64,000 nucleotides of DNA. Origin: Tautonia marina (GTDB lineage Bacteria > Planctomycetota > Planctomycetia > Isosphaerales > Isosphaeraceae). Positions 1-64,000 of this stretch are shown in pieces. The notes under the pieces were generated by a model. That model was not told the DNA's origin and did no database searches. It worked only from the letters and a program-made list of their open reading frames with translations. The DNA lies in the NCBI RefSeq assembly GCF_009177065.1, contig NZ_WEZF01000012.1, positions 124,001 through 188,000 on the forward strand, in the 5' to 3' direction. The position numbers and the translations under genes were made by a program. How positions within the stretch are numbered: position 1 is the first letter of the stretch; the number at the start of each line of letters is the position of its first letter.

Positions 1-53
1 TGTGCGTATCAGCATTCGAAAACGGTCGGTCCCTCAGGAGACCGGCTCGGTTC

Positions 54-83
54 GGTGCGCTGATGGTGCGCGGAACGGTGCGC
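54..83. repeat. GGTGCGC heptamer array, block 1 (3 copies)
   Basis: Three exact direct copies of GGTGCGC start at 54, 65 and 77, so the steps are 11 then 12 bp (spacers of 4 and 5 nt). All copies point the same way. The spacers are unrelated to each other. The period is not a multiple of three, so this is not a coding repeat. It is the first of two blocks with the same rhythm. The window edge lies only 53 bp upstream, so more copies may exist to the left. Confidence 0.85.
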
Positions 84-290
84 TTCTCGACGAGACGAAA
101 CATTGGTCGTAATTGCTGATCGAATCTTATGTTACGATAGCCATAACCCCTTTCGTTTCGGGAATGGCGCGACGCAGTTCGTTCCGCTTCCGTCCTGGCC
201 CGATTTGGGAAAACGTTTCGGACTTTGCCGGGATGATTTCTCCCGGGAGTCGAGTTCGACACTTCAGAGCCAGGGGTCGGAGACGGTTGC
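84..290. other. Intergenic stretch between the two heptamer blocks
   Basis: About 200 bp separate the two repeat blocks. The part around 100-150 is visibly more AT-rich than its surroundings. No heptamer copy occurs here and no reading frame looks like a protein. It could hold a promoter flanked by the repeats, but I see no convincing -35/-10 pair. Confidence 0.5.
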
Positions 291-389
291 GGTGCGCCCA
301 AGGTGCGCGGCGTGGTGCGCCGGAGAACCGAAGTTCGAGGCAATCTCGGTGCGCCAGCCGGTGCGCTTGCGGTGCGCCGTTAGGTGCGC
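291..389. repeat. GGTGCGC heptamer array, block 2 (7 copies)
   Basis: Seven exact direct copies start at 291, 302, 314, 348, 360, 371 and 383. Steps are 11, 12, 34, 12, 11 and 12 bp. The 34-bp step equals three units (11+12+11), so two copies look lost or diverged while the register is kept. Spacers alternate between 4 and 5 nt, giving a 23-bp double unit. A 7-mer is expected about once per 16 kb per strand in random sequence, so the clustering is not chance. Confidence 0.9.
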
Positions 390-832
390 CTGGTACGAAC
401 CGGGTTTGCCAATCGTAATCGTTTGAGAATTCTGGGGTTCGGTCACGGATCATCAGTTCGTTTCGGGAAATCAAAGGGAATCTTCAAGGTCGAACCAGGC
501 AGTAACGGCTGGGCGATCGATGACCACGAGGAGTCACCCGGGGTGAACCTGGCGTGAGGCACGCTCAGCAGGTGCAAGTCACCGGTTATGGGCGGGAGGA
601 CAAGGGACAAGGAGGCGAACTGCCGCCGAAGATATCATCGGGAATTGAAGCGTCGGCAGTCACTTTCGGAAGGAAGATTGTGCAGGCTGGCTTGCGGAGA
701 AACGCTCGGAGGCCGACCGCCAAGAGTTGGCAGTCGGCCTCCGTGGGTACGGCTCGCCATCCAGGGCTTGAGTGCTTCCCGAGCCCCCCCTCCCCGCGAG
801 AGGAGGAGAGGGTGCTGGAAAGTCCCGGTCGG
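390..832. other. Intergenic region, no gene seen
   Basis: No reading frame here has recognisable protein character. Long frames crossing it are antisense shadows of the next gene. The only clear element is the hairpin at 708-742. Confidence 0.5.
708..742 (-). terminator. Strong hairpin, likely terminator of the DUF1080/cytochrome gene
   Basis: A perfect 10-bp stem (708-717 with 733-742) encloses a second 5-bp stem, GCCAA/TTGGC. It sits about 90 bp past the stop of the minus-strand gene ending at 833. There is no long T tract. Confidence 0.6.
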
Positions 833-3800
833 TCAGTCGAACATCTCGGCCTCGCGGTCGCCTCGGGAGAGGAGGTAGGCGAGGAGGTCGAGGATCTCAT
901 CCTCCTCAAGGGTGTTGAGCAAGCCCTCGGGCATCATGGAGACGGGCGAGGGCTGCATCTCCTCGATCCGGGAGCGGGCAACGCCTTCGAGGGCGTTGGG
1001 TTCGAGCATGTTGGTCATGATCATCAGGTTGTCGGCGTTGAGGTTGACGATCCGGCCGGTGACAACCCGGCCGTCGTCGGTGGCGATCATGACGGCGGAG
1101 TACTGGTCGCTGACCTCCTTGCTTGGGACGAGGATCGACTCAAGCAGGTCGCGGGGGCTGAAGCGGCCGGCGATGCCGGTCAGGTCGGGGCCGACGGCCC
1201 CCCCTTCCCCGGCGTATCGGTGGCAGGAGAAGCAAGAGGTTTCGGCAAAGAGGCGACGACCACGGTCATAGTCGCGTCCTCCGCCGAGACCGTCCTCGAT
1301 CAGGCCGGTCAGTTCCTCAAGCGTCCATTCCTTAACGAACGGGCGCTGGACGGCCGCAATCTCGGCCGGTTCGGGCTGGGCCTCGATGATGGGCTGGAGC
1401 GCGACCCGCTCGTCCTCGGTGAGGGCCTCGACCGCCTCGTTTTTGATGTTGCGGACGAAGTTGGCGAAGCTCGAACCGCCTCGGTAGTTCGCGGCCTTGA
1501 GGAACCAGCGGAAGTAGCGCTCGCGAAGCTCGGGAGTCCAGCCGGGCTGGAGCTTGCGGAGCATCATGGCGTAGTCGATCTGTTCTTCCTGCGTCGGAGC
1601 CGCTTCGAGCAAGGCAACGGTCTTGGCCGCAGCGGTCGGTGACTGGAGATAGACGAGCAATCGGCCAAGGTCGGTATTCAGCTCGACGCCGGAACTGGGG
1701 TAGACGGCATCGAAGCGGGCGATGAGCTCGGCTCGGGTCCGGTCGTCGGGCGGTCCCATGCGGTTGAAGAAGACCGAGTAGACGCGGAGCAGATCGAGCT
1801 TCTCGGTGTAGCTGAGTTCGTCCCAGGACTGGGCCACACGGTCGAGGGCGTTCTGAATCCGCTGCTTCAAGAGCATATCGACCGGAGGATCGGTCGGGCG
1901 CCGGTGGAAGGGATCAGGAGCGGAGACCCGGACGAGGGCGAGCAGGGCATTCGTCGCGGCTCGGGGGTTTTCTTCGGCCAGGGCACGCTCGGACCAGGCG
2001 CCGGCATTCTGGAATTCGAGCGCCGCCCGGGCGGCAAAGCGAACGAAACGATCCTCGTGGCCGAGGTTTTCCCAGGCGAGGTCGATGGCGGCCGGATCTT
2101 GCTGGCCGAGGAAACCTTCGAGCTGCCGACGCAAGGCGCGGAGTTCGGTGCCGGAATCGTCGGCAACCGCGGCGGGAGCGGTCGATTCGTCCCCGTCGTA
2201 GGTCACCCGGTAAAGGCCGGAGGTGGTCCGACGGCCGCCGACGGCGAAGTACATCGCGCCGTCCCTGGGATTAATGACCAGGTCGGTGAGGGCCAAGGGG
2301 GTGCCGGTGATGAATTCCTCGGCGGTGCCGGTGTAGGAGGAACCGTCGGGTTCGAGGTGCACGGCGTAGAGCTTGCCGTAGCTCCAGTCACAGATGTAGA
2401 GGGCGTTTTGATACTTCTGGGGGAACTTCGCGCCGTAGCCGAAGGCAATGCCGGTGGGAGAGCCGGGGCCGATGTCAACCGCGGCAGGCAGGCTATCGAG
2501 GTAGTAGGACGGCCACTTGCCGGTGCCGTTGCGCCAGCCGTAATCGGAACCGCTGACGGCATGATTGACGCGGGTGGGGCGATACCAGGGGGTGTTGATA
2601 TCCCACTCCATGTCGGCGTCGTAGGTGAACAATTCTCCCTGGCGGTTAAAGGCGATGTCGTAGGGGTTGCGGTAGCCGACGGAGATCAGCTCCCAGGTTT
2701 CGCCCTCGGGATCGACCTTGTAGATCGCTCCTCCAGGGCCGAGGACGTTGGCCATGAAGCCGTTACCGTCAGGCATCCGGGGCAGGAGATGATCTTCTCC
2801 CCAGATGGGGGGAACGCGGGTCGCTTGAAAGTCGGTCAACTGGGTGCCGTTGCCGCAGACGACGAAGAGGGCGTCACCCTCGGGGCTGGGGATGATGGCG
2901 TGGGGGCCGTGCTCACCGCCTCCCTGGAGTGGGCGAAGCTGCTTGACCGTGTCGAGATCGCCGTCGCCGTTGGTGTCCTGGACCCGATAGAAGCCGCTCT
3001 CGTACTGGCCCCCTCGGTTCACCATGACATAGAGGCTATCGAAGGCCCAAAGCAAGCCTTGAGCTTCACCGATGTTCACGTCGATCGGCTCGACGACGAC
3101 GTCGCCCGCTTCGTCGATCGGGGGAACGGTGACGCGAAAGAGTTTGCCGTACTGGTCGGAGACGATGAGGCGCCCCTCAGGATCGACGGCCATCGAGACC
3201 CACGAGCCCTGCGTCTCGGCCGGGACGGAGTGAAGCAGCTCGACCTTGAAGCCATCGGCGACCTTGAGCAGATCGGCGTCGGTCGCCTGTTGGCCGGGAG
3301 GGGGCGTCTGGACCTTGCGGCGGGCCTTTTTCCGCGCGGGAGCGGCGGCGGTTTCCGTGTTCTCGAATCGACGGAGCTGAATGTCTTTGAACTGGACGGT
3401 CATGGGAGGACCGGCGTGTACCTGAAGGGCGAGGATCCCCTCCAACTCACGTTCTGCCTCCTGATTGTCGGTGATTTCGGCGACGGTCTTCCCGTTGAGC
3501 TTGTGGACAAGTTTGTTGCCTCGGGCGATGATGGTCAGTTCGTTCCAGTCGCTCAGGTCGAGTTCGGGACGTTCTGATTCGGTCTGCCCCTCGACCTTCT
3601 TTTCCCCGTCGGCGGTGACGACGACGCGCTGGCCGCTCTGCGCCACGATGCCACGACCGCGCTCGTCGTAGAGCATGCCGTTGTAGGCGGGGGAGGGATG
3701 GATGTCGGCCTGGTAGCCACCGACGACGAAGTCTCCGGCGTCGGGAAACCGACGGCTCCGATACTGGATACCGGAGTTATTGTCGCCCATCAGGCGGAAG

Positions 3801-4081
3801 GTGGCTCGCAGCTCGAAATCCCGGACAGGTTCGCCGCGATGAATCAAGAATTGATTGGATTTGAGCGGTGATTCGGCGGAGGTTCGGCCCGTCAAGAGCC
3901 CGTCCTCGACGGACCAGAGGTCCGGGTTTCCCTCCCAGCCGGAGAGGTCTTTGCCATTGAACAGGGATTCAAACCCGCCCTCGTCCTGGGGTATTACGCC
4001 TGCTCCTCCGAGGAGGAGCGTCAGAACGACGGCGGCCGACGCGCCGAGCAGGGCGGTCGGTCGGGAAAACGGTCGGGACAT
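833..4081 (-). CDS. Secreted DUF1080 / PVC-type beta-propeller / cytochrome c fusion protein
   Basis: Exported protein of 1082 residues. The start at 4081 (Met-Ser-Arg-Pro) is chosen because a signal peptide follows directly and a GAGG lies 8 nt upstream; an open frame extends 75 codons further without good start features. Order: signal peptide (about 1-31); DUF1080 (3-keto-disaccharide hydrolase-like, about 35-245); Ala/Lys/Pro linker; sorbosone-dehydrogenase-like propeller (about 265-700); HEAT-like helical region; C-terminal c-type cytochrome with CFSCH at 950-954 and a conserved Met-rich tail. Such fusions are typical of planctomycetes and are thought to act in the periplasm on sugars or glycans, passing electrons to the haem; the substrate is unknown. 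It is monocistronic, with a terminator hairpin beyond the stop. Confidence 0.9.
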   Translation of the reverse strand: MSRPFSRPTALLGASAAVVLTLLLGGAGVIPQDEGGFESLFNGKDLSGWEGNPDLWSVEDGLLTGRTSAESPLKSNQFLIHRGEPVRDFELRATFRLMGDNNSGIQYRSRRFPDAGDFVVGGYQADIHPSPAYNGMLYDERGRGIVAQSGQRVVVTADGEKKVEGQTESERPELDLSDWNELTIIARGNKLVHKLNGKTVAEITDNQEAERELEGILALQVHAGPPMTVQFKDIQLRRFENTETAAAPARKKARRKVQTPPPGQQATDADLLKVADGFKVELLHSVPAETQGSWVSMAVDPEGRLIVSDQYGKLFRVTVPPIDEAGDVVVEPIDVNIGEAQGLLWAFDSLYVMVNRGGQYESGFYRVQDTNGDGDLDTVKQLRPLQGGGEHGPHAIIPSPEGDALFVVCGNGTQLTDFQATRVPPIWGEDHLLPRMPDGNGFMANVLGPGGAIYKVDPEGETWELISVGYRNPYDIAFNRQGELFTYDADMEWDINTPWYRPTRVNHAVSGSDYGWRNGTGKWPSYYLDSLPAAVDIGPGSPTGIAFGYGAKFPQKYQNALYICDWSYGKLYAVHLEPDGSSYTGTAEEFITGTPLALTDLVINPRDGAMYFAVGGRRTTSGLYRVTYDGDESTAPAAVADDSGTELRALRRQLEGFLGQQDPAAIDLAWENLGHEDRFVRFAARAALEFQNAGAWSERALAEENPRAATNALLALVRVSAPDPFHRRPTDPPVDMLLKQRIQNALDRVAQSWDELSYTEKLDLLRVYSVFFNRMGPPDDRTRAELIARFDAVYPSSGVELNTDLGRLLVYLQSPTAAAKTVALLEAAPTQEEQIDYAMMLRKLQPGWTPELRERYFRWFLKAANYRGGSSFANFVRNIKNEAVEALTEDERVALQPIIEAQPEPAEIAAVQRPFVKEWTLEELTGLIEDGLGGGRDYDRGRRLFAETSCFSCHRYAGEGGAVGPDLTGIAGRFSPRDLLESILVPSKEVSDQYSAVMIATDDGRVVTGRIVNLNADNLMIMTNMLEPNALEGVARSRIEEMQPSPVSMMPEGLLNTLEEDEILDLLAYLLSRGDREAEMFD

Positions 4082-4411
4082 CGCACGATCCTCGCGCAGA
4101 GCGGTGGGTACGGAGACTTGGCCCGGACGATCGCCGGAGGGAAACGCTCGACTCCGGAGCGCTCGCGGGCGAGGTCGGCGCGGGGGTCGAAGCAGGTCCG
4201 ATCCGGAGACTCGAACGAAAACGACGGGCGTCACGGGCCGATCGCGGCATTGCCCGGCCGCGATGCTCCTTGGTCCCATCGTCTCGCACGAATCGCCTTC
4301 GCACAAGGCATGAGTGCCTTGCGGACAGACAGAGTTGGCGACGGAACCGGGGAGATCGTTGGCGAGTCGCCCCTCCAGGCGGTCGATGCAACTCCAAGTC
4401 AGGCCGATCGA
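4082..4411. other. Intergenic region upstream of the DUF1080 gene
   Basis: About 330 bp between two minus-strand genes. It should contain the promoter of the downstream secreted protein. A hairpin (ATCGCGGC with GCCGCGAT, 4241-4264) may end the Fae-like transcript. No gene is evident. Confidence 0.45.
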
Positions 4412-4960
4412 TTACAGCTCACCGTCGAGCCCGAGGCGGTGGTAATAATGCTCAACATTGGCTTGATTCTCAAGCAACCAGTCGATGGAGGGCTCGTGCC
4501 GCATGGCCTTACGGATGACCTTGGCCGTTGCCTCACGGTGGATGCGGAAGAGCGCTTCGTGATCGAGCGATTCCACCTCGACGACGCTCGGATCGAGCCA
4601 GACGGAGTAAATGATGCCGAGATCGTTGACCTTGTCTTTCGGCAGGTCACCGGCGCGAACGGCATCGAGCACGCCATTGGCGACAGCCGCCTGAACCGTT
4701 CCCATCAGGATGTTGGTGTACCGAGCGTTGTTGACCGTGACCTTGCTGACCATCACCGTCACGGGTCGGACCTGGACATCGCTGTTCAGGATGGCAAAGA
4801 CCTTGGTGTGCCCCTTCACCTGGTCGCCGATCAGGTTTGCCAAAGCGTGGCCGACGGGGCCATCCAGCTCGCCGATCACCACCTCGGGCTCAGCGGCCAG
4901 ATGGTCCTCATCCCCTTCAACTAGGGCCTCGCCAGTTCGCAAGATGATGCGGTCGCTCAT
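4412..4960 (-). CDS. Formaldehyde-activating enzyme (Fae) family protein
   Basis: 182 residues, close to the family length of about 165-180. Family signatures are the N-terminal GEALV, a Gly-Pro-x-Gly-x-Ala-x-Ala-Asn segment, the VSKVTVNNAR-like strand and the late Ala-Thr-x-x-x-x-Arg-x-Ala-Met helix. Fae condenses formaldehyde with tetrahydromethanopterin in the cytosol; planctomycetes are known to carry this C1 pathway. By eye alignment with the Methylorubrum enzyme from memory, the position of the catalytic His17 is occupied by Glu (AAEPEVVIG against the AHIDLIIG type), so this may be a Fae-like paralogue with another role. No other methanopterin genes are nearby. A GGAG lies upstream of the ATG. 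Confidence 0.8.
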   Translation of the reverse strand: MSDRIILRTGEALVEGDEDHLAAEPEVVIGELDGPVGHALANLIGDQVKGHTKVFAILNSDVQVRPVTVMVSKVTVNNARYTNILMGTVQAAVANGVLDAVRAGDLPKDKVNDLGIIYSVWLDPSVVEVESLDHEALFRIHREATAKVIRKAMRHEPSIDWLLENQANVEHYYHRLGLDGEL

Positions 4961-4982
4961 GGGATCAGGCTCCGAACATCAC

Positions 4983-5010
4983 AAAAAAAGCCCGGCGAAG
5001 TTCGCCGGGC
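4983..5010 (-). terminator. Intrinsic terminator downstream of tRNA-Leu
   Basis: A 9-bp perfect GC-rich stem (GCCCGGCGA with TCGCCGGGC, 4990-5010) is followed, in the minus direction, by a run of seven T (A run 4983-4989 on the plus strand). It lies 20 bp past the tRNA 3' end: a textbook Rho-independent terminator. Confidence 0.85.
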
Positions 5011-5026
5011 TTCACGAATCGAAAAA

Positions 5027-5112
<86 letters not shown>

Positions 5113-5348
5113 AAGGATGATGAGAAGCACGTCGGGCGGTCGCCCCGGCTTCAGTTTCCAAGAGAATACTAACACACCAACCAAGGAATCGGTAGAGGGA
5201 GATTCCGAGGGATTCCCGAAAATGAAGGCGGGGGAGTCGAGTTGACCTTGCAGGGCGATGAAGGTGACAATGCCGACTCTCTGGTGCGATTGAACGATCC
5301 TCTGACCCACCCAAGCGCCGAGCGCAAAAAATAAAGAGCCCGCACGCG

Positions 5349-6560
5349 ATGAATCAGCAGGAACTCATCAAGCAACTCCGAGACGACAATAAGACCAAGA
5401 TCGTCATGCTGATTGCCGACGGTCTGGGAGGATTGCCCATTGAGCCGGGCGGGCCGACGGAGCTGGAGGAGGCGAATACGCCGAACCTGGATCGACTGGC
5501 CAGCGAGGGGACGGTTGGCTTGAGCATTCCGGTGGCTCACGGGATTGCGCCGGGCTCGGGACCGGGACACCTGGGGCTCTTTGGGTTCGATCCACTCGAG
5601 TATCAGATCGGTCGAGGGGTGCTGGAAGCGCTCGGAATCGGGGTGGAAGTGGGCCCGCAGGATGTGGCGATCCGGGGGAACTTCTGCACGATCGACGCCG
5701 AAGGGCGCGTGACCGACCGCCGCGCGGGCCGGATTCCGACGGAAATCGGCGAGAAACTGGTGGCGAAGCTGGCCGAAGGGGTGAAGATCGACGGGGTTGA
5801 AATCCTGGTCAAGCCAGTTCGGGAATATCGGCTAGTCGTTCGATTCCGAGGGGAAGGGCTCGGGGACATGGTTCTCGATACCGACCCGCTCCAGACCGGC
5901 CTGCACACATTGGAGCCAAAGGCGACCGATCCCGGTTCTGAGAAGACCGCAAAAATCGCCGCCGAGTTCCTCCGTCAGGCGAAGGAGATTCTCAAGGATG
6001 AACAGCCGGCCAACTTCCTGATGATGCGAGGGTTCGCCAAGTTTCCGAACATCGCCACGATGGAGAAGGTCTACGGCCTGAAGTCGGCGGCGATCGCGGT
6101 CTATCCGATGTATCGCGGCCTGGCGAAGCTGGTGGGAATGACCGTGGTCGAGCCGGGCAAGACACTGACGGATCAGTTCGCCGTGGCCAAGGCGGAGTGG
6201 GGAAACTTCGACTTCTTCTTCATCCACTACAAGTACACCGACAGCACGGGCGAGGACGGCAACTTCGTTGAGAAGGTCAAGGTGATCGAGGCGCTGGACA
6301 AGGAATTGCCGGCCCTGATGGAGTTGAAGCCGGATGTCGTGGTGGTGACCGGCGACCACTCAACCCCGAGCCGGATGAAGTCGCACAGCTTCCATCCGGT
6401 CCCGCTCCTGATCTGGGCACCGGCGACCGTGCGTCCCGACGAGGTGAAACAGTTCGGCGAGCGGCCATGCATGAGAGGCGGCCTCGGCCAGATTCTCGCC
6501 AAGCACATCATGCCGCTGGCGATGGCGCACGCAAACCGGCTTCAGAAGTTCGGCGCCTGA
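5349..6560 (+). CDS. apgM: 2,3-bisphosphoglycerate-independent phosphoglycerate mutase, archaeal type
   Basis: 403 residues, alkaline-phosphatase superfamily. It interconverts 3- and 2-phosphoglycerate in cytosolic glycolysis/gluconeogenesis. Metal-site motifs are visible: IADGLGG near residue 22 (Asp24), the nucleophile region GSGPGHLGLFG (Ser70 proposed), and VTGDHSTPS with Asp336 and His337 as well as later His residues. The segment LNIPVAHG-like SIPVAHGIAPG and length near 400 match the archaeal ApgM group rather than the 510-residue GpmI. The ATG has only a weak purine stretch upstream (AAAGAG). It is a single gene, closed by a 15-bp stem terminator shared with the convergent protease genes. 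Confidence 0.93.
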   Translation: MNQQELIKQLRDDNKTKIVMLIADGLGGLPIEPGGPTELEEANTPNLDRLASEGTVGLSIPVAHGIAPGSGPGHLGLFGFDPLEYQIGRGVLEALGIGVEVGPQDVAIRGNFCTIDAEGRVTDRRAGRIPTEIGEKLVAKLAEGVKIDGVEILVKPVREYRLVVRFRGEGLGDMVLDTDPLQTGLHTLEPKATDPGSEKTAKIAAEFLRQAKEILKDEQPANFLMMRGFAKFPNIATMEKVYGLKSAAIAVYPMYRGLAKLVGMTVVEPGKTLTDQFAVAKAEWGNFDFFFIHYKYTDSTGEDGNFVEKVKVIEALDKELPALMELKPDVVVVTGDHSTPSRMKSHSFHPVPLLIWAPATVRPDEVKQFGERPCMRGGLGQILAKHIMPLAMAHANRLQKFGA

Positions 6561-6576
6561 GGCCCCCGAAACGAAA

Positions 6577-6613
6577 CGTTCCGAGGCGAGCACAAAGGGC
6601 TCGCCTCGGAACG
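6577..6613. terminator. Bidirectional hairpin between convergent genes
   Basis: A perfect 15-bp stem (6577-6591 with 6599-6613) with a 7-nt loop lies between the stop of the phosphoglycerate mutase (plus) and the stop of the retropepsin-PDZ gene (minus). Confidence 0.75.
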
Positions 6614-6646
6614 TGGTCGTGATCGGGATTGGTTCGCCAACGGCAC

Positions 6647-7507
6647 TCAGAAACCGGCCTTCGGGGTGATGGAGAGGGTCATGTCTTCGCCCTCTCGACG
6701 GACGATCACCTCGACTTCCTGGCCGGGCTCGACCTTCGAGGCGGCGGCGTAGGCGTCGGCCACGTTGATGGTCCAGCGGCCGTCGAGCGTGGTCATCACG
6801 TCGCCCGGTTGCAGTCCGGCACGAGCGGCGGGAGAGTCGGGAACGACCGAGGCGATCATCACGCCGTCGGGGAACTCATCCGAGGAATTCTCCAGGGTCA
6901 TCCCGAACAGGGCCGCCGGTTCGAGGATGATCCGGCGGGCGACCTTGGGACCCATCATGCGATCGGGCAGATCACCGATGAAGTCCCGGATCTCATGATC
7001 GACCGGCTCGAAGCTCATGACCTTGGCCTGGTAGTCGATCGTCGTCTTGTACCGGGCGAAGAAGGAGTGCCCGACCAGGCCGTCGATCGGCTTGCCGAGG
7101 ATGCGACCGAGCGCCGAGACGACCGGGTGATCCATGACGATCACCGGTACGTCTTCGGTGGTCAGGTCGCCGACCTGCATCGAATCGACCTCGGCTTCTC
7201 CCCGAGCCGCAAAGAGGAAGGCGAAGGGCGCATTGCCGTCGACAATCCTGGCGTCCTTCGCCGCATCATTGCCAATCAGGGTGACGGGAGAGCCGACATC
7301 GAAGATCAGGTTGAACGGTCCTTCGCCATTGAGCGAGACGGCGACGAGCATGTGATTCGAGGGGAGCATCTCGAAGGGAACGTCAACCTTCGCCTCGGGC
7401 TCCGCCACCGCCTGGGGGGTGGGTTCGAGGCACTTTGCCCCCATGCCGAACAGGAGTAAGGCGGCGGTGACCATTGCCATTGGCTGAGGTCGTGATGCGT
7501 AACTCAT
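6647..7507 (-). CDS. Exported retropepsin-like / PDZ protein with altered active-site triad
   Basis: 286 residues from the ATG at 7507, chosen because a hydrophobic signal segment (about 10-24) follows and because it lies 4 nt after the upstream stop. It has a retropepsin-type aspartyl protease domain (about 45-195) and a C-terminal PDZ domain (about 200-286) containing a LQPGDVMTTLDG carboxylate-binding-type loop. The active-site signature reads FNLIFDVGS (Asp70, Val71, Gly72), whereas active enzymes have D-T/S-G. Retropepsins work as dimers, so this copy may be inactive or a partner. It is second in a two-gene operon with a clear paralogue at 7512-8408. Confidence 0.85.
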   Translation of the reverse strand: MSYASRPQPMAMVTAALLLFGMGAKCLEPTPQAVAEPEAKVDVPFEMLPSNHMLVAVSLNGEGPFNLIFDVGSPVTLIGNDAAKDARIVDGNAPFAFLFAARGEAEVDSMQVGDLTTEDVPVIVMDHPVVSALGRILGKPIDGLVGHSFFARYKTTIDYQAKVMSFEPVDHEIRDFIGDLPDRMMGPKVARRIILEPAALFGMTLENSSDEFPDGVMIASVVPDSPAARAGLQPGDVMTTLDGRWTINVADAYAAASKVEPGQEVEVIVRREGEDMTLSITPKAGF

Positions 7508-7511
7508 GATG

Positions 7512-8408
7512 TCAAAGCCCCTTTCCGGCGGTGAGGGTGAGCTTCCGGGCGTCGGCCTCGGCCTCGCCTTCGGCAGGGACGAGTTGAACCTCGACGCGAT
7601 CGCCGGGTTCGATGCGAGAAATGGCTGATCGGGCCTCGTCGAGTGATTGAACCGAGCGGCCGAGAACCCGAACCAGGCGATCACCGGGGGCGACCCCGGC
7701 TTCCTCGGCGGCGGAACCGGGCAGGACTCCGGTGACGAGCAGGACGCCGTCGGTCTCACTCAATTCGAGTCCGAGAAACCCCCGAGGAATGAGTTGGTCC
7801 TCCGGCTGCTTGCCGACGAAGACGGCCGCGAGCTTGGCCACGCCACCCAGCAATCCCATGGCCTGAACCTCGGCCGGAGCGTTGTTGCCGCGGCGGCCGG
7901 GGTCGGGGAGGTCTCGGGGGTTGAAGTCGAGCCGGGTCCAGGTCATGCGATCGTCGGTCGGGTCGATTTCGATCTTGTAACGGGCCAGGACATTGAAACC
8001 GAGCATGCCGTCGATCTTGACGCCGGGAAGCCCGAGCGCGTTCATCCCAACCAGTTGGAAGATGTCTTCGACCCGGGCCTGAACGTCCTCAAGTTCGGCG
8101 CCCCCTTCAAATTCCAGCCGGTCGATCCGATTGAAGTAGCGGCGGTCGTTCAGCACCAGGCCCGAGGCCTTGGCGGCTTCTTCCGAGAGAAAGAGGGCCG
8201 GGGCCCCGGTATCGACCACGAGATTGAATGGCCCCTTGCCGTTGATCCGGGTCCGGACGATGAAGTGGTTCGTCTCGGTCAAGCGATAGGGGATGCGAAA
8301 CGTCTGGCCGATCTGGGGGTCCTGCCTTGCCTCGGCAACCGAAAACGCCGAGGAAAGGCCGACACTCGCCAGGAGTGGCACGAGCAAGAAAGACCTGGGA
8401 AGCGACAT
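7512..8408 (-). CDS. Exported retropepsin-like aspartyl protease with PDZ domain
   Basis: 298 residues. A signal peptide (about 1-27, ending near VAEA) precedes a retropepsin domain with an intact FNLVVDTGA signature (Asp66-Thr67-Gly68) and a second-half IDGMLGFNVLARY motif. A PDZ domain with GVAPGDRLVRVLG lies at about 210-290. It is probably a periplasmic or surface processing protease; its substrate is unknown. The downstream paralogue begins 4 nt after this stop, so both are likely co-transcribed and may form a mixed dimer. Upstream 8409-8684 is a divergent promoter region shared with the flippase gene. Confidence 0.87.
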   Translation of the reverse strand: MSLPRSFLLVPLLASVGLSSAFSVAEARQDPQIGQTFRIPYRLTETNHFIVRTRINGKGPFNLVVDTGAPALFLSEEAAKASGLVLNDRRYFNRIDRLEFEGGAELEDVQARVEDIFQLVGMNALGLPGVKIDGMLGFNVLARYKIEIDPTDDRMTWTRLDFNPRDLPDPGRRGNNAPAEVQAMGLLGGVAKLAAVFVGKQPEDQLIPRGFLGLELSETDGVLLVTGVLPGSAAEEAGVAPGDRLVRVLGRSVQSLDEARSAISRIEPGDRVEVQLVPAEGEAEADARKLTLTAGKGL

Positions 8409-8684
8409 CGCCGTTTCATCTCGCGGAAAGGAAGGTTTCTCGGTGCGGCCTCAAGGGTTGGGTCAACCCATTTATCATAGAGCGAACGGCTTCGGTCGAA
8501 CAGGTCCAGAGCGAGGATCGCCAGGGATGAGGTGGAAGGCCAGCCGTAGGTTCCCAACGTGGGGGCTCCGAAACAACTGGCCTATCCTCCTGGTTCGATC
8601 ACGGCTAAGATGATTGAACTACACGCCAGTTCCGGCGTTTTCGAGAATGAACCAGGATGTCTCGATCGGCGGGGACGGATTCCC

Positions 8685-10631
8685 GTGAGCTCGACTACGT
8701 TGAAGCCGGTGACCCCGCCACCGCCGTCTCCCCCGCCTCCCTCCGGCACCGAGGATGCGACCGCTCCTCGACCCTTGCCGCCGATCCTGGGAACGCTGCT
8801 TAGCGGGACCTTCTGGCTCGCACTGCGGACCCCGTTGTCGGCGGTCACGGCCTTCTGGAGCGTCCCCCTGATGATCGGGGCGTTCGGGCAGGAGCCGTTC
8901 GGTGCCTACCGATTCGCCTGGGGGCTCGGGTTCTTCCAGCTGCTGCTCGAATTCGGGATGAGCTCGGCGCTCCAGCGAGAGGTGTCCGACCGCTGGACCC
9001 GAGGAGACAAAGCCGGGGTTGATCGAGCTATCACCTGCGGCTCCCTCTTCTACGCGGTCATCGCCCTGATTCAGTCGCTCGTCTTGATGGGGATCGCCTA
9101 CGGGGTGATGCCATTCTCGAAGGAGTTCTCCGGGAGCGACTATGATCTGATCATCAAGTTGCTCTGGATCCAGATCCTGACCTCGCCGAGCTTTGGGATC
9201 GGCGTGGTGCTGTCGAGCATCCTCCAGGCGGCTCGACGTTACGAGGTCTTGCCGCGGTTCGAATTTCTGATCGTCGCGGCGCGGTTCGGGGTCCTCGTCG
9301 GCGGGATCGCGCTCGGCGCGGGCTTGCTGACGATCGTTATCGCGCAGACGGTTCTCTCGATGGCGTTGAGCTTCGGCCCGGCGCTCTGGGTCATTCGTCG
9401 CGAAGTTGACTATCGGCCCCGGTTCGTCCGGGTGGGATTGAGAGACTTCCGAGGACTGGCGCAACTGAGCGCCTACATGTTCTTGATTCAGCTCAGTGTC
9501 GTGCTGGCGGACAAGGTTGACACCACGATCCTCGGCTTCGTCCTGGGATCGCCGGCGGTCGCGGTGTACACGGCGGTGAGCAGCCCCTTCTTGCAACTGA
9601 GGCAGATGGGCTGGACGCTGGCCTACTTCGTCATGCCGGCCGTGGCGAGCCTGGCAGCGGCGGGAGACCGCGAGGGGCTCGACCGGGTGACCTACGACGG
9701 GGCCCGGTTGCATTCGGCCTTCGTCCTCGCCGTCGGATTGCTGGCGTTCCTCTATGCCGGGCCGTTCCTGGAACTCTGGGTCGGCCCCAAGTTTCCGGGG
9801 GAGTATGGCCTAGGATTGATGTCCTCTGTGAACGACGTGGGCGACATCCCGACCAAGGGCGTGGATCTGGTCATCGTGGCCGACGTGCAAGGTGTCCTTC
9901 ACTTCCGGATTTTTGACACTCATGGTCAGATCACCGTGGACACCGACGAGACTCAATTGCCCGACCATGATGCGTCAAAGCTTGATGAGCTGAAATCGCT
10001 CCTCGCTGGCTTGTCGGATCAGTCGCCAGTCTCCCCGAGCGTCAAGACCAAGGTCATCGATGCTGCCACATCAATCGTCGGTCACACTCTTCCGGGGAAG
10101 ATCCCGCAAATGACGCGGTTGATGCGGCTCTTCCTGGTCGCCGCCATTCCCTTGCTGATCGCGGTCCATGTGCAGGTTTGTACGGGACTAGGGAAACTGG
10201 CCGTGGTGGCCGTGGCGGCGATCGCAGGGGCGGCGGTCAACTTGCCGCTCAGTTATGTGCTGACGCGCCAGCTCGGAGTCGCGGGGGTAATCTGGGGGAC
10301 GGTGCTGACCACCTTGTTCTCGAACTTTCTGGTGCCGATCATCTACACGTTCAAGGTGCTCGAGGTCCGACCGGCCGCCTATTTGCGCCGGACCCTGCTG
10401 GCGCCGGCCGTGGGGGCGTCGTTAATGGTCTCCACCAGCATCCTGCTCGAACGGGCGGCCTTCACGGCGGCGCCGAGCGGGGACGATCCCGTGATGCGTA
10501 TGGTGCCCTTCGTGACCCACCTTGGGGTCGGGTGTGCGAGCTTCGTGGCAGGGTATGCCCTCATTCCCGCTGGCCGCTCCGACTTGCAACGGGTGCTCAG
10601 GCGATTCCGAAAACCGGAGGCACCGGCCTGA
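8685..10631 (+). CDS. MOP-superfamily flippase (polysaccharide/oligosaccharide exporter) with an internal extra domain
   Basis: About 648 residues from a GTG at 8685 (upstream GGGGACGG); the frame is open back to 8559 with an ATG at 8610, so the start is uncertain. A Pro-rich N-terminus (PPPPSPPPP) precedes roughly 12-14 hydrophobic helices typical of Wzx/MurJ/MATE-like lipid-linked glycan flippases of the inner membrane. Between ELWVGPKFPG and the next helix (TRLMRLFLVAAIPLL) lies a soluble segment of 99 residues that such proteins lack, with VLHFRIFD, VDTDET and TSIVGHT motifs. I recall this as a short free-standing family in planctomycetes and cyanobacteria. See the separate entry for 9793-10089. 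Confidence 0.88.
   Translation: MSSTTLKPVTPPPPSPPPPSGTEDATAPRPLPPILGTLLSGTFWLALRTPLSAVTAFWSVPLMIGAFGQEPFGAYRFAWGLGFFQLLLEFGMSSALQREVSDRWTRGDKAGVDRAITCGSLFYAVIALIQSLVLMGIAYGVMPFSKEFSGSDYDLIIKLLWIQILTSPSFGIGVVLSSILQAARRYEVLPRFEFLIVAARFGVLVGGIALGAGLLTIVIAQTVLSMALSFGPALWVIRREVDYRPRFVRVGLRDFRGLAQLSAYMFLIQLSVVLADKVDTTILGFVLGSPAVAVYTAVSSPFLQLRQMGWTLAYFVMPAVASLAAAGDREGLDRVTYDGARLHSAFVLAVGLLAFLYAGPFLELWVGPKFPGEYGLGLMSSVNDVGDIPTKGVDLVIVADVQGVLHFRIFDTHGQITVDTDETQLPDHDASKLDELKSLLAGLSDQSPVSPSVKTKVIDAATSIVGHTLPGKIPQMTRLMRLFLVAAIPLLIAVHVQVCTGLGKLAVVAVAAIAGAAVNLPLSYVLTRQLGVAGVIWGTVLTTLFSNFLVPIIYTFKVLEVRPAAYLRRTLLAPAVGASLMVSTSILLERAAFTAAPSGDDPVMRMVPFVTHLGVGCASFVAGYALIPAGRSDLQRVLRRFRKPEAPA
9793..10089 (+). mobile_element. 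In-frame 297-bp insertion (VLHFRIFD-type domain) inside the flippase
   Basis: The segment is flanked by an 11-bp direct repeat with one mismatch: TTCCGGGGGAG at 9793-9803 and TTCCGGGGAAG at 10090-10100. The repeat offset is 297 bp, exactly 99 codons, so removing one unit restores an uninterrupted membrane protein (…VGPK-FPG-KIPQMTRLMR…). Near the two ends lies a 9-bp inverted repeat, GATTGATGT (9814-9822) and ACATCAATC (10068-10076). The inserted peptide begins Met-Ser-Ser-Val-Asn-Asp, like a free gene start, and its codons look less G+C-skewed than the host gene. No transposase is present, so mobility is inference. Confidence 0.55.
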
Positions 10632-10705
10632 TCGTCGCCGGAATCGGGTCGAACAGTCTACAATGAGGGTGTTCCGGCCCCTTCATCCTCGGCCCCTGGA
10701 GCGGC

Positions 10706-11269
10706 ATGGTCATGTCTCAGCGATCGCCCGGAGTCCGACGGGAAGGCCCTCGAATCCGAGTCGACGATCGAGGAGACGGATCAACGGCGATCCGAGGTCG
10801 AGGAGTGTCGGGAAGGTGGTTCGTCGGAGCCGCGGTGGTCGGACTGCTGATGGTCTGGGGAGCGCTCTACGTGCTCTTCTGGTTCTGGCGATCGGGGGTC
10901 GAGGAACGCATCGCGTTTGGCAAGAACCAGGTGCTTCCGATTGTTACCGAACTGGCCGCCCTGGAACCGCCAGGGATCGACCGGAACGACTGGCTGCAAG
11001 CCGTTGCCGACACTGAGACCATGCTGGAGGAGGTGGTCGGCACCGGCCGGATGGATCGATCACGGCTTCAGGCGCTGCGATCGGACCTGGAACGACGCGT
11101 GGTCGAGGCTCATCGATCTCCGGAGTTGGCCCCTGAGATCCTTGCCCGGATCTGGGACGACATGGCACTCGTGAAACGGTTCCGATCCGAGACGGAACGT
11201 CCCGAACTGATCCGAGCGCCGGACGAACGCCCCGGGGATTCGGGGATTCGGGAGGAGACGCGAGGATGA
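10706..11269 (+). CDS. Single-pass membrane protein of unknown function
   Basis: 187 residues (or 185 from the second ATG). A basic N-terminal stretch of about 38 residues is followed by one TM helix (about 38-61, rich in Trp/Phe: VWGALYVLFWFWR) and a charged helical domain of about 120 residues without a motif I recognise. A GGAG precedes the first ATG. The stop overlaps the start of the cold-shock/DUF1294 gene by ATGA, so the two are translationally coupled and probably act together at the inner membrane. Confidence 0.75.
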   Translation: MVMSQRSPGVRREGPRIRVDDRGDGSTAIRGRGVSGRWFVGAAVVGLLMVWGALYVLFWFWRSGVEERIAFGKNQVLPIVTELAALEPPGIDRNDWLQAVADTETMLEEVVGTGRMDRSRLQALRSDLERRVVEAHRSPELAPEILARIWDDMALVKRFRSETERPELIRAPDERPGDSGIREETRG

Positions 11270-11838
11270 ATCAACAGGCCCAGGGAGTCGTCGTCTCGTT
11301 TGACGACGATCGTGGATTTGGATTCATCCGGACCCCGGATCTGAGAGAGGACGTATTTGTGCATGTCTCGGCGGTCCCGGGAAACCGCCGGCTTCGTCCC
11401 GGGCAACGGGTTTGGTTCTCGATTGAGCAGGGGGACCGAGGCCCTCGGGCGGTCCGAGTCATTCCGGGAACGGTTGGGTTGACCCCCGCACAGTCGTTCG
11501 CGCTGGGGTTGGGCGGGTTCCTCGTCGTGGGGATGATCGGGCTAGGCATGGCGGGGATGCCCTGGATCGTCGCCTGGATCGTCCTTCTCAATGCCGCGAC
11601 GTTGGCGGTCTGGGCCTGGGATAAACACCGAGCCGTGCGAAATCGCCGACGTGTACCCGAGGTGGTCTTACTCGGCCTGGCGGCGATCGGTGGTTCGGTG
11701 GGAGCCTGGATCGGGATCAGTTGGCTTGGCCACAAACGCCGGAAATCGGGATTCATCCTCATGATGAGTGCAATCACAGCCCTCCAGGTGATTGGGGGAC
11801 TGGTGCAGTTACTGGGATTCCCCCGGCCCCCTGCGTGA
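11266..11838 (+). CDS. Cold-shock domain - DUF1294 membrane fusion protein
   Basis: 190 residues. Residues about 5-66 form a cold-shock domain with RNP1-like RGFGFI and RNP2-like DVFVHVSAV motifs, which bind single-stranded nucleic acid. Residues about 75-185 are DUF1294, with three or four TM helices and the typical WDKHRA and GGSVGAWIG…HKRRK signatures. The fusion is known in many bacteria; its function is unproven, possibly membrane-tethered RNA binding or stress response. The start overlaps the preceding stop by 4 nt. Two hairpins follow the stop. Confidence 0.92.
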   Translation: MNQQAQGVVVSFDDDRGFGFIRTPDLREDVFVHVSAVPGNRRLRPGQRVWFSIEQGDRGPRAVRVIPGTVGLTPAQSFALGLGGFLVVGMIGLGMAGMPWIVAWIVLLNAATLAVWAWDKHRAVRNRRRVPEVVLLGLAAIGGSVGAWIGISWLGHKRRKSGFILMMSAITALQVIGGLVQLLGFPRPPA

Positions 11839-11846
11839 GCTTCCAG

Positions 11847-11867
11847 GCGACCTGACTGACAGGTCGC
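11847..11867 (+). terminator. Short hairpin after the cold-shock/DUF1294 gene
   Basis: An 8-bp perfect stem GCGACCTG/CAGGTCGC with a 5-nt loop starts 9 nt past the stop codon. It may act together with the larger hairpin just downstream. Confidence 0.4.
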
Positions 11868-11881
11868 CATGAGACGATCAG

Positions 11882-11915
11882 GCCCCCACGATCGATCCGC
11901 TTCGATCGTGGGGGC
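11882..11915. terminator. Bidirectional hairpin between convergent genes
   Basis: A perfect 13-bp stem (11882-11894 with 11903-11915), followed on the plus strand by GTTCTCC. It lies between the cold-shock gene (plus) and the DUF1501 gene (minus). Confidence 0.7.
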
Positions 11916-11965
11916 GTTCTCCGTTGTAGGTCCGCAAACCATGAGGCCAGCGGAAAAAGATCGAC

Positions 11966-13261
11966 TCAGGCAAACGCCTCGGTGATCGGGGTTCCGTCTC
12001 GGACGATGGCGACGGGGCGGCCGGTGGGGGTGTGGTATTCGGCCTTGGGATCGATCCCAAGGCAAGAGTAGAGGGTCGCCGCGACGTCGTCGGGGGCGAA
12101 ACCGGAGCCGGAGGCAGGTCCGGAACCGGTGTCGTCGCTGGCCCCGACAACGCGGCCGCCAGCGATCCCGCCACCTCCCATGACCACGAACATGGCGCGG
12201 GGGAAGTGATCGCGGCCCCCTCTCGCGTTGACTTTCGGTGTCCGGCCGAACTCTCCGGAGACCATGACCAGGGTTGATTCCAACAACCCCTTTTGCGCCA
12301 GGGCCAGGAACAGCCCGGAAAGCCCGGCGTCGAGTTCGGGAAGGTTTCGCGTCTTCAGGCGATTGAAATTGTCCTGGTGGGTGTCCCAGCCGCCGTGCGA
12401 GACAGCGACGAACCGGACGCCTGACTCAACGAGACGCGAGGCGAGCAGGCAGCTTTGCGAAAAGGAATCACGACCGAACAACCGGGTGACGGATCGGGAC
12501 TCTCGACTGATGTCGAACGCCTCTCGTGATCGAGACGAGCTGATGATGTCACAGGCCCGCTGCGAAAAGGCATCGAGGCCGTTGATCAGGTCACTCGACT
12601 CGAACCCAGCAAAGGTCTGGTCGATCTGCTGGAGTAAGTTTCGGCGTCGGCCCACTTCTTCGACCGTCAAGCCTCCGCCGAGCGAGATACCCCGCACGTT
12701 GAACGGCTGACCGGCTCGGGGGGCCGTCTGGGTGCTGAACGGGGCGTATTCGACGCCGAGGTACCCGGAAACCTGCGGGGTGTTTGGGATAGCCACGAAG
12801 GGCGGAATGTCTCGGGGTGAGGACAGTTCCTTGCTGACCACCGCTCCATAGCCAGGGAAGACCAGGGACGGGAGCGGCCGATTCCCGGTGTTCAGGTACT
12901 TCGTCCCCAGGTCATGCGCGGCGACGGAGTGACTAACCCCGCGGATGATCGTGTAATGATCGGCACATTGCGCCAGCTTGGGTAAATGTTCACTGATCGA
13001 AACACCGGAGATGGAGGTGGGAATGGTTGCGAATTCCCCTCGAATCCCATCGGGAGCCTCGGGCTTGGGGTCGAACGTATCGAGATGCGAGGGACCGCCC
13101 CCGAGATTGATGTGAATGGCCGCGGTCGCCCGCCCTGATCGCACCGCGCCCGCCTCGGCCAGCCGCAGGTACGAGGAGAGGGTCAGCCCGGTTCCACCCA
13201 GGACACCGATCTTGAGAAAATCGCGGCGACGGACCCCGTCGCACGTCCGGCTCGTGGCCAT
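11966..13261 (-). CDS. DUF1501 family Tat-exported protein
   Basis: 431 residues. A twin-arginine-type leader (RRRDFLKIGVLGGTGL at about 11-27) is followed by a DUF1501 domain with an alkaline-phosphatase-like fold: INLGGGPSHLDTFDPKP near residue 50, SVAAHD, SHGGWDTHQDN and VSGEFGRTPK. A good AGGAGG lies 6 nt before the ATG. DUF1501 proteins in planctomycetes almost always sit next to a PSCyt/DUF1549/DUF1553 partner, as here (150 bp upstream). It probably acts in the periplasm; the substrate is unknown, with sulfated glycans a common guess. It is the last gene of the ECF-controlled operon. Confidence 0.93.
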   Translation of the reverse strand: MATSRTCDGVRRRDFLKIGVLGGTGLTLSSYLRLAEAGAVRSGRATAAIHINLGGGPSHLDTFDPKPEAPDGIRGEFATIPTSISGVSISEHLPKLAQCADHYTIIRGVSHSVAAHDLGTKYLNTGNRPLPSLVFPGYGAVVSKELSSPRDIPPFVAIPNTPQVSGYLGVEYAPFSTQTAPRAGQPFNVRGISLGGGLTVEEVGRRRNLLQQIDQTFAGFESSDLINGLDAFSQRACDIISSSRSREAFDISRESRSVTRLFGRDSFSQSCLLASRLVESGVRFVAVSHGGWDTHQDNFNRLKTRNLPELDAGLSGLFLALAQKGLLESTLVMVSGEFGRTPKVNARGGRDHFPRAMFVVMGGGGIAGGRVVGASDDTGSGPASGSGFAPDDVAATLYSCLGIDPKAEYHTPTGRPVAIVRDGTPITEAFA

Positions 13262-13411
13262 AAATCGCCTCCTCCAGCGAGCATGTCAAAGCAATCTGTG
13301 TGAATACGAATCAATCGATCAATCAAGACCGTCACCGTGTCCAGGACCACGACCCAAGGGTGTCGAGCCGTCAAGCAAGGCTCGGGTCGAGGTCCTGAGA
13401 CGGTGCCGGGC

Positions 13412-15877
13412 TCAGTGATTGGTCTGGAATTCCTTGGTGTTCAAGAGGGCCCAGAGGAGGCCGCGCAATCCCTGGTCAAGGGATTCCGAGGTCTCGAAAT
13501 AGTGGAGGGACGCCTCTTGTTCCGAGGCGTTGGGCAATCGTCCCAGGGCGCGGAGAAAGGCGTCCTCGATCAGGTCGTCAGGTTCTGGTGCGTTGTCGGA
13601 AGCTCGGGCCACCGACTGGACCCAGCCACCGCGACGATCAAGGGCAGCGTGGATGTCCTGATCGTTCTGGAGATAGATGGATTGGAGAAGATTCGGCTCG
13701 ATGGACTTGCTGCAATCGCAGTTCGTCTCGCGGGTCGATCGGCCGAAGACTCCTTCAGCGTAATTGGCGTTTCGACGGAGGTTTCCAACGCTCTGAGACG
13801 GGCCGAACGATCGGAAGTCGGCCGTCATGGCGAACGATTCGAGCTGATTGGAGGAGGCCGTGACCTGACGAACCGCGTCGAGCAAGGCCTCGGCAGGGAG
13901 ACGGTGGACCACGGCCCGGCTGAAGTTGCGCTCGTCGAGCAGGTTCGTTTCGTTCGGCTGCCAGCTTCGTTGATAGGCAAGGCTGCCGGTGATTTCCCGA
14001 TGGAGCCACTTCATGTCGTAGCCGCTGGCGATGAACCCCTGGGTCAGTTGATCAAGCAGGGCCGGGTTGCTGGGAGGGTTGGCCAGATTCATGTCATCGG
14101 GCGGGTTGATGATTCCGGCGCCGAAGGCATTGGCCCAGACGCGATTGACGAAGGCCTGGGCAAAATAGGGGTTGTCCTCGCTGCGGAGCCAGTCCATCAA
14201 CGGTTCGCGGGGGTCGGAGACGTTGGCGAGGGGAACTTCCTCTCCTCCGAGCACCCGGGGAGTGAAGACTCGGCCCCCTTGAGATCGTGAGGAGGAGCCG
14301 CGGGCCGCCGCTCGCATGCGGTTGGGGTTGATGTAGACTTCTTCCATCGGCGCGATTTCGCCGTCGCGTAGGCGTCTGCCGAAGGCCCGCCGACGCTGGC
14401 CGACCGGTTGGTCGGCAACACCGAGCTCTCGCTCAAGATCGCGGACCTGAGGCCGTACGAACGGATTGATTCCGTAGGAAATGGGCTGGAAGAACGCGGT
14501 GAACTGGTTGAAATCGTCCTGGGTCCACTGATCAAACGGATGCTTGTGGCACTGGGCGCATTCGAGACGGACCCCGAGAAACGCATAACTGAAGGCCAGC
14601 GCCTTTTCCTCGGGCTGACGGAGATTGCGACGGGCCCAGAAGTAGGGCATCGTCTCACGCTCGGCAAAGGGTTCGGGATCGTCGCTGCGGAAGTACCCGG
14701 CCATTTCCTGCATGTAACCCAGGTACGACTGATCCGGAGCCCGGCTCGTACCGAGCACGATGCCGGCGATCAACTCATCGTAGGGCGTGTTGTCGGAGAC
14801 GCGTTGATAAATCCAATCGTACCATTGCCGGGCGATCTCGTTGGGCAGCGCAGTGCCGTTGAGATTCCTGGGCGAGGCTCCGGTAATGTCGCACAGGAAG
14901 TTGGTCCACCAGGCGGCATACGTCGGACGTTCCAGGAGTTCATCGACCTTGTGCGATCGCTTCTCCGGGTCGGAGTCGGCCACGAAGGCGCGGACCTCAT
15001 CGGGAGTGGGAAGTGATCCGGTGAGATCGAGGCTGACGCGGCGGAGGAATTCCTCATCCGAGCAGATCTCTGAAGGAATGATGCCCAGCTTTTCGAGCTT
15101 GGCTCCGATCAGGCGGTCAATCTCAGTGGGAGCGGCGACCTTTGGGTAGGCTTCCCCGATCCGATCGGACACAGGGCGGATGACCTGAGTGCTCACGACC
15201 CCGTTATCGTAGAAGGCGACAATATCGGTGTCTCCGAGGCCGACACTCGTGACACGGCCCGAGGAATCGACCGTCGCAATCGACTCATCATTGGTCTGGA
15301 AGCGAGTCAGGCAGGTCACGTCCTCGATCGAGCCGTCGGACCAGTGGGCCAAGGCCTGCAGCGGCGTGGCCTGACCGTCGCGTTGAAAGACGATCTCGTT
15401 AGGAATGACTTCGAGCCGTTCGAAGGTCGCTTCCTGCGCGGCGGGAAGGGCACCGCCCTCGATCCAACGCTTGAGCACATGGTACTGCCAAGTGTCATAT
15501 TCGAGAATCTGGCCCCCTTTATGGGGCTGGGTCAAGGTGGGCTTTTCGAGGATGAGGCTCAGTTCAGGAGCCTCGATGTCCACGCGGCCTTCACCGTCGC
15601 TCAGCAAGGCGTCGTGATCGGCGGCGAAATCGTAGCCGAACAGGGACAGGCGGAAGCCCCCCTGCCCCTGAAACGAGCCGTGACAGGAACGTCCGTTGCA
15701 GCCCATCTGACTGAGAAGCGGCAACACATGCCGTTGAAAGTCGGGAATGTCCTCGACCGACTCCTCGGCAAACCGGAGGGAGAGGGGAGGCAGCGTGTCT
15801 GACGCCCGACCATCGGGCACGGTTCCGAGCGTCGCGACCAGAACCGCGAAGCACAGGACGAGGGATCGGCTCCTCAC
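13412..15877 (-). CDS. PSCyt1-DUF1549-DUF1553 secreted cytochrome protein
   Basis: 821 residues from a GTG at 15877. That start has AAGGAG 7 nt upstream and overlaps the previous stop (GTGA). It has a signal peptide, a PSCyt1 cytochrome-like domain with CNGRSCH at 60-66 (the CX4CH spacing usual for this family), a bacterial Ig-like segment (about 170-245), DUF1549 with a second haem-type motif CAQCHKHPFDQW, then DUF1553 with FVNRVWANAFGAGI and a Q-R-S-W-Q-P-N-E strand. The family is nearly restricted to Planctomycetes and relatives and is thought to be a periplasmic redox/hydrolytic partner of DUF1501. The biochemical role is unproven. Confidence 0.93.
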   Translation of the reverse strand: MRSRSLVLCFAVLVATLGTVPDGRASDTLPPLSLRFAEESVEDIPDFQRHVLPLLSQMGCNGRSCHGSFQGQGGFRLSLFGYDFAADHDALLSDGEGRVDIEAPELSLILEKPTLTQPHKGGQILEYDTWQYHVLKRWIEGGALPAAQEATFERLEVIPNEIVFQRDGQATPLQALAHWSDGSIEDVTCLTRFQTNDESIATVDSSGRVTSVGLGDTDIVAFYDNGVVSTQVIRPVSDRIGEAYPKVAAPTEIDRLIGAKLEKLGIIPSEICSDEEFLRRVSLDLTGSLPTPDEVRAFVADSDPEKRSHKVDELLERPTYAAWWTNFLCDITGASPRNLNGTALPNEIARQWYDWIYQRVSDNTPYDELIAGIVLGTSRAPDQSYLGYMQEMAGYFRSDDPEPFAERETMPYFWARRNLRQPEEKALAFSYAFLGVRLECAQCHKHPFDQWTQDDFNQFTAFFQPISYGINPFVRPQVRDLERELGVADQPVGQRRRAFGRRLRDGEIAPMEEVYINPNRMRAAARGSSSRSQGGRVFTPRVLGGEEVPLANVSDPREPLMDWLRSEDNPYFAQAFVNRVWANAFGAGIINPPDDMNLANPPSNPALLDQLTQGFIASGYDMKWLHREITGSLAYQRSWQPNETNLLDERNFSRAVVHRLPAEALLDAVRQVTASSNQLESFAMTADFRSFGPSQSVGNLRRNANYAEGVFGRSTRETNCDCSKSIEPNLLQSIYLQNDQDIHAALDRRGGWVQSVARASDNAPEPDDLIEDAFLRALGRLPNASEQEASLHYFETSESLDQGLRGLLWALLNTKEFQTNH

Positions 15878-16515
15878 ATCGATTCTCCTTGGGTACGAGC
15901 CGGGGAGGATGCCGAAGCGGGCGGTTCCTCCGTCTCGGCCTGACGACGAACGCATTGCGCCTTGTTCCGAACGGCCCGGAGCCGAGACTCAATCAGAGCG
16001 TCGGCCCTTTGCTCCTGTCTGCGGATTGATTGATCAAGCTGATCGAGCCGCTTGCGAAGCTGGGCCCGATCGTATTTCTGCAAGGCAAGCTGAGCGGTCA
16101 GTTGGTCGGCCAGGGCCTCTCGCAGCTCAGCGTCTCGCCTGGAATCAGGCTTGCTGATCAGGTAAGCCGTGAGCAGATGGACCCGTGAGCCGGCTTTCCA
16201 GGTATCTAACACCAGAACCGCGCGATCGGGGTCGCGCCGGCGGATCCGATCGAGATTTTCTCGGGCTCGAACGAGTTCCCGAATGGCCTCGGCGTACTCG
16301 TCAGGGTCTCTCTCGCGGAGCGATCCGAGCAACTCGGCCAGCTCCTCGTGGTGCTGGCGGACGAAATCGAGGGCTAGACGCTCTCGATCTGCCTTCCGGG
16401 TCGCATTCGGGGAAGTAAGGGATTCGGAGCGCTCTGGAGTCGCGTCCTGCGCCGAGATGGCGGCGGTGAGGATCGTCAGAGTAGGGACCAGGAGCAGAAT
16501 GAAAACGCGCCGCAT
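15874..16515 (-). CDS. Exported helical protein of unknown function
   Basis: 213 residues from the ATG at 16515, which is followed by a signal peptide (about 1-22, ending AISA). The rest is highly charged and helical, probably coiled coil (RKRLDQLDQSIRRQEQRADA region), with one Cys near the C-terminus. It sits between the anti-sigma gene (4-nt gap) and the PSCyt gene (4-nt overlap), so it belongs to the same transcript. It resembles small periplasmic accessory or sensor proteins encoded with anti-sigma factors, but I recognise no family. Confidence 0.8.
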   Translation of the reverse strand: MRRVFILLLVPTLTILTAAISAQDATPERSESLTSPNATRKADRERLALDFVRQHHEELAELLGSLRERDPDEYAEAIRELVRARENLDRIRRRDPDRAVLVLDTWKAGSRVHLLTAYLISKPDSRRDAELREALADQLTAQLALQKYDRAQLRKRLDQLDQSIRRQEQRADALIESRLRAVRNKAQCVRRQAETEEPPASASSPARTQGESM

Positions 16516-16519
16516 CGGC

Positions 16520-17074
16520 TCAGTTCTCCGATCGTCCAGGTTCCGACGCCCCGGAGGAGTCGGCACGATCCACCGCAACGAGCAGCCAGTGGGGAGGGTT
16601 CGGGGCAAGTTCGCCGTCAGGATCGTGCATCGGGCCCTCGTCCTCACCAGCGGCCAGATCGACCCGCCAGTCGTCGAGGGTGATCTCGGGGACGGGAAGA
16701 TCTGGCTCGCGCGGAAGGCTGGACCAGGCAAGCTCCAGGGGGATCGTCTGCCCCGCTCCCTCTTGCTGATCGGCCGGGGTCCGACTCCAGGGATTCGCAA
16801 CGGTCGCGACCAAGATCGATGCCGCCGCGAATACCGTGGTCAGGGCGAAGACCGATCGGCGAGGGAAGGGTCGGACAGGACAATCCACCGCACCGGCCGA
16901 TTCCAGTTGGAGACAGACTCCGAGCAGGTCGACCGCCTGGGCCACGGCGGCACACGCCTCCGAATCGTGAAGGAGGCGGGCCTCGAACGCGTGTCGGGTC
17001 GAATCGTCAAGCTCGTCGGAGACGTAACGAAAGGCGAACCAGAATAGGTCGTCCGGAGCATCGCGAGAGGTCAT
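16520..17074 (-). CDS. Putative membrane anti-sigma factor
   Basis: 184 residues. The N-terminal cytosolic part (about 1-75) has the FRYVSDELDD…FEARLLHDSEACAAVAQA pattern of planctomycete anti-sigma domains and no zinc-binding HxxxCxxC. One TM helix lies at about 75-95, followed by an acidic, Pro-rich periplasmic region. Its start overlaps the ECF sigma stop by ATGA. Inference: it binds the adjacent sigma factor at the membrane until a signal releases it. Confidence 0.8.
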   Translation of the reverse strand: MTSRDAPDDLFWFAFRYVSDELDDSTRHAFEARLLHDSEACAAVAQAVDLLGVCLQLESAGAVDCPVRPFPRRSVFALTTVFAAASILVATVANPWSRTPADQQEGAGQTIPLELAWSSLPREPDLPVPEITLDDWRVDLAAGEDEGPMHDPDGELAPNPPHWLLVAVDRADSSGASEPGRSEN

Positions 17075-17649
17075 GGCTCGTCCTCGTCGTGGAGCCGTTG
17101 GGAGAGACGTTTCAACGCCCTTCGCATGCGGGTCAGCACGGTTCCGAGGGGCAGGTGGTGATCCTGGGCAATCTGAGCGAAGGTTTTGTCCTCGAACATC
17201 CGGGCTCGGATGATGGCGCGATCCAGGGGGGGCAGTTCGGTCAGGGCGACCCGAACCGCCTCGATCCGTTCGCCACGGACCAGGGGGTCTTCAGGTCCGA
17301 TCGGATTCGCGATTAGGGCGTGCTTCAGCCAGGCGAACCCCTGTTCGTGTCGCCGACGGCGTTCGCCAGCGCGACGCAACGCGAGCGCTTCCCGAGCGGC
17401 CACACGGAACAACCAGCCTCGGAAGGTTTCCACCGACGCGGTATGTCCCCGCTCGATTGCTTTGAGAAAGGTTGCCTGGAACGCATCGTGGGCCTGATGA
17501 GGATCGCGGAGCATTCCGAGGAGCAGGCGGTAGACCTCCGGGCCGTGCGCGTCGAACAGTTGGGCGACATGCTCGGCATCCAGGCGATGGGATTCGGGAG
17601 TGGGATCACCGGGCATCGCCGAAGATCCCGGTTCACTCGGTTCCTCCAT
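17071..17649 (-). CDS. ECF-family RNA polymerase sigma factor
   Basis: 192 residues from the ATG at 17649, preferred because GAGGGG lies 6 nt upstream; an ATG at 17670 is possible. Region 2 spans about 30-95 (HGPEVYRLLLGMLRDPHQAHDAFQATFLKA) and region 4 about 135-185 (LPPLDRAIIRARMFEDKTFAQIAQ…GTVLTRMRRALKRL), with the helix-turn-helix that reads the -35. It heads a five-gene minus-strand operon (sigma, anti-sigma, helical exported protein, PSCyt/DUF1549/DUF1553, DUF1501), which it may autoregulate. Confidence 0.92.
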   Translation of the reverse strand: MEEPSEPGSSAMPGDPTPESHRLDAEHVAQLFDAHGPEVYRLLLGMLRDPHQAHDAFQATFLKAIERGHTASVETFRGWLFRVAAREALALRRAGERRRRHEQGFAWLKHALIANPIGPEDPLVRGERIEAVRVALTELPPLDRAIIRARMFEDKTFAQIAQDHHLPLGTVLTRMRRALKRLSQRLHDEDEP

Positions 17650-17969
17650 TCCAAGCCCCTCGTCTGACATCACACGTAAGGATGCTCGGGGTGCTCTCAT
17701 TATTTCAGCGAACTCGGAGAACGCTCTTTTTTTTGGGATTTCGACCGGACCGGGATGGCACACGTGGTCTCTCGTCTCGCAGGGAACACTCATGAACGGG
17801 GTTGAGGTCGAACGACCGAGGCACGTTCGAACCGGGAACCGGACCACGGAGAGAGTCTCCATTGCTTGAGGCGATCCGATCCCGTATGGTCATAAGCGAC
17901 GCCGCGGAGGGCGTTTTGCTGTCGATTCATCCCCTCGCGTCGCCCCTCCTGAGGTCGGGAGTGTTCGAG

Positions 17970-19637
17970 ATGAGTGTGCAAGCCGCCACGCGTCCCTCTG
18001 AGGTCGCGACCGATCCCGCTCCCCTGATTCCCCTCCCGGATTTGCCGGCAAGCTGGAGATCCCTCGGTCGAGCATTCGTGACCTCGGCAAAGAGGCGACG
18101 AGGCGCCCAGGCGTTCGTTGATAGTACGGGAGCCTCGCTGACCTATCGGCAGGCATTGCTTAAGGCTCTGGCCCTGGGCCGGGTTCTTGATCGGGTCATT
18201 GGACCGGCGACAAATGTTGGTGTGCTGCTGCCGCCGACCTGCGCGGGGGCCGTGACGAATCTGGCCCTAACGCTCCGGGGTCGGGTTCCCGTGAACCTGA
18301 ATTACACGGCCAGCCAGGAGTCGGTCGATTCGGCAATCGATCAGGCCGAGATCACTCACGTCGTTTCGTCGAGGCGGATGCTCGACCGCATTCCCTTGAC
18401 GCCAAAGGGTGAGATCATCGTCTTGGAGGACGTGGCGAAACTCGTCCGCCCGAGCGACAAGGCGTGGGCCGCCGCGGTGGCGATGCTCGTGCCGACCTCG
18501 GCACTGGGAGCGTTCCTCCCTGGACTTCGGGACGAAAACCTCGATGCTCCTGCAACCATCATCTTCACTTCGGGGTCGACCGGCCAGCCGAAGGGAGTGG
18601 TCCTGACCCACCGCAATATTCTTTCGAACGCCGAACAGATTCGGACTCAGATTGAACTCGTCCCGGAAGACGTGGTGTTGGGGATCTTGCCGTTCTTCCA
18701 CTCGTTCGGTTACACGGTTCCGCTCTGGACCGTCTCATGTCTTGGCCTGAAAGCGGTGTATCACCCGAACCCGCTCGATGCGCAGGTCGTGGCCAAGTTG
18801 ACCCGAGAACACAAGGCAACGGTGATCCTGGCGACTCCGACCTTCGTCCGAAGCTACCTGAAACGCTGCAAGCGAGAGGACTTCAGTACGGTTCGCTTGC
18901 TGGTTCTCGGGGCCGAGAAGCTCAAACCCGAGCTGGCCCAGCAAATCAAGGAACTCTGGGGAATTGAACCGCTCGAGGGTTACGGTTGCACCGAAACCGG
19001 GCCGGTCGTCTCGGTCAATACTCCGCTGCAGCACCGGTCCTTGAACGGGCAGCCGGTTGCCGGGAATCGACCGGGAACGGTCGGTCAGCCGATCCCGGGA
19101 ACGCTCATCAAGACCGTGGACGCGGAATCGGGCGAAGACCTGCCTCGCGGCAGTGAGGGGATCATCTGCGTCAAAGGGCCCCAGGTGATGCCGGGGTACC
19201 TGAACCGGCCAGAAGCGACCGCCGAGGTCCTGAAAGACGGTTGGTACTGGACAGGCGACCTGGGGCGGGTGGATGATGACGGATTCATCATCATTACCGA
19301 TCGGCTCAATCGATTCTCGAAGGTCGCCGGCGAGATGGTACCGCACGGCGCAGTCGAATCGGCCATTCAGGAACTGGTCGGGGGGGTTGAGGCCGTGACG
19401 GCCGTGACCTCCGTGCCAGACCCGAAGCGAGGCGAACGCCTGATCGTGCTTCATACGCCCGAGATGCCCCTCGAACCGAAGGAGCTCGTTCGAAAGCTGC
19501 AGGAAGGTCCGCTGCCCAAACTCTGGATTCCGTCGGCCGAGGACTTCGTGCCCATCGATGCGATTCCGGTGCTTGGCTCGGGCAAGCTGGACCTCCGACG
19601 GCTTCGGGAGTTGGCCCGGGAGCATCAGAGCCGCTGA
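17970..19637 (+). CDS. AMP-dependent acyl-CoA/acyl-ACP synthetase
   Basis: About 555 residues from the ATG at 17970 (GGGAG 8 nt upstream); the frame is open to 17802. It belongs to the adenylate-forming ANL superfamily: A3 motif FTSGSTGQPKGV, A5 YGCTETGPVVS, A7 YWTGDLGRVDDDGF, A8-like RFSKVAGEMV and the A10 Lys in LGSGKLDL. It activates a carboxylic acid, probably a fatty acid, as acyl-AMP and then the thioester. Overall form resembles the synthetase half of Aas-type 2-acylglycerophosphoethanolamine acyltransferases, which would suggest lipid recycling. Substrate is inference. Confidence 0.9.
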   Translation: MSVQAATRPSEVATDPAPLIPLPDLPASWRSLGRAFVTSAKRRRGAQAFVDSTGASLTYRQALLKALALGRVLDRVIGPATNVGVLLPPTCAGAVTNLALTLRGRVPVNLNYTASQESVDSAIDQAEITHVVSSRRMLDRIPLTPKGEIIVLEDVAKLVRPSDKAWAAAVAMLVPTSALGAFLPGLRDENLDAPATIIFTSGSTGQPKGVVLTHRNILSNAEQIRTQIELVPEDVVLGILPFFHSFGYTVPLWTVSCLGLKAVYHPNPLDAQVVAKLTREHKATVILATPTFVRSYLKRCKREDFSTVRLLVLGAEKLKPELAQQIKELWGIEPLEGYGCTETGPVVSVNTPLQHRSLNGQPVAGNRPGTVGQPIPGTLIKTVDAESGEDLPRGSEGIICVKGPQVMPGYLNRPEATAEVLKDGWYWTGDLGRVDDDGFIIITDRLNRFSKVAGEMVPHGAVESAIQELVGGVEAVTAVTSVPDPKRGERLIVLHTPEMPLEPKELVRKLQEGPLPKLWIPSAEDFVPIDAIPVLGSGKLDLRRLRELAREHQSR

Positions 19638-19768
19638 GGCAATTCACGAAGCTTCGGGGCTTGAACGCTCGCAACGAAACGTGCTGCTGCTTAGGAATTG
19701 TCGGTGACAGGCAGAGCCTGCTCCATCGAAGAGCTGTCGATCGGTCCGGCATCGGAGTCCTGACCCTC

Positions 19769-21085
19769 ATGAATGTGGAACTGCGAGTCTCCACCGGGCC
19801 GCACGAGGGGCAGACGTTTCATTTCGATCGTCACGCAGCGTTTTCGGTGGGCCGAGCGACCGACGCGCAGTGCTCCATGCCTGAGGACCCGTTTCTTTCT
19901 CGCCACCATTTCCTCGTTGAAGTCAACCCACCGCTCTGCCTGGTGCGCGACCTGGGCAGCACTAATGGCATCCGGGTCAACGGGGTTCGGGTGGAATGTA
20001 CGCGATTGCAGGATGGCGACACCATCGCCGCCGGCAACAGTGCCTTTCAGGTCGTCATTGAATCGTCGGGAGTGCTGCCGATCGTGTGCCGGGGGTGCGC
20101 CACTCCGGCACCGGCTGATTTGACGATCTCGGCCATGCCGGGAGAAGTCGTCGAGTGGTATTGCCGGGCATGCGCGGATCGTCGAAGGCGCTATCCTCAG
20201 CCTCCAAAAGGCTACTGGATCGAACGCTACATCGGCGGTGGAGGCATGGGAGAAGTCTTCCTCGCCCGTCGAGAAGCGGACAATCTTCCCGTCGCCTTGA
20301 AGGTGATGATCCCCGTCGTGGCCGCGGGAGATCGCATCCGCGCGTATTTCCTTCGGGAAATGAACGTCATGCGGAACTTGCGGCACCGCAACATAGTCGC
20401 CTTTTTTGAAGCCATCGAGGATGAAGGCCAGTTTCAATTACTCATGGAGTTCATCGACGGCAAGGGAGCCCGCGACTGGGTCGACGCGCTACCTGGTCCA
20501 CCGCCAATTCAGGCCATTGCCTCGATCGGCAAGCAACTGCTTCTGGCTCTCGATCACGCCCATCAGCGCGGGTTCGTCCACCGAGACATTAAACCCTCAA
20601 ACGTGCTGGTGATGGGTGGGGTCCGTCGCCCTCTGGTGAAGCTCTCCGATTTCGGTCTGGCCAAGAACTTTCGCGATGAGGCCGGCTTCAACGGCATGAC
20701 CATTGAGGGAGACTTCGGCGGCTCGATGGGCTTCCTTTCCCCCGATCACATCCGGGGGTTCCGAGACGTAAAGGGGGCCGCCGACATCTACAGCGCTGGG
20801 GCAACCCTGTATTACCTGCTCAGCGGTCGTTACCCCTTCCTGGATTTCGATCCGAAGAACGCCGACGCCATCAACAAGACGCTCGAACACCCGGCGGTGC
20901 CCCTCCGAGTCCACCGGAGAGACGTCCCGGATGCCCTGGATCGGATCATCCGACGAGCCCTTGAGAAAAACCCGTCGGATCGCTGGCCAACGGCCAAGGA
21001 CATGGCCGATGCGCTCAGCCCCTTTGCAACCGATCCTCTGATGAAATCCTCGAACGCCCCCGGCCCGTCCTCGGAGTGCAGTTGA
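19769..21085 (+). CDS. FHA domain - zinc ribbon - Ser/Thr protein kinase
   Basis: 438 residues from the ATG at 19769. The N-terminal FHA domain (about 5-98) has GRATDAQCSMPED, SRHHF and STNGIRVNG phosphopeptide-binding motifs. A small CxxC…CxxC element (Cys107, 110, 132, 135) looks like a zinc ribbon. A Hanks-type kinase domain (about 150-420) carries GGGGMGEVF, Lys178, HRDIKPSN at 271-278 and DFG at 294-296, all catalytic residues present. There is no TM helix, so the kinase is cytosolic. FHA is unusual at the N-terminus of the kinase itself. Planctomycetes have large kinase sets; the target is unknown. Confidence 0.92.
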   Translation: MNVELRVSTGPHEGQTFHFDRHAAFSVGRATDAQCSMPEDPFLSRHHFLVEVNPPLCLVRDLGSTNGIRVNGVRVECTRLQDGDTIAAGNSAFQVVIESSGVLPIVCRGCATPAPADLTISAMPGEVVEWYCRACADRRRRYPQPPKGYWIERYIGGGGMGEVFLARREADNLPVALKVMIPVVAAGDRIRAYFLREMNVMRNLRHRNIVAFFEAIEDEGQFQLLMEFIDGKGARDWVDALPGPPPIQAIASIGKQLLLALDHAHQRGFVHRDIKPSNVLVMGGVRRPLVKLSDFGLAKNFRDEAGFNGMTIEGDFGGSMGFLSPDHIRGFRDVKGAADIYSAGATLYYLLSGRYPFLDFDPKNADAINKTLEHPAVPLRVHRRDVPDALDRIIRRALEKNPSDRWPTAKDMADALSPFATDPLMKSSNAPGPSSECS

Positions 21086-21496
21086 TCCGACTGGCTGCGG
21101 CGGTCGAGGTTTCGTTCTGTGATCGTTGAATCGCGGATCGAAAAAGAATTCGGAAAAAAGTGCCTAAGGGTGCCAGCGGAAAGTGATCTTATTAGCAGGG
21201 AGACGAAGACATCGTCCCCCACGTTTTCCTGACGGACGATTTCCGGAAGTCAGTGACCCGTTTGCCGACGACTCCAGCCAGCCCCCTCCTTTTTTTCATT
21301 CAGGGTGGTTTCAGGAGCATTCGCCGCACCGGTCGCTTCGCGGAGATCCAGGACGAGCACGTTCTCACTTGTTGACAACACCCGTTCCGTTGGGGATTGA
21401 CCGGATCGGCGGCCCGAGCCCAGGACACGACCCGAGGGAGGAGCACTCTTACCACTCTCGCACGAGCGTTGCACCTGCAAGCCGGAGAGTCCGATC
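21086..21496. other. Intergenic region, 411 bp
   Basis: No recognisable gene. It includes an A-rich patch (GGAAAAAAGTGCC near 21150), a T-rich run (CCTTTTTTTCATT near 21288) and TTGACA at about 21374, 17 nt before a poor -10 candidate (GATTGA). The latter could be a promoter for the next small gene, but the match is weak. Confidence 0.4.
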
Positions 21497-21847
21497 GTGG
21501 AAGTCGAATTGCTGAAGATGCTGCCAGGCGGTGGTAGCGTCGCGGCCTTGATTGTGACCGTCATCCTCTTTCTCAAACAACAGGAGCGTACCCAGATTAG
21601 CCTGAGCCAGATTACCGATGTGTTCAATGCGCGAGCCGTGGCATCGCAGTCGTCATTTCAGGAGCAAATCAACCGCTTGATGAGCCAAAATGTTGAAAAT
21701 CAGAAACTGTTTCAAGAGCAAATCCAGTTGCTGATTGACGGTCATCTCGAGGTTTCCCGAGAGACCATTGCGGCCCTCAAGGCGATGGAGCATGCGGTTC
21801 ATGAACTCCAGGCACGCGCCCAGCTGTGTCAGAATCCCCCGAAATAA
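21497..21847 (+). CDS. Small membrane-anchored coiled-coil protein
   Basis: 116 residues. One N-terminal TM helix (about 12-27, GGGSVAALIVTVILFL) is followed by a Gln/Glu-rich amphipathic helix (SFQEQINRLMSQN…LFQEQIQLLID) that looks like a coiled coil with an internal repeat. Its acidic start and lack of a cleavage site suggest an anchor rather than a secreted protein. I recognise no family. Frame quality and codon pattern support a real gene; function is unknown. Confidence 0.65.
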   Translation: MEVELLKMLPGGGSVAALIVTVILFLKQQERTQISLSQITDVFNARAVASQSSFQEQINRLMSQNVENQKLFQEQIQLLIDGHLEVSRETIAALKAMEHAVHELQARAQLCQNPPK

Positions 21848-21942
21848 CAAGGAGAGGATCACCCGGCCTGAACCCGATGGATCGGGCGAGGGCCGGGCTC
21901 GTGATTGGTCGCGGGGGCGTTCCGAGCGGGGAGCTTGATTCC

Positions 21943-23097
21943 TCAAGCCGGGCGAATCCGACGAACCACAGCGATGATCCGGCGAGCCGCCTCGTCGATC
22001 TCGTCCTCAGTCGTCGTCGCGCCGAGGCTGAATCGCACCGACGACCGCAAGCGATTGTCCGGAATCTTCATCGCCAGCAAGGTCGGGGAAGGTTGGGTCG
22101 ACCCACTGGCGCAGGCCGATCCGAGTGACGCGGCCACCCCGGCAAGGTCAAGCTGCATGAGCAAGGCATCACCATCCAGATCGGGAAAGCCTACGTGAAG
22201 TGTCTGAGGGAGTCGGGCATCGGAGGCTTCCGGCCCCGTTCGGACCACCTGGTCCGGTCCGAGCCCAGCGAGAAGCAACGATTCCAGACGATCCCTCAAT
22301 CGGGTCCAGCGATCCCTTCGTTCTTCGGCGTCACGATGCCAGCGCTGCAGTGCCTCGGCCATGCCCACCGCGAGTGCCACGGCCGGAGTCCCGGCCCGCC
22401 TGCCCGACTGCTGGCCACCCCCGAAGACTCTGGGGGCGAGTGAGACGTCGGATCGAACCAGCAGCACTCCAACCCCAACCGGCCCGTGAAACTTGTGAGC
22501 ACTGGCGGCCAGAGTCGCTACGCCGAGGGCCCGGAAATCGACCGGCACCCGCCCGACCGCCTGCACCGCGTCGGTATGAACCGGGACTCCTTGTTCCCTG
22601 GCACGATCGGCCAGACGGCCAACGTCTTGAAGCACCCCCGTCTCGTTCTGTGCGAGGATGAGGGTCGCCAGCGTGCTCGCCGGGCGAAGTCGATCGGCCA
22701 TGGCCTCGACATCGACCCGACCATCGGTCCCGACCTCTGCCCGATCGACACCAACACCCCGGGATTCGAGATGCTGCACGGGCTCGGAAACTGCCGGATG
22801 TTCGATTGGGCTCGTCACCAAATGCTGCGAGCAACCTCGTTGCTCGTCTCCGACAAGCCCGAAGATGGCCAGGTTGTTCGATTCAGTCCCCCCCGACGTG
22901 AAGATCACCTCCGAGGGACCGGCATTCAGGATGGCGGCGATTGTTTCGCGAGCGTGCTCGTAGGCCCGCCTCGGGAACCGACCCAGGGAGTGTCTGCTCT
23001 CCGGGTTCCCCGCTGCCAGCCAGAACGGCCGCATGGCCTCAAGGACCTCTGGGTCAAGCGGGGCGGAGGCGTTGTGGTCGAGATAGATCGGCTCCAT
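21943..23097 (-). CDS. Cysteine desulfurase (NifS/IscS family)
   Basis: 384 residues from the ATG at 23097 (MEPIYLDHNA). PLP-dependent aminotransferase class V. It shows the N-terminal YLDHNASAP, FTSGGTESNN, the PLP-lysine motif SAHKFHGPVG and the active-site loop SLGSACASGS whose Cys receives the persulfide. It mobilises sulfur from cysteine for Fe-S clusters or tRNA thiolation. The frame stays open 38 codons upstream but without a credible start. No iscU, mnmA or suf genes follow, so the partner is not visible. A small membrane protein gene lies 100 bp upstream on the same strand. Confidence 0.92.
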   Translation of the reverse strand: MEPIYLDHNASAPLDPEVLEAMRPFWLAAGNPESRHSLGRFPRRAYEHARETIAAILNAGPSEVIFTSGGTESNNLAIFGLVGDEQRGCSQHLVTSPIEHPAVSEPVQHLESRGVGVDRAEVGTDGRVDVEAMADRLRPASTLATLILAQNETGVLQDVGRLADRAREQGVPVHTDAVQAVGRVPVDFRALGVATLAASAHKFHGPVGVGVLLVRSDVSLAPRVFGGGQQSGRRAGTPAVALAVGMAEALQRWHRDAEERRDRWTRLRDRLESLLLAGLGPDQVVRTGPEASDARLPQTLHVGFPDLDGDALLMQLDLAGVAASLGSACASGSTQPSPTLLAMKIPDNRLRSSVRFSLGATTTEDEIDEAARRIIAVVRRIRPA

Positions 23098-23197
23098 GAA
23101 TCTCGATCCCGGCCCGGTCAATTCATTCGAACGACGTGGTCGAAGGCGAAGGCGTCGGTGTTCTGACCTGAGAGTGACGTGGAGCGGTCTTGACCGA

Positions 23198-23401
23198 TTA
23201 ACCCAGGGCACGAAGTGTCAGAAATAACCCCAGCAGGAACAGGGGAATCCCCAAGAGCATCAGCGGCCCGGCAAGGAGGGCTGCCCCCCCGACCATCAGC
23301 AGGAAACCGAGCAGCAACGACGCCGCTCTCCCCATCCAGTCAATCGTCTGGAGGAGGGCTCGGATCGGCCACATCAGGGCACGGACCATCGCGCCTCTCA
23401 T
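23198..23401 (-). CDS. Small hydrophobic membrane protein
   Basis: 67 residues from the ATG at 23401, with two TM helices (about 25-46 and 48-65; LLLGFLLMVGGAALLAGPLMLLGIPLFLLGLFL). A longer frame to 23623 exists but its extra part has no protein character. Small proteins of this shape are common in planctomycete genomes. Its place upstream of the cysteine desulfurase suggests co-transcription, not a known shared role. Confidence 0.65.
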   Translation of the reverse strand: MRGAMVRALMWPIRALLQTIDWMGRAASLLLGFLLMVGGAALLAGPLMLLGIPLFLLGLFLTLRALG

Positions 23402-23762
23402 GGTTTTCAGGGTAGCAGATCCCGGATAATGGTGGGAGTCTTCCCTGAGGGAAGGCTGCGGGTTGGACACCTCGACCCTCTCACAAGACGCCGGCCTTGA
23501 CCTGAGGCGACCACGACGAATCACCCCGGATGATTGGTCGATTCTGGTGGATCTAGATGGTCTCATGGTCTGGATCTCCCGGTTCGGGTTCCTCGACCGC
23601 CCCTCCGGCGACGCGCCGGACAACCTTGCGAGGTTTGTCGGATTCTGCTACTGATGCGGCTCCCAGAAAGGGATTCGACGGGGTTAGCCAACGCTTGAGT
23701 CGCCGGCCGCCGCGAGTGTTCCGTGATGAACGACCACGGCGGGGTCGGGCAAGGAGGCCGAC
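23402..23762. other. Divergent intergenic region, 361 bp
   Basis: It lies between the minus-strand membrane protein and the plus-strand gene at 23763, and should hold both promoters. Frames across it are Arg/Pro-rich shadows. I see no clear hairpin or promoter pair. Confidence 0.4.
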
Positions 23763-24746
23763 GTGCGACAGGGCCTGTTCGCGTTCTTTTTGATCTTCGC
23801 CGCCTTCGCTGGGGGTGCCCTGGTGAACGGCCCCGGCCTGGAGTGGGGACGTCAACACCTCGCCTCTCTCTCGAAGCATCTGCCAAAGCAGTTGTCCGGC
23901 AATCAGGAGGCCCTTGCAAGCGAGTCGCCTGTCGCAGAACTGGACACGAGCAACCTCCTAGACAGCCCCAGAACCAACACGGATCAATCCGATTCGGTTC
24001 GATCGCCGCTCCCGGTCGCGGACTCCTCACCGTTTGCATCCTCGTCGTTGAGGGTCGAGGCAACCCCTTCGCACGACGCTCTCTCTCCTGAGGAGCTGGA
24101 AGAAGAGTCCGCGCCGACGGTCAAAGCTCCCCTTGGTCCCACGATCGCCACCCAGTCCTCTCCCCTGGATGCCGCCTCTCCCGACCCCACGACGACCACC
24201 CCGCGAGAGCTCCCGGAGGCCCCCCCTTCTCTGCTCGAACTCGCCCGTCGGAAACTTGCGGATCGAGGGATGACGGGGTCAGAGGATCAGGACAGATCGC
24301 CTGAGGAAGCCACCGCATCTCAGAAAGCATCGGCGGGTCTTGCTGCCACCGATGAACCTTTCGAGCCGACTCAGGCAGCAGCGTCGAACGATTCGGAAGC
24401 CCCTCCCGCAACCAATCCGTTTGAAGCGGTTGCATCTTCCCCAGGTGAGGAACCTCCTCAGCCGGCCGCCATCGACCCAAGCGTTCGGCTCGCAAGTCGT
24501 TCAAGCGAACCAGAAGGGCAGTCCGATTGGGCCGAGGTCCGTGCTCAGATGGAGGACCTCGGGGTTGGCCGCTTCTGGGTTGAGGGAGAATTCGGCGGCC
24601 CGGTCATTTTTCGATGCGTGGTGCCGATGATCGGGGATCGGGCCGTCTCCCAGCACTTCGAGGCCGAGGGGGATGACCTGATCTCCGCCGCTCGCGTCAC
24701 CTTGCGGCGAATTGCACTCTGGCGAGCCACGGAAGCAACCCCATAA
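23763..24746 (+). CDS. Exported Ser/Pro/Ala-rich protein with a small conserved C-terminal domain
   Basis: 327 residues from a GTG with an excellent AAGGAGG 5 nt upstream. An N-terminal signal anchor (about 4-22) precedes about 220 residues of low-complexity Ser/Pro/Ala/Glu sequence, likely disordered. The last 75 residues (SDWAEVRAQMEDLGVGRFWVEG…) look like a folded alpha/beta domain that may follow a spacer across the cell envelope. I do not recognise the family. It stands alone, 236 bp before the ECF sigma gene. Confidence 0.75.
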   Translation: MRQGLFAFFLIFAAFAGGALVNGPGLEWGRQHLASLSKHLPKQLSGNQEALASESPVAELDTSNLLDSPRTNTDQSDSVRSPLPVADSSPFASSSLRVEATPSHDALSPEELEEESAPTVKAPLGPTIATQSSPLDAASPDPTTTTPRELPEAPPSLLELARRKLADRGMTGSEDQDRSPEEATASQKASAGLAATDEPFEPTQAAASNDSEAPPATNPFEAVASSPGEEPPQPAAIDPSVRLASRSSEPEGQSDWAEVRAQMEDLGVGRFWVEGEFGGPVIFRCVVPMIGDRAVSQHFEAEGDDLISAARVTLRRIALWRATEATP

Positions 24747-24981
24747 GTCGTCGCGACATTCCTCACGCCATCCAAGCCGAGCGACCGAGGATTTCCGATC
24801 ATCCACCTGGCCCACCTTTGTGGTGGATGCCTCTGGGGATTTTCCGAACCATTCACCACCGGAATCCCCATTGCCAGTTGGGTTTGCGCCGCATTCAGAA
24901 TGATCGTTGCGGTAGTTTAGACCCAAGGGATCAAAAAAAGTTCGCAAGGAGCGGGCGACTGCGGCAACGATTCCCCTTGGA

Positions 24982-25554
24982 ATGGCTGCACTCCCTTCTT
25001 CCTCACTCACGATTGGTTCGGCGTCCGGGCCGGAGCCCTTTGACTGGTCGGCTGTGCTGGCCGAACACGGTCGGTGGCTCCGTACGGTCATTCGCGCCCG
25101 GCTGGGAGAGCCGCAAGGCGTTGAGGAGGTGTTGCAAGAGGTCTCACTAGCGGCTGTTGCCCAGCGATCGGCCGTCGCGGACCCCGCTCGAATCGGCGCC
25201 TGGCTTTACGGGTTGGCGGTTCGGCAGGCGTTGCTCTATCGGCGATCCCAGGGCCGCCGTCGCAAGCTCACCGCCCGCTATACCGAGATCGCCCAGGAAG
25301 GCTCAACCACCGAACAACGCGATCCGCTCGATTGGTTGATGGCCACCGAACGCGATGCCCTGGTCCGTCGCGCGGTCGATGAACTGGCGCCGAAGGACCG
25401 CGAACTCCTGCTGTTGAAGTACACGGAAGACTGGTCGTGCCGAGAGCTTGCTCATCGGCTCGGGCTCTCCGAGTCGGCCGTGGAAGCCCGCTTGCATCGG
25501 GCCCGAGCCCGTCTGCGTGGGAAGCTCGACCGATCTCTGCGGCCAACCGAGTGA
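24982..25554 (+). CDS. ECF-family RNA polymerase sigma factor
   Basis: 190 residues. Region 2 covers about 25-90 (HGRWLRTVIRARLGEPQGVEEVLQEVSLAAV) and region 4 about 125-180 (LAPKDRELLLLKYTEDWSCRELAHRLGLSESAVEARLHRARARLRG). Between them is the usual linker. The ATG at 24982 has only a weak TTGGA upstream. It is followed within 80 bp by an anti-sigma-like gene and then a double-PDZ protein, forming a compact envelope-stress-type cassette. Confidence 0.92.
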   Translation: MAALPSSSLTIGSASGPEPFDWSAVLAEHGRWLRTVIRARLGEPQGVEEVLQEVSLAAVAQRSAVADPARIGAWLYGLAVRQALLYRRSQGRRRKLTARYTEIAQEGSTTEQRDPLDWLMATERDALVRRAVDELAPKDRELLLLKYTEDWSCRELAHRLGLSESAVEARLHRARARLRGKLDRSLRPTE

Positions 25555-25631
25555 ATCGGATCGCTGCGAAGCCTGGGTCGTGAGTTCTGTCTTCTGCTCC
25601 AACCAAAATCCTGGACCGACTCACCCTCACG

Positions 25632-26381
25632 GTGAAGATGCCACTGCCAATGGACGCTCAAGCGACCCCACAACCGATCCGGACCGAGGACCTCGACAGG
25701 CTGGCCGATGGCTCGTTGACGGCCAACGAACGGAGGGCCTTGCTCTCCCGGATCAACACCGAACCGGACGGCTGGCGACGGTGCGCGCTGGCCTTCCTCG
25801 AAGCACAGGCCTGGCGCGAGTCGTTCGGCCCAATGACGGTTCAGCCCGCGCAATCGAACCCTCCCATTCTGGCTCGGCCGAAGGCTTCGGCCCGATCCCT
25901 CCTGTTCCCGATGACCCTGGCGGCGGGCCTGATCGGCACTGCGTTTCTGCTCGGACGTCTGACCGTCGGAACGGGGGCGATTCCAGCGGAACGCGTTGCC
26001 ACCGTTTCCGGAGTGGAACGCCTGCGTGATCCGACCGAGGAGCGTGGTCTCAAGACAGACGAGATCGAAGCCACGGCGGATCGCTCTCCCTGGGAAGCCG
26101 AGATTCAGGCCATCGGCTACGTCAGCTTCCCCACCGACTCCAACCCAGAGGCGCCGGTTTTTGAGCTGCCGGTCCTGACGGGTCCTGGACTCGACGACCA
26201 TTGGCTCCGCGATCAGCCGTCGTTCGTTCCCGAGGAATTCCGAAAGAGCTGGGAACAGCTCGGCTACGAAGTCCAATCGCAGCGCAGGCTCGTCTCGGTC
26301 CAGATCGACGAGGAAGGCCGCTATCTGACCATCCCCGTCGACGAGGTTCTGTTCCGCTCGAAAGCTCAGATGACCTACTGA
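25632..26381 (+). CDS. Putative membrane anti-sigma factor
   Basis: About 249 residues; GTG 25632 or ATG 25638 are possible starts. The N-terminal part has RTEDLDRLADGSLTANERRALL…WRRCALAFLEAQAW, the pattern of planctomycete anti-sigma factors placed right after ECF genes. One TM helix (about 90-110) follows, then a periplasmic region ending in an ordered domain (VSVQIDEEGRYLTIPVDEVLF). No zinc motif. Gene order and topology support a role in holding the ECF factor upstream. Confidence 0.75.
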   Translation: MKMPLPMDAQATPQPIRTEDLDRLADGSLTANERRALLSRINTEPDGWRRCALAFLEAQAWRESFGPMTVQPAQSNPPILARPKASARSLLFPMTLAAGLIGTAFLLGRLTVGTGAIPAERVATVSGVERLRDPTEERGLKTDEIEATADRSPWEAEIQAIGYVSFPTDSNPEAPVFELPVLTGPGLDDHWLRDQPSFVPEEFRKSWEQLGYEVQSQRRLVSVQIDEEGRYLTIPVDEVLFRSKAQMTY

Positions 26382-26453
26382 TGCCGACCCGATGACCGAT
26401 CCGTGGCCAGCAACGGACCGGTCATGAAACCCGATTCTCGGAGGAATCCAGAA

Positions 26454-27680
26454 ATGATGACCTTCAGACCCTTCCAAGTGATCCTTGCCTTTGGCCTCTG
26501 CCTCGCGTTTCTGGGGACGTCCCAGGCACAGGAGGCTGAGGGCCCCCGAGGGAATCGGGAGGAAGGTCAACAGCCCTTGCAGCTCCGCAGATTCCAGGGG
26601 CGTCGTCTCGACGCCGAGCAGATGGAGCGGATGAATGAGGCGATGCGGCAACTGCAGTCCATGCAGCGCCGCTATCCCGGCCAGTTCCGCGACATGCCGC
26701 TCGATCGACTGGCCGAACTGTACCAGGAGGCCGGCCCCGAGCGATTCATCCAGGGATTCCGGTTCGACTCACCGGCGATGGCGAAACTCGGCCTGATGCT
26801 TCGACCCGTCCCGGAGGTCCTCCGATCGCATCTCGACCTCCCCGAGTCCGGAGGCATGGTTGTCGATGTTGTTGCGGAGAACAGCCCCTCCGCAGGAGTG
26901 ATTGAGCCAAATGACATCCTGCTGAAGATCGGCGAGACCGACATTCAGGAGGTTGCCGACATCGAGAAGGCCCTCGAAGCAATCGAAGGCGACTCGATCT
27001 CCGTCACCTTGATGAGACGAGGGGAGAAGCAATCCGTCACAATCGAGATCGAGCAGGACAAGGGCCAGGAACTCGAAGAGCCCAAGGCCGAGGAAGCCTT
27101 CCGCCTTGGCATTGTGATCAACGAACCTGATGATGCAATCCGCGCTCAGCTCGGTCTGGAGGAAGGTCAGGGGGTGATCGTCATGGAAGTCACCGCCGAG
27201 AGCGCCGCCGAGAAGGCTGGGCTCAAGGCTAATGACGTGCTGATCTCACTCGATGGCGAGCCAATCGACGGGATCACCGAACTCGCCGAGTTGGTCCAGC
27301 GATCCGGAGGAAAGCCCATCAGCCTGGAGCTCCTCCGAGACGGCGAGGAAGTGACCATCGAGGCCACCCCGGAGAAGGTTGTGGTTCCTCCGACACCGCC
27401 AGGAGGGCCTCGCGGTCCCCGAGCCCCTTCCGGGATGCGTTTCTTCGGTCCCGGTATCATGATCGACCCCGAGACCGGGGCGATTCGGCCTGGTCCTGTC
27501 CCTGGCCGCCCTCGATTGCCGAATCAGCCCCGAGAGTTGATGGAAGCCCCGATCTCCCCCGAGCTCGAGCGTCAGCTCGAAGAATTGTCGGAGCAACTCG
27601 AGCAGCTCCGCAAGGAGGTCGAGCGTCTTCAAGAAGATCGCCCCGAACGGCCCGGACGTCGTGGACGTGATGGTGTCTGA
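26454..27680 (+). CDS. Exported protein with two PDZ domains and a C-terminal coiled coil
   Basis: 408 residues from the ATG at 26454 (GGAGG 9 nt upstream), starting with a signal peptide (about 1-24, ending SQAQ). There are two PDZ domains: about 110-200 (LPESGGMVVDVVAENSPSAGV) and about 215-310 (LEEGQGVIVMEVTAESAAEKAGL). A Pro-rich stretch follows, then a Glu/Leu heptad coiled coil (about 365-400). No HtrA-type serine protease domain is present, so it is a binding or sensing protein. It is third in the ECF/anti-sigma cassette and may present misfolded proteins to the anti-sigma factor. Confidence 0.88.
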   Translation: MMTFRPFQVILAFGLCLAFLGTSQAQEAEGPRGNREEGQQPLQLRRFQGRRLDAEQMERMNEAMRQLQSMQRRYPGQFRDMPLDRLAELYQEAGPERFIQGFRFDSPAMAKLGLMLRPVPEVLRSHLDLPESGGMVVDVVAENSPSAGVIEPNDILLKIGETDIQEVADIEKALEAIEGDSISVTLMRRGEKQSVTIEIEQDKGQELEEPKAEEAFRLGIVINEPDDAIRAQLGLEEGQGVIVMEVTAESAAEKAGLKANDVLISLDGEPIDGITELAELVQRSGGKPISLELLRDGEEVTIEATPEKVVVPPTPPGGPRGPRAPSGMRFFGPGIMIDPETGAIRPGPVPGRPRLPNQPRELMEAPISPELERQLEELSEQLEQLRKEVERLQEDRPERPGRRGRDGV

Positions 27681-27729
27681 ACGGGCCGGGGGAGAGGTCT
27701 GAGCCTTCGGCCTGGCCCCTCCATCGATT

Positions 27730-27756
27730 GGGGCGAGCCGTCATGCGGCTCGCCCC
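27730..27756. terminator. Bidirectional hairpin between convergent genes
   Basis: A perfect 11-bp stem (27730-27740 with 27746-27756) with a 5-nt loop lies between the PDZ gene and the convergent propeller gene. Confidence 0.75.
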
Positions 27757-27770
27757 TGATGGATGAGGAC

Positions 27771-29030
27771 TCAGGCGCGGGTCACCTCCGAAACATCAAG
27801 GACATAGAGTTGCCTTGTCTCGTCGATGTGTGCCGAGTCGATGCAGACTTTCGTCCCGTCTCGGTTCCAGCGCGGGTGCAGATCGCACCGGAAGGGTCCG
27901 GTGAGTTTTGGAGAAAGGTAGAAGGAACCCACCTCGACGCGAAGGTTGTCCTCGGGTCGGTAAACCATGAGGGTCTGCATTCGATCGGAGTCCGGATAGG
28001 TGTCGTTCAGGACCCATCGGCGATCGGGGGAGTAGGAGCAGTGGCCGTCTCGGGGCAAGACATCCTGGCCCATCGGCTCGATGGCTCCCGTCTCAATGTC
28101 GAACAGATAGAAGGCGTTCACTCCGTCGGGCGAGACGCTCCAGGCAAGGATTGTCCGGTCGTCTCGCCAATCGAAGTGGGAGACCATCCCGGTATCTTGA
28201 ATCAGGCGAATGTCGGTCCCGTCGGGCCGGGCGACATACATCCGTGTTCCCCAGCGCGTTCCAGACTTTCCCCAGCGGTGGAGAAAGATGAAGAAGCTGC
28301 CGGAAGGGTTAAATTGCAGATGATTGAACCAGTGGTGTGAGTCGCTCGTGAAGCGATCGTCGGGCTTGTGCGAGGCCGCCCAGGCGATCGGAATGATCAA
28401 CTGATTCGCTCCCGTGCCCAGATCCATCGCGTAGATACCCGCCGATTCCGGGGCGGGGTCGTCCGGATGTGCCTCGGGTAGGGCATTGTACCCGTAGCCG
28501 GGGCGAAGGCGGTTCAGGCGATCGAAGTCAAGGGTCACGGCGGTTGTTGCGGAGGCATCCACTGCGTAGATCGGCCGAGGCAGCGTTCGAGTTTCCCCCG
28601 AGTGAACATCTCGAATCACCGAAACATACCGATCGCCGTCAACCTGATTGTAGATGATTTCACGATCAGCCGCTGAGCCGAGCCACTGGAGCATCGTCCC
28701 CTGTTGCCAGGACCAGGCGGCCGTGCGGTCGATCGGAAGGAATCGGTCACCGTCTTCGAGATCGATCATGCCGACGGTCAGCTTATCCCCCGGGTCGGGC
28801 TGACGGTCGCAGTAGTCAATTTGCATCCCGAGCAGAAAGCGTCCGGTCAGGTCCCAGGGGCACTTATCGTAGTAGCCGAAGAAATGGGCCTTTGGGCCGG
28901 TGGTCACGGCGCGGACAGGAGCCTCGACATGAACAATCTCACCTCGGGAAATACCTGGACGGCTTAGGTGAGTTCCCGCCAGGGCAGTTCCTACGGAGAC
29001 TTGACGGAGGAAGGTACGACGGGTCGGCAT
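27771..29030 (-). CDS. Tat-exported beta-propeller protein
   Basis: 419 residues from the ATG at 29030 (GGAG upstream), beginning with a twin-arginine leader (TRRTFLRQVSVGTALAG). The mature part is built of repeated WD/TolB-like blades (FFGYYDKCPWD, SHHWFNHLQFNPSGSFFIF, GHCSYSPDRRWVLND, HPRWNRDGTKVCID). The FNHLQF and HCSYSPD elements recall oligogalacturonate-lyase-type seven-bladed propellers. It could act on a sugar polymer in the periplasm; no partner gene is adjacent. The catalytic assignment is inference. Confidence 0.82.
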   Translation of the reverse strand: MPTRRTFLRQVSVGTALAGTHLSRPGISRGEIVHVEAPVRAVTTGPKAHFFGYYDKCPWDLTGRFLLGMQIDYCDRQPDPGDKLTVGMIDLEDGDRFLPIDRTAAWSWQQGTMLQWLGSAADREIIYNQVDGDRYVSVIRDVHSGETRTLPRPIYAVDASATTAVTLDFDRLNRLRPGYGYNALPEAHPDDPAPESAGIYAMDLGTGANQLIIPIAWAASHKPDDRFTSDSHHWFNHLQFNPSGSFFIFLHRWGKSGTRWGTRMYVARPDGTDIRLIQDTGMVSHFDWRDDRTILAWSVSPDGVNAFYLFDIETGAIEPMGQDVLPRDGHCSYSPDRRWVLNDTYPDSDRMQTLMVYRPEDNLRVEVGSFYLSPKLTGPFRCDLHPRWNRDGTKVCIDSAHIDETRQLYVLDVSEVTRA

Positions 29031-29334
29031 CGGGTACAATCTCCTCAACGCGGGCAGTTTCTCTCGACCGAAGCATAATCGTTGCGTTGGCTGATGTCGA
29101 TGAACCGGCCGAGTCCGATGGACCACCGGGAATCCAATCGATTCCACGAGGCGAGCTTCAACTCCAATCCGAATCCAGGCTGAGACTCATCGTCAACGTG
29201 GTGCCCCCTGACACGAACTGGAATCCAAGGGCCTGATTTCGTCTTCTGATTGCGTCAGGAACGGACGTGAAGAGCAGAACCACTCGAATGGGCGCTCTCT
29301 CGTTCAGTGATCGAAACACGTGGAGCATTCGTTG
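29031..29334. other. Divergent intergenic region, 304 bp
   Basis: Promoter space for the propeller gene (minus) and the precorrin-2 dehydrogenase gene (plus). I see no further gene, hairpin or repeat. Confidence 0.4.
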
Positions 29335-29973
29335 ATGTCAGGGTATCCAATGGTCTTCCACCTCGCCGGTCGTCTGGCGGTCGTGGTGGGGCTCGGGGCA
29401 GTTGGACGCCGAAAGACACTCGGGCTACTGGAAGCGGGAGCAAGGGTCAAGGGGATCGATCCGGCAGGATGGGGGGCCGAACCTCCTTCAGACCTTTCAG
29501 TCGTGAGGGAAGCGTACCAGGACGCCCACCTTCGAGACGCGGTCCTGGTCTTCGCCGCGGCGAGTCCCGAGGTGAATTCCGAGGTCGTTCGTGACGCCCA
29601 TCGTCGGGGCCTGCTCGTGAACTCGGCGAGTGAACCGGCATCGGGTGACTTTTCGGTCCCCGCCTCCTGGCGATCGGGGCCGATCATGCTGAGTGTCTCG
29701 ACCTCCGGAGCCGGTCCAGCCCTGGCATCGGCCCTGCGCGATCGAGCCGCGCGGGCCATCGGCCCAGCTGCTTCCGATCATGTAAAGCTTCTGGTCGAAC
29801 TCAGGCCGCTGGTTCTCCAGCAGATCCGCGAGGAAGCAACCCGCCGAGCCCTTCTACGCGCCTGGTCCGATGATCGATGGCTTGAGCTTTGGGAACAGCA
29901 GGGTCGTGACGTCGTTCGAGCGGAGTTACTCAGGATGCTCGATCAGTTCAAGATTGAACACAATCAAATCTGA
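29335..29973 (+). CDS. Precorrin-2 dehydrogenase / sirohydrochlorin ferrochelatase-like protein
   Basis: 212 residues from the ATG at 29335 (GTGGAG 9 nt upstream). The N-terminal NAD-binding fold reads FHLAGRLAVVVGLGAVGRRKTLGLLEAGARV, the usual signature of the CysG N-terminal half / Met8p family. The motif SGDFSVPASWRSGPIMLSVSTSGAGPALASALRD is also diagnostic. It makes sirohydrochlorin, and perhaps sirohaem, from precorrin-2. The uroporphyrinogen methyltransferase part of CysG is absent, so that activity must be encoded elsewhere. No haem-pathway neighbour is present in this window. Confidence 0.88.
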   Translation: MSGYPMVFHLAGRLAVVVGLGAVGRRKTLGLLEAGARVKGIDPAGWGAEPPSDLSVVREAYQDAHLRDAVLVFAAASPEVNSEVVRDAHRRGLLVNSASEPASGDFSVPASWRSGPIMLSVSTSGAGPALASALRDRAARAIGPAASDHVKLLVELRPLVLQQIREEATRRALLRAWSDDRWLELWEQQGRDVVRAELLRMLDQFKIEHNQI

Positions 29974-30261
29974 TCCTGTCGGAAAGGGAGCCCCCCTTGA
30001 CAGGCAATTCAACCGGGCTTGCTGGATCACGATCGCTGTCAGATAATGCCCCTTTGCCCAGAAGATCGAACGCGGATCATGCAATCGACGCCCGCGAGCC
30101 CGATCAATTCTTGGGAAGAAGGAACGCTCGGTTCATCAGACTCCGTAGCAGGTCCTATATTCTCTCAAGAAGACTCGTCCGGACCATGCGGTTTCGGATC
30201 CTGAAACGATCCACCGAGGACCGGGTCACCCCTGCTCCACACCAACTGAGGACGGATCGCC

Positions 30262-31578
30262 GTGAAGATCGCCGTCATCGGCACCGGATATGTCGGCCTG
30301 GTTCAAGGTACCTGCCTGGCCGACAGTGGCAACGATGTGGTCTGCGTAGACAAAATTGAAGAAAAGATCACCGGGTTGCAAAAGGGCCAGATTCCGATCT
30401 ACGAGCCGGGCCTGAGTGAACTGGTTCATCGAAACTACAAAGACGGTCGGCTGAAATTCACGACCAATCTGGCCGAAGGGATCGCAGACGCGGAACTCAT
30501 CTTCATCGCCGTGGGAACTCCTCAGGGGGATGATGGAGGAGCAAACCTCGGCGGTGTCTGGGCCGTGGGAGAAGAGATTGCCCGTCATCTTTCCGACCAC
30601 AATGAGCCGAAAACGATCGTCATCAAAAGCACGGTCCCGGTCGGGACCAATGCCGAGCTGACCCGTCGGATGTCGCTTTTAACCGACGTTCCGTTTCATG
30701 TCGCGAGCAATCCCGAGTTCTTGAAAGAAGGGGCGGCGATCGAGGACTTCACCAAGCCCGACCGGGTCGTCATTGGTGTTCGAAAACCTGAGGTTGCCGA
30801 GAAACTCCACGAACTCTATGCGCCGTTCTTGAGAACCGATCGGCCCTTTCTGGTCATGTCTCCCGAGTCGGCGGAGATGACCAAGTATGTGGCCAATTGC
30901 ATGCTTGCCGTGAAAATCAGCTTCATCAACGAAATGGCGAACCTCTGCGAAGCCTATGAGGCCGACATCAACGACGTGCGCCGGGGCATCGGCCACGACC
31001 AGCGGATCGGCTTCCACTTCTTGCATCCAGGGGTCGGCTACGGCGGCAGTTGCTTCCCGAAAGACGTGCGGGCGATGGTCCACATGGCCCGCTCGAAGGA
31101 GATGCCCAGCCTCATGATGGAGGCCGTCGATCTGGTCAACGAAGCACAGAAAACGGTCCTCCCGCGCAAGGTGACAGACTATTTCGGCGGCACGGAGGGC
31201 CTGAAAGGGAAAACGATTGCCGTCTGGGGATTGGCCTTCAAGCCGAAAACCGATGACATTCGAGAAGCCCCAGCCCTGGTCCTGATCGACGCCATGCTCG
31301 CGGCCGGGGCCTCGGTTCGTGCGCACGACCCGGAGGCCATGCCCAACGTCAAGGAAATTTATGGTGATCGTGTGACCTTCTGCGATCGCCCGTACGATTG
31401 CCTCAATCAGGCCGATGCCCTGGCCATCGTGACCGAATGGAATGAGTTCCGAAACCCTGACTTCGAAATCATGCGGCGGTTGCTGCGAACCCCCGTTGTC
31501 TTCGATGGTCGCAACCTGTACGAGCCCGACCGTATGATCGAGCAGGGATTCACCTATTTTGGGATTGGTCGATCCTGA
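30262..31578 (+). CDS. ugd: UDP-glucose 6-dehydrogenase
   Basis: 438 residues. It oxidises UDP-glucose to UDP-glucuronate with 2 NAD+, feeding capsule or exopolysaccharide synthesis in the cytosol. The Rossmann motif [16 protein letters not shown] opens the protein; the central domain holds [11 protein letters not shown] and the catalytic Cys motif [12 protein letters not shown]; the C-terminal domain holds the [17 protein letters not shown] segment. All expected residues are present. It stands alone, with two hairpins downstream, and is closed by the converging PRC-barrel gene. Confidence 0.96.
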
Positions 31579-31640
31579 CCCAAGACAACGTGGTTTGCGA
31601 ATCGCCAAGCATCTCGTTCCGGACTGTCTGAACAACATAA

Positions 31641-31668
31641 CCGCTGGATCGAGGGATTGATCCAGCGG
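31641..31668 (+). terminator. Hairpin after ugd
   Basis: A perfect 10-bp stem CCGCTGGATC (31641-31650) with its complement at 31659-31668, followed by TGACGTTTC. It is placed 60 bp past the stop. Confidence 0.6.
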
Positions 31669-31676
31669 TGACGTTT

Positions 31677-31705
31677 CTGGCCGGTTCCTCTCAGAAACCG
31701 GCCAG
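31677..31705 (-). terminator. Second hairpin, likely serving the PRC-barrel gene
   Basis: A 10-bp stem CTGGCCGGTT/AACCGGCCAG, flanked by T-rich sequence on its left (GACGTTT), lies 45 bp past the minus-strand stop. Confidence 0.5.
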
Positions 31706-31750
31706 GAAAGAACATCCAGCAGTGTTCCTGATGGTCCATTGACCCTCAGA

Positions 31751-32656
31751 TCACGATGGATTTACACCAAAGTACTCATGAACTCGATCCAGGAAGGTCG
31801 GGTCGAGCATTCGCTCCTCATTCCCGTCGAGGGTCGGGGCAGTCTCACTCTGCAGGCGTTCCTTGGTCGTCTGAACGGTCACGACAAGTTCATACCGATC
31901 ATCATCGGCTTCGGCATCGAGCTGAAGCATCGAGAACGGCACGGGAACCTGATTTTTTCCGAGCCCCGCGACTCCACCGTAGCCAAGGATAACGTAAGTG
32001 GCTCGAAAATCTGGGCCGAGGATCACATCATCCACATTCGCAATCGAATCCTCTTCGTCTTGACCACGGACCTCAGCACCGACCAGAGCATCAGCGCGGA
32101 AGAGGAAGGAATCGTCTCCGGTCCCCGCCTCATCTCCGATGACCTCGGCTTTGAAGAACTGGCGGTTGACTCGAACCCAATTCGGATCACGAAGGGGGGC
32201 AAGCGAGCCCTCCTCCAGAACCGGAGCCTGGTCGAGTTGATCACCCGTCATGTTTAACTGATAGTGCCAGTTCTGATCCTCGTTGTGAATGAAGGTTCCG
32301 ACCTGAAACGGCACGGCAATCTTGTCACCACCCACACCGGCAAGACCGCCTCGGCTGAGCAGGACGTAATGGGGCTGCCCCTGCCCATCCATGATCAGGT
32401 CACTGATGGCAGCGATGCGGCCTTCATCGCCGGGCCCGCGAGCCTCTCCACCCAGCAGCTCACTGACACGGCGGAGCCCAGCAAAGGCATCGGTGGTCGT
32501 CGATTGCTCATCATCCTCAAGAATCGCGGGATCTGCAGGAACCTGTTGTCCTGGCTGAGGTGCGGGGCGTACTTCGACGACTTGGCCGAAGGAGACGGTG
32601 GTCAGAAAACTTCCAGCGACCCATGTTGCCGCGAACAATCGCACGTTGACGCTCAT
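31751..32656 (-). CDS. Exported protein with two PRC-barrel-like domains
   Basis: 301 residues from the ATG at 32656, which has GAGAGGA 7 nt upstream and leads into a signal peptide (about 1-24, ending SFGQ). Two related segments follow: GRIAAISDLIMDGQGQPHYVLLSRGGLAGVG and IANVDDVILGPDFRATYVILGYGGVAGLG. Both have the 'separation-from-unity' pattern of PRC-barrel domains (I-x-D-hh-h-x-x-x-G…Y-h-h-h-x-x-G-G), each ending in an IAVPF/VPVPF strand. In bacteria such domains are membrane- or photosynthesis-associated adaptors; here the role is unknown. A long open frame extends upstream without support. Confidence 0.82.
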   Translation of the reverse strand: MSVNVRLFAATWVAGSFLTTVSFGQVVEVRPAPQPGQQVPADPAILEDDEQSTTTDAFAGLRRVSELLGGEARGPGDEGRIAAISDLIMDGQGQPHYVLLSRGGLAGVGGDKIAVPFQVGTFIHNEDQNWHYQLNMTGDQLDQAPVLEEGSLAPLRDPNWVRVNRQFFKAEVIGDEAGTGDDSFLFRADALVGAEVRGQDEEDSIANVDDVILGPDFRATYVILGYGGVAGLGKNQVPVPFSMLQLDAEADDDRYELVVTVQTTKERLQSETAPTLDGNEERMLDPTFLDRVHEYFGVNPS

Positions 32657-32957
32657 TCTTGTTCCTCTCGTCATGTCGCTTTGTGTTGGCACCTTGACCT
32701 CTTGTGTCGTAGACACGCCTCGTCGCACCGATTGATTCACGTTCACCGAAGCGATGTTCGTGATTCGAGGTGCGACGGGACCAACCAAAACACCAGCATC
32801 TTCTGTTCCACTTTGTGCTCACCGATGATTGCCTCATTCTGTAATCGTCTCCCCAGCCTTTCGGCATACGACTTGCGGATGCGTTGATCACTTCAGGTCC
32901 GTATTGCGATCACCCTGACGCACGGACATCGAATGATCCTGCATGGAGACATCAGAA
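32657..32957. other. Divergent intergenic region, 301 bp
   Basis: Promoter region for the PRC-barrel gene (minus) and the exported protein gene (plus). It is slightly more AT-rich than the coding flanks. No clear promoter pair or repeat was seen. Confidence 0.4.
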
Positions 32958-34160
32958 ATGGCGAATCGATTTCGTTTCCGGCGTTCAGATCGTCCCTGGA
33001 TCTGCCAACTCGCCACTCCTCTCGTTGCAATGCTCGCCTTCACACTCTCTTCGGAGGCGCACAGTCAGATCGCCCCCGGCGGAATCTACGGCGGCTACGG
33101 CTGGGGCGGCTGGGGCGGCGAGACGGTGGTCGGGAGTGGCTTCCGGGGGATGGGGGCCTTTGCTCGAGGACTGGGAGCGGGTGATCTTCGGTCTGCTCAG
33201 GCGGACGCGGTTCGCACCCAGTCCTTCATCGAACTCAATGAGTATCTGTATCAATCGGCACGGCTTCACCGCCTCCGCGCCGCGGCCGCCCGTCAGGAGA
33301 GCGAGGAACGGGTTGAGGAAGCCCGAGAGGAATTGAGGGATCGTCGGACAAACGACCCCAACACGCGTGACATCGAATCCGGCGACGCGATCAACACGAT
33401 CCTTTACGAGATCGACAACCCGGCGATCCCCGATTCGGTCGTTCGGGATGCGGCCGAAGGCATGACGATCCCTGGGAAGTCGATCCAAAAAATCCCCTTT
33501 ATGTTCACGCACCGAGGAACAGCCATCTCGCTGCGACGGCTGACTTCAGATGGCTCTGGTTGGCCAGCTGCGCTCCGCGCTGAAGCCCTGGCCCCCCTCC
33601 GTGACCGCTACGAGGACAGGGTCGAACGGATCATCGAGATCCCGGAGGGAGAATCCGTGCCAAGCGAATTGCTTTCTGAGGCTCGGGCAGTCCTCGGTGA
33701 GATGTATCGAACCATCGAGCAGGCCAACCTCGAAGGCCCGAAGGCGGCGGAGGCTCTCAGACACCTCAAAGCCCAGGCTGCGATGATTGCGATGCTTGAA
33801 GAACCCGAGGTCAAGCAGGTGATCGACGAGGCAGCAGATGTTGATCAGGTTACGCTGCCGACCCTCCTGAATTTCATGCGGTTCTACAACCTCCAGTTCG
33901 GCGCGGCGGAGACGCCAGAAGAAAAGGCTCTGTACCGCCAGGACCTCTATCCGAAGTTTGCAGAGCTTCACCAGTCGTTGCGGGAGCAATTCAACGGCCA
34001 GTTGCCTGGATCAACTCCGTCGGAAACCGAACAATTCTCTGGCGATCCCACGGGCGCCTTTGACGACCTGGATTGGGAAGCGCTCGGGATTCCCTCGGGT
34101 GCTCAGCCTGCCCCTTCGAATCGGGATGAGACGGAAGGGAGCCTCGACCCCTCCCGTTGA
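32958..34160 (+). CDS. Large exported protein of unknown function
   Basis: 400 residues from the ATG at 32958 (GGAGAC upstream; an ATG at 32943 is also in frame). The signal peptide (about 1-36, ending AHSQ) is followed by a Gly/Tyr/Trp-rich stretch (GGIYGGYGWGGWGGE), then a long mostly helical body with charged repeats (EERVEEAREELRDRR) and a Pro/Ser-rich tail. The HRGTAISLRRL and MRFYNLQFGAAETPEE segments look conserved, as in a planctomycete-only family whose name I cannot give. It is monocistronic, with a hairpin at 34229-34257. Confidence 0.78.
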   Translation: MANRFRFRRSDRPWICQLATPLVAMLAFTLSSEAHSQIAPGGIYGGYGWGGWGGETVVGSGFRGMGAFARGLGAGDLRSAQADAVRTQSFIELNEYLYQSARLHRLRAAAARQESEERVEEAREELRDRRTNDPNTRDIESGDAINTILYEIDNPAIPDSVVRDAAEGMTIPGKSIQKIPFMFTHRGTAISLRRLTSDGSGWPAALRAEALAPLRDRYEDRVERIIEIPEGESVPSELLSEARAVLGEMYRTIEQANLEGPKAAEALRHLKAQAAMIAMLEEPEVKQVIDEAADVDQVTLPTLLNFMRFYNLQFGAAETPEEKALYRQDLYPKFAELHQSLREQFNGQLPGSTPSETEQFSGDPTGAFDDLDWEALGIPSGAQPAPSNRDETEGSLDPSR

Positions 34161-34228
34161 GGGTCCAAACCGAAGGTGTTTCTCGGAACACTCATCACAG
34201 ATGACACCATCAAGCGTTACGACGCTGT

Positions 34229-34257
34229 GGCCCGACAAGGCATCGCCTTGCCGGGCC
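34229..34257 (+). terminator. Hairpin after the large exported protein gene
   Basis: A 13-bp stem with a single G-T pair (GGCCCGACAAGGC with GCCTTGCCGGGCC) and a 3-nt loop, 70 bp past the stop. No T tract follows, so efficiency is uncertain. Confidence 0.45.
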
Positions 34258-34371
34258 GCGATGCGTTCTCCGTTCCTTTCGTCGTATTCAGAGCTTGCTC
34301 CTTCTTGACCTCCGATCAACGAGACGGATAGAACGGTCAGCGGTTCAGAACTCTTTGGGGAGACGCTGCTG

Positions 34372-35202
34372 ATGACACGCCTCATGCTCCTGGCTTCGTA
34401 CTCGATCCTCACGATCACCCTAGGACTTGCTTCCGCAAGAGGAGCGGAAGATCCTGCGATGACTTACCAACTCCGTTCGTATACCACGGCACCGGAGAAA
34501 CTCGATGTCCTGGTCGAGCGTTTTCAACGCGTCAATCTTCCCTTGTTTCAGAAACATGGCATTACGCTGATTGGCGCATGGACGCCGCATGAATCGGACG
34601 AGGGAGACGATCGCCTCGTCTACCTCGTCGGGTTTCCAAGCATGAGGGCCGCTGAGCTTTGCTGGAAAAATTTTGCCACTGATCCCGAATGGATCAATGC
34701 CTTCGAGCGCGAGAAACGCATCCACAACGAAGTTGTCACGGACGTCGAAACCGTTTACCTCAGTCCGACCGACTACAGCCCTGCTCTCCCCGCGATCGGT
34801 GGTCGTGCCGTCTCGTCAATCAACCCCGAGGATCGGGCGAAGACGGACGTTTCCGATGACGACCGCCGGCTCTTCGAACTGAGACGCTACGTTGCGAGTC
34901 CTGGCAAACTCGATGCGCTGAATCAAAGGTTTCGTGAACACACCATGGGACTCTTTGCCAAGCATGGGATGACCAACATTCTCTACACGATGCCGATCGA
35001 GGCTGATCAGGGAGCCACCACTACCCTGGTCTATTTTCTCGCGCACCCAAGCTATCCCAGAGCCCTGAATGCGTGGGAGTCCTTCCGGGGTGATCCGGCC
35101 TGGAATCAGGTCCGAGAGGAGAGCCAACCCGACGGGGTGCCGCTGGCCGCCTCGGTCGAGCGTTGGATGCTTGTACCCACGGAGTTCAGCCCCTTGAAGT
35201 AA
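34372..35202 (+). CDS. Exported protein with two NIPSNAP domains
   Basis: 276 residues. The signal peptide (about 1-24, ending ARGA) is followed by two tandem NIPSNAP (dimeric alpha/beta barrel) domains: about 30-135 (YQLRSYTTAPEKLDVLVERFQ…FQKHGITLIGAW) and about 165-275 (FELRRYVASPGKLDALNQRFREHTMGLFAKHGM). The two halves align well to each other, so the protein arose by duplication. NIPSNAP domains are found in many planctomycete exported proteins; the ligand is not known. It stands alone and ends in a strong hairpin. Confidence 0.92.
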   Translation: MTRLMLLASYSILTITLGLASARGAEDPAMTYQLRSYTTAPEKLDVLVERFQRVNLPLFQKHGITLIGAWTPHESDEGDDRLVYLVGFPSMRAAELCWKNFATDPEWINAFEREKRIHNEVVTDVETVYLSPTDYSPALPAIGGRAVSSINPEDRAKTDVSDDDRRLFELRRYVASPGKLDALNQRFREHTMGLFAKHGMTNILYTMPIEADQGATTTLVYFLAHPSYPRALNAWESFRGDPAWNQVREESQPDGVPLAASVERWMLVPTEFSPLK

Positions 35203-35217
35203 TCGCTCAGGCAATGA

Positions 35218-35259
35218 GCAAACCCCCGTCGTCCAGGGAAGGACGCCGCGGGGGTTTGC
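35218..35259. terminator. Bidirectional hairpin between convergent genes
   Basis: A 10-bp perfect stem GCAAACCCCC (35218-35227) pairs with GGGGGTTTGC (35250-35259) and contains an inner GTCC/GGAC stem. It separates the NIPSNAP gene from phoD. Confidence 0.7.
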
Positions 35260-35338
35260 AAGGGCGCGTTTCCTCGCATCCTGGTCGGGGAGTTCTGATC
35301 GAGCACGAACTGCCACACCCCAGGAGCGTTGTGAGCGA

Positions 35339-36931
35339 TCAGGCTGGCTCAATTCCAGGCCGACCGGCCTCGATGACGAAGGACCCCTTTGTGACCGCCG
35401 GGGCACCAGGCTTGGTCACATCCTCCACGACCTGATAATCGCTCTTCCAGGATTCCGGGGTCACGGTGCATCGAACATAGCCGCGCTGGGCGTTGAAGAA
35501 CTGCACTCCAGGGTTCATGGCAAGCCGCTTTTCCAGATCTGGAATCGTCGCTCGCCCGTTGCCGCCGCTCGAGATCGAGGTGCACACGAACTCACTCGCC
35601 ACAATGGAGGCGTCCGGCTCACGGTCATCAACCCGGAGATCGTTGGCCCAGTTCGAGTGGATATCGCCGGTGAGAACGACCGGATTGGGAACCTTGCGAT
35701 CCTGCAGGAATCGCATCAGGGCCATCCGCTCGGAAGCCGCGCCGGGCCACTGGTCCATGGAGTAAACGATTTGGCCATCGTCGGTCGGGAAACCGACCAT
35801 GCCCATCATGACCTGCTGCGCCAGGACGTTCCAGGTTGAACTCGAATCGAGCAGCGAGGCCTGAAGCCAGCCGTACTGACGATCGCCCAGCAAGGAGTTG
35901 CGACGGTCGAGTGCCTCCTCGTTCAAGGGACTTCGCCGGTCGTCGTTCGGTTGGTCGGTTCGATACTGGCGCGTGTCGAGTACCTGGAAATTGGCGAGCC
36001 GCCCAAATGTGATGGTGCGATACAACTGCATGTCCGGCCCGTGTGGTAACGAACGACGACGCAGGGGCATCATCTCGTAATACGCCTGGTAGGCATTTGC
36101 CCGCCTCAGCAGGAAATCGACGGGATCCACATCGGGTTGTTCCGAGATGTCGGCAGCACAGTTATTGTCAAATTCATGGTCATCCCAGGTGACGACCCAG
36201 GGGCACGCCTGATGCATGGCTTGCAACATTGGGTCTGTCTTGTACTGCGCGTGACGGATTCGATAGTCCGCCAGCGTCTCCAGCTCCGGGCCCTCGTGCT
36301 TCCGGATCTGACCATCTCGTCCCGCGCCTTCGTAGATATAATCACCAAGGTGAAAAACGAGGTCGAGCTCGTCGTTCGCCATGTGCTCATACGCCGTGTA
36401 GAGCCCCGACTCATAATGCTGGCATGATGCAAAGGCAAACCGTAAGCGATCGGGCACGTCCATGAGCGCCGGCATTGTACGGGCCCGGCCGATCGAGCTT
36501 TCGGCATCACCCGCCCGGAAGCGGTACCAGTACCAACGGTCGGGCTTAAGCCCGTTCACTTCGACATGGACCGAATGGGCGAGTTGTGGCGTGGCCACGG
36601 TGGTGCCTTGCTGGACCACCTGCTGCATGGCCTCGTCGGTCGCGACCTCCCACTGAACTTCAATGAGGTCGGAAGGCATCCCACCGTCCGGTGTCAATGG
36701 ATCGGGAGCCAAGCGCGTCCAGAGGACCACTCCGGTCGGTTCGGGATCGCCCGAAGCCACGCCCAAGCTGAACGGGTCACGATCAAACGCAGGCCGTCGA
36801 AAAACTCGTCCCTCGGCTCGAGTTCCCAACAAGGGCACGGCGGCGAGGGCCGATGCGTAAGACAGGAAAAGCCGACGCGACACGCCGCCTTCGGATCGTG
36901 CAGCGTCCCGGAGGTGTCTCAAATCGAGCAT
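35339..36931 (-). CDS. phoD: PhoD-type alkaline phosphatase
   Basis: 530 residues from the ATG at 36931 (Met-Leu-Asp-Leu-Arg-His); the open frame goes further up without a start signal. A Tat leader (SRRLFLSYASALAAVPLLG) leads to the PhoD N-terminal domain (FSLGVASGDPEPTGVVLWTRL) and metallophosphatase domain with FAFASCQHYESG, HLGDYIYEG, WDDHEFDNN, and LTGDIHSNW motifs that bind the Fe/Ca centre. It is a periplasmic phosphodiesterase/phosphomonoesterase for phosphate scavenging. I see no Pho box upstream by eye. Confidence 0.95.
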   Translation of the reverse strand: MLDLRHLRDAARSEGGVSRRLFLSYASALAAVPLLGTRAEGRVFRRPAFDRDPFSLGVASGDPEPTGVVLWTRLAPDPLTPDGGMPSDLIEVQWEVATDEAMQQVVQQGTTVATPQLAHSVHVEVNGLKPDRWYWYRFRAGDAESSIGRARTMPALMDVPDRLRFAFASCQHYESGLYTAYEHMANDELDLVFHLGDYIYEGAGRDGQIRKHEGPELETLADYRIRHAQYKTDPMLQAMHQACPWVVTWDDHEFDNNCAADISEQPDVDPVDFLLRRANAYQAYYEMMPLRRRSLPHGPDMQLYRTITFGRLANFQVLDTRQYRTDQPNDDRRSPLNEEALDRRNSLLGDRQYGWLQASLLDSSSTWNVLAQQVMMGMVGFPTDDGQIVYSMDQWPGAASERMALMRFLQDRKVPNPVVLTGDIHSNWANDLRVDDREPDASIVASEFVCTSISSGGNGRATIPDLEKRLAMNPGVQFFNAQRGYVRCTVTPESWKSDYQVVEDVTKPGAPAVTKGSFVIEAGRPGIEPA

Positions 36932-37264
36932 GGCGGATTCCCGAGTTCTGAGATTGGATTGAGTCTTGGAACCGTTCGTTTGCATCCTCGATCGTGATGC
37001 AAGGTCGTCCAACGTGCGTACTTCCCAGGTTGGCTCCGGCCTCGTTCCGCGAGCAGGGACAAGGATACCGCAACTTATCGCTCCGGGCTCATGAAGTTTG
37101 AGCGAAGCTCGGCGTTCTTGGTCTGGCTTAGCCTCCCGAGACCGGCCTCTATCGGGTCGGTGAGGACTCACTTATGATGACAGCAATGCCTTGCCGTTCG
37201 ACAGACGCTCCGAACCGACTCAGGAGGAATCGGGGCTGGCACTCTCTCGAAGTGACAGAAACTC
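36932..37264. other. Divergent intergenic region, 333 bp
   Basis: It separates phoD (minus) from the methylcitrate cluster (plus), and should hold both promoters. No gene, repeat or convincing operator was seen. Confidence 0.4.
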
Positions 37265-38773
37265 ATGCAAGCGATTCGAGTTCGAGTTTATCCCTCAGCA
37301 CAGACCCCTGACCGTTCAGAGCAACTTGCCTGGAACCTCGCTCGGGTCGCGGCCAACACTCCTCCACCCGATCCGGACGTGGTGGATATGGTGATCAATC
37401 GCCTGATCGACAATGCCGGGGTTGCCTGTGCGGCCCTGGCTCGGAAACCCGTCATCACTGCTCGACAGCAAGCGATCGCCCACCCTCGCCCCCTGGGTGC
37501 GACCGTCTTTGGGCTTCCCCGAAATGCCCGCTACCATGCCGAGTGGGCCGCCTGGGCCAACGGCACCGCCGTCCGCGAACTGGACATGCACGACACATTT
37601 CTCGCGGCCGACTACGCACACCCCGCCGACTCAATCCCTCCACTTCTTGCCGTGGCGCAGCAATGCGACCGATCGGGGGCCGATCTGCTCCGAGGCATCG
37701 TGGCGAGTTATGAGGTTCACGTTGCCCTGGTGAAGGCGATTTGTCTCCACGAGCATAAGGTGGACCACATCGCCCATCTCGGGCCGGCGCAGGTTGCCGG
37801 AATCGGTGCGATGCTCGGCCTCGATTGCGAGGTGATCTACCAGGCCATCCAGCAAGTCGTTCACGTCTGCGTGACCTCTCGGCAGTCTCGGAAAGGGGAG
37901 ATTTCCTCCTGGAAGGCGTACGCTCCCGCTCACGCCGGGAAGCTCGCGATCGAGGCGGTCGATCGATGCATGAGAGGGGAAACCAGTCCATCGCCGATTT
38001 ACGAAGGTGAAGATAGTGTTATTGCCCGATTTCTGAACGGCCCGGACGCCGCTTATCTCGTTCATCTTCCCGACGATGACGAACCTCGCCGCGCCATCCT
38101 GGAAACCTACACCAAAGAACATTCGGCCGAGTATCAAGCTCAGGCCCTGATCGATCTTGCCTTTGATCTGAGGGATCGCATTCCCGACCTCGAAGCCATT
38201 GATTCGATTCGGATCTACACAAGCCATCATACCCACTACGTCATAGGGACCGGCTCAGGAGATCCTCAGAAGTTCGATCCCTCAGCGTCACGAGAGACGC
38301 TCGACCACAGCGTCATGTACATCTTCGCGGTTGCGCTCGAGGATGGCCGATGGCATCACGTGGAGAGTTATCGACCTGAGCGTGCCTCCCGGCCCGAAAC
38401 CGTCCGGCTCTGGCGGAAAATTGAGACCGTGGAAGATCCATTCTGGACGGCTCGATACCATGATCCCGACCCAGATCGTAAGGCGTTCGGAGGACGGGTC
38501 GAGATTCGGATGAAGGATGGTGAGGTCATCACCGAGCAACTGGAAGTCGCCCACGCTCACTCGCGGGGACTTCGGCCCTTCGCTCGTGACGGCTATCTGG
38601 ACAAGTTCCGACGTCTCACCCAGGCAATTGTTGATTCGGACGAATCCGAACGATTTCTTCGTGTCTGTTTCGAACTCGGAGATCTCGCCCCTGGTGATCT
38701 TGATCGTCTCTCGGTCGAGGTGCCCGCCGACCGCCTCGGGCCCCCCGGCACCTCAGCCAAGGGGATCTTCTGA
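37265..38773 (+). CDS. prpD: 2-methylcitrate dehydratase, MmgE/PrpD family
   Basis: 502 residues, near the usual 480. It dehydrates 2-methylcitrate to 2-methyl-cis-aconitate in propionate breakdown (cytosol). Family motifs visible are the [15 protein letters not shown] helix, the [28 protein letters not shown] core, [23 protein letters not shown], and [18 protein letters not shown]. Stop and next start overlap (TGATG), so prpD and prpB are coupled. The first 40 residues fit the family less well, but no better start is evident. Confidence 0.92.
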
Positions 38774-39675
38774 TGCTTCACGCCCATCAGACACCGTCTC
38801 AGAAACGGCAGACGCTCAGGCAAGCACTCTCCCGAGGCGATCTTCTTCGGTTTCCGGGAGCCTTCTCGCCACTGGTCGCCCTGATGATCGAGCGCCTTGG
38901 CTTCGAAGGGATCTATCTATCCGGCGCAGTGCTCGCGGCCGATCTCGGATTACCGGATATCGGTCTGACGACCCTGAGTGAGGTTTCCTCTCGCAGCCAT
39001 GCCATCGCTCGGATTACGAATCTTCCGGCAATCGTGGATATCGACACCGGTTTCGGCGAACCTCTTAACGCCGCACGAACCATTCAGGTGCTGGAGGATC
39101 TTGGGCTGTGCGGTTGCCATCTCGAGGATCAACGCAACCCGAAGCGTTGCGGTCACCTTGACCACAAACAACTCGTGACTCCCGAGGAGATGGTCCAAAA
39201 AATTCGAGCCGCCGCCGAGGCTCGTCGCGACCCCAATTTTCTCTTGATCGCTCGCACCGACTCCCGAGCCTCGGAGGGGATCGACGGTGCTATCGACCGA
39301 GCCCGACGCTATCTCGACGCCGGAGCCGATGCCATTTTCCCAGAAGCATTGCGGGATCGTAAGGAATTCGAGCAGTTCCGCAGCGCAATCAGCGCTCCCC
39401 TAATCGCAAACATGACCGAATTCGGAAAATCGGAACTTCTTGATACAGAAACCCTTGGCGAACTTGGCTACAATATTGTGCTGTATCCGGTGACCGCGCT
39501 CCGTCTGGCAATGTTTGCGGTCGAATCAGGGCTTCGTACAATCGCTGAGCACGGAACCCAACGCGAACTTTTTGATATGATGCAACCTCGCAACGATCTT
39601 TACGACCTGCTCGACTACGAATCGTACGCGACCTTTGATCGTGATCTCTTCAATTTTGCATCCCCTCAGGAATGA
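38773..39675 (+). CDS. prpB: 2-methylisocitrate lyase
   Basis: 300 residues. It cleaves 2-methylisocitrate to pyruvate and succinate. Isocitrate-lyase superfamily features: GAFSPLVALMIERLGFEGIYLSG at the start, Mg-binding DIDTGFGEP, HLEDQ, and the catalytic-loop KRCGHL that distinguishes PrpB from phosphonomutases, followed by IARTDSRASEG and NMTEFGKSEL. Its start overlaps the prpD stop. The prpC gene follows after 28 bp, completing the cluster. Confidence 0.95.
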   Translation: MLHAHQTPSQKRQTLRQALSRGDLLRFPGAFSPLVALMIERLGFEGIYLSGAVLAADLGLPDIGLTTLSEVSSRSHAIARITNLPAIVDIDTGFGEPLNAARTIQVLEDLGLCGCHLEDQRNPKRCGHLDHKQLVTPEEMVQKIRAAAEARRDPNFLLIARTDSRASEGIDGAIDRARRYLDAGADAIFPEALRDRKEFEQFRSAISAPLIANMTEFGKSELLDTETLGELGYNIVLYPVTALRLAMFAVESGLRTIAEHGTQRELFDMMQPRNDLYDLLDYESYATFDRDLFNFASPQE

Positions 39676-39703
39676 ACAGGTGGGCTGCTTTTCCGGAGAT
39701 GAT

Positions 39704-40843
39704 ATGAACGTCGATCCGTTCCGAGCAAAGAAGGGACTCGAAGGAGTCATCTTTGACGAGACAGCGATCTCGGAGGTGATTCCCGAACGACAAACCCTGC
39801 TTTATCGGGGTTATCCGGTTGCGGCACTCGCCGAGCACTGCCGTTTCGAGGAGGTCGCATACCTGCTCCTGCATGGCGAACTTCCTGACCAAACGAATCT
39901 CAAGGTGTTCACCGACTTCGAACGTCAGAACCGAGCGATTGACGACGGAACACTCGCGGTCTTGCAAGCAGCTCCGGTGGGCCATCACCCGATGGACTCG
40001 TTGCGAACCGCCGTGAGTTTTCTGAGCATGTCCGACCCGTTCTCGGGTCCCGAAGATCACGCAGGTTTGCTTCGAAAATCCAATCTGTTTGTTGCAAAGT
40101 TGCCCACGATCGTCGCGACCGATTACCGCATCCGGCAGGGGAAAACCCCAATCCCTCCCCACCCGGAACTGCCCGCGGCCGAGAATTTCTTCTGGATGTG
40201 CTTCGAGCAGGTTCCGAGTGCGGACCTGGTGAAGGCGTTCGACGCCTCCTTGACCCTTTATGCCGAGCACGGCTTCAACGCGTCGACCTTCACCGCTCGG
40301 GTTGTGGCCTCATCATTGTCCGATCTCGGCTCGGCGATTACTGCCGCCATCGGATCACTCAAGGGTCCGCTGCACGGTGGAGCCAATGAGGCCGTGATGG
40401 AGATGCTCACCGAGATTGAGACTCCGGACCGGGCACGCGACTGGGTTCTCAAGGCGCTCGCAGATCGTCGCAAAATCATGGGGTTTGGCCACCGCGTTTA
40501 CCGCCTGGGTGACTCTCGCGTTCCCACCATGAAGACCTACCGCGATCGTGTTGCTCAGGCCACGGGCGATTCGCGATGGATCGCCATCTCCGAGATCGTC
40601 GAGCAAACCGTTCGCGATCAGAAAGGCATACCCGCGAATCTCGATTTTCCGGCCGGACCGACCTACGCACTCCTCGGTTTCGACATTCCGATGTTTACAC
40701 CCATCTTTGCGATGGCCCGCGTGACCGGCTGGTGTGCCCATGTCATGGAACAACTCCCGGGGAATCGGATTGTTCGACCCTTGAGCGTGTACGTCGGTCC
40801 CCAGGAACGCCCAGTGGTCTCCCTGGACGATCGATCCGCCTGA
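39704..40843 (+). CDS. prpC: 2-methylcitrate synthase / citrate synthase
   Basis: 379 residues from the ATG at 39704 (GGAG 7 nt upstream). It condenses propionyl-CoA, probably also acetyl-CoA, with oxaloacetate. Catalytic signatures: GPLHGGANEAV (His), GFGHRVYR (His), and the Asp in LDFPAGPTYALLGFDIP. The small size and the first residues (KKGLEGVIFDETAIS) fit the PrpC/short citrate synthase class. It is third of prpD-prpB-prpC; no AcnD, PrpF or PrpR regulator is visible, so the PrpD enzyme presumably does the dehydration step. Confidence 0.92.
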   Translation: MNVDPFRAKKGLEGVIFDETAISEVIPERQTLLYRGYPVAALAEHCRFEEVAYLLLHGELPDQTNLKVFTDFERQNRAIDDGTLAVLQAAPVGHHPMDSLRTAVSFLSMSDPFSGPEDHAGLLRKSNLFVAKLPTIVATDYRIRQGKTPIPPHPELPAAENFFWMCFEQVPSADLVKAFDASLTLYAEHGFNASTFTARVVASSLSDLGSAITAAIGSLKGPLHGGANEAVMEMLTEIETPDRARDWVLKALADRRKIMGFGHRVYRLGDSRVPTMKTYRDRVAQATGDSRWIAISEIVEQTVRDQKGIPANLDFPAGPTYALLGFDIPMFTPIFAMARVTGWCAHVMEQLPGNRIVRPLSVYVGPQERPVVSLDDRSA

Positions 40844-40913
40844 TCCGAAGCCTGTCTCACCGAGTGTCGGCGTTTCTGATCTTTGTTCTCATACACGTTA
40901 GGATGATCATCCG

Positions 40914-42155
40914 ATGGACCACGACTCGACTCAATCGACCGACCGTCGTCAATTTCTCCAGGCAGGTGCATTCGCATCCGCCGCGGTTGTGGGCGCCGCC
41001 TCGGGAACTCGATCGCAGGAGGTCGCTCCCCCCGCAGAGGCAGCGTTCCCTCGACGCCCGCTCGGAAAGACAGGGGTCGAGGTCACCATGCTCAATCAAG
41101 GAGCCATTCGAGGACCGAGCTACGACCGACTCTTACGCTTCGCCTTTGCCAGCGGCATCCGCATGTTCGACACGGCTCGTGTTTATGGAACAGAAGGCAA
41201 CCTGAGACGATGGTTCGAACAAGCCCCTGAAGTGCGCAAGCAGATTTTCCTCGTCACCAAGGACACGCCACGTACTCCGAAAGATCTGATTGAGCAGCTC
41301 GACCGCCGGTTGGAGGCGCTCGGAACCGACTTCATCGATCTCTTCTTTATCCATGGACTGGGAGATGATCACTCGCTCGACGACGCCATCAACATGGTTT
41401 CAAGCCAGGAGTTTAAAGAAACCGCCGAAACGATCCGAAAGTCTGGGAAAGCGCGATTTGTCGGCTTTTCCACTCACCACAAGGACCGTCCGCAGATTCT
41501 CCAGGCAGCCGCCAAGGCGGGGCATGTCGATGCCATCATGTTGCAGTACCGTCCCTGGCTCGACAAGGATGCCCCACTCAACCGCGCGATCGACGCCTGC
41601 TGGGAGCAAGGAATCGGCCTGATCTCCATGAAGCAGATCGCCGGCCAGTTCTTCGGTGATGCTCCGCAAGGTAACATCCTGGATGACGTTGTTGAGCGCG
41701 TCCCGACCCTCAAGGAGCGCAACCTCACCCCGTTCCAGGGACTTCTTCATGCCATCTGGAGTGACGAACGGATCAGCAGTGTTTGCTGTTCCATGCGGAA
41801 TACCGAACAAATTCGCGAAAACGTTGATGCCGCCCAGCGTTTCGAACCCCTGGAAACTGCCGACCTCAACCGATTACGAGACGCCACCCTCGCTCATGGC
41901 CCGACCCTCTGCGCGAACTGCGACGGCCGATGCTCTCTTGCCGCCGGCACTCGTGCCGCCCTCGGCGATCTCACCCGCTTCCTTACCTATTCCCGGAACC
42001 TGGGCGATCGCACTGAGGCTCGCCGCCAGTACGCCCGCCTCTCTGCGGAGGCCCGAGACTGGTCCCACGCCGACCTCTCCGCCGCCCAGGCTGCCTGCCC
42101 GGAGCATCTCGACTTCGCCCGCCTGCTCCCCGAAATCGACCGGCACCTAACCTGA
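40914..42155 (+). CDS. Tat-exported aldo/keto reductase family protein
   Basis: 413 residues. A twin-arginine leader (DRRQFLQAGAFASAAVVGAAS) precedes an aldo/keto reductase barrel (about 45-320): PLGKTGVEV, MFDTARVYGTE (Asp/Tyr of the tetrad), LVTKDT (Lys), DLFFIHGLGD (His), and GIGLISMKQIAG. The C-terminal part has a CANCDGRC cluster near residue 338, like the ferredoxin-type tail of exported planctomycete AKRs. The substrate is unknown. It follows prpC by 70 bp but has a separate kind of role. No clear terminator directly follows on this strand. Confidence 0.9.
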   Translation: MDHDSTQSTDRRQFLQAGAFASAAVVGAASGTRSQEVAPPAEAAFPRRPLGKTGVEVTMLNQGAIRGPSYDRLLRFAFASGIRMFDTARVYGTEGNLRRWFEQAPEVRKQIFLVTKDTPRTPKDLIEQLDRRLEALGTDFIDLFFIHGLGDDHSLDDAINMVSSQEFKETAETIRKSGKARFVGFSTHHKDRPQILQAAAKAGHVDAIMLQYRPWLDKDAPLNRAIDACWEQGIGLISMKQIAGQFFGDAPQGNILDDVVERVPTLKERNLTPFQGLLHAIWSDERISSVCCSMRNTEQIRENVDAAQRFEPLETADLNRLRDATLAHGPTLCANCDGRCSLAAGTRAALGDLTRFLTYSRNLGDRTEARRQYARLSAEARDWSHADLSAAQAACPEHLDFARLLPEIDRHLT

Positions 42156-42271
42156 TTCCACTCCTGACTTAATTACAAGGGGAGTTCTCTGTTTCTCGCT
42201 GAAACCGTGCCTCCCCTTTCCTCTGCCTCACGATTCGATTTCAGAACCTTCTCAGGCTGTTCCCACCATGT

Positions 42272-42303
42272 AAAAAACCCGAGGTGAACGAATCACCTCG
42301 GGT
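42272..42303 (-). terminator. Intrinsic terminator downstream of tRNA-Cys
   Basis: An 11-bp perfect stem ACCCGAGGTGA/TCACCTCGGGT (42277-42303) is followed in the minus direction by six T (A run 42272-42277). It lies 34 bp past the tRNA 3' end and also closes the aldo/keto reductase gene on the other strand. Confidence 0.8.
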
Positions 42304-42336
42304 CCTCTCGCCAACAATCTCAAGATCTATTCAAAG

Positions 42337-42408
42337 AGGCGCCGCCCGGATTCGAACCGGGGAATAACGGATTTGCAATCCGCTGCCTTACCACTTGGCT
42401 ACGGCGCC
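42337..42408 (-). tRNA. tRNA-Cys, anticodon GCA
   Basis: On the minus strand the gene reads GGCGCCG at the 5' end and closes with CGGCGCC plus discriminator T. The anticodon loop TTGCAAA gives GCA. The D-arm AGCC…GGCA and T-arm GGTTCGAATCC are normal. CCA is not encoded. The U73 discriminator is the expected tRNA-Cys identity base. Confidence 0.95.
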
Positions 42409-42663
42409 TTCAAGGATCAGAATTCTAGGGTATCATCCTTCCGGCAGCAAGACCCTGGTACGATTGAAGTGGAAGGTTCTGACAGTTCTCCCTGGATCGG
42501 GGGATTGTTGTGCGGTTCGTATCGATTTTGGGTCAATGATGACCCGATTCCTCGATCGAGGAGAAGGCGCACTCAAGAGGACGATCAGAGGAGTGTTCCG
42601 AATGGGTTCGTTGTGGTGAGGTCGGTACAGGCAAGATCAGCCAGTGAGTCTCAGGAGGTCAGA

Positions 42664-43521
42664 TTGGGACAGTTCGGGACGGTGACGATTGTCGGAGTCG
42701 GTCTGATTGGGGGATCAATCGGACTGGCCCTCAAGAGCCGAGGCCTGGCGGATCGGGTGATCGGTCTGGGCCGTGACACAGAACGGCTCGACGAGGCAAA
42801 ACGGCTGGGAACGATTGACGAAGGGACGACCGAACTTCATGACGCTGTCGATCAGGCTGACATCGTCGTGGTTTGCACGCCGACCGACCGGATTGCGGAC
42901 GATGTCCGACGACTTGCGGCCGCAAGTCGTCCCGAGGTTCTGATTACGGACGCCGGCAGTACCAAGCGTCGGATTGTCGATGCCGTCGAGCGCGATGATC
43001 GAGCACGTCGTGTGTTTGTCGGAGCCCATCCCCTTGCGGGCTCGGAGCGTCGAGGGGCCGCCGCGTCGCGAGCCGACTTGCTCGACGGACGGGTCTGCGC
43101 CTTAACTCCCACGAATCGAACGCCTTCGGACCGGTTCAGCCGGGCCGAATCGTTCTGGTCGGCAATCGGTTGTCGAACCGTCACTCTCGACCCCGATGCC
43201 CACGACGAAGCCCTGGCCCGGACCAGTCACCTTCCTCATGTCGTTGCCGCGGCGTTGGCGCTAAGTATCCCGGCTGAGCATTTGTCACTGGCAGCAGGGG
43301 CCTATCGAGACGGAACTCGGGTGGCCGCATCGGACCCAGACCTCTGGGTCGCGATTTTTCTTGAGAATCCAGAACATCTTCGATCGGCCCTTGAGGACTT
43401 TCAAGAAACGCTCGATCGCTTCAAAGATGCCCTTCAACGTGGCGACCGAGACGAGCTCCGATCACTCTGGAGTGACGCGAAGGCACTGCGAGGGCGATTT
43501 GACCCTCCGCCTCGTCATTAA
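42664..43521 (+). CDS. tyrA: Prephenate dehydrogenase
   Basis: 285 residues from a TTG at 42664 with a perfect AGGAGGT 5 nt upstream; ATG/GTG codons further up lack such a site and would run through the tRNA. The NAD-binding fold begins IVGVGLIGGSIGLALKSRGL and later has GAHPLAGSERRG and ARTSHLPHVVAAAL, the TyrA signature with catalytic His residues. It makes 4-hydroxyphenylpyruvate for tyrosine. Length is normal for a monofunctional enzyme without an ACT domain. No other aromatic-pathway gene is adjacent. Confidence 0.93.
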   Translation: MGQFGTVTIVGVGLIGGSIGLALKSRGLADRVIGLGRDTERLDEAKRLGTIDEGTTELHDAVDQADIVVVCTPTDRIADDVRRLAAASRPEVLITDAGSTKRRIVDAVERDDRARRVFVGAHPLAGSERRGAAASRADLLDGRVCALTPTNRTPSDRFSRAESFWSAIGCRTVTLDPDAHDEALARTSHLPHVVAAALALSIPAEHLSLAAGAYRDGTRVAASDPDLWVAIFLENPEHLRSALEDFQETLDRFKDALQRGDRDELRSLWSDAKALRGRFDPPPRH

Positions 43522-44015
43522 CTCCAAGAAGGCTGGCCGGTTTGTTCAGGACTTCAAGACTCGTCCTCGCAGAATTCCCCAATCGCTTCAGGCGACATCG
43601 ATGAATGGCTCCGTCATTCATGCAGCGCTTCGACAGCTCGCCACGCATGGGCACGCGGATCAATTCTCAGAGCCGTACGGAGTTCGTCTCAAGCCGGGTG
43701 GCGAGTCCGGAGGTGGTTGCCGCCTTCGAAGAACGACACGGCGTCTTGCTGGTCGGGACACCGGGAGTTCGAGTACCCCGAGGTCTTGTCGCCACGATGA
43801 GGCGACTGCAGAAACGAGAGTCGCTCATCAGGAAGCGCGCGGACTTGGCAGGGCGTGAGTGGTCGTGCTACGATAACAACAATCATCTGGCAATCGAGCC
43901 AGCGGCTCGATCGCGCCGGCAATGAGTTCTGTGATGCAGTGTCCGACCCAGGTTCAACGGTCTCCGAAGTTGGTGACTTCAAGGGACCGGGATCAGTGGA
44001 GGATCACCAAGGATC
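43522..44015. other. Intergenic region with a doubtful small frame
   Basis: 494 bp between tyrA and the TPR gene. It contains only the doubtful frame at 43605-43925. No clear terminator or promoter was seen. Confidence 0.4.
43605..43925 (+). CDS. Small hypothetical protein, doubtful
   Basis: 106 residues, basic. The middle (SPEVVAAFEERHGVLLVGTPGVRVPRGLVATMRRLQKRE) has a protein-like amphipathic character, while both ends look random. No good ribosome-binding site precedes the ATGs at 43605 or 43620. It might be a planctomycete-specific small protein, but I cannot confirm that. Confidence 0.3.
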   Translation: MAPSFMQRFDSSPRMGTRINSQSRTEFVSSRVASPEVVAAFEERHGVLLVGTPGVRVPRGLVATMRRLQKRESLIRKRADLAGREWSCYDNNNHLAIEPAARSRRQ

Positions 44016-46259
44016 ATGATCGGTTCCCACTGCGTCCATGCGTTGATCGTCGTCCTCATGGGATTCTCGTTGCCCCCTGGAATTCAGGAAGGGGATGAGA
44101 CGTCCGTTGGGATTGAAGCCGTCGGTGGTGGGCAATCGCATCCACTGATTGATCAACCGGATCTCTTTATTCCCCGTTCCCCCCGGACGGCCGAGGATAT
44201 CGAACGGTTTGACACCCTGCGGCTTTATGCTGCGGGACGAGCCCTCGAAGCTCGTCGCGAATGGACGGATGCAGTTGAGCTGCTTGAGAAGGCCCGGCAA
44301 CTGGAACCCGACTCTGTCGCGATTCTCAGACGGTTGAGTCGGCTCTATTTCGGACTTGGTGGTGAAGACCGCATCCAAAAAGGGCTCGAAACCGGTCTGG
44401 CCGCACTCGAGGCCGAGCCGGAAGACGCAGAAACGATTCGACGGCTTGTCCGCCACTACCGAACGTCAAATAACGACGAAGCGGCCGAGCAACTCCTCCG
44501 ATCCGTGCTTGAGAATCCCGAGCTTCCAGACTTTTGCCAGGCTCGGCTTGTGGTCTTGCACGAACTCGGTCGTCTGTATGCCGATGCGCAGCGGTTCGAT
44601 CAGGCCGTCGAACCCTTCGCTCAGCTTGTGCAGTTGCTTGACGCCCGAGAGGCGACTCGACTGACCCCAGCCCAGGTTCAGGACGTCTTCGGGGAAGTCG
44701 AGGCTGATGCCTACCGTCGCTTTGGGGAGACCTTCTTCAACGCGGGCCGTTTCGATCTGGCCATCGTCGCCCTTCGTCGCAGCCTGGTGTATGACCCGGA
44801 CAGCCAGCAGACCCCCTTGTACCTGGCGCAAGCATTGCTCCGAGCGAATCGGCCCGAGGAAGCACTCTCGTTGCTCGAACCGATCGTCAAGGATCGGCCA
44901 CCGGGACGGGTGACGTTCGATGTGCTCATTCAGGTGCTGACCGTTCTGAATCGAACCGACGAAATCATCCCCAGGCTTGAGCAAGCGTCGAAGGTTGATC
45001 CGTCCAACTTCCTACTTCGGTATGCGCTTGCCGAACGGTACGAGGCCGAGGGTCGCCGCGATGAAGCCCAACGCCTTTATCAGAACCTCATCAGCGATCA
45101 GCCCGACCCGGAGGGATTGGCCACGCTGGCTCAATCGCTTCGAGAGCAAGGGAAACTTGAAGAACTGATCCTCCTCTTCGAAACCGCCAGCACTCAGCGG
45201 AGTGGCCGTCTGGCGATCGAAACCCAACTCCGCTTGATCGGAACCGATCCGGAACTGGCAGGAGAGATCCTCGACGCCGGGATTGCCTTGTTGAACGAAG
45301 ATCCCCCTCGTCTCGGGAAGGTGGGGATCGAGCTGCTCTCGGAAATCGCGTCCCGATCCGACCAGCTCGACCAGCGAGTCGAACTCGATCGCCTGAGTCT
45401 CGAACAGGATCCGTCTCCGCAGAACCATCTGGAACTGGCCGATTCGCTGGTGGCCGCCGGACAACCGGGAGAAGCCGTTGAGACGTTCGAGCAACTTCTC
45501 AAGCGCTATCCCGAACTTCAGGAACAACCCCAACTCCTTGCCCGCATGGCCGAATTGCAGTTCGACGCGGGCCAGATCGAGGAAGCGCTCGAAAGCGGCC
45601 GGAAGATCCTCGATCGCCAGCCGAACGATCTCCCCATGATTCAGCTCGTGGGATACGCCTTGCAACGCCTGAAACGATTCGAGGAAGCCCTGGATCTCTA
45701 TCAAGGCATTCCCGAGCGATTTGCCGGCAATCCCGAGGCCATTCGCCTGTCCAAAATCTGGACGGCAAACGCCCTCGCTTCGGCTGACCGATTCGAGGAG
45801 GGGGAGCGGATCCTCCTGCAACTGCTCGAAGAACAGCCGGATGACCCCTGGTTAAACAACGATCTTGGCTACCTCTGGGCCGAACGGGGAATCAACCTGG
45901 ATCGAGCCGAGGAACTCATCCGCAAGGCAGTTGACGCCGACCCCTCCAACAGCGCTTACCTCGATAGTCTGGGATGGGTCCTCTACAAGCTCGGGCGTCC
46001 AGAAGATGCACTGACCCACCTGGAGGAGGCGGTTCGCCTGAGAGCTTCCGCCGTAAATCTCGACCATCTGGGCGATGTGTACTTCGTGCTCGATCGTCGC
46101 AACGAAGCCCGCGATGCCTGGAAACGAGCCGAATCCCTGGCGGAAGATGCCGACCCTCCCGACCCGACGCTCGAGTCGATCCGAGAAAAGCTCCAGGCCC
46201 TCGGAGACGACGACCCACCTCCCCCCTCCGACGCCAACACCGACACGATCAACCCCTGA
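44016..46259 (+). CDS. Exported tetratricopeptide repeat protein
   Basis: 747 residues. A short hydrophobic N-terminus (about 7-24) suggests export or anchoring. Most of the rest is TPR repeats, e.g. ALEARREWTDAVELLEKARQLEPDS, GRFDLAIVALRRSLVYDPDS, RRDEAQRLYQNLISDQPD, DRFEEGERILLQLLEEQPDD, and a strong final set (NDLGYLWAERGINLDRAEELIRKAVDADPSNSAYLDSLGWVLYKLGR). The last repeats resemble those of TPR proteins involved in outer-membrane assembly. It ends in an acidic Pro/Asp tail. It is a scaffold; the partner is unknown. Confidence 0.9.
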   Translation: MIGSHCVHALIVVLMGFSLPPGIQEGDETSVGIEAVGGGQSHPLIDQPDLFIPRSPRTAEDIERFDTLRLYAAGRALEARREWTDAVELLEKARQLEPDSVAILRRLSRLYFGLGGEDRIQKGLETGLAALEAEPEDAETIRRLVRHYRTSNNDEAAEQLLRSVLENPELPDFCQARLVVLHELGRLYADAQRFDQAVEPFAQLVQLLDAREATRLTPAQVQDVFGEVEADAYRRFGETFFNAGRFDLAIVALRRSLVYDPDSQQTPLYLAQALLRANRPEEALSLLEPIVKDRPPGRVTFDVLIQVLTVLNRTDEIIPRLEQASKVDPSNFLLRYALAERYEAEGRRDEAQRLYQNLISDQPDPEGLATLAQSLREQGKLEELILLFETASTQRSGRLAIETQLRLIGTDPELAGEILDAGIALLNEDPPRLGKVGIELLSEIASRSDQLDQRVELDRLSLEQDPSPQNHLELADSLVAAGQPGEAVETFEQLLKRYPELQEQPQLLARMAELQFDAGQIEEALESGRKILDRQPNDLPMIQLVGYALQRLKRFEEALDLYQGIPERFAGNPEAIRLSKIWTANALASADRFEEGERILLQLLEEQPDDPWLNNDLGYLWAERGINLDRAEELIRKAVDADPSNSAYLDSLGWVLYKLGRPEDALTHLEEAVRLRASAVNLDHLGDVYFVLDRRNEARDAWKRAESLAEDADPPDPTLESIREKLQALGDDDPPPPSDANTDTINP

Positions 46260-46414
46260 GTGGTCCTCAAGCTTCCCGAACCTTTGACGATCCACCTCCC
46301 GTTGCGTTGCAAGCCTGAGCCTTCTGGCGATCGGCCGGTCGATTCGCCCGATTCAGCTCAATCCTTGCTCTCGCGTTCTCGGTGGTTCGCCCGATCCTGG
46401 AGTCTCATACCCAG

Positions 46415-47155
46415 ATGGCTGGTCACTCCCACGCCGCAAACGTCGCAGCCCGCAAGAACGCCGTCGACGCCAAGCGTGGCAAGCTCTTTAGCAAGCTCTG
46501 CCGCGCCATCTACGTGGCCGCCCGCACCGGTGGCCCCGATCCGGTCACGAACCTCCGCCTTCGCTATGCGATCGACAAGGCCAAGGGCGTCAGTTGTCCA
46601 AAAGACAACATCGAACGGTCAATCAAGAAGGCCACCGGCGAACTCGGTGCCGAGAGCTACGAGGAGGTGATTTACGAAGGCTACGGCCCCGGTGGAGTCG
46701 CCGTCCTTTGTGAAATCCTGACCGACAACCGAAACCGCACCGCCGGCGAGGTCCGTCGCGCCTTCGACATCTGCGGCGGGAACCTCGGCTCGACCGGCTG
46801 CGTCAGCTATCTGTTCGATTACAAGGGGCTGTTTCTGGTCGAGGCCGCAAAGGTCGAAGAAGATCGGCTCATGGAGATCGTCCTGGAAGCCGGGGCCGAT
46901 GACCTGAAACGCGATGGCGACTACTATGTCGTCACCAGCGATCCCAAGGCCTTCGACGACGTCCGTAAAGCGCTCGAAGACCACGAGATTCCCACCGAGA
47001 GCGCAGAGACCAGCTATCTGCCTCAAACCACGGTCGATCTCGATGTCGAGAACGGGAAGAAGATGCTCAAGCTCCGCGACCTGCTCGACGACAACGACGA
47101 CGTTCAAAATATCTACAGCAACGAGAATATTCCCGAAGAAGCGATGGCGTCCTGA
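46415..47155 (+). CDS. YebC/PmpR family transcription/translation factor
   Basis: 246 residues from the ATG at 46415 (MAGHSH, the family's usual opening). Signatures: MAGHSHAANVAARKNAVDAKRG, NLRLRYAIDKAKGVSCPKDNIERSIKKATG, YEGYGPGGVAVLCEILTDNRNRT, and FDICGGNLGSTGCVSYLF. Family members bind DNA, and newer work ties YebC to relief of ribosome stalling at proline stretches. The usual AKRGK and GSTG motifs are intact. It starts 155 bp after the TPR gene and is followed by dapL after 85 bp. Confidence 0.95.
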   Translation: MAGHSHAANVAARKNAVDAKRGKLFSKLCRAIYVAARTGGPDPVTNLRLRYAIDKAKGVSCPKDNIERSIKKATGELGAESYEEVIYEGYGPGGVAVLCEILTDNRNRTAGEVRRAFDICGGNLGSTGCVSYLFDYKGLFLVEAAKVEEDRLMEIVLEAGADDLKRDGDYYVVTSDPKAFDDVRKALEDHEIPTESAETSYLPQTTVDLDVENGKKMLKLRDLLDDNDDVQNIYSNENIPEEAMAS

Positions 47156-47240
47156 TCGCTTCAATTCCTCCCTGCTCGACTCCTCGCAAACTGTTCGCGG
47201 TGCGTTGCCGCCCCTCGAACGCCTTCCTCGGAAGATCACG

Positions 47241-48410
47241 ATGCCAGAAACCTTCGTCAAGTCCGAGCGGCTCCGCCAGCTCCCCCCCTACCTGTTCGCC
47301 GAAATCGACAAGAAGAAGAAAGCCGCCATCGCCGCCGGCCGCGATGTGATCAACCTGGGCGTCGGCGATCCGGACAAGCCAACTCCCGAACCGATCGTCC
47401 GCAGCCTCCAGCAACACGTCGAGAATCCGAGCTTTCACCAGTACGCGCTCGATCAAGGGTCTCCCGAACTGCGACGCTCGATCGCCTCGTTCTTCTCCCG
47501 CCGCTACGGTGTCAATCTCGACCCCGAAACCGAGATCCTGCCGACAATCGGCTCGAAGGAAGCTCTGGCCCACTTCCCCCTTGCGGTGATTAACCCTGGG
47601 GATGTAGGGCTAGTTCCTGACCCTCGCTACCCCGTGTACCGCTCCGCCGTCCAATTCGCCGGCGGTGAGCCGTTCATCATGCCGCTGGAGCCGGGCCTCG
47701 GCTTCCGCCCCGACCTCGACGCCGTGCCGGCCGACGTCTGGAAGCGAGCCCGGCTGATGTTCCTCAACTACCCGAACAACCCAACCGCCGGATCGGCCGA
47801 TCTCCCCTTCTTCGAGAAGGTCGTCGCCCTCGCCCGCGAGCACGGGTTCGTCGTCGCCCAGGACGCTGCCTACTCCGAGGTCTACTTCGACGAACCCCCG
47901 CCGAGCATCCTTCAGGTTCCCGGCGCGAAAGAAGTGGCCGTCGAGTTCCACAGCCTCTCGAAAACCTTCAACATGACAGGCTGGCGAGTCGGATTCGCCG
48001 TCGGCGGTGCCCCGCTCGTCTCGGCCCTCGGACAGGTGAAAGCCAATAGCGACTCGGGCATCTTCACCGCCGTGCAGATGGCCGCCGTCACGGCGCTCGA
48101 CCATTACGAAACGATCACGCCGCCGATCCGAGCCCTCTACAAGGAGCGGCGGGACGTGCTGGTCTCCGGCCTGAAAAACCTCGGCTGGAACGTGCCGACC
48201 CCGGCCGCGACCTTCTACGTCTGGATCCCCTGCCCCGCCGGGTACGACTCGACGAGCACCTGCTCCAAGTTGCTCGAACAAGCCGATCTCGTCACCACTC
48301 CGGGTCTGGGCTTCGGTGATGCCGGCAACGGCTTCTTCCGGATGGCGCTGACCGTCGACTCGCCTCGTCTCGAAGAAGCGGTCGCTCGCATCAGCAAACT
48401 TTCCTTCTGA
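47241..48410 (+). CDS. dapL: LL-diaminopimelate aminotransferase
   Basis: 389 residues from the ATG at 47241. A PLP class I aminotransferase that converts tetrahydrodipicolinate directly to LL-diaminopimelate in lysine and peptidoglycan synthesis. Features: INLGVGDPDKPTP, IGSKEALAHFPLAVINPGD, FLNYPNNPTAG, DAAYSEVYFD, and the PLP-lysine motif SLSKTFNMTGWRVGF, which match the DapL subgroup (DapL2-type) rather than AspC. Planctomycetes commonly use this shortcut. Gene spacing (yebC, dapL, folK within 20-90 bp) suggests an operon. Confidence 0.9.
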   Translation: MPETFVKSERLRQLPPYLFAEIDKKKKAAIAAGRDVINLGVGDPDKPTPEPIVRSLQQHVENPSFHQYALDQGSPELRRSIASFFSRRYGVNLDPETEILPTIGSKEALAHFPLAVINPGDVGLVPDPRYPVYRSAVQFAGGEPFIMPLEPGLGFRPDLDAVPADVWKRARLMFLNYPNNPTAGSADLPFFEKVVALAREHGFVVAQDAAYSEVYFDEPPPSILQVPGAKEVAVEFHSLSKTFNMTGWRVGFAVGGAPLVSALGQVKANSDSGIFTAVQMAAVTALDHYETITPPIRALYKERRDVLVSGLKNLGWNVPTPAATFYVWIPCPAGYDSTSTCSKLLEQADLVTTPGLGFGDAGNGFFRMALTVDSPRLEEAVARISKLSF

Positions 48411-48430
48411 ACCGGGTCGGGGCGATCACG

Positions 48431-49447
48431 ATGGGCACCACCCTGGCCTCGATCGCCCTCGGCAGCAACCTCGGCCATCGATCGGAGATCCTCGACCAAG
48501 CAATCGCCGAACTTGCTCAATCTCGTGAGGTCGTGATTCGGGGGGTCAGCCGGTATCTCGAGACACCCCCCGTCGGCGGCCCCGGCGGCCAGGGGGCCTT
48601 CCTTAACGCCGCCGCGGCGCTGGAAACCACGCTCGACCCGTTCGCCCTCCACCGTCTCTTGATCGAGGTCGAGCACCACGCGGGGAGGGTTCGCGAGGTC
48701 CGGTGGGATGCCCGCACTCTCGACCTGGATCTGATCCTCTTTGGTGATCAGATCATTGAAACTCCTGAACTGATCGTTCCGCATCCGCGGTTCGCCGTTC
48801 GACGATTCGTGCTCTCACCCCTGGCCGAGGTTGGAGCAGAGGCGGTCGATCCCGTCACCCGCCGATCGGTTCGTGAGTTGCTCGCCAATTTGGATCGACG
48901 GCCGAGTTACGTGGCAATCGATCGAATCTCTGCCCCTGGGCTGGGCCTTGACGTCGCGCTGAACCTGCTCGACCAGCTTCCGGGCGCCGAATTCATTCCG
49001 GAGTTCAGCCTTCATCCCAACCACCAGGCAGATAGCTCACCGATTCAGCTTCTTGATGGAATTGCTGAGTCGACCAATGCGTTGATCGCCGCAGCCGATC
49101 AAATGAAGCGTTCGTCGCGTGACTCCTGGCTCGTCTCATCGTTTGATCTCGAAAGGGAGGTCAGCGCGCTCCGGAAATGGCTTCAATCAGAACTCGCTGC
49201 CAGAATCGGGTTCGAGGATGGTCCGAATGGCGGGTTCGTCGATCGCCTGGATTCGGTCCTCAGGATGGTCCGTGACGCTCCCACTCCGACGTTTGTGGTC
49301 TCGATCAATGATGACCGTTCCGTAGCGGATCTGGCCAGGAACGGTCGGCCACTCCCCCTGCTACGCCCCGAGGTTGGACGCCCGGAGGAAATCGCCTCTG
49401 AGATCCGGGCCGCTTGTGAGGCATCTCGGGCCGGATTCGGCGCGTAA
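48431..49447 (+). CDS. folK: HPPK (FolK) fused to a degenerate deoxynucleoside-kinase-like domain
   Basis: 338 residues. Residues about 1-150 are 6-hydroxymethyl-7,8-dihydropterin pyrophosphokinase: ALGSNLGHR, ETPPVGGPGGQGAFLNAA, and the RWDARTLDLDLILFG signature at 91-105, complete for folate synthesis. Residues about 158-338 are extra. They open with YVAIDRISAPGLGLD at 160-174, where deoxynucleoside kinases have a GxxxxGK[ST] P-loop. Later WLVSSFDLEREVSALRKWL resembles the substrate-binding helix of dNKs. FolK-dNK fusions are known; here the P-loop Gly-Lys is lost, so that half is probably inactive or binds something else. Confidence 0.88.
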   Translation: MGTTLASIALGSNLGHRSEILDQAIAELAQSREVVIRGVSRYLETPPVGGPGGQGAFLNAAAALETTLDPFALHRLLIEVEHHAGRVREVRWDARTLDLDLILFGDQIIETPELIVPHPRFAVRRFVLSPLAEVGAEAVDPVTRRSVRELLANLDRRPSYVAIDRISAPGLGLDVALNLLDQLPGAEFIPEFSLHPNHQADSSPIQLLDGIAESTNALIAAADQMKRSSRDSWLVSSFDLEREVSALRKWLQSELAARIGFEDGPNGGFVDRLDSVLRMVRDAPTPTFVVSINDDRSVADLARNGRPLPLLRPEVGRPEEIASEIRAACEASRAGFGA

Positions 49448-49551
49448 GGCCCGACGCACCTTGCCCGAACTCGGACAGGGCCTTTACAATTCGATCACAC
49501 TCGATTGCTTTGGTTCGGGCTTTCCGGACGCTCGATGAGAAGGACGCTTCG

Positions 49552-50046
49552 ATGGCGAAGAAGGGCGGCGGCAAGACAAAAGACGCCAAGGCAGACGGCA
49601 TCCAGGTCGTCGCCCGGAACCGTCGCGCCCGGTATGAGTTCGACCTCCTGGAAAAGGTTGAGGCGGGGATTGTCTTGAAAGGAACGGAAGTCAAAAGCCT
49701 CCGCAACGGCAAGGCAAGCCTGGAGGAATCCTACGCCGCGCTCGATCGGGGCGAGGCATGGCTCTACGGCGTTGACATCCCCGAATACGTCGAAGCCAAC
49801 CGCATGAACCATGTCCCCAAGCGTCCCCGGAAGCTTCTCCTTCACCGTCGGGAAATCGACCGCCTGAAGGCCAAGGCCAGCGAAAAAGGGCTGACCATCG
49901 TCCCGTTGCAACTCTATTTCAAGAACGGCATCGCCAAGGTTGAGATCGCCATTGCCCGCGGGCGCAAGCTGCACGACAAGCGCGAGGCGATCAAATCTCG
50001 GGAAACCAAGCGAGACATCAATCGCGCCCTTCGTGAGCGATCCTGA
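49552..50046 (+). CDS. smpB: SsrA-binding protein SmpB
   Basis: 164 residues from the ATG at 49552 (AAGGA 7 nt upstream). It binds tmRNA and brings it to stalled ribosomes. Core motifs: VVARNRRARYEFDLLEKVEAGIVLKGTEVKSLR, GKASLEESYA, RPRKLLLHRREI, and the basic tail KLHDKREAIKSRETKRDINRA. The N-terminal Lys/Gly-rich segment is a usual extra. No tmRNA gene was seen in the window. Confidence 0.96.
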   Translation: MAKKGGGKTKDAKADGIQVVARNRRARYEFDLLEKVEAGIVLKGTEVKSLRNGKASLEESYAALDRGEAWLYGVDIPEYVEANRMNHVPKRPRKLLLHRREIDRLKAKASEKGLTIVPLQLYFKNGIAKVEIAIARGRKLHDKREAIKSRETKRDINRALRERS

Positions 50047-50065
50047 GCGGTTCGAGGCCGGACGG

Positions 50066-51151
50066 ATGAAAAAGTCGCCGCCCCCTCTCGACAACCTCGA
50101 TCGCTCGGCATTCGATTCCCCTCGATCGGGGCCCTGGGACGGCTACCTGGTCGGCCCGGAAAACGAACTGGCTCAGGCCGCGGTTCGGGAACTTGCGCGA
50201 GGGGTGAACGACGCTTCGCCCTTGGTACTCATCGGCCCCTCGGGATCGGGAAAAACCCGATTGCTTGAGGAGTTGATTGCCGATCGCATCGCTCGAAGGC
50301 CTGAGGCCTCCGTCTCCCTCATCACGGCCGAGGGCTTTGCCGATGCGTGCCATTGGGCTGCGGATCGAGAGACTCCGGCAGACTGGGCCGAATTACGTCG
50401 GACCTTTCGGGATGTCGATTTGCTCGCGATCGACGATCTGCACGGAATGGCTCGTTCTCCGCTCGCACTGGCGGAACTCGAACCGACCCTCGATGCGCTC
50501 GATGCCGCCGGGGCCTCGGTTGCGGTCTCCGTTCGGAACGATCCGGGACGCTGGGCCGGATGGCCTCGCCGCCTGGCCGATCGGCTCCGAGTGGGCCTCA
50601 TCGTGCGGCTGGAACTTCCCGGACCCGCGACCCGACGCCGCTATCTGCTCGATCGGGCACGCCAGCTCGGACTGACCGGAACCGCCGAGGCCCTCGATGC
50701 GCTGGCCGAGGCTGCAGAGGGTTACCGGCTGATCGACGGCTGGCTTGCCCGCATTTCACTGATGGCTCGCGTGGAACGTCGTCCCATCGATCTGGAACTC
50801 GTTCATGCCTTGATCCATGACGACCGTTCGGCGACCTCGGCCGTCTCGATCGCCCAGATCATTCCGGTCGTCGCCCGGTCCTTCGGGCTTCGACCGCGAG
50901 ACCTTCGATCAGCCAGCCGACGAGCCACTCTGGTCGAGGCAAGGCACCTGGCGATTCTGCTTTCCCGAGAACTGACCGGGTCCAGTTATGCCGAGATCGG
51001 CAAGGCCTTTGGCGGTCGTGATCCCAAAACGATCCGCCATGCCTGCCTCGCCACCACGCAACGACTCTCGAACGATCCTGCACTCGCAAGTGTTGCCGAA
51101 GCAATCCGCAGTCAGTGGCGCTCTGAAGTCCCAGGTCCCAGTTCGACCTAA
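50066..51151 (+). CDS. DnaA-like AAA+ ATPase
   Basis: 361 residues from the ATG at 50066 (GAGG 8 nt upstream; a GTG at 50033 is possible). It opens with YLVGPENELAQAAVRELA, the DnaA domain III entry pattern, then Walker A GPSGSGKT (57-64), Walker B LLAIDDLH (119-126), an arginine-rich AAA+ lid, and a C-terminal HTH with GGRDPKTIRHA (316-326), where DnaA has GRDHTTVLHA. Domain I and the linker are missing, and the HTH signature is divergent. It may be the organism's DnaA or a regulatory paralogue like Hda with a DNA-binding tail. No DnaA-box cluster is visible next to it. Confidence 0.82.
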   Translation: MKKSPPPLDNLDRSAFDSPRSGPWDGYLVGPENELAQAAVRELARGVNDASPLVLIGPSGSGKTRLLEELIADRIARRPEASVSLITAEGFADACHWAADRETPADWAELRRTFRDVDLLAIDDLHGMARSPLALAELEPTLDALDAAGASVAVSVRNDPGRWAGWPRRLADRLRVGLIVRLELPGPATRRRYLLDRARQLGLTGTAEALDALAEAAEGYRLIDGWLARISLMARVERRPIDLELVHALIHDDRSATSAVSIAQIIPVVARSFGLRPRDLRSASRRATLVEARHLAILLSRELTGSSYAEIGKAFGGRDPKTIRHACLATTQRLSNDPALASVAEAIRSQWRSEVPGPSST

Positions 51152-51316
51152 CTGGCCCGCAACTCGACTCGACGCTGCAGGAGCTTAGAAACACCCGCGT
51201 CATCGGTATCGAATTCGCAGACCTGGAAGCCTGCATCGATTGCAACGGCGACCACCTTCAAGCGATGGTGGCCTCTCCGTCGCGACCCATTCATGAGCCT
51301 GCCAAGGAGCGACACC

Positions 51317-51820
51317 ATGATTACGACTCGACGCACCGTTTCTCTTGCCCTCCGGACCACCGCGATCGCCACGGCGCTCGTCCTTTTCAGTTCCGACCCT
51401 GCGTCCGCCTGCCACAAACGCAAGGCCAAAACGCGTACAACCACCACCATGGCCTACGGTTGTGCGACTGCTCCCGTCACCTATGGGACCTCCCACGGTG
51501 GGTACTACTCCGTTCCGATGCCCAGCCACCAGGGAGCCTACGGGGTGGCACCCAGCCCTTACTCGGCCATGCCCGCTCCGACCGGATACGGAATGGGTCA
51601 AGGAATGATGGGCCAGTTCATCAACGCTCCCGCACGCGTGATGCGCGGCCTGGGCCAGGCGATGCCCAGCGGCTATAGTCGTGGCGGCATGGGCTACGGA
51701 GCGCCGGGAGCATACGGGAGCGGCATGAGCTACGGAGCACCGGTTGGGTACGGTCCGGCTCAAATGGGCACGTACGGACCTGGCATGGGTGGTGGTTATC
51801 GGGGAGGAATCGGGTATTGA
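51317..51820 (+). CDS. Exported Gly/Tyr/Met-rich low-complexity protein
   Basis: 167 residues from the ATG at 51317, with AAGGAG 7 nt upstream. The signal peptide (about 1-32, ending DPASA) is followed by a basic patch (CHKRKAKTRTTTT), then repeats of Gly-Tyr-Gly/Ala-Pro type (MGYGAPGAYGSGMSYGAPVGYGPAQMGTYGPG). Such compositions suit surface, matrix or cell-wall proteins. There are only two Cys, near the mature N-terminus and in the Tyr-rich start. A strong hairpin follows at 51872-51903. Confidence 0.82.
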   Translation: MITTRRTVSLALRTTAIATALVLFSSDPASACHKRKAKTRTTTTMAYGCATAPVTYGTSHGGYYSVPMPSHQGAYGVAPSPYSAMPAPTGYGMGQGMMGQFINAPARVMRGLGQAMPSGYSRGGMGYGAPGAYGSGMSYGAPVGYGPAQMGTYGPGMGGGYRGGIGY

Positions 51821-51871
51821 GGCCACTGTCCTGAGAACTTGCCCCCGATTATTCGAGAAGCCCCTTCGAAC

Positions 51872-51903
51872 GACCCGGCACCCTCCGAACGAGGTGCCGG
51901 GTC
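51872..51903 (+). terminator. Terminator of the Gly/Tyr-rich protein gene
   Basis: An 11-bp perfect stem GACCCGGCACC/GGTGCCGGGTC with a 10-nt loop, followed by GTTGTCGTTTCGGTTGG, lies 50 bp past the stop. Confidence 0.75.
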
Positions 51904-51964
51904 GTTGTCGTTTCGGTTGGTTGTCAGCCAGCGAACTCAGTGACCTCGATCACCAACGACAAAA

Positions 51965-52002
51965 CGATCGGTTCCCCAATCGTAAGCGTGGGGAACCGAT
52001 CG
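51965..52002 (-). terminator. Terminator of glgB
   Basis: A 13-bp perfect stem CGATCGGTTCCCC/GGGGAACCGATCG has an A run (51961-51964) on its left, i.e. a T run after the stem for minus-strand transcripts. It is 36 bp past the glgB stop. Confidence 0.8.
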
Positions 52003-52038
52003 CCAGGTTGAGCGTCGACAACGGTTTGCGAGATCGGC

Positions 52039-54300
52039 TCAGCCCGTCTGCTCGGGCTTGAGAATGACCACGGCCAGCGGAGGCAGGGTCAGGTTCAGGA
52101 AGAACGGGCGGCCGGCGTGGTGTTCATTGATGGCTTCGAGATACCCGCTATTGCCGGCGTTCGAACCCCCGTAGAGGGACGAATCCGAGTTAAAGACCTC
52201 GCGATAGCCACCACCGCGCGGAACGCCAATCCGGTAGTTCTCCCGCAGACAAGGGGTGAAGTTGCACACAACAACCAGTTCGTCGCTGGGCTGTTTCCCT
52301 TTCCGAAGGAAGGCCAGAACGCTGTTTTCCCAGTCGTGCAATTCCAGCCAGTCAAACCCTTGCCAATCAAAGTCAATTTCGTGCAGGGCTCCCTCGGACT
52401 GATAAATGCGGTTCAGGTCAGCGACCATCCGCTGGAGTCCTTGATGGTCGGCCCACTGGAGCAGGTGCCAGTCGAGACTTTCCGACTCGTTCCACTCGCG
52501 CCACTGGCCAAACTCTCCTCCCATAAAGAGGAGTTTCTTGCCAGGATGCGTCCACTGATAGGAGAGCAAGAGCCGGAGGTTGGCCACCTTTTGCCACAGA
52601 TCACCGGGCATCTTGTCGAGCAACGATCGCTTCCCGTGCACAACCTCGTCGTGCGAAAGCGGAAGCATAAAATTCTCGCTGAACGCATATACGAGACTAA
52701 ACGTCAGCACGCCATGTTCGTACTTGCGATAGACGGGGTCTTTGGAAATATATCGAAGCGTGTCATTCATCCAGCCCATGTTCCACTTGAGGCTGAACCC
52801 GAGTCCGCCGACGTACGTCGGACGGGAGACTCCCGGAAACGCGGTCGACTCCTCGGCGATGGTCAGAACCCCGGGAAACTGAGCGTGGGCCGCCTCGTTG
52901 AACTTCTTGAGGAAATCGATCGCTTCGAGGTTCTCGTTGCCACCGAACGCGTTGGGAACCCACTCGCCGGGGTTTCGGCTGTAGTCGAGATAGAGCATCG
53001 ACGCGACCGCATCGACTCGAAGGCCGTCGATGTGATACTTATCCAGCCAGAAGAGGGCATTTGCGAGCAGGTAATTCCGGACCTCGGAGCGTCCGAAATT
53101 GTAGATCTTCGTCCCCCAGTCGCGGTGCTCCCCCAGCCTCGGATCTTCGTGCTCGTACAGGTGCGTGCCGTCGAAATAGCCCAGGCCGTGCAGGTCTCTG
53201 GGGAAGTGGGCTGGCACCCAATCGATGATCACGCCAATCCCGTGGCGGTGCATCGTGTCAACGAACAGGGCAAAGTCATCGGGAGAGCCGAACCGGGAGG
53301 TGGGCGCGTACAGTCCGACCGGTTGATAGCCCCAGGACCCGTCAAACGGGTGTTCGTTGATCGGCAGTAGCTCGACGTGCGTGAACCCCATCTCGGTGAC
53401 GTATTGAGCGAGTTGCTCCGCTAACTCCTTATATGAGAGATACTCGCCGTTCTGTTCAGCCCGGCGCTTCCACGAGCCGAGGTGAACCTCGTAGACCGAG
53501 ATGGGCGCATCGAGCCCTTGCTTCTGGGTCCTCTGCCCCATCCACTCGGCGTCGTTCCAGCGGAAGTGGTCGACATCCCAGACTATCGAGGCGGTCTGGG
53601 GTCGGCGTTCGGCATAAAAACCGTAGGGGTCAGCCTTTGCAACAAGGTAATTGTTGTATCGGCTCTTGATCTCGTACTTGTAGACCTCTCCGGGCTGGAG
53701 GTCCGGGATAAACATTTCCCAGAGCCCCGTCGGTCCGAGGTTGCGCATCGGGTGGCGACGGCCGTCCCAGTGGTTGAAGTTTCCGACCACACTGACTCGC
53801 TGGGCATTGGGAGCCCAGACGGCAAAGTGAACCCCTCGGATGCCATCGATTTCTCGAACGTGCGCTCCGAGCTTCTCGTAGGAACGCAAATGGTTCCCTT
53901 CACCGAGCAGATAAATATCGAAATCTGAGAGCACCTGCCCGAAACGATACGGGTCGACCAGTTGCCAGCGATGCCCCTCGCCGTTTTCGATCGCCAGCCG
54001 ATATGGGATTACCGAGGATCGATCCGGAATGACCAGCTCGAAGAGCCCTTCCGGGTGCAACCGATTCATGGCAATCGGAGTGCCGGGTTCTCCTCCGGTC
54101 AAATCGACTACCCAGGCGCGGGCCGCATCGGGAAGCAAGGCTCGAATGGCCAGATGGGTCCGCCCATTGACGTCGATGACATGAGGGCCAAGCACTCCGA
54201 AGGGATCCCAGTGCCTGGCATCAATCAGTTGCTCAATATCGGACGTGTGCAAGGTCGGTGTCGAAACGGAGGGAGAGTTCGGATGGGTCGTCGTGCTCAT
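52039..54300 (-). CDS. glgB: 1,4-alpha-glucan branching enzyme
   Basis: 753 residues, full length. It makes alpha-1,6 branches in glycogen in the cytosol. An N-terminal branching-enzyme domain ([10 protein letters not shown]) and a CBM48 domain ([30 protein letters not shown]) precede the GH13_9 barrel with [25 protein letters not shown] (Asp nucleophile), EESTAFPG (Glu acid/base) and [12 protein letters not shown] (His-Asp), then the all-beta C-terminal domain. All catalytic residues are seen. No other glycogen gene is nearby. Confidence 0.97.
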
Positions 54301-54643
54301 GATTTCTTCAAGGTTTAGTAGGGTCCGTAACGATCCGTCGTCCTCGGAGTTTGGCCAGGCTAGCTCGTCAGTAGGCTAGTCATCCCGACGGAGGGCTGCA
54401 ACCTCAATGCCAAGAACCGTCTCGGACGGACGATTGATCGTAAGTGGCCGCTATGCCATGATGGGAATGATCGCTCCGGACGGGAGACTCTGGCCCTGAG
54501 GGTGCCGATTCGGTTCGTTGCTCCGGATTCTCGACACCGCGCATCAAGCCGGTGACGCAGTGGTTTCAGGAAGTCCAGAACGACGGGTTCCAGCAGTTCT
54601 CCCGATGGCTTGGGTTTGAAGACCGGCTCGCGGACGCAATGGA
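54301..54643. other. Divergent intergenic region, 343 bp
   Basis: It should hold the glgB promoter (minus) and the signalling-operon promoter (plus). A 31-codon frame (GTG 54552 to TGA 54647) ends in an ATGA overlap with the next start; it has no ribosome-binding site and is probably not a gene. No other feature was seen. Confidence 0.4.
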
Positions 54644-55774
54644 ATGAGCGACGTACTGATCGTCGACGACAGCCCGACGGACCGAGCGTATTTCCGGACC
54701 CTTCTGCGGCGGGCCGACTTTCGCGTCTATGAAGTCGAAACGGGCAGTCAGGCCCTCGCCGCGGCACAAACGATCCGGCCCCATGCGGTGATCCTCGACA
54801 TCAACCTGCCGGATATTGACGGGCATCGCGTCTGCCGGGCACTCCGGGCCGACCCGATGATCAGCGGCATCCCGGTCTTGATGCTCACAGTTCGAGATCA
54901 CGAGGCTGATGTCCTTGCCGGACTTGAAGCAGGGGCTGACGACTACGTCGCCAAGGATGCCGCTCCTGAGGTGATTCTGGCCCGGGTGCGCCGCCTCTGC
55001 CGTTACCGGCAGATGGCCAATACCTCCCTGCTCAACGAGCAAATGGCCCAGATCGGGCGGCTTCTGGCTGGAATCGTACATGAGATTCGGGGGCCGCTTG
55101 GCGTGATTCGAGGCAACGCCGAACTCATGCGGATGCAATTGCAGGCAGACGACCCGGCCATTCGATTCGCCGACCCGATCATCCGAAGCGTTCAGCTCCT
55201 GCAAGTTCGTCTCGAACATCTGATGGCGACCGTTCGGGGCGGTCCTCCCGTGCTGCGCCCCCTGGAACTCGAACCCTTGCTCCGCGAGGCGATCGACTAT
55301 TTTCGCAAAGGCTCCGACCCGAAACAGGGACATGTCGAACTCCTTGTGGAACCGGCGCCGGAGGGCATGCCGACCGTTCGAGCCGACGCCGGCCGCCTGC
55401 TTCAGGTCTTGCTCAATTTGATGACCAACGCTCGGGAAGCGATTCTCTCGAACGCCTCGGAAGGCACGATCCGACTTCGCCTCGTTCCACGATCCGAGGC
55501 CGATCGTCCGGGAATTTGTATCGAGGTCCTCGACAGTGGGCCGGGAATTCCCGAAGACGTGATGCCCCGCATCTTCGAGCCCTTCTTTACGACCAAGGAC
55601 ACCGGCACCGGTTATGGGCTTTACCTCTCCGCCGAGATTCTTCGGGAGCACGGCGGACGGCTCTCCGTCGAGAACTCCCCCGAAGGAGGTGCCTGTTTCT
55701 TGCTCTGGCTGCCCGATTCGACCGCAGGAGCCACGTCGCCCCCTGCACAGAACCGCTCGGCGGAATTGTCCTAG
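54644..55774 (+). CDS. Receiver domain - histidine kinase hybrid
   Basis: 376 residues. N-terminal response-regulator receiver (about 1-120): VLIVDDSPTD acidic pair, ILDINLPDIDG phospho-Asp, and LTVRD/AKD Thr-Lys switch. A histidine kinase follows: HisKA with GIVHEIRGPLGVIRGNAELM (His near 149) and HATPase with NLMTNAREAI, DSGPGIPEDV, EPFFTTKDTGTGYGLY. There is no TM helix or sensor domain, so it is a cytosolic phosphorelay component. It heads the three-gene signalling operon, with the PAS kinase 120 bp downstream. Confidence 0.92.
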   Translation: MSDVLIVDDSPTDRAYFRTLLRRADFRVYEVETGSQALAAAQTIRPHAVILDINLPDIDGHRVCRALRADPMISGIPVLMLTVRDHEADVLAGLEAGADDYVAKDAAPEVILARVRRLCRYRQMANTSLLNEQMAQIGRLLAGIVHEIRGPLGVIRGNAELMRMQLQADDPAIRFADPIIRSVQLLQVRLEHLMATVRGGPPVLRPLELEPLLREAIDYFRKGSDPKQGHVELLVEPAPEGMPTVRADAGRLLQVLLNLMTNAREAILSNASEGTIRLRLVPRSEADRPGICIEVLDSGPGIPEDVMPRIFEPFFTTKDTGTGYGLYLSAEILREHGGRLSVENSPEGGACFLLWLPDSTAGATSPPAQNRSAELS

Positions 55775-55897
55775 CTGAAGCGAAATCCGATGCCCTCAGA
55801 GGGTTGTTCGCGAGGCCGATCCCTCCGAAATTCGAATTCAAGGGCTCGTGTTCTTCGGGCCGATCCATCCGAGTTCCTGACCGTTCGAGGCGATCGC

Positions 55898-57985
55898 ATG
55901 ACCTGGACCGGAAACGGTCGGAACCTTGCCACCAGACGCCTGCGCGTGGTGGCGGCGATGGCGTTGGGAATCAGTTTGATCCTCCTTCTCGCACTCGCCG
56001 GAACAGTCTGGGGGGCTCCGCCGTTTGTCGTGGGAGTGCTGACCGGGGCCGCGCTGGTTCTGCCCATCGGCCTGGGTTGGGGGCTGTTCGTCGAGCGAAG
56101 CCGCTGGCTTCACCCAGTGCTCATGCTGAATGAGCGCCTGACCGCTCAGATCGAGGGAATCGAACACGGCCGAACCACCTCCTCAGCAACGATCGGGGTC
56201 CACGTTCCTCCTGCGCTGTTCGAACTCCACCGAACCATCGGCCAATTCGATGGGTCAACTCCGCGGATGCGACGCACGCCAGCGACGGCTCCCTCCAGTC
56301 CTGCTCGCGAAGCGCTCACGCGGAGTGGGCTGTTCGATCCTCCTTCGGAAGTCGATGGCCTCGAGGGTTCGTCGGCGACCTTCGAAACCCGAGACATGGT
56401 CGGACGCCTGGAGCCGGAATCACTCCGATGGACCGAGGTGAGCCCCAGGTTACAAACCTTCCTGGGAGCCGGCTTGGATCGGCTCCGGCGACTCTCGATT
56501 CTCGATCTGCTTCACCCAGACGACCGAGTTCCCGCGGCCCAAGCCCTCAGAAACGCCTCCGGCAAGGGTGAAGCTCTCGGCCTGATTTACCGGCTCTCCA
56601 CTCTGGGCGGGAATCGCCGGGTGGTCGAACTGAATGTCTCGACCCGATACGATGCCGAAGGGTCGGTGGTTTACCTCCGATGCCATGTCACTGACATTAC
56701 CCATCGGATTCGAGCCCGTCGCAAAGAACGCAAGCGTACCGAGGAACTTCAGCAGCTGAATCGGACCCTTCAACTGACTAATCAAGCCCTGGCCGACCTG
56801 AAAGACCGCTACAGCGACCTCTATCAAAATGCTCCGGCTATGTATTTCAGCCTGAACCGCGAAGGCCACATTCTGGTCTGCAATGAGACGCTCCTGAAAA
56901 CGCTCGGTTACTCGCGCCGTGAACTCCTGAATCGACCTTACGTCGATCTGCTTCCCGAGGAGCTTCGGCCTTCGTTTCGAAGCCGTTTTGCCCAGTTTCT
57001 CACGTCCGGTCGAATTGAGGTTGAGAGCCAATGGCGGACTCGGGATGGTCGCCTGATCGACGTCTTCGTCACCGCCGTGGCCGTGCGGGACTCCGAAGGC
57101 CGCTTGATTCATTCAAGAAGCGTGGCGCAGGACATCACGGCCCGGAAACTCCTCGAAGCTGAGTTACGGCGCAACAATGAACGACTCGCGCGCATCAATG
57201 ACGAGCTGTCCCGAAAAAATACGGAACTCGACGAGTTTTCCTATGTGATCTCTCACGATCTGCAAGAGCCGATCCGAACCCTGATTGCCTTCTCCGGGTT
57301 TCTGAAGCAAGATTATGCGGATCGACTCGACGATCAGGCCCGCGAGTTCCTCAACTATCTCACCGAGGCTTCGACTCGGATGCGGACCCTGATCCGCGAT
57401 CTCCTGGAGCTTTCAAGAGCAGGCCAGGCCACCTCGGAGTTCCAGCCCGTCTCCCTGGAGGACGTGCTCGCAACGCTTCGAATCGACTTTGCCGAGCTGA
57501 TCCGCAGTCGAAATGCCGAGGTCCGGGTCCTGGGCACCTTGCCAACGGTCTGGGGCGACCGGACCCGAATTGGACAGCTTCTTGGGAACTTGATTGGCAA
57601 TGGGCTAAAATATAATGAATCATGCTCCCCCCGAGTCGAGGTCGGAGTTTACGTCGGTCCAATGCCGAAACGCGAGCATCGTGTGACCATCCTGATTCGC
57701 GATAACGGAATCGGTATCGATCCTCAATATCACGAAACGATCTTCCAGATGTTCCGGCGCCTTCATCCTCGGGACCGCTATGAAGGGACGGGAGCCGGCC
57801 TGGCGATCTGCCAGAAAATCGCCCGTGCCCATGGTGGCCGGCTCTGGGTCGAAAGTCATCCCGGAGCCGGATCAACTTTTTTCGTCGATCTTCCGATGGT
57901 TCCCGCCTCTTTGAACTCGGGGCTCCCCGTCTCCGAGAACAATCGGTCGGTCTCATCTCCGGACTCCGCGATCCATGTCCGCTGA
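55898..57985 (+). CDS. PAS-domain membrane sensor histidine kinase
   Basis: 695 residues from the ATG at 55898 (GAGG 7 nt upstream). Two TM helices (about 18-40 and 42-65) and a cytosolic linker come first. A PAS/PAC-like segment (about 170-275, ending VTDITHRIRARRKERKRTEE), a coiled coil and a second PAS domain (about 300-425: DLYQNAPAMYFSLNREGHILVCNETLLKTLGY) follow. The kinase core is the phytochrome/HWE-neighbour HisKA type with SYVISHDLQEPIRTLIAFSGFL, then HATPase motifs NGLKYNES, DNGIGIDP and GTGAGLAICQKI. It overlaps the receiver gene by 11 bp. Confidence 0.93.
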   Translation: MTWTGNGRNLATRRLRVVAAMALGISLILLLALAGTVWGAPPFVVGVLTGAALVLPIGLGWGLFVERSRWLHPVLMLNERLTAQIEGIEHGRTTSSATIGVHVPPALFELHRTIGQFDGSTPRMRRTPATAPSSPAREALTRSGLFDPPSEVDGLEGSSATFETRDMVGRLEPESLRWTEVSPRLQTFLGAGLDRLRRLSILDLLHPDDRVPAAQALRNASGKGEALGLIYRLSTLGGNRRVVELNVSTRYDAEGSVVYLRCHVTDITHRIRARRKERKRTEELQQLNRTLQLTNQALADLKDRYSDLYQNAPAMYFSLNREGHILVCNETLLKTLGYSRRELLNRPYVDLLPEELRPSFRSRFAQFLTSGRIEVESQWRTRDGRLIDVFVTAVAVRDSEGRLIHSRSVAQDITARKLLEAELRRNNERLARINDELSRKNTELDEFSYVISHDLQEPIRTLIAFSGFLKQDYADRLDDQAREFLNYLTEASTRMRTLIRDLLELSRAGQATSEFQPVSLEDVLATLRIDFAELIRSRNAEVRVLGTLPTVWGDRTRIGQLLGNLIGNGLKYNESCSPRVEVGVYVGPMPKREHRVTILIRDNGIGIDPQYHETIFQMFRRLHPRDRYEGTGAGLAICQKIARAHGGRLWVESHPGAGSTFFVDLPMVPASLNSGLPVSENNRSVSSPDSAIHVR

Positions 57986-58433
57986 GTTTCATCTGCTTCT
58001 GGTTGAGGACAGCGTTCCCGATGTTCTCATTCTGCGACGGGCCCTCGACGATGTCGGCTTCAGGCACCGCTTGACCGTCCTTTCCGATGGCGAGGCGGCG
58101 ATGAAGTACCTTGATCGTCTGAGCGACCTCAACTGTCCCCCAGACCTGGTCCCCGATCTCGTTCTTCTCGATCTGAACCTTCCAGGCCCGAACGGTGCCC
58201 AGATCCTGGCCCGGCTCAAAAACGATCCTCTGCTTCGTGCCATTCCCGTCGTCGTCATGACAACCTCCGGCCGTGACGAGGACGTCTGGCAGAGCTACCA
58301 GGCCGGCGCCAACACGTTCATCCAGAAGCCGGGTGATTTTCAGCGCTTCCGAGAGCTGGCGGCATCGTTTCGTCGTTACTGGGAGGAGACTGCCATTCGC
58401 CCCCCGCGCCGACCGCCGATCGGTGATCGGTGA
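57975..58433 (+). CDS. Single-domain response regulator, Rcp1-like
   Basis: 152 residues: LLLVEDSVPDVLILRRAL acidic pair, LVLLDLNLPGPNGAQILARLK phospho-Asp, VVVMTTSGRDEDVW Thr, and FIQKPGDFQRF Lys. The short extra C-terminal tail is Arg/Pro-rich. The DLNLPGxNG…TTS form with the ARLKNDPLLRAIPVVV run is that of Rcp1/CheY-like partners of phytochrome-type kinases. Its start is inside the PAS kinase gene (11-bp overlap), so the two are co-translated and likely cognate. Confidence 0.93.
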   Translation: MSAEFHLLLVEDSVPDVLILRRALDDVGFRHRLTVLSDGEAAMKYLDRLSDLNCPPDLVPDLVLLDLNLPGPNGAQILARLKNDPLLRAIPVVVMTTSGRDEDVWQSYQAGANTFIQKPGDFQRFRELAASFRRYWEETAIRPPRRPPIGDR

Positions 58434-58551
58434 TTGATCAGGAGTCGAACGAATCGGATCGGAGGCTTAATGAGGTCGTCCCTGCGTTCCGCAGTCTCCA
58501 ACGACGGCATGCGGGCGATCCTCCACCGATCCCCCCACGGACGAACGTCTC

Positions 58552-59106
58552 TCAATTCAGACTCGGATCGTTCGGCAGATCCGCCAGCCCCAGCGCTCCG
58601 GCGAGCAAGTTGGCCGAAACGCGTCGCATCAAGGTTTCCCAGAGCGTGGCATCCCCCCCTTCCAGGGCCAGAGGTGTTTCGGCCGGGATCACCCGCCAGG
58701 AGTCCTGAGCCAGTTCCATCTCAAGCTGGCCGGCACCCCAGCCGGCATAGTTGGCCAGAAACATGGAGGGCTCGACGCGACGTTGAATCAACTCCTGGAT
58801 CTTGTCCGGGTCGATCGTGGAATAAAGCCCCTCAATGATGCATTGATCCGAGAGTTCCTCGACCGAATGCAGCACCATCAGAGGACCAGGCACGGGGCCT
58901 CCCAGGAAAATCGGCTTGTCCCAATCATCCGGCTCGTTGAACACCTTTCGAGAAATCTCGGCGATGGTCGCGCCGGTCGGTCGGTTCAGGATCACCCCGG
59001 CGGCTCCGGTTTCGGAATGCTCGACCATCAACAAGACAGTCCGAACGAAGTTCGGATCGGCCAGGGAATTCGATGCGATGAGGAAGGTTCCTTTGAGGCT
59101 CGTCAT
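58552..59106 (-). CDS. YqgE/AlgH family protein (UPF0301)
   Basis: 184 residues, the usual length. Family motifs: GTFLIASNSLADPNFVRTVLLMVEHSETGAAGVILNRP, FLGGPVPGPLMVLHS, and FLANYAGWGAGQLEMELAQDSW. The family is widespread and of unsettled function (in Pseudomonas called AlgH). It is cytosolic, single gene, 136 bp downstream of coaX on the same strand. Confidence 0.95.
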   Translation of the reverse strand: MTSLKGTFLIASNSLADPNFVRTVLLMVEHSETGAAGVILNRPTGATIAEISRKVFNEPDDWDKPIFLGGPVPGPLMVLHSVEELSDQCIIEGLYSTIDPDKIQELIQRRVEPSMFLANYAGWGAGQLEMELAQDSWRVIPAETPLALEGGDATLWETLMRRVSANLLAGALGLADLPNDPSLN

Positions 59107-59242
59107 CGCCTTCAGATCCCAAGTGCCAAGGAGGAGAGAAGGAGGCGGCGAAGCGTGGCCCCGGCGAAACCGGAGGGCGCCACGTTCCCTGCGTGCGGAA
59201 GGGCGATTCTAACGGCTGATTGCGGTCGAGTCGATTGGTTGC

Positions 59243-60025
59243 TCAGGGGAAGGGGCGAGGAGCCCCGAAACCCGCCATCGCCACCCCCATCAACACCAGG
59301 TCGGGCTCGATGCGCACCCCAGCTCCCGAAACCCGAGGGCCCAGCTTCGGAGCGTCTCCTCCCGTCCAGATCACCCACGGCCGAGGTTCGAGTCCCTCCC
59401 CCTGGCGACTAATCAGCTCCCGGATCGCACCGACCGTTCCCCAGAACAATCCGGCTTCCAGAGCCGGGATCGTCGAAGCTCCCCAGGCCGGCGGCTCTCG
59501 ATCCGAACCTAGCGCGGACACTCCGGGCAGTTGCGCGGTTCCCGATTGCAGCGCCCTCGACGCAAGAGCCGGACCGATCGCAATGGCACCGCCAAGCCAG
59601 CATCCGTCAGCGTCGAGGCGCTCGACCGTAATGGCCGTGCCGCACTGAACCACAATTCCCGGTCCCGGCTGCCCGGCCAGGTGGTACGCAGCCAGCACCG
59701 AGAGCGCTCTATCCGCCCCGGTCCGCTCGGGAGCGTCGAGCCGATGGTTCAGCGAGACCTCTGCCGCCGATCGGAACCACCGAATCGGGCCGATCCCGGA
59801 ACGCTCAAGCCAGCATCCAAGCCGGTCGGCAACGGGCGGATTCACCGAGGAGATCGCCGCGGCAACGGGGAGCGGTCCCGCGATGAGCCGATCGATCGAG
59901 GTCTTCCAGACTCCTTGATCGTCCAGCACCGTCGCAATCGAATCGACAATCCGCCCGTTGGAGTCGAGACGCCCCCACTTGAGCCGCGTATTCCCGACAT
60001 CAATCACAAGGCGGTCGAGGGACAC
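59243..60025 (-). CDS. coaX: Type III pantothenate kinase
   Basis: 260 residues from a GTG at 60025, which has GGAGG 5 nt upstream; the frame runs on to 60157 without a start signal. The first step of coenzyme A synthesis, ATP + pantothenate to phosphopantothenate. ASKHA-fold motifs: LVIDVGNTRLKWG phosphate loop, ERTGADRALSVLAAYH (Asp), QCGTAITVERLDADG, and GGAIAIGP. CoaX requires K+ and is not inhibited by CoA. It lies 74 bp after obg, probably in the same transcript. Confidence 0.92.
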   Translation of the reverse strand: MSLDRLVIDVGNTRLKWGRLDSNGRIVDSIATVLDDQGVWKTSIDRLIAGPLPVAAAISSVNPPVADRLGCWLERSGIGPIRWFRSAAEVSLNHRLDAPERTGADRALSVLAAYHLAGQPGPGIVVQCGTAITVERLDADGCWLGGAIAIGPALASRALQSGTAQLPGVSALGSDREPPAWGASTIPALEAGLFWGTVGAIRELISRQGEGLEPRPWVIWTGGDAPKLGPRVSGAGVRIEPDLVLMGVAMAGFGAPRPFP

Positions 60026-60098
60026 CGCGCCCTCCAGGCACAAGCGAGACGACGAACGGTCATGCACAGAATCCGTCCCGGTCCATCGTCGAGGATGC

Positions 60099-61184
<1,086 letters not shown>

Positions 61185-61261
61185 TCAAGGGACCGGCCGC
61201 CGGGCATCGAATCGTGGTCCAGCAGAACTCAGTTCAACCTGCTCAATCTGCCGGCCAACAC

Positions 61262-61534
61262 TCAGGCGTGGGCCTCAACCTGACCGTTCGTGGCCGGAAT
61301 CACGTTGATTCGACGGCCATTCTGGTCAAAGTAGACCTTCCCTTCGGTCAGCGCGAAGATGGTCCAGTCGCGACCGACTCCCACGTTCTTGCCCGGTCGC
61401 CACTTCGTGCCGTGCTGTCGGCAAATAATGGCGCCAGGCTTGGCGAGCTGACCACCAAAGAGCTTGATTCCCAGCCGCTGGGCATTTGAATCGCGACCGT
61501 TGCGGCTGGAGCCCTGACCTTTCTTGTGAGCCAT
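61262..61534 (-). CDS. rpmA: 50S ribosomal protein L27
   Basis: 90 residues. [17 protein letters not shown] at the N-terminus reaches into the peptidyl-transferase centre. The family core [19 protein letters not shown] and the [17 protein letters not shown] strands are intact. The usual upstream partner rplU (L21) is not here: the 250 bp before the start lead into plus-strand genes. obg follows 119 bp downstream, with a hairpin (GCCCGGCG/CGCCGGGC) in between that may attenuate read-through. Confidence 0.97.
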
Positions 61535-61786
61535 CGCGGTAAGACCTTGCTTTCTCTCTCGACGTTTTCGAAACGCCTGGCTCCGACCACCCGACTTCTG
61601 CAGTGATCGGCGCGGGGCGAACCGAGATGGCCCCGCCAGAGCCTTGAATTCTACCCAACGGAAGGGGCTTCGGGCAAGATGGGCTCTCGAAGCCAGAGCA
61701 AACCTACGCCTTTACAGCGTCTCAAACCGCTCGGTAGTGTGGAGCACTGGGGACCCTCTCTTGCTCCCGTCTCGGAGCCCGCCACC

Positions 61787-62059
61787 ATGCCGCAAGCCCA
61801 CGTCGATCCGGCCGAACTGCGCCGGTTTGCCCAGAGCCTCAAGCAATTCAACAACGATCTCCAGAGTCGAATGACTGTGCTGAACGGTCAGTTAAACAAC
61901 CTCGGCTCCACCTGGAGAGACCGCGAGCATGACAAGTTCGCCGAGGAGTTCCGCCAGACGATGAACGTCGTGTCTCGATTCATCCAGCTCTCCGAGGCTC
62001 ACGTTCCCTTCCTGATGAAAAAAGCCGAGAAGATCGAAGACTATCTCCAGCAGCGCTAA
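61787..62059 (+). CDS. WXG100-like small helical protein
   Basis: 90 residues from the ATG at 61787 (GGAG 9 nt upstream), the usual size of ESX/type VII substrates. The hairpin pattern is clear: helix 1 (about 7-38), a turn STWRDREHDKF with Trp43 where WXG100 proteins have W-x-G, and helix 2 (about 48-86) with a Phe/Leu stripe. The Gly of WxG is replaced by Asp45. The first of three adjacent small helical genes (17 and 23 bp apart). No FtsK/EccC-type ATPase is in the window, so secretion is not shown. Confidence 0.8.
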   Translation: MPQAHVDPAELRRFAQSLKQFNNDLQSRMTVLNGQLNNLGSTWRDREHDKFAEEFRQTMNVVSRFIQLSEAHVPFLMKKAEKIEDYLQQR

Positions 62060-62076
62060 CGCAGGAGCCGGCGTCG

Positions 62077-62634
62077 ATGGCCGAGCAAGCCCGCGTCCAG
62101 TCGATCGAGGCCCTCAGTCGCTTTCGAGCCGCGGTGGCCGAATTCGGAGACGGTGCGCGCAACGCCCTCGGCGGAATCGACATCGAGCTTCGCCGCGTCC
62201 GGGACTGGCTGGAACACGAACAGCCGCGCTACTGGAAAGGGCAAATCAAGCTCTGGGATCAGCGCATGGCCGAGGCCCGCGCGGCCTTGCACCGAAAAAA
62301 CCTCCAGCGAACCGACGGCTTTGTGCCCGACGTATCCCAGGAGAAAGAAGCGCTCCGCCTCTGCAAAATGCGGCTCGAGCAGGCCGAACGCAAGCTGGCC
62401 TCCATCCGACGGTGGGTTCCTCAATTTCAGCACGCCCTCTCGGAATATCAAGGACGAACCCGGAGCCTGTCCGACGCTTCCTCCATCGACATCGCCCGAA
62501 TGCTGGCCATGCTCGACCGCATGATCGCCGCGCTTGAAGCCTACGTCAGCACAGCTGCTCCCCGCGAGCCTTCCCAACCGCCCGTCAGGCCCCCGGCCGA
62601 GCAGACTCCCAACCCTCCTGAATCGACCACCTGA
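62077..62634 (+). CDS. Helical protein of unknown function, WXG100 neighbour
   Basis: 185 residues. Almost entirely helical and charged up to about 155 (IEALSRFRAAVAEFGDG, DWLEHEQPRYWKGQIKLWDQRMAEARAALHRKN, MRLEQAERKLASIRRWVPQFQHAL), followed by a Pro-rich tail. The Trp-Lys-Gly inside its central helix is reminiscent of WxG turns but is not in a 100-residue protein. I recognise no name. It sits 17 bp after the WXG100-like gene and 23 bp before the third, so all three are one transcript. Confidence 0.72.
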   Translation: MAEQARVQSIEALSRFRAAVAEFGDGARNALGGIDIELRRVRDWLEHEQPRYWKGQIKLWDQRMAEARAALHRKNLQRTDGFVPDVSQEKEALRLCKMRLEQAERKLASIRRWVPQFQHALSEYQGRTRSLSDASSIDIARMLAMLDRMIAALEAYVSTAAPREPSQPPVRPPAEQTPNPPESTT

Positions 62635-62657
62635 CCGTCACCGGAGCCTCGATCCCC

Positions 62658-62888
62658 ATGCGACCCTCAAACATCACGGCGGGAGGCGCGAAACTTCAGC
62701 ACGACCTGAAGGCGCTTCGGGCCCGATGGGACCAGACGCGGGACGAGTGGGATGACGCGGTCAGCCGCGATTTCGAGGCCAAGCAACTGGTCCCCCTGGA
62801 ACAGGCCGTCGCCCAGGCCATTCACGGCATCGACGACCTGCACCAGTTCCTTTCCCGAATGATCAAGGACATCGGGCCCGACGAGTGA
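62658..62888 (+). CDS. Small helical protein, WXG100-like
   Basis: 76 residues: helix 1 (about 8-28), Trp31-Asp32-Asp33 in DEWDDAVSRDFEAK, then helix 2 (about 45-72; PLEQAVAQAIHGIDDLHQFLSRMIKDI). The turn with Trp and a Phe eight residues later matches the first gene of the trio (Trp43, Phe51). It could form a pair with that protein, as EsxA/EsxB do. It ends 14 bp before the convergent hydrolase gene stop. Function is unknown. Confidence 0.72.
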   Translation: MRPSNITAGGAKLQHDLKALRARWDQTRDEWDDAVSRDFEAKQLVPLEQAVAQAIHGIDDLHQFLSRMIKDIGPDE

Positions 62889-62901
62889 GGCCGAAGCTCC
62901 C

Positions 62902-64000
62902 TTAATCCGCCTCGGGAGCCTTCGGTAGCAACGAGATCTCCAGATGGCTCGGGAATTCGGGCGAATGATAGACCCGATGCGTCTGACGAGTGAAGTCGTC
63001 CTCGTCCGCTTCGAAGATGTTCGGAACAAACGTCTGAGGGTTCCGATCAAAGAGTGGGAACCAGCTACTCTGAACGTGGACCAGAATTCGATGACCCTTC
63101 TTGAACGTGTGGAAAACATCTTGAAGGGGCAGATCAATCGGGGTGACTTCGCCGGGAACGAACGGCTCTGGCGATTCAAAACTGTTGCGGAACCGTCCTC
63201 GGATGATCTCTCCTCGAACAAGCTGCTCGTAATCGCCGAATTCGACTCCCTCGGGAGCGTGTTCCTCAGTCGGATGGTCGCCCGGATACTCGTCGATCAG
63301 CTTCACGACCCAGTCGGCATCGGTCCCGGTGGTCGAGACAAAGAGCCGGGCGATCATCGGGCCGGCCAGCGTCACGTCGGATTCGAGCACCTGAGAACGA
63401 AACGAAAGCACATCAGGACGTCGGCTGGCAAAGCGCTGATCATCGGTCATGTAGGCTCGTGGCGTCATGACGATCTGAATCTCCCCCGAGTCGGGAACCG
63501 GTGTACTCGGATCACTGATGAACTCGGAGAAGGGCTGACGGTCTTCCGCGTCCGGTGAATTGGCGGAGAGCGTCCGGTCATTGCCGAAATAGAGCTGCAC
63601 GGTCTCGACGTTTGCGGGAGGCCATTGCTCAAATTCTTCCCAACGCTTCCGCCCCGTGTCGAAGGTGAGCGCCTCGGGCAGATCAGGACCGGGGTCTGCC
63701 GGATCATTCCCTTCCTTCAGGAAATGGCGGAAGAAGCGGGCCTCGACGTCGTCCTGATACGCGGACGAGAGCCCTTCGCCGAAAGGAATTTTCCCGGTCA
63801 CCTGGGGACCATCTCCGTTGCGAGCCCAGTCACCATGACCCCAGGGTCCCATGACCATCATATTAAAGGTCTCAGGATTCTCACGCTCAATGGTCTGATA
63901 AATGGATAATGGTCCGTACAAATCCTCCGCATCGAACCAGCCTCCCACGGTCATGACCGCGGTCGAAAGCCCCTTGAGATGTGGAAGAATGGCGCGACGC
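62902..64000 (-). CDS. CocE/NonD family hydrolase, C-terminal part (cut by window edge)
   Basis: About 366 residues are visible; the frame continues to the window end (HLKGLSTAV before the in-frame Met at 63954), so the start is outside. It holds the end of the alpha/beta-hydrolase domain: VGGWFDAEDLYG (Asp of the triad) and MGPWGHGDW (His), then the X-Pro dipeptidyl-peptidase C-terminal jelly-roll (SDVTLAGPMIARLFVSTTGTDADWVVKLID and HRILVHVQSSWFPLFDRNPQ). A serine hydrolase or acylase of unknown substrate, probably exported. Confidence 0.9.
   Translation of the reverse strand, partial: RRAILPHLKGLSTAVMTVGGWFDAEDLYGPLSIYQTIERENPETFNMMVMGPWGHGDWARNGDGPQVTGKIPFGEGLSSAYQDDVEARFFRHFLKEGNDPADPGPDLPEALTFDTGRKRWEEFEQWPPANVETVQLYFGNDRTLSANSPDAEDRQPFSEFISDPSTPVPDSGEIQIVMTPRAYMTDDQRFASRRPDVLSFRSQVLESDVTLAGPMIARLFVSTTGTDADWVVKLIDEYPGDHPTEEHAPEGVEFGDYEQLVRGEIIRGRFRNSFESPEPFVPGEVTPIDLPLQDVFHTFKKGHRILVHVQSSWFPLFDRNPQTFVPNIFEADEDDFTRQTHRVYHSPEFPSHLEISLLPKAPEAD

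Follow-up and report, generated by a model that had tools for sequence, protein, structure and literature searches.

A flippase gene in the window, by which we mean the whole 64-kb stretch of DNA analysed here, carries 99 codons that its orthologues lack, and the question it raises is how a peptide of this length came to lie inside a membrane protein with the reading frame preserved. A preliminary description had proposed a mobile element, itself protein-coding, that enters genes in frame, a proposal borne out by a target-site duplication (TSD), terminal inverted repeats (TIRs), an exact empty site, 29 unrelated host sites across genomes and a further empty site in a YidC gene. The insertion is of the transposition type: it has an exact duplication, lies in frame, is absent from orthologues and belongs to a recurrent family. 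Here, we argue that the insert is very probably an in-frame, protein-coding, non-autonomous transposon (a coding MITE), one probably moved by ISKra4 transposases.

Anatomy of the insertion and its empty site

The host gene forms a single open frame (Table 1), the flanks of which match Polysacc_synt (PF01943 / PF13440), and its orthologues are found in 44 of the 45 genomes of the family (Isosphaeraceae). As had been reported, the frame is kept across the 99 extra residues: the element contributes 289 bp and the duplication a further 8 bp, which together make 297 bp, or 99 codons, so that the downstream frame is preserved and the ORF is open throughout. These codons begin with Glu and end with L-P-G, and the residues encoded by 9801-10097 have no match among Pfam or NCBIfam models. 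The insert lies in the loop after LWVGPKF, which we infer from MOP/MurJ topology to be extracytoplasmic. Downstream of the flippase, on the reverse strand at 11966-13261, is a DUF1501-like protein of a type typical of planctomycetes, named by eye.

Table 1. Positions of the flippase gene, the inserted element and its parts, numbered along the window
Feature	Position	Strand	Remarks
MOP/Wzx-like flippase ORF, host gene with in-frame interruption	8559-10631	+	690 aa counted from first GTG
Target-site duplication, left copy TTCCGGGG, 8 bp	9793-9800		single copy at the orthologues' empty site
Target-site duplication, right copy TTCCGGGG, 8 bp	10090-10097		8/8 identical to left copy
Mobile element, 289 bp, one frame open throughout	9801-10089	+	delimited by TSD/TIR ends and orthologue alignments
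Left TIR GAGTATGGCCTAGGATTGATGT	9801-9822	+	in-frame reading EYGLGLM (relatives: G-[YF]-D-L-R-L-M)
Right TIR GAGTGTGACCGACGATTGATGT	10068-10089	-	complement reads TSIVGHT in frame
99 added codons, predicted compact bbbb-aa domain	9801-10097	+	AlphaFold models of the window copy and relative L044
Core VLHFRIFD, most conserved part	9894-9917	+	R and F invariant across 26 copies

The repeats seen in the preliminary description are real and are explained by the anatomy of a transposon. The two copies of its 11-bp direct repeat start 297 bp apart, at 9793 and 10090, agree at 10 of 11 positions and consist of the eight identical bases of the duplication followed by GAG or AAG, which are the left end of the element and the right flank, respectively, and the 9-bp inverted repeat (9814-9822/10068-10076) forms the inner part of the 22-bp TIR. 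The TIRs are complementary at 18 of 22 positions, and the inverted repeat is limited to 22-28 bp at the element ends, the rest not being palindromic. The peptide motifs VLHFRIFD, VDTDET and TSIVGHT stand as first given; the supposed Met-like gene start corresponds to an existing ATG (9819-9821), but this belongs to the TIR and shows no sign of use as a start. As the forward TIR contains TGA stops in two of its three frames, the element can be read through in one orientation and one codon phase only, and it is the translated TIRs that give the conserved peptide ends, G-x-D-L-R-L-M and T-S-I-V-G-H-T. The TIR consensus, drawn from relatives, has exactly two matches in the 64-kb window, with 0.02 expected, and both are the element ends. 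An RNA element was considered and rejected, with no match returned by an Rfam search of 9000-11000.

Alignment with orthologues, a check that had been proposed, speaks for an insertion. The 99 residues are absent from 29 of 29 aligned flippase orthologues, the opposite of a domain carried at the same place by all close orthologues. In the two nearest, G003 (88% identical across the N-terminal part) and G001, the DNA shows no gap when aligned with the two window flanks brought together at a single TTCCGGGG, which is the exact empty site. This site and the absence from the other orthologues place the insertion on the lineage of the source genome, after its split from G003. Consistent with a recent arrival, the insert is poorer than the host gene in G+C (0.561 vs 0.645) and in GC3 (0.69 vs 0.82). 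The copy in YidC of G001, which is absent from three congeners, provides a second empty-site case.

Terminal repeats and the candidate transposase

The window element encodes no transposase, its single open frame being of unknown family. Allowing up to three mismatches, the TIR pattern gives 57 matches over the 45 family genomes, against three for the reversed control, and inverted pairs of these matches bound IS, passenger-gene units and non-coding MITEs (L108, L110), with 8-bp target duplications. In five TIR-bounded elements the TSDs are perfect (8/8): GCCAAGGC, GGCTTTGG, ATCGCTGA, GTCGCGAT and GGTGGAAG. Two elements with a matching TIR, L104 and L105, encode ISKra4-family transposases (NF033572, E 4e-45 and 6e-52; the scores are under the model's curated cut-off and the assignment is at family level). 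The source genome, a draft of 80 contigs, holds only one degenerate ISKra4-like match, with 34% identity and an internal TGA, and its congeners G002 and G001 are richer in transposase or TIR copies. We infer that an ISKra4-family transposase acting in trans probably moved the window element.

The mover could instead be a transposase of another family that shares this type of TIR. The instance that speaks for this is found in G011 (L106:568-3140), where TIRs of this type, with the perfect 8-bp duplication GGCTTTGG, enclose a transposase of the IS701 family together with a membrane-protein ORF, an arrangement that reflects either a nested element or shared ends. Since the IS701 gene may thus be nested or a passenger, and since the two smaller TIR-bearing elements encode only ISKra4 transposases, we consider another family distinctly improbable as the source of the transposase and retain ISKra4.

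In G001, some 20 TIR copies are set back from the ends of contigs by an almost constant interval (~106-127 bases; e.g. C52:106-127, C53:94655-94676), apparently as parts of an abundant repeat of ISKra4 type at which the assembly broke.

Other copies, their hosts and the encoded domain

Searches of the family, the class and one verrucomicrobial class, together with a genome-contig scan, yielded 35 copies including that of the window, at 29 distinct host sites in Planctomycetota and Verrucomicrobiota. All lie in frame within longer ORFs, and none of the 35 is free-standing or intergenic. A profile search of the phylum with a 19-row alignment found two genomes only and was weaker than a single consensus protein, which was used instead; the consensus queries, drawn in part from the local alignment, served for locus finding only, and of two genome-contig scans made with them the first found nothing and the second three loci, one of them verrucomicrobial. 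A phage origin was rejected: the plasmids and phages searched contain no copy, and a match on a viral contig (L071) is due to chance.

The peptide family had also been described as multi-copy in planctomycetes and cyanobacteria. Multiple copies do not hold for the source genome, where no second copy was found in the 80 draft contigs, and the searches, which covered cyanobacterial chromosomes poorly, turned up no cyanobacterial copy. Taken literally, the stated refutation that no other genomic copies exist applies within this genome, and the proposal survives it only across genomes, with its 29 host sites. Relatives' genomes hold one to three diverged copies each, and nowhere in the genomes searched were two domain-bearing copies found to be nearly identical. 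Even the best match to the window copy shares only 45% amino-acid identity with it, so the donor is unsampled and no current activity is seen, and a single recent copy of this kind suggests that the element either was transferred from a different organism or has lost its source copy.

The hosts, named by eye where they have no Pfam match, are diverse. Transport and membrane proteins include five RND pump sites, YidC, a CNT nucleoside transporter, where the insert sits between the N-terminal and gate domains, and a sigma factor fused to a membrane protein. The others are an adenosine-deaminase-like protein, multicopper oxidases, a PQQ propeller, a RoxA-like cytochrome, kinases with WD40 or TPR parts, an HNH-type protein and an RCC1-type protein. 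By eye, many hosts have an extracytoplasmic look (the periplasmic part of RND pumps, YidC, PQQ, multicopper oxidase, RoxA-like cytochrome), a trend from which the HNH and deaminase hosts, probably cytoplasmic, depart. A second subfamily of the domain (L052, L054, L058, L060, L066, L069) starts with LQLVSWGNG, has an extra residue after VVG and occurs mostly in beta-helix or surface-type proteins.

Although the old copies have no recognisable TSDs, traces of the TIR persist in many of them. Compared at the predicted register, and against a background of 31,339 in-frame positions of host ORFs, the 5' ends of the other copies match the TIR at a mean of 11.2 of 22 positions (background 7.8, z 10.7) and the 3' ends at a mean of 11.1 (background 8.5, z 9.2), a signal to which conservation of these residues in the protein could have contributed in part. 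The 5' relic is individually significant (p<0.005) in 12-13 copies, and both ends are kept in three copies of 286-289 bp, L046 (18 and 17 of 22), L047 (16 and 16) and L060 (16 and 15). In about half of the old copies the TIR has left no trace at one end or at both, and the membership of these copies rests on protein similarity.

These relics bear on whether the domain might be an ordinary accessory one, spread by recombination and gene fusion, with the repeats at the window copy arising by chance. Such a history would suit its conservation at the protein level, and the old sites that multicopper oxidases share, like those of the HNH proteins, are indeed inherited in the manner of normal domains. 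It is disfavoured by the exact 8-bp TSD, the TIRs and the empty site, by the confinement of TIR matches in 64 kb to the two element ends and by the fixed-register relics in copies of unrelated hosts, which leave it the least credible of the readings weighed here; plain gene fusion was likewise rejected.

Between copies, identity at codon positions 1, 2 and 3 is 0.465, 0.569 and 0.413, compared with 0.29, 0.26 and 0.34 expected from composition, and G+C at these positions is 0.66, 0.41 and 0.80, a pattern that points to a coding sequence under selection as protein. Within shared host sites, dN/dS of the insert is ~0.12-0.30 for the HNH proteins, ~0.5 for an RND pair and ~1.1 for a pair of WD40 kinases (host 0.47); several synonymous distances are near saturation and the values are rough, and their spread indicates that some copies are kept and others are decaying.

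Models from AlphaFold, given a four-row alignment (window, L043, L044, L045) out of 26 aligned copies, agree on the order of elements, bbbb-aa, for the window copy (pLDDT 74.3, pTM 0.64) and, with AF2, for L044, where the prediction is confident (pLDDT 92.7, pTM 0.85). In the predicted domain, the first strand and the last helix are encoded by the TIRs. A sequence search of the PDB found no relative at a convincing level, fold searches of the two models against PDB and viral models gave nothing at E<=0.001, and the domain matches no Pfam or PHROG family. The fold may be new, the lack of a Foldseek match in PDB and viral models being no proof of this.

A plain MITE, its interior open by accident and its protein similarity a product of shared DNA descent, would encode a peptide with neither fold nor selection. 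The occurrence in the family of non-coding MITEs with the same TIR, and the capacity of loops to tolerate short open inserts, would allow for this, but the much stronger conservation of codon position 2 than of position 3, the low dN/dS among HNH orthologues and the confident fold of L044 weaken it until it appears highly improbable.

At the other extreme, the domain could have a function of its own, such as binding or sensing outside the membrane, for which hosts recruited it, its retention then being adaptive rather than merely tolerated. We regard this as unlikely, if worth keeping in mind. In its favour are the extracytoplasmic appearance of many hosts, the purifying selection in HNH proteins and the retention of one multicopper oxidase site across families; against it are the very low copy number, the relaxed evolution in the WD40-kinase pair, the probably cytoplasmic HNH and deaminase hosts and the want of any known fold or family. 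The oxidase site, at the same place in L065, L125 and L129 from two families, represents an old, kept insertion. In the HNH-type protein the domain lies near the N-terminus in three genera of another family (L126, L127, L128), where it is under purifying selection, a domesticated copy.

Proposed mechanism and comparison with known elements

For the coding transposon that we favour, the following course can be envisaged. An ISKra4-family transposase acting in trans would recognise the ISKra4-type TIRs and insert the element, the translation of which would fold as a small separate domain of four strands and two helices with ends supplied by the TIRs. The host protein would stay functional often enough for such insertions to survive, most others being lost, and for as long as the element sits in the gene the host protein would select for copies that are open and foldable, which would explain a conserved protein despite near-saturated DNA. 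Some copies would then have turned into lasting accessory domains, as in the multicopper oxidase and the HNH protein, and others are decaying, as in the WD40 kinase.

More tentatively, and at a little under even confidence, we suggest that this is a kind of transposon not described before. Its entire length, together with the TIRs, would code for a single domain that hosts can tolerate, the transposase recognition sites supplying the first strand and last helix of a fold without known relative. The element would thus be able to reside in host genes and leave them intact, the gene being a habitat that selects the fold, and over the long term it would furnish pumps, flippases, YidC and enzymes in Planctomycetota and Verrucomicrobiota with new domains. 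The literature searched, which lay mostly outside subscription journals, describes no such element in planctomycetes. The case brings together a TIR, an 8-bp duplication, an empty site that is exact, an IS family as candidate mover and a domain with a confidently predicted fold, all in phyla other than that of Rickettsia. The idea that a transposon might evolve a host-tolerated protein body becomes testable here, and the case offers a route for the one-step entry of new domains into essential proteins, YidC among them.

Selfish elements lying in frame within genes have been on record from Rickettsia since 2000 (PMC10969869), and the preliminary description had drawn the comparison with Rickettsia palindromic elements (RPEs). 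In the account of Ogata et al. (2000/2002) given by that review, these are palindromic sequences of ~150 bp that encode a conserved peptide and lie in frame in many unrelated genes. The comparison holds for the idea, in that a short sequence encoding a conserved peptide moves into unrelated ORFs and keeps their frame, but not for the element itself, which is an ISKra4-type-ended transposon: at 289 bp, with short terminal repeats, it departs from the RPE definition of about 100-150 bp palindromic over most of the length, and it differs further in its defined TSD, IS-type TIR and predicted folded domain, in the other phyla that its family inhabits and in the absence of intergenic copies among those found. 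The literature searched gives no transposase, target duplication or fold for RPEs.

Prokaryotic MITEs with ORFs, namely enterobacterial RU/ERIC, Anabaena MITEb/e and Coxiella QMITE1 (PMC2759123, PMC10969869, PMC5896051), are likewise non-autonomous, have TIRs and a TSD and can form in-frame fusions with host genes. Those elements are mainly intergenic and multi-copy per genome, with peptides for which no conserved fold has been shown, whereas every copy found of the present family is intragenic and the protein is its conserved part. The window element is short, lacks a transposase and has TIRs, a TSD and a TIR shared with autonomous IS of relatives (L104, L105), and it departs from a MITE in having one copy in the source genome (G000) where several similar ones are expected. 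Judged from its sequence, it is thus RPE-like in its working, yet a different element, and a MITE by definition save for copy number.

An intein is likewise an in-frame insert within host protein genes, and was rejected here: neither Hint nor any other Pfam model matches the insert, which lacks a splicing or homing domain and a Cys/Ser/Thr junction (Glu start, L-P-G end) and by its sequence would not be removed from the protein. ISKra4-family IS, which fall into the groups ISKra4, ISMich2 and ISAzba1 (p-MULT 4) and count Planctomycetes among their hosts (PMC3942029), resemble the window element in that those of the same bacterial family have a matching TIR and an 8-bp target duplication, and differ in encoding a transposase.

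Other arrangements between such ends were also seen. A trehalase/GH15 gene in G012 (L118:518-2653) has a good TIR match on one side and a weak one on the other (five mismatches, no clear duplication), which may be chance. Three passenger-gene units without transposase, with ISKra4-type TIRs and 7-8/8 target duplications (L107:530-1122 in G002, L117:1339-2440 in G020 and L115:1518-2586 in G023), carry a TIGR03067 domain, a PEP-CTERM protein and a small membrane protein; they are possible gene-carrying non-autonomous transposons, and TIGR03067, a multi-copy planctomycete family, could spread through TIR-bounded units of this kind.
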